NCBI GenBank assembly: GCA_023251215.1 | Contig: JAHEZF010000040.1 | Span: forward strand, 1-10,170 | From: Sphingobacteriales bacterium | Lineage (GTDB): Bacteria > Bacteroidota > Bacteroidia > Chitinophagales > Chitinophagaceae | Direction of reading: 5' to 3' | Length of the DNA: 10,170 nt | Notes under the pieces: generated by a model | Seen by the model: only the letters and a program-made list of their open reading frames with translations | Told to the model about the DNA's origin: nothing | Database searches by the model: none | Made by a program: the position numbers and the translations under genes | Shown here: piece after piece, positions 1-10,170 of the stretch | Layout of the letters: every line of letters begins with the position of its first letter | How positions within the stretch are numbered: the first letter of the stretch is position 1

Positions 1-726
1 ACCAAAGCTTTAAAAGAAAAACAAAAATCATCAATAGCCATCGGCTTTCATTTACTGGCATCAGGGAAAATGGATGCTTTCATCAGTGCAGGCAATACAG
101 GGGCCATGCTGGTTGGCGCCTTATTCAGCATAAAAGCATTGGAAGCTGTCATAAGGCCAACTATTTCCAGCATCATACCCAAAGCCAATGGCGGCACAGG
201 TTTGTTACTTGATGTAGGTCTGAACGCTGATTGCAGACCGGAGCTGCTAAACCAGTTTGCTATCATGGGCACAGTATATGCCCGGCTGATCCTTGGTATT
301 GAAGAACCAAAAGTGGGTTTAATAAATGTTGGTGAAGAAGAAGGAAAAGGAAACCTGCTGGCCCAGGCCACATATCCCCTGCTGAAAGAAAATAAGCATA
401 TCAATTTTACCGGTAATATTGAAGGCCGGGATATACTGGGAGATAAAGCTGATGTGATGATATGCGACGGATTTACCGGCAACGTAATATTAAAACTGGC
501 TGAATCGCTTTACGGGATCACTCAAATGAAACAGGTGAAGCATGAATATTTTGAACGTTTCAATTTTGAGAACTATGGTGGCACCCCGGTGTTGGGTGTA
601 GCAAAACCAGTAATCATCGGCCATGGTATTTCTCATGCCAAAGCTTTTATGAATATGATTCATCTTGCACAGATCATGCTTGAAAAGGATGTGATGAGCA
701 GGATGAAAGAAGAATTAAAAGGTTAG
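1..726 (+). CDS. plsX: Phosphate acyltransferase PlsX, 5'-truncated by window edge
   Basis: PlsX transfers the acyl group from acyl-ACP to phosphate, giving acyl-phosphate, the donor for PlsY in phosphatidic acid synthesis; it acts at the inner face of the cytoplasmic membrane. The reading frame is open from base 1 (T-K-A-L-K-E-K...), so the gene starts outside the window. About 241 C-terminal residues are present of a usual 310-340. Visible family signatures are AGNTGAML just after the methionine at base 70, NVGEEEGKGN, DGFTGNVILKLAES, and the C-terminal YGGTPVLGV...VIIGHGISHAKA. The segment between NVILKLAES and YGGTP is short, as I remember it in Bacteroidota homologues. In many bacteria fabH follows plsX; here it does not, and a palindromic element begins about 50 bases after the stop. 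Identity is secure. Confidence 0.95.
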   Translation, partial: TKALKEKQKSSIAIGFHLLASGKMDAFISAGNTGAMLVGALFSIKALEAVIRPTISSIIPKANGGTGLLLDVGLNADCRPELLNQFAIMGTVYARLILGIEEPKVGLINVGEEEGKGNLLAQATYPLLKENKHINFTGNIEGRDILGDKADVMICDGFTGNVILKLAESLYGITQMKQVKHEYFERFNFENYGGTPVLGVAKPVIIGHGISHAKAFMNMIHLAQIMLEKDVMSRMKEELKG

Positions 727-768
727 AAATACGTCCCATATCTTATTGCACAGGTTATTCTTATTTAG

Positions 769-946
769 TAATTTTCACCCGTTGTGCGATTAAAAGTAAT
801 TGAAATTCATGAGTTCTTTTTTAAACTATGTGTTTTCTATGTATCTATTGTGCCTATGTGGTAATTTTTTTTCACCACATAGAAACATAGGCACATAGTT
901 GTCACATAGATATATACAAATTCAATCGCACAACGGGTTAATTTTC
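769..946. mobile_element. MITE-like element: 15-bp TIRs, abutting 8-bp direct repeats, no gene
   Basis: The core at 777-938 (162 bp) begins with ACCCGTTGTGCGATT and ends with its exact reverse complement (924-938). The octamer TAATTTTC lies directly outside each end (769-776 and 939-946), as a target-site duplication would. Inside, a second imperfect palindrome (826-909) consists of CTATGTG-like heptamers on the left arm and CACATAG-like ones on the right, around an AT-rich loop at 863-873. No open reading frame of note exists, so it would need a transposase in trans. It fills most of the gap between plsX and the next gene. Seen: repeats and their abutment. Inferred: transposition. The octamer is AT-rich, so a chance match is less unlikely than for a mixed sequence. 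Confidence 0.75.
826..909. repeat. Inner imperfect palindrome of CTATGTG-type heptamers
   Basis: The left arm has CTATGTG-like units beginning at 826, 837, 845 (CTATTGTG) and 854. The right arm has the complementary units ending at 882, 890, 898 and 909. Unit spacing is 11, 8, 9 on the left and, read inward from the outside, 11, 8, 8 on the right, so the arms mirror each other. The innermost perfect stem is CTATGTGGT (854-862) with ACCACATAG (874-882). Because the units resemble one another, several alternative pairings are possible. If transcribed it would form a long hairpin with a U-rich loop and might work as a terminator for plsX. Confidence 0.7.
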
Positions 947-969
947 ATCTCATTTTATTGAGCCACCCA

Positions 970-2094
970 ATGACAAAACTTATTCTTTCATTAATAATCC
1001 TACACTTGTCCTGGCTTTTGCAGGCACAGCCACAGAATTATGAGAATTTTGAAAAAAAATTTTTACCGAAAAGCAATACTATTTATTATCAACTCGGCAA
1101 CAGGACCATTCAGCTCAAAACATTTCAGTATAGCGATGCAAAGGACCTGGTAATGATCAACCTGCACGCTGATGAAACCACCTCTGTTGCATCTGCCCAA
1201 AAATTTCTTGAAGTTTACGGTGGATTGCTGATCAAAATAGAAAACAATAACAGGCGCAACATCCACTTCAGGCTTGGAAAAAGGAATTATACATTTGACC
1301 CCAACCGGATCTTTTCCCGTGAGGGCATTACACAGACATTGAAGGATCATGACCGTTTCAATGAAGCAGCCGCAGACGAGACAGAAAAATTTGCAAATCG
1401 CATTTTACAACTGGTGCCGGAAAATCTCTCCTGCATCATTGCCCTGCATAATAATACCGATGCTGCATTTTCTGTTACCAGTTATTTGCCGGGAAATGTA
1501 AAAGAGGCAGATGCAAAAAAAGTATATGCCGACTCACTCCAGGATGCTGATGATCTTTTTTTAACCACGGATAGCCTTCTTTACTGTCAACTATCTGCAG
1601 GAAAATACAATACCATCTGGCAGGATAATGAAAATGCCCGTAAAGATGGTTCGCTAAGTGTGTATTGCGGTGAAAAAGGCATACGCTACCTGAATTGTGA
1701 AACCCAGCATGGGAAAACAAGCCAATACTTTGAAATGCTGATGACTGCAATTAATTATCTTGAAAGGGTAAATGCAGCTGTTAAACTTTATAATTATACA
1801 TTGACAGTGTCCGGGGTCAGCCCGGATTTTTCGCACAATGAAATTTATTTTGGTGATAAAAGAATAGGAATGATACGAACAATAAATACAGATACGGCTA
1901 CCGGCAAGCTCTATGGAAAAATGGAAATTGCTAAAAATTTTCCTTTATATACTAACATGGATTTTTTCTTGTTTCCAGCCGAAGCCGGTGACTCCAAAAT
2001 TGAACTTCGTATTGATCCAACAAGAGAAAAGAAGCAACTGAAGCCCACAGACAATACAATCGGTATATCTGTAAAAAAATCAATATTGAACTGA
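970..2094 (+). CDS. Secreted M14 carboxypeptidase-like protein, function unknown
   Basis: This is a 374-residue protein starting at the ATG at 970. A TTG four codons earlier (958) is in frame, but the ATG places the hydrophobic signal peptide (residues 1-19, MTKLILSL...LLQA) right at the N-terminus, with likely cleavage after A19, so the product is exported. I do not recognise a named family, but the order of residues recalls M14 zinc carboxypeptidases: H66-A-D-E69 (HxxE zinc ligands), D110-P-N112-R113-I-F (the DxNRxF substrate-binding pair), H160 in a strand-like IIALHNN (third zinc ligand), and E244 in YLNCETQHG (candidate catalytic Glu). A beta-rich C-terminal part (about 270-374) follows. 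A peptidase, amidase or deacylase acting on wall peptide or other exported substrates is a reasonable guess, not shown. It stands alone, downstream of the MITE-like element and upstream of the tRNA promoter. Confidence 0.75.
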   Translation: MTKLILSLIILHLSWLLQAQPQNYENFEKKFLPKSNTIYYQLGNRTIQLKTFQYSDAKDLVMINLHADETTSVASAQKFLEVYGGLLIKIENNNRRNIHFRLGKRNYTFDPNRIFSREGITQTLKDHDRFNEAAADETEKFANRILQLVPENLSCIIALHNNTDAAFSVTSYLPGNVKEADAKKVYADSLQDADDLFLTTDSLLYCQLSAGKYNTIWQDNENARKDGSLSVYCGEKGIRYLNCETQHGKTSQYFEMLMTAINYLERVNAAVKLYNYTLTVSGVSPDFSHNEIYFGDKRIGMIRTINTDTATGKLYGKMEIAKNFPLYTNMDFFLFPAEAGDSKIELRIDPTREKKQLKPTDNTIGISVKKSILN

Positions 2095-2103
2095 TTAAAA
2101 AGT

Positions 2104-2135
2104 TTTGGTGCAAAAGTACTATGCCCGTATTTTTG
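2104..2135 (+). promoter_or_regulatory. Bacteroidota-type promoter for tRNA-Lys
   Basis: TTTG at 2104-2107, then a 20-base spacer, then TATTTTTG at 2128-2135. This matches the Bacteroidota housekeeping sigma consensus TTTG-N19-21-TAnnTTTG exactly. Transcription should start around 2140-2145, about 30 bases before the mature tRNA 5' end. Confidence 0.8.
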
Positions 2136-2172
2136 CACTCCCAAAAAAAGTTGTCTAAACGACTTCTTTGGA

Positions 2173-2245
2173 GATCTCGTAGCTCAGTTGGTAGAGCACA
2201 ACACTTTTAATGTTGGGGCCCTGGGTTCGAGTCCCAGCGGGATCA
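2173..2245 (+). tRNA. tRNA-Lys (anticodon UUU)
   Basis: A complete cloverleaf can be drawn. Acceptor stem GATCTCG (2173-2179) pairs with CGGGATC (2238-2244) with one G-U; discriminator is A2245. The D stem is GCTC/GAGC. The anticodon stem CAACA/TGTTG encloses loop CTTTTAA (2204-2210), giving anticodon TTT, lysine. The variable loop has five bases. T stem CTGGG/CCCAG encloses TTCGAGT. CCA is not encoded. It has its own promoter and terminator and is a single-gene unit. Its 3' end is partly repeated about 320 bases downstream. Confidence 0.97.
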
Positions 2246-2250
2246 CACCA

Positions 2251-2282
2251 AAAAGCCTCTGAGTAACCGCAGAGGCTTTTTT
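2251..2282 (+). terminator. Rho-independent terminator of tRNA-Lys
   Basis: AAAAGCCTCTG (2251-2261) and CAGAGGCTTTT (2270-2280) form a perfect 11-bp stem with an 8-base loop and end in a T run. It starts five bases after the tRNA discriminator base and ends four bases before the GIY-YIG start codon. Confidence 0.9.
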
Positions 2283-2286
2283 AATT

Positions 2287-2541
2287 ATGTTTTTCGTCTA
2301 TCTGCTATACAGTAAAAAGCTTGATAAATACTATATTGGTTCAACCGCTGATATTGAAGTCAGGCTTAACCAACACAATCACCAGGAAGTAAAATTTACT
2401 TCAAGGGGAATTCCCTGGTCTCTTAAATATCTTGAATCATTTCCAGATAGAACCTCTGCAATGAAACGGGAATTTCAAATTAAAGCAAAAAAAAGCCGTA
2501 AATATATCGAATGGCTAATCGAATCAAAAAGGAATTCCTAG
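2287..2541 (+). CDS. GIY-YIG nuclease family protein (small, single-domain)
   Basis: An 84-residue single GIY-YIG domain. Motif halves are F3-V-Y-L-L-Y (GIY position) and Y15-Y-I-G-S-T (YIG position). Following are the R26-L-N-Q-H helix with the usual catalytic Arg, and A58-M-K-R-E-F with the metal-binding Glu at E62, then a basic KAKKSRKYIEWL tail. All expected catalytic positions are present, so it is probably an active endonuclease. The length is normal for the UrvC/UPF0213-like stand-alone group. The ATG lies four bases after the tRNA-Lys terminator, so there is no room for a separate leader and no Shine-Dalgarno sequence. Expression presumably depends on read-through from the tRNA promoter. 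Downstream of the stop lies a damaged copy of the tRNA 3' end. Its natural substrate is unknown. Confidence 0.93.
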   Translation: MFFVYLLYSKKLDKYYIGSTADIEVRLNQHNHQEVKFTSRGIPWSLKYLESFPDRTSAMKREFQIKAKKSRKYIEWLIESKRNS

Positions 2542-2544
2542 GCA

Positions 2545-2583
2545 CTGGGTTCTCCCGAAAGCTTTCGGGACAGCGGGATCACC
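2545..2583 (+). repeat. Broken duplicate of the tRNA-Lys 3' end (att-like remnant)
   Basis: CTGGGTTC (2545-2552) equals tRNA bases 2221-2228, and CAGCGGGATCA (2571-2581) equals tRNA bases 2235-2245. In place of GAGTCC between them is an 18-bp perfect palindrome. The T stem can no longer pair, and no 5' half of a tRNA exists, so this is a remnant and not a gene. Together with the terminator that follows, it mirrors the tRNA-plus-terminator on the other side of the GIY-YIG gene. Confidence 0.8.
2553..2570. repeat. 18-bp perfect palindrome, copy 1
   Basis: TCCCGAAAGCTTTCGGGA is self-complementary over all 18 bases and is preceded by TTC and followed by CA. A sister copy at 4861-4878 has identical flanks and two symmetric base changes. 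Confidence 0.85.
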
Positions 2584-2608
2584 AAAGCCTCCGCAAAGGA
2601 GGCTTTTT
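2584..2608 (+). terminator. Second terminator, after the GIY-YIG gene
   Basis: AAAGCCTCC (2584-2592), loop GCAAA, GGAGGCTTT (2598-2606), then T's. It shares the outer AAAGCCTC/GAGGCTTT stem with the tRNA-Lys terminator and occupies the same position relative to the tRNA 3' sequence, so it is likely part of the same duplication. Confidence 0.85.
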
Positions 2609-2623
2609 CATTACCAAAAACCT

Positions 2624-2653
2624 TTTGAATTGCACAATTTTAAAGTAGGTTTG
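2624..2653 (+). promoter_or_regulatory. Bacteroidota-type promoter for the SDR gene
   Basis: TTTG at 2624-2627, an 18-base spacer, and TAGGTTTG at 2646-2653, which fits TAnnTTTG exactly. The start codon at 2672 lies 18 bases downstream, implying a very short 5' leader. Confidence 0.7.
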
Positions 2654-2671
2654 CAGCAACCTTGATTATCC

Positions 2672-3481
2672 ATGTCTTCATATTTCAAAGATAAAGTGGT
2701 TGTAGTAACCGGAGGCACCGATGGCATTGGAAAAGCATTAGTAGATGCATTGCTTGAAAAAGGAGCCAAAGTGGCTACCTGTGGCCGCAATCATGATAAA
2801 TTGTACCAGTTACAATCTGCATACCCTTCGGCCAACCTCCATACAATGGTAGCAGATGTAAGTAGTGAAAATGATTGCCGCCGTTTTATTGAACTCAGCA
2901 TCAAAAATTTTGGCGGTATTGATATCCTGATCAACAATGCCGGTATTTCCATGAGGGCCTTAATAAAAGATGTTTCTGCTGAAGTGCTACGCAAAGTAAT
3001 GGACGTAAATTTTTTTGGCGCTGTCTATTGCACCAAATATGCGCTTAGTTCTATTATTGAAAGAAAAGGAGTAATTGCCGCTGTGTCGTCTATTGCCGGC
3101 TATCGTGGTTTGCCCGGCAGAAGCGGTTACTCAGCCAGTAAGTTTGCTTTGCAGGGATGGCTCGAAGCGATTAAAACGGAGTTGATGAATGATGATGTGC
3201 ATGTAATGTGGGTTTGCCCCGGTTTTACCACATCCAATATCCGCAATGCAGCCCTGAACAAAGATGGTAATTCGTACGGCAAAAGCCCAATGGATGAAGG
3301 TAAAATGATGAGTGCAGAAGAATGTGCCCAACATATTTTAAAAGCCATTCAAAAAAGAAAAAGAACTTTAGTGCTTACTTTCACTGGTAAACGAACAGTG
3401 TTTATGCAAAAATTTTTTCCCAAACTGGCGGATAAACTGACCTATAAATTCTTTTTTAAAGATGGAAAGTTGGTGAAATAG
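2672..3481 (+). CDS. Short-chain dehydrogenase/reductase (SDR) family oxidoreductase
   Basis: A 269-residue classical SDR. Cofactor-binding glycine motif T13-G-G-T-D-G-I-G20 lies at the N-terminus; R39 after the second strand hints at NADP(H) preference. D62-V caps the adenine pocket. N88-N-A-G91 follows strand 4. The catalytic tetrad is N113, S140, Y153 and K157 (Y-S-A-S-K), all present. P183-G-F comes before the substrate loop. The C-terminus (about 230-269) is basic and hydrophobic (RTVFMQKFFPKLADKL), which suggests membrane association, as in SDR subgroups acting on lipids; that is inference. The substrate cannot be named from sequence. It has its own promoter; the four-helix-bundle cassette begins directly after its stop codon. 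Confidence 0.95.
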   Translation: MSSYFKDKVVVVTGGTDGIGKALVDALLEKGAKVATCGRNHDKLYQLQSAYPSANLHTMVADVSSENDCRRFIELSIKNFGGIDILINNAGISMRALIKDVSAEVLRKVMDVNFFGAVYCTKYALSSIIERKGVIAAVSSIAGYRGLPGRSGYSASKFALQGWLEAIKTELMNDDVHVMWVCPGFTTSNIRNAALNKDGNSYGKSPMDEGKMMSAEECAQHILKAIQKRKRTLVLTFTGKRTVFMQKFFPKLADKLTYKFFFKDGKLVK

Positions 3482-3482
3482 A

Positions 3483-3524
3483 AATGTAAAATCAAAAATA
3501 TAAAATCTAAAATGTGAAAGTTGG
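3483..3524. repeat. Left flank of four-helix cassette: three 14-bp-period units
   Basis: Units start at 3483 (AATGTAAAAT), 3497 (AATATAAAAT) and 3511 (AATGTGAAAG), exactly 14 bases apart, each a 10-base core plus 4 variable bases. The first begins two bases after the SDR stop. The third runs into the probable TTG start codon of the four-helix gene. The inverse array lies on the far side of that gene. Confidence 0.75.
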
Positions 3525-3889
3525 GAGAACCAAGAAGATATGACCTTGAAGACAGATTGGTAAAATTTGCCATCATGATTCTGGAAGTTTGTGATATTCT
3601 TCCCAATACAAAAGCAGGTAATAATCTTGAGCATCAGTTATCAAAAAGTGGAACAGCCCCGGCATTGATGTATGGTGAAGTGCAGGCCGCTGAATCAAGA
3701 GCCGATTTTATACATAAAATGAAAATGTTACTTAAAGAACTGCGGGAAACAAGAATTTCACTAAGGATAATAAATGAAAAACCAATACTAACGCATGAAA
3801 AGATTGGATCGGCTTTGAAGGAATGCAACGAACTGATAGGGATATTTACAAAAAGTATAGAAACTGCAAATAAAAACAAGCTTCGGTAA
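3521..3889 (+). CDS. Four helix bundle protein (23S rRNA intervening-sequence / Avd-like family)
   Basis: A 122-residue, highly helical protein. The family signature spans residues 40-76: LSKSGTAPALMYGEVQAAES followed by RADFIHKMKMLLKELRET, typical of the four-helix-bundle family (TIGR02436) that includes proteins encoded in 23S rRNA intervening sequences and the Avd accessory protein of diversity-generating retroelements. No reverse transcriptase or rRNA is present here, so it belongs to the common stand-alone form, whose role is unknown. These proteins form multimers and some bind nucleic acid. The start is a TTG, because an in-frame TGA at 3515 closes the frame upstream and the next ATG (3575) would remove helix 1. 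Both ends touch inverted 14-bp-period repeats, and the gene with its repeats exactly fills the gap between the SDR gene and the next gene. Confidence 0.88.
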   Translation: MGEPRRYDLEDRLVKFAIMILEVCDILPNTKAGNNLEHQLSKSGTAPALMYGEVQAAESRADFIHKMKMLLKELRETRISLRIINEKPILTHEKIGSALKECNELIGIFTKSIETANKNKLR

Positions 3890-3926
3890 TTTTATATTTA
3901 ATATTTTACATTCCGCATTTTACATT
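3885..3926. repeat. Right flank of four-helix cassette: three inverted 14-bp-period units
   Basis: ATTTTATATT (3889-3898), ATTTTACATT (3903-3912) and ATTTTACATT (3917-3926) recur every 14 bases. They are the reverse complements of the cores on the left flank. The innermost unit overlaps the stop codon (TAA 3887-3889). The outermost, extended to an 11-bp match (3917-3927), pairs with 3482-3492. The next gene starts at 3932. Confidence 0.75.
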
Positions 3927-3931
3927 TATCA

Positions 3932-4759
3932 ATGCCACTGCTAACCCTCACTTCCGACATTGGCAACCAGGATTACCTGGTAAGCGCTGTAAAGGCGCAA
4001 CTTTTACAGATCAATCCCGATTTTAAAATCGTTGATATTTCACACAACATTCCGCCATTCAATTATCCGCAGGCAGCATATATATGCCGCAGCGCCATTA
4101 AAAATTTTCCGGATTTCACTTACCATATCGTTTTAGTAAATCTTTTTGAAAACAAACCGGAACAATTATTACTGGCTTATCACAAAAACCAGTATTTACT
4201 CTGCGCCGATAATGGATTGCTGACGATGATACTGGAAGAAAAACCTGAATTGGTAATTGGCATACCACTGGATAAACTGGCAGTAAAAAGCACCACCTAC
4301 ATCACGGAAATGATGGGCAAAGCTATCAGCCAACTGGTGAATGGCGAATCCATTCAAAATATTGGCATACCCGATGTAAAGTTCACAGAGAAAAACCATT
4401 TGAGGCCTTTGCTTGATAATAACTGGATAGAAGGCCAGATCATCTTCATTGACAATTTTGAAAATGTAATCGTGAATATTACCCGTGAACAGTTTGAAGA
4501 ACAACGCAAGGGTCGCAGCTTCCGGATTGCCTTTAAAAGAGATGAAGTGATTGACCGGATCAGCGAAAGTTATGCTGATGTAAGTGAGGGAGAAAAACTC
4601 GCTTTATTCAACAGTGCAGGCTATCTTGAAATTGCCATCAATAAAGGAAATGCCGCCGGCTTGTTTGGACTAAAAGGTTTTTCAGAAAAAACAAGGCAGG
4701 CATCTAACTTACTTCAAAACCAACTTCCCTACCAGACGGTCAGGATTTATTTTGAGTGA
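3932..4759 (+). CDS. SAM hydroxide adenosyltransferase-family protein (DUF62-like), divergent
   Basis: A 275-residue protein of the family related to chlorinase/fluorinase, whose common members convert S-adenosylmethionine and water to adenosine and methionine. Family features, in order: N-terminal LTSDIGNQDYLVSAVK (residues 6-21, usual form TTDFG..D.YV...KG), VDISHNIPPF (34-43), CADNGLLT (91-98, usual PDNGLL), DNFENVIVNI (174-183), and the C-terminal GYLEIAINKGNAAGLFG. The canonical VDPGVG...R stretch reads LVNLFENKPEQ here (68-78). The usual FHGRDxFxPxAAH segment reads TYITEMMGKAISQLVNG (122-138). The Asp, Arg and His tied to hydrolysis in characterised members therefore seem replaced. I recall Bacteroidota members lacking DPGVG, so this may be a lineage subfamily. 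Activity is uncertain; fold assignment is firm. The gene begins four bases after the flanking repeat. Confidence 0.88.
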   Translation: MPLLTLTSDIGNQDYLVSAVKAQLLQINPDFKIVDISHNIPPFNYPQAAYICRSAIKNFPDFTYHIVLVNLFENKPEQLLLAYHKNQYLLCADNGLLTMILEEKPELVIGIPLDKLAVKSTTYITEMMGKAISQLVNGESIQNIGIPDVKFTEKNHLRPLLDNNWIEGQIIFIDNFENVIVNITREQFEEQRKGRSFRIAFKRDEVIDRISESYADVSEGEKLALFNSAGYLEIAINKGNAAGLFGLKGFSEKTRQASNLLQNQLPYQTVRIYFE

Positions 4760-4823
4760 TCAGTCGTGTTGAAACTTTTTGAAAATATTACAAAATATCG
4801 GTCAAAGACTGCCTGCTGTGGAC

Positions 4824-4837
4824 AGTGAACTGTGAAC
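4824..4837. repeat. Tandem heptamer pair AGTGAAC/TGTGAAC
   Basis: Two adjacent heptamers differing at one base lie in the 134-base gap between the SAM-family gene and the DUF2723 gene. It is short and could be chance, but such periodic heptamers recur elsewhere in the window (CTATGTG at 826-909). Confidence 0.4.
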
Positions 4838-4847
4838 CGAATATCCC

Positions 4848-4855
4848 TATTTTTG
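4848..4855 (+). promoter_or_regulatory. Likely -7 element (TATTTTTG) for the DUF2723 gene
   Basis: An exact TAnnTTTG match 38 bases before the start codon, identical to the -7 box of the tRNA-Lys promoter. No TTTG lies at the expected 19-21 bases upstream, so only half of the promoter is supported. If used, transcription would begin at about 4861, right at the start of the palindrome. Confidence 0.5.
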
Positions 4856-4860
4856 CTTTC

Positions 4861-4878
4861 TCCCGATAGCTATCGGGA
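4861..4878. repeat. 18-bp perfect palindrome, copy 2
   Basis: TCCCGATAGCTATCGGGA, perfectly self-complementary, preceded by TTC and followed by CA like copy 1 at 2553-2570. It differs from copy 1 by A-to-T and T-to-A at mirrored positions, so both copies remain perfect palindromes. It ends 15 bases before the DUF2723 start codon and would form a hairpin in the mRNA leader. Confidence 0.85.
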
Positions 4879-4893
4879 CAAAATCAACCCTTT

Positions 4894-7800
4894 ATGAACT
4901 TTAAAAAAGTAAATAATATTACCGGCTGGGCTGTATTCTTTGTTGCATTTGCCACTTATTTTCTTACCCGTGAAGCAAGAGGCAGTTTGTGGGATTGTGG
5001 TGAGTTTGTTTCCAGCGCCTATAAAGTGCAATTGCCTCACCCTCCCGGCGCCCCGGTATTTGTATTACTGGGTCGTTTTTTTATTATTTTATTTGGCGAT
5101 AAAGGAATTACCGCTGCCAATGCGGTCAACTTGATGAGTGCATTGGTAAGCGCCGCTACCATTCTATTTCTTTTCTGGAGCATCACTCACTTTGCCCGTA
5201 AAATGTTTGTTACTGTTGGCGAACAGTTAAGCGGCCAGCAAACCTTTACAGTTATGGGCGCCGGTATGGTGGGTGCATTGGCTTATACTTTCAGCGATTC
5301 ATTCTGGTTCAGTGCCGTGGAAGGTGAAGTTTATGCGTTATCATCTTTCTTCACTGCCTTGGTTTTTTGGGCTATGCTGAAATGGGAACATGCTGATGAA
5401 CATGCAGGCAATGATCCTTCTGCAAGAGCAAGATCTGACCGCTGGATCGTTTTTCTTTTCTTCATGATGGGTTTGTCCATCGGTGTACACCTGCTGAACC
5501 TGTTAACTATTCCTGCTGTGGTAATGATCTATTACTACCGGCGTTACCAGTCCACTACCAAAGGAGCTATTATGGCATTTATCATCGGGTGCCTCATTAC
5601 CGGCATTGTACAGTTAGGCATTATCCAATACTCTATGAAAGCGGCAGGTTTGTTTGACGTATTTTTTGTGAACTCGCTTCACCTGCCATTCTTTTCAGGC
5701 TTCACTATTTATTTTGTAGCGCTGGCTGCTATAATTGTATGGGCACTTCGTTTCAACGAAAAAAATATTTCGAAAGGAAAATTAATTACCTGGTTCATTC
5801 TTTTCCTTGCATTATTCACACTTCCTTTCTTCACAACCACAGGTTCTGTAGGAAGCCAGGTTTTCAAATTTTTATTGATTGCTTCGGTTGGCGCTGTGGC
5901 CGGTTATTTTTTGAAACCTTCCGGGTTGAAAGTGGTAAAACTGGCTCTATGGTCTTTTGCCTTTATGACTTTGGGGTATTGCATGTACTTCACTGCTCTT
6001 ATCCGTGCAAATGCAAGCCCGGCGATTAATATGAATGATGTAAACAATCCTATCAACCTCGTTTATTATCTCAGTCGTGAACAATATGGGGATGTTCCTC
6101 ATATTTACGGACCACATTTCCAGGCTAATTATAAGCCAGACCCTGATAGCTACAACGGCATTGCCATGAAGAAGGGTGAAATGAAATATGTAAAAGGGAA
6201 GACGAAATATATTCCTATTGGTACGGAAGACAAACCAGAGTATGAAAGTGAAGACATGCAACTTTTTCCCCGTGTATGGGATGGCAGCAACGATCAGGGC
6301 CATGCAGAATTTTATGCCGATTGGCTGAATCTCGGTCAATACCAGGATCAATACGGAAGAACCCGGTATGAAGCGCCAACCTATGGCGATAATATGAATT
6401 GGTTCTTTTCATACCAGATGAGCCTGATGTACTGGCGATATTTTATGTGGAATTTTGCCGGCAAGCAAAATGATGTACAGGGACTGGGTAATAAAAGGGA
6501 CGGCAACTGGATCAGCGGCATCTCTTTTATTGACAACAAACGATTGGGCGACCAGGATGAAATGCCCGCCAGCCTGAAAAACAACAAAGCACATAATAAA
6601 CTCTTCATGCTGCCATTCCTGCTGGGCATCATGGGTTGTGTGTACCAGTTCATCAGGAATAAAAAAGACTGGATCGTTAGTTTTCTACTCTTTTTCTTTA
6701 CAGGCATTGCCGTGGTACTTTATTTAAACCAACCGGGCAATCAACCCCGTGAACGGGATTATGCTTACGTGGGATCATTCTATGCATTTGCTATCTGGAT
6801 AGGTCTTGCTGTAGTAGCGCTGGTAAGAATGGCCCGGGAAAAAGAAGACAAACAAACATTTCAAAACATGCTCCTGTATGGCGGAGTACTTACTTTCCTT
6901 GTTACATTAATGAGTTCAGCACCGGGACCGTTTGGCGATATGCTGATGACCGCAATTTATGTAACCGTACTGTACGTTGCAGTTACTGCTGCTATTACTT
7001 TCCTTATAAGGGCTGTTTCATCTGCCGGGCAAAATTTACGAATACTTAATATTGCCACAACAGCCATTTGTCTTATTGCGCCATTAATTATGGCACAGCA
7101 GGAATGGGATGATCATGACCGAAGTAAAAAAACGACGGCGCCGGATATAGCAAAAGATTACTTAGAAAGTTGCGCACCTAATGCTGTCCTGTTTACGTTT
7201 GGCGATAACGATACTTATCCTTTGTGGTATGCACAGGAAGTAGAAGGTGTTCGTCCTGATATACGCATTATCAATAACAGTTTGCTGGGGATTGACTGGT
7301 ACATTAACCAGCTTCGGTATAAAGTAAACGAAGCTGACTCACTGGATTTGCTGTGGACACCTGAACAGATTGAAGGGCATAACAGAGAGTATATGAGGTA
7401 TAGCCAGCAGGGAGACAAAAATACTTATTACGATCTGTATGATGTAATGAAAAATGTATTGGGCAAACCCTATATTGATGAAGAAACAAAAAGAGATGTT
7501 GGCTTAGGAAGTTTCCCGGTAGCCCGTTTCCGTGTACCGGTAGATACGGCGCTGCTGAGAAAGAATGGAACAGCCAATGCTACAGACAGTATCTTCTCTG
7601 AGATGTTATTTGAAATACCGGATTATAAATTAAAAGCGGCTTTACTTCGAAGTGACCTGGTGATCCTGAACATTATTGCCTCCAACAAATGGAAACGCCC
7701 CATTTATTTTACATATCCCATTGGTGAACTCGGTTTTGGTGATTATCTGCGGAAAGATGGTCTGGCCTATCGCCTTGTGCCGGTAAAGAATAAATTTCCT

Positions 7801-8463
7801 CAAAGCAACTGGGTAACCGATCAAACAATGCGGCAGATGCGTGTGGGCGGTACACAGATACGGGATAATAACAGCGATTTTATGTATCATAACATGATGA
7901 ACAAATTTGCTTTTGGCGGTGCTGATAAAAAAGGAGTTTATTTCGACGAAGAGAACCGCCGTCATATTCTCAATATCCGGGCATTGTATGCTGAAGCTGC
8001 CGGCAACCTGGCAGACCAGGGACGTAAAGCTGATGCGCAGAAATTGCTTGAAAAATGCGAAGCTAACATTCACAGCAATAATATGCCGTATGCCATGGCA
8101 AGCCGTTACAATAATCATAACCAAACATCATTACTTTACCTGGAGGCTTTTTACAAAGCAGGTAAAATGGATGTGGCCGAAAAGATCAGGCAGGCAATAC
8201 GCAAAGACCTGGAACAGCAAAGAAAATATTACAATTATATTAAAGACAAGAGACCGGAATTATTTGGCGGTTATGAACGTTCTGAAGCTCCGCTCAATGA
8301 TATATTACTGCAGGTATTGGAAGCCATCGAACAAAAATATGTGCCGAATATAAAAGCTAAAACAACCACGGAACTCCCTGCCACCATAACTAATTCTGTA
8401 AAGCCAGATAGTACAAAAATAACCGACAGCACAAAGAAGAAAGATAGTGTAAAGCCGAAATGA
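4894..8463 (+). CDS. DUF2723 (TMEM260-like) multi-pass membrane protein, probable O-glycosyltransferase
   Basis: A 1189-residue protein. Residues about 9-735 hold roughly fifteen hydrophobic segments, interrupted by a large hydrophilic loop (about 385-565). The N-terminal family signature is clear: W33-D34-C-G-E37-F then H49-P-P-G-A-P54, the acidic pair and HPPG loop of PF11028. Animal TMEM260, which shares this domain, is a protein O-mannosyltransferase, and GT-C enzymes use acidic residues in the first outer loop, so D34/E37 are candidate catalytic residues; that role here is inferred. A soluble C-terminal domain follows (about 740-1150) with the characteristic LFTFGDNDTYPLWYAQE (around 766-782) and TPR-like helices near 1030-1150. 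The tail (1150-1189) is Thr/Ser/Lys-rich with three DS[T/V]K repeats. The gene is monocistronic, with a possible -7 box and a leader hairpin upstream and a terminator downstream. Confidence 0.92.
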   Translation: MNFKKVNNITGWAVFFVAFATYFLTREARGSLWDCGEFVSSAYKVQLPHPPGAPVFVLLGRFFIILFGDKGITAANAVNLMSALVSAATILFLFWSITHFARKMFVTVGEQLSGQQTFTVMGAGMVGALAYTFSDSFWFSAVEGEVYALSSFFTALVFWAMLKWEHADEHAGNDPSARARSDRWIVFLFFMMGLSIGVHLLNLLTIPAVVMIYYYRRYQSTTKGAIMAFIIGCLITGIVQLGIIQYSMKAAGLFDVFFVNSLHLPFFSGFTIYFVALAAIIVWALRFNEKNISKGKLITWFILFLALFTLPFFTTTGSVGSQVFKFLLIASVGAVAGYFLKPSGLKVVKLALWSFAFMTLGYCMYFTALIRANASPAINMNDVNNPINLVYYLSREQYGDVPHIYGPHFQANYKPDPDSYNGIAMKKGEMKYVKGKTKYIPIGTEDKPEYESEDMQLFPRVWDGSNDQGHAEFYADWLNLGQYQDQYGRTRYEAPTYGDNMNWFFSYQMSLMYWRYFMWNFAGKQNDVQGLGNKRDGNWISGISFIDNKRLGDQDEMPASLKNNKAHNKLFMLPFLLGIMGCVYQFIRNKKDWIVSFLLFFFTGIAVVLYLNQPGNQPRERDYAYVGSFYAFAIWIGLAVVALVRMAREKEDKQTFQNMLLYGGVLTFLVTLMSSAPGPFGDMLMTAIYVTVLYVAVTAAITFLIRAVSSAGQNLRILNIATTAICLIAPLIMAQQEWDDHDRSKKTTAPDIAKDYLESCAPNAVLFTFGDNDTYPLWYAQEVEGVRPDIRIINNSLLGIDWYINQLRYKVNEADSLDLLWTPEQIEGHNREYMRYSQQGDKNTYYDLYDVMKNVLGKPYIDEETKRDVGLGSFPVARFRVPVDTALLRKNGTANATDSIFSEMLFEIPDYKLKAALLRSDLVILNIIASNKWKRPIYFTYPIGELGFGDYLRKDGLAYRLVPVKNKFPQSNWVTDQTMRQMRVGGTQIRDNNSDFMYHNMMNKFAFGGADKKGVYFDEENRRHILNIRALYAEAAGNLADQGRKADAQKLLEKCEANIHSNNMPYAMASRYNNHNQTSLLYLEAFYKAGKMDVAEKIRQAIRKDLEQQRKYYNYIKDKRPELFGGYERSEAPLNDILLQVLEAIEQKYVPNIKAKTTTELPATITNSVKPDSTKITDSTKKKDSVKPK

Positions 8464-8481
8464 TATTTTTTTTCAGCTAAG

Positions 8482-8519
8482 AAAACCCTGTTTCATCTAA
8501 AACGAGACAGGATTTTTTT
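8482..8519 (+). terminator. Rho-independent terminator after the DUF2723 gene
   Basis: CCTGTTTC (8487-8494) pairs with GAGACAGG (8504-8511) with one G-U, is extended imperfectly by AAAA/TTTT, and ends in a run of seven T's. It lies about 20 bases after the stop codon. Confidence 0.8.
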
Positions 8520-8589
8520 AAGACTTAAGAGGGTTACCAACCCTTACAACAAGAACCCGGCAAAATATTTATCGTAAATTGCCCGATAG

Positions 8590-9687
8590 ATGCGAGGATT
8601 TCATTTTACAAAATATGATCCCGACAGCGAAGGCAAGAGCAGGTTTGAACAATTGCTCGACCTGTTCATGCAATTACTTACTTATACCAGCGGTGATGTG
8701 GCAGAAGCATTGGCCTGGTTAAATGAGCTGGATAAAAAATATGAATTGACCGACAATGAATACGGCATGGGCGATTTTATTGATGAGCTGAAAGAGAAAG
8801 GATACATCACAGATAAGAATGAGCAGGGACAAATAAAAATAACTCCAAAGACCGAGCAGGGTATTCGCAAAAGAAGCCTGGAAGAAATTTTTGGCAAACT
8901 AAAAAAAACAAAACCGGGAGATCATCACAGCTTCAAACCGGGGCAAGGTGATGAAATAAATCCTGAAACAAGGCAGTTCCAGTTTGGCGATATGCTGGAA
9001 CAAATTGATTTCACCGAATCAATCCGGAATGCACAAATAAATCATGGTATTGAAATTTTCAATATACAGGAAGATGACCTGAGCATACGGGAAACTGATT
9101 TCAAAGCACAGACTTCTACGGTGCTGATGATTGACATTTCCCATTCAATGATTTTATATGGAGAAGACCGCATCACTCCTGCCAAAAAAGTGGCAATGGC
9201 GCTGAGTGAATTAATAACCACCAAATATCCCAAGGACACACTGGATATTGTGGTGTTTGGCAATGATGCCTGGCCGGTGGAGATAAAAGACCTTCCTTAT
9301 TTACAGGTTGGGCCTTATCATACCAATACAGTAGCAGGACTGGAATTAGCAATGGATATTTTACGGAGAAGAAAGAATCCGAACAAACAGATCTTCATGA
9401 TCACAGACGGAAAGCCAACCTGTCTGAAGATTGGCAAGCGGTATTATAAAAATGCTTTTGGTCTGGACAGAAAAGTTGTGAGCCGTTGTATGAACCTGGC
9501 AGCGCAGTGCAAGAAACTAAAAATACCCATTACAACTTTCATGATCGCCACCGATCCGTACCTGCAAAGATTTGTACAGGAGTTTACTGAAACCAATAAT
9601 GGAAAAGCTTTCTTTGCATCATTGGATAAGTTGGGTGCATTTATATTTAAGGATTTTGAATCAGGAAAACGTAAAACTGTTTATTAG
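8590..9687 (+). CDS. VWA domain protein with intact MIDAS metal site
   Basis: A 365-residue cytoplasmic protein: no signal peptide or membrane segment is visible. The N-terminal region (1-170) is charged and mostly helical, unlike a named domain I know. The C-terminal half is a von Willebrand A domain: strand VLMID182-I-S184-H-S186 gives the DxSxS metal-binding motif, T245 or T247 in HTNT is the likely MIDAS Thr, and MIT272-D273-G gives the second Asp. The layout matches the VWA partner of MoxR/magnesium-chelatase-like AAA ATPases (the kind paired as Rv0958/Rv0959 in Mycobacterium), where the VWA protein couples the ATPase to a target. No AAA gene is adjacent: upstream is a terminator, downstream is the GxxExxY cassette. 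The partner is elsewhere or beyond the window. The 126-base upstream gap has no convincing promoter. Confidence 0.9.
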   Translation: MRGFHFTKYDPDSEGKSRFEQLLDLFMQLLTYTSGDVAEALAWLNELDKKYELTDNEYGMGDFIDELKEKGYITDKNEQGQIKITPKTEQGIRKRSLEEIFGKLKKTKPGDHHSFKPGQGDEINPETRQFQFGDMLEQIDFTESIRNAQINHGIEIFNIQEDDLSIRETDFKAQTSTVLMIDISHSMILYGEDRITPAKKVAMALSELITTKYPKDTLDIVVFGNDAWPVEIKDLPYLQVGPYHTNTVAGLELAMDILRRRKNPNKQIFMITDGKPTCLKIGKRYYKNAFGLDRKVVSRCMNLAAQCKKLKIPITTFMIATDPYLQRFVQEFTETNNGKAFFASLDKLGAFIFKDFESGKRKTVY

Positions 9688-9690
9688 ATA

Positions 9691-9717
9691 TAGCCGGGAA
9701 GGCGGTAAGACGGAAAG
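9691..9717. repeat. Left flank of GxxExxY cassette: 8-bp units
   Basis: TAGCCGG (9691-9697), then GAAGGCGG (9698-9705), TAAGACGG (9706-9713), and a partial AAAG. It starts four bases after the VWA stop codon. The inverted counterpart at 10136-10162 has the two octamers in the opposite order. Confidence 0.75.
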
Positions 9718-9732
9718 AAATTATATAATTTA

Positions 9733-9737
9733 AGGAG
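9733..9737 (+). promoter_or_regulatory. Shine-Dalgarno-like AGGAG before the GxxExxY gene
   Basis: AAGGAGATA immediately precedes the ATG at 9741. It is the only clear Shine-Dalgarno match among the genes here, most of which have AT-rich leaders, as usual in Bacteroidota. The spacing of three bases from GGAG to the ATG is short. It supports the chosen start. Confidence 0.5.
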
Positions 9738-9740
9738 ATA

Positions 9741-10130
9741 ATGTATCAATTAACAGAACATGAAGAATGGCTTTGTAAAGAAATTGTTGATTGTGCCTAT
9801 CGTGTACATAAAGAATTAGGACCCGGGCTACTTGAAAAAGTTTATGAGGCTTGCTTCTGTCATGAATTAGGTAAAAAAGGTATTAACTACCAGAGGCAAA
9901 TTGATCTTCCAATTTTCTATGATGGACTTACATTTGATGAAGGTTTGAGAATGGATGTGTTTGTTGAGGAATTAATCATTTGTGAATTAAAAGCCGTAGA
10001 AACTGTCAATCTACTTTGGCAGGCACAAATAATGAGTCACCTCAAAATGACTGGAAATAACATTGGCTTTTTAATAAATTTTAATGTTGCACTTATAAAA
10101 AATGGAATCAGGCGTTATTGTATTGAATAA
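9741..10130 (+). CDS. GxxExxY protein (PD-(D/E)XK nuclease-like, PDDEXK_3)
   Basis: A 129-residue complete member of the GxxExxY family. The namesake motif is G29-L-L-E32-K-V-Y35, following H23-K-E-L-G. Nuclease-fold residues are visible: R70-M-D72-V-F-V ahead of C81-E82-L-K84, the D...ExK core of PD-(D/E)XK enzymes, then Q95-A-Q-I-M-S-H-L-K in the closing helix. Catalytic positions look intact, so nuclease activity is plausible, but the family's biological role is not established as far as I know. The gene has its own Shine-Dalgarno-like site and is boxed by inverted arrays of 8-bp units that fit closely between the VWA stop and the window end. It looks like an accessory single-gene insertion and not a VWA operon member. 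Confidence 0.93.
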   Translation: MYQLTEHEEWLCKEIVDCAYRVHKELGPGLLEKVYEACFCHELGKKGINYQRQIDLPIFYDGLTFDEGLRMDVFVEELIICELKAVETVNLLWQAQIMSHLKMTGNNIGFLINFNVALIKNGIRRYCIE

Positions 10131-10135
10131 AAAAA

Positions 10136-10162
10136 CTTACCGCCTTCCCGTCTTACCGGCTA
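10136..10162. repeat. Right flank of GxxExxY cassette: inverted 8-bp units
   Basis: Read on the minus strand from 10162: TAGCCGG, TAAGACGG, GAAGGCGG, TAAG. The same 7-bp terminus and the same two octamers occur as in the left flank, with the octamers swapped. It starts six bases after the GxxExxY stop. The flank could continue past the window end, where eight further bases show no extension. Confidence 0.75.
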
Positions 10163-10170
10163 TGAATATC

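Follow-up and report, generated by a model that had tools for sequence, protein, structure and literature searches.

A lone, non-autonomous IS982-type element with an 8-bp target duplication, probably inserted at a -7 box downstream of plsX

Positions 777-938 of the window (the whole stretch of 10,170 nucleotides analysed here, contig C301 of a 2.02-Mb assembly that comprises 345 contigs and is 72.37% complete) are very probably a non-autonomous, MITE-like element, presumably moved by an IS982-family transposase acting in trans and flanked by an 8-bp duplication of its target, which was probably the -7 box of a promoter. The element is best filed as a lone non-autonomous element of the IS982 type, a kind already known. 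The features to which the following text refers are these:

1-726, + strand: plsX, the upstream neighbour, its 5' part lying off the window (PF02504, E = 6.6e-64)
746-775, + strand: predicted promoter of the downstream gene, TTG-N20-TAATTTT, proposed from the pattern, its presence at the same place in three relatives (L090, L091, L092) and the Bacteroides consensus
769-776, + strand: target duplication, left copy, TAATTTTC; doubles as a candidate -7 box (TAnnTTT) whose TTG lies 20 bp upstream, at 746-748
777-791, + strand: left terminal inverted repeat, ACCCGTTGTGCGATT, identical to the IS982-type end in genomes G122 and G246
777-938, + strand: whole element, 162 bp, with open reading frames of 20-32 codons only, folding as a single long hairpin
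820-915, + strand: core, a hairpin repeat of the CTATGTG type that recurs in the bacterial family; its arms lie at about 824-861 and 874-911
924-938, - strand: right terminal inverted repeat, exact reverse complement of ACCCGTTGTGCGATT
939-946, + strand: right copy of the target duplication, TAATTTTC
958-2094, + strand: downstream gene, 378 codons, without a Pfam family; the same neighbour of plsX in L090, L091 and L092

The perfect 15-bp inverted termini, each directly abutted by the same octamer, are confirmed at these coordinates as originally described. The + strand of the whole window has the octamer at two places and the - strand at one, and a scan of the window for this layout (exact inverted pairs of at least 12 bp, 60-600 bp apart, with identical direct repeats of 7-10 bp immediately outside) returns a single place, the element; none of 300 windows simulated with a first-order Markov model contains such a layout, and when it is relaxed to 8-bp arms and repeats of at least 8 bp, 2/300 do. 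What had been called a 162-bp core without a gene needs a correction of extent: 162 bp counts both ends and is the whole element, with 132 bp between the 15-bp ends. The absence of a gene stands, as the open reading frames of at least 20 amino acids that overlap 777-938 are six in number and only 20-32 codons long; no transposase gene lies between the ends, in keeping with the proposal that the element is non-autonomous. The direct repeat can also be read as 9 bp (TAATTTTCA), its last A then being the first base of the left terminus; 8 bp is the better reading, since all 18 of the related ends in G122 (see below) start with A and the three relatives show G after the box.

The termini place the element in a transposon family, which the original prediction had been unable to name. 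Searched at up to one mismatch in 294 genomes of the same bacterial family, the terminus is matched in 45, with 18 places in G122 (all exact), three in G246 (two exact) and one to four in the others. The exact 15-mer is confined to four of these 294 genomes (the window's own, G122, G246 and G305) and, at class level, to three of 395 (its own, G318 and G437, the latter two with a single occurrence each). Within the genus g122 it is found in two of three genomes, G122 and G246, and is absent from the third congener searched, G195. In G122, the contig DNA ends 116-139 bp away from each of the 18 termini, and behind them two inner sequences occur, each nine times, giving nine left and nine right ends; the picture is that of a multicopy element which broke the assembly, as collapsed repeats do. 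G246 holds one internally deleted copy (L151:400-993), whose C-terminal piece matches the NCBIfam model NF033520 for IS982-family transposases with E = 6.3e-13 over 50 residues and whose N-terminal piece matches it with E = 0.023; against Pfam DDE_Tnp_1 the copy scores 21.4 bits, just under the cut-off of 23. The terminus of the window element is identical to the G122 and G246 ends at 15 of 15 bases. By this identity, the NF033520 match and the annotated IS982 elements of plasmids described below, the ends of the window element are, as judged from sequence, IS982-type ends.

The likeness is limited to the ends. The two G122 ends agree with the window element for 16-17 bp on the left and for 15 bp on the right and no further, and the 302-bp left and 140-bp right ends of the G246 element have no match in the window's own genome. 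Of the full-length transposon with the same termini that was to be looked for, part is seen: G122 carries a multicopy IS982-type element with them, and a full-length copy was not found, the G122 ends all breaking off 116-139 bp in. A search of the window's own genome with the PF13612 and NF033520 models gives no IS982 transposase, which must be weighed with the 72% completeness of the assembly, since insertion sequences of this sort may be lost from an assembly, G122 being an example; nor was an IS982 transposase found in the genomes of L090, L091 and L092. The other IS982-type transposase genes of G122 and G246 (L154/L183, L155/L185, L186, L187) have no such end within three mismatches; L185 and L186 have one terminus-like site each at four mismatches. 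Against 72,556 plasmid records the element has no match at E <= 0.01.

Inverted pairs of the terminus, expected elsewhere if the element were a MITE with several copies, were likewise not seen: none of 50 loci examined has an inverted partner within 2 kb, and the exact 15-mers in G305, G318, G437 and 19 viral contigs have none within 2 kb at up to three mismatches each. In the three relatives' genomes (G702, G703 and G704) the terminus at up to two mismatches occurs at 28 places, part of them coding-like, against five for the reversed control; in the 17 of these 28 loci looked at, no inverted partner is present. A second copy in the window's own genome was not found in the 2.02-Mb, 72%-complete assembly. 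Of the original MITE label, the non-autonomous part thus holds and the several copies of a MITE in the strict sense do not, with one copy in this assembly. The start of contig C199, with a two-mismatch end, resembled a broken copy; its surroundings showed nothing of that kind.

The multicopy element of G122 also allows its target duplications to be read, by pairing each left end with each right end through the overlap of their outer flanks. Seven of the nine left ends find a partner, with duplications of 7, 7, 8, 8, 8, 9 and 9 bp (TAAATGA, TATACTA, TACTAATA, TACATTAA, TATTAGTA, TAAATGATT and TAAATAGTT), leaving two left and two right ends unpaired. Overlaps of at least 7 occur in 8 of 81 combinations, whereas junctions displaced by 5-600 bp lead one to expect 0.014; one of the left ends is compatible with two right ends, one of which is taken by a longer match, and pairing restricted to nine left and six right ends gives 5 of 54. 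All seven duplications start with TA, as does TAATTTTC, which by its sequence fits the duplications of an IS982-type parent in both length and kind. The passages of PMC8944449 drawn on here give no duplication length for IS982.

The state before insertion can be seen in relatives. plsX and the downstream gene stand side by side in three metagenome-assembled genomes, UBA4411 (L090), MAG-384 (L091) and RBC053 (L092), with 80-81% identity to the window for plsX and 53-56% for the downstream gene; these genomes (G702, G703 and G704, identical to G113, G285 and G189 by terminus hits at the same contig coordinates) all belong to genus g113 of the window's family and thus represent one lineage, not three independent witnesses. 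The interval between plsX and the next gene contains TAATTTTC once in L091 and in L092, and TATTTTTC, a match at seven of eight positions, once in L090; this single box takes the place that the element and its two flanking copies occupy in the window, and the left flank of the window aligns gap-free at the box in all three. When the 51-bp stretch whose last 8 bp are the duplication is slid ungapped over both strands of each locus, the best placement is exactly at the box, with 30, 31 and 33 of 51 positions identical against 27, 28 and 27 for the next best. Once the 8-bp box is left out, the left flank agrees there at 23, 23 and 25 of its remaining 43 positions, against 24 elsewhere in each locus, so it is the box and its position that carry the case for an empty site. 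For the right flank by itself, no ungapped placement in the relatives' loci stands out, and aligning the joined flanks globally with gaps is uninformative. Among 29 other plsX loci that were fetched, a relative of the downstream gene adjoins plsX in three (L031, L032 and L036); L031 has no comparable box between the genes, nor does L036 in the gap as read, and in L032 one is present only inside the gene start. The exact terminus is found at none of the 29.

An empty site at the plsX locus, which the original prediction had proposed to seek, is therefore present: three relatives, not close and all of one genus, each have one site of the TAATTTTC type. The prediction had also named a single-copy element lacking an empty site as the outcome that would tell against it; the element is single-copy in this assembly, and the three relatives contradict the other half. 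The transposition with an 8-bp target duplication that it proposed gains from both the one-copy site and the 7-9 bp duplications of the G122 element. Confidence in the preferred explanation is slightly lowered by the relatives all coming from one genus and by the three other loci with the gene pair and without the box.

Taken together, an IS982-family transposase supplied in trans would have recognised the 15-bp ends, and insertion at an AT-rich site starting with TA would have duplicated 8 bp. The probable target is the -7 box of the promoter that lies between plsX and the following gene. The consensus for the Bacteroides primary sigma factor, as given in the passages of PMC7366714 drawn on here, is TAnnTTTG at -7 with TTTG near -33, the latter not having been found in Flavobacterium johnsoniae according to the same passages. 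TTG-N20-TAnnTTT is present in the window at the duplication (746-775) and at one other place (2105); from this pattern at the duplication and its recurrence at the corresponding position in the three relatives, insertion seems to have hit the -7 box of the downstream gene's promoter. The right TAATTTTC copy has no TTG 20 bp upstream, and the left copy keeps it; with the original TTG retained at this distance, the transcript would begin within the element's left end, and the whole hairpin would then become part of the leader of the downstream gene, which starts at TTG 958 or, more likely as judged by eye, at ATG 970. Both the promoter and any effect on transcription are predictions. These considerations suggest that the TA-rich sequence targeted by IS982-type insertion and the -7 box of Bacteroidota promoters can be one and the same; if so, such elements would be steered into promoters.

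The interior of the element is of other origin than its ends: it is not IS982 sequence, but a hairpin in which CTATGTG units recur around CTATGTGGT ... ACCACATAG, and it is a repeat in its own right. The core is matched in at least 52 of the 294 family genomes, its own included (E <= 0.001; a lower bound, as two candidates were scored per genome), and among the matches listed none covers the 15-bp terminus, bar the element itself. The RNA of 765-950 is predicted to fold with -60.7 kcal/mol (z -9.7). Among ten aligned cores (the window and nine of 29 fetched loci) no compensatory change occurs in nine predicted pairs, so that nothing in the alignment marks the RNA fold as a conserved trait. With the window's PDDEXK_3 gene, of the GxxExxY type, as query, a gene of this type is found next to or between CTATGTG repeats at 3 of the 29 fetched core loci (L083, L072 and L080), against 0/29 plsX loci and 0/26 terminus-like loci used as controls (0/55 in total). 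Two further runs of this kind are worth recording: elsewhere in the window's own genome (L002:1501-1640) a CTATGTG hairpin is interrupted by the palindrome CCCGATAGCTATCGGGA, and in L037 (G009) a similar run with another spelling, CTTTGCG units, follows plsX.

How ends and core came together bears on the alternatives. An IS982-type element of about 75-80 bp may have landed first, the CTATGTG hairpin being inserted into it later by a route of its own, as opposed to a hairpin captured before the jump. This nested origin is a real possibility, if somewhat short of an even one, and it refines the main reading rather than contradicting it; the core being a separate repeat in at least 52/294 family genomes, with listed matches that lack the 15-bp ends, speaks for it, as does the like hairpin in L002, and what speaks against it is that no element with these ends and without the core was met. 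To go one step further and let the hairpin alone be the mobile or functional unit, its outer arms and direct repeats being incidental, is very unlikely: the core is indeed the sole part repeated in the family, but the outer arms are identical to IS982-type ends and carry the same kind of duplication, a match that largely refutes the idea, and the layout is missing from all 300 simulations. The same simulations and the exact IS982-type end refute a chance origin of the inverted and direct repeats, which has nothing beyond the AT-rich setting in its favour and can be dismissed.

An RNA structure resident between plsX and the next gene (an attenuator, terminator or riboswitch) would account for the very stable fold with its z of -9.7, but is very unlikely, since the structure is absent at the same place in L090, L091 and L092 and the ten aligned cores are without a compensatory pair change. 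The sole Rfam match of the window at the gathering score is the tRNA at 2173-2245; at lax limits the matches are sub-threshold ones of microRNA type and one of snoRNA type (the best, mir-135, with 31.1 of the 59.2 bits required), and no terminator-like site is present in 600-1100.

Returning to the preferred reading of a trans-mobilised IS982-type element, its closest known counterparts differ in what they retain between the ends. The genus Cardinium belongs to the phylum Bacteroidota. In the passages of PMC9769881 drawn on here, MITECca01 of Cardinium cOegib is an IS982-derived MITE of about 240 bp with 169 copies and with its parent, ISCca4, in the same genome. Like the window element as far as these passages describe it, MITECca01 is short, has no transposase gene and has IS982-like ends with little else of the parent kept; in contrast, the window element measures 162 bp and is present once, its assembly yielded no parent, and its core is a hairpin repeat of the host family. 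Their duplications are not comparable, as the main text of PMC9769881 does not contain "target site", "direct repeat" or "duplication". Annotated IS982 elements on plasmids of Bacteroides fragilis (L161) and Empedobacter stercoris (L159), in whose IS982 listing ISRa1 of Riemerella also appears, end in ACCCGTAGTGCATTAT, paired perfectly in L161 and with one mismatch in L159; the window element has ACCCGTTGTGCGATTA, which differs at several positions. The two plasmid elements carry an 882-bp open transposase gene, which the window element lacks, with its stop codon at the inner edge of the right end, and show no clear target duplication by eye; a third annotated plasmid element, of Bacteroides faecis (L160), has another end. 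The g122 element (G122, G246) shares the identical 15-bp end and the 7-9 bp duplications starting with TA, as TAATTTTC does, and differs in its interior, which is unrelated in the sequence seen. The CTATGTG hairpin repeats of the same bacterial family correspond to the core and are elsewhere not seen with these ends. The window element is thus another IS982-type mini-element beside that of Cardinium, with a hairpin repeat inside transposon ends, and otherwise ordinary mobile DNA. A bolder reading, that IS982-type ends captured a GxxExxY-linked host hairpin which is now transposable and, owing to the likeness of its TA-rich target, lands on -7 boxes and so puts a strong hairpin into the leader of the gene behind, as a portable leader element, is improbable.

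Other parts of the window show repeat arrangements of their own. In 9690-10163, the GxxExxY-type gene (PF13366, 9741-10130) lies between inverted arms at 9690-9726 and 10127-10163, which are 76% complementary over 37 nt and made of GGCGGTAAGACGG-like units. In 3482-3927 the same layout, with another repeat unit, surrounds the gene for a 23S rRNA intervening-sequence (four-helix) protein at 3521-3889 (PF05635, 34.7 bits against a cut-off of 33.8), whose inverted arms at 3482-3519 and 3890-3927 (76% over 38 nt) have AAATGTAAAAT-like units. The tRNA at 2173-2245 (anticodon TTT by eye) is followed by a solitary GIY-YIG gene (2287-2541), behind which part of the 3' end of the tRNA seems to recur, with AGCGGGATCAC at 2236 and 2572 (region 2173-2610); this recurrence is not among the window's repeats of at least 14 nt. 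Inside the recurring stretch, a palindrome, CCCGAAAGCTTTCGGGA, can be made out by eye.
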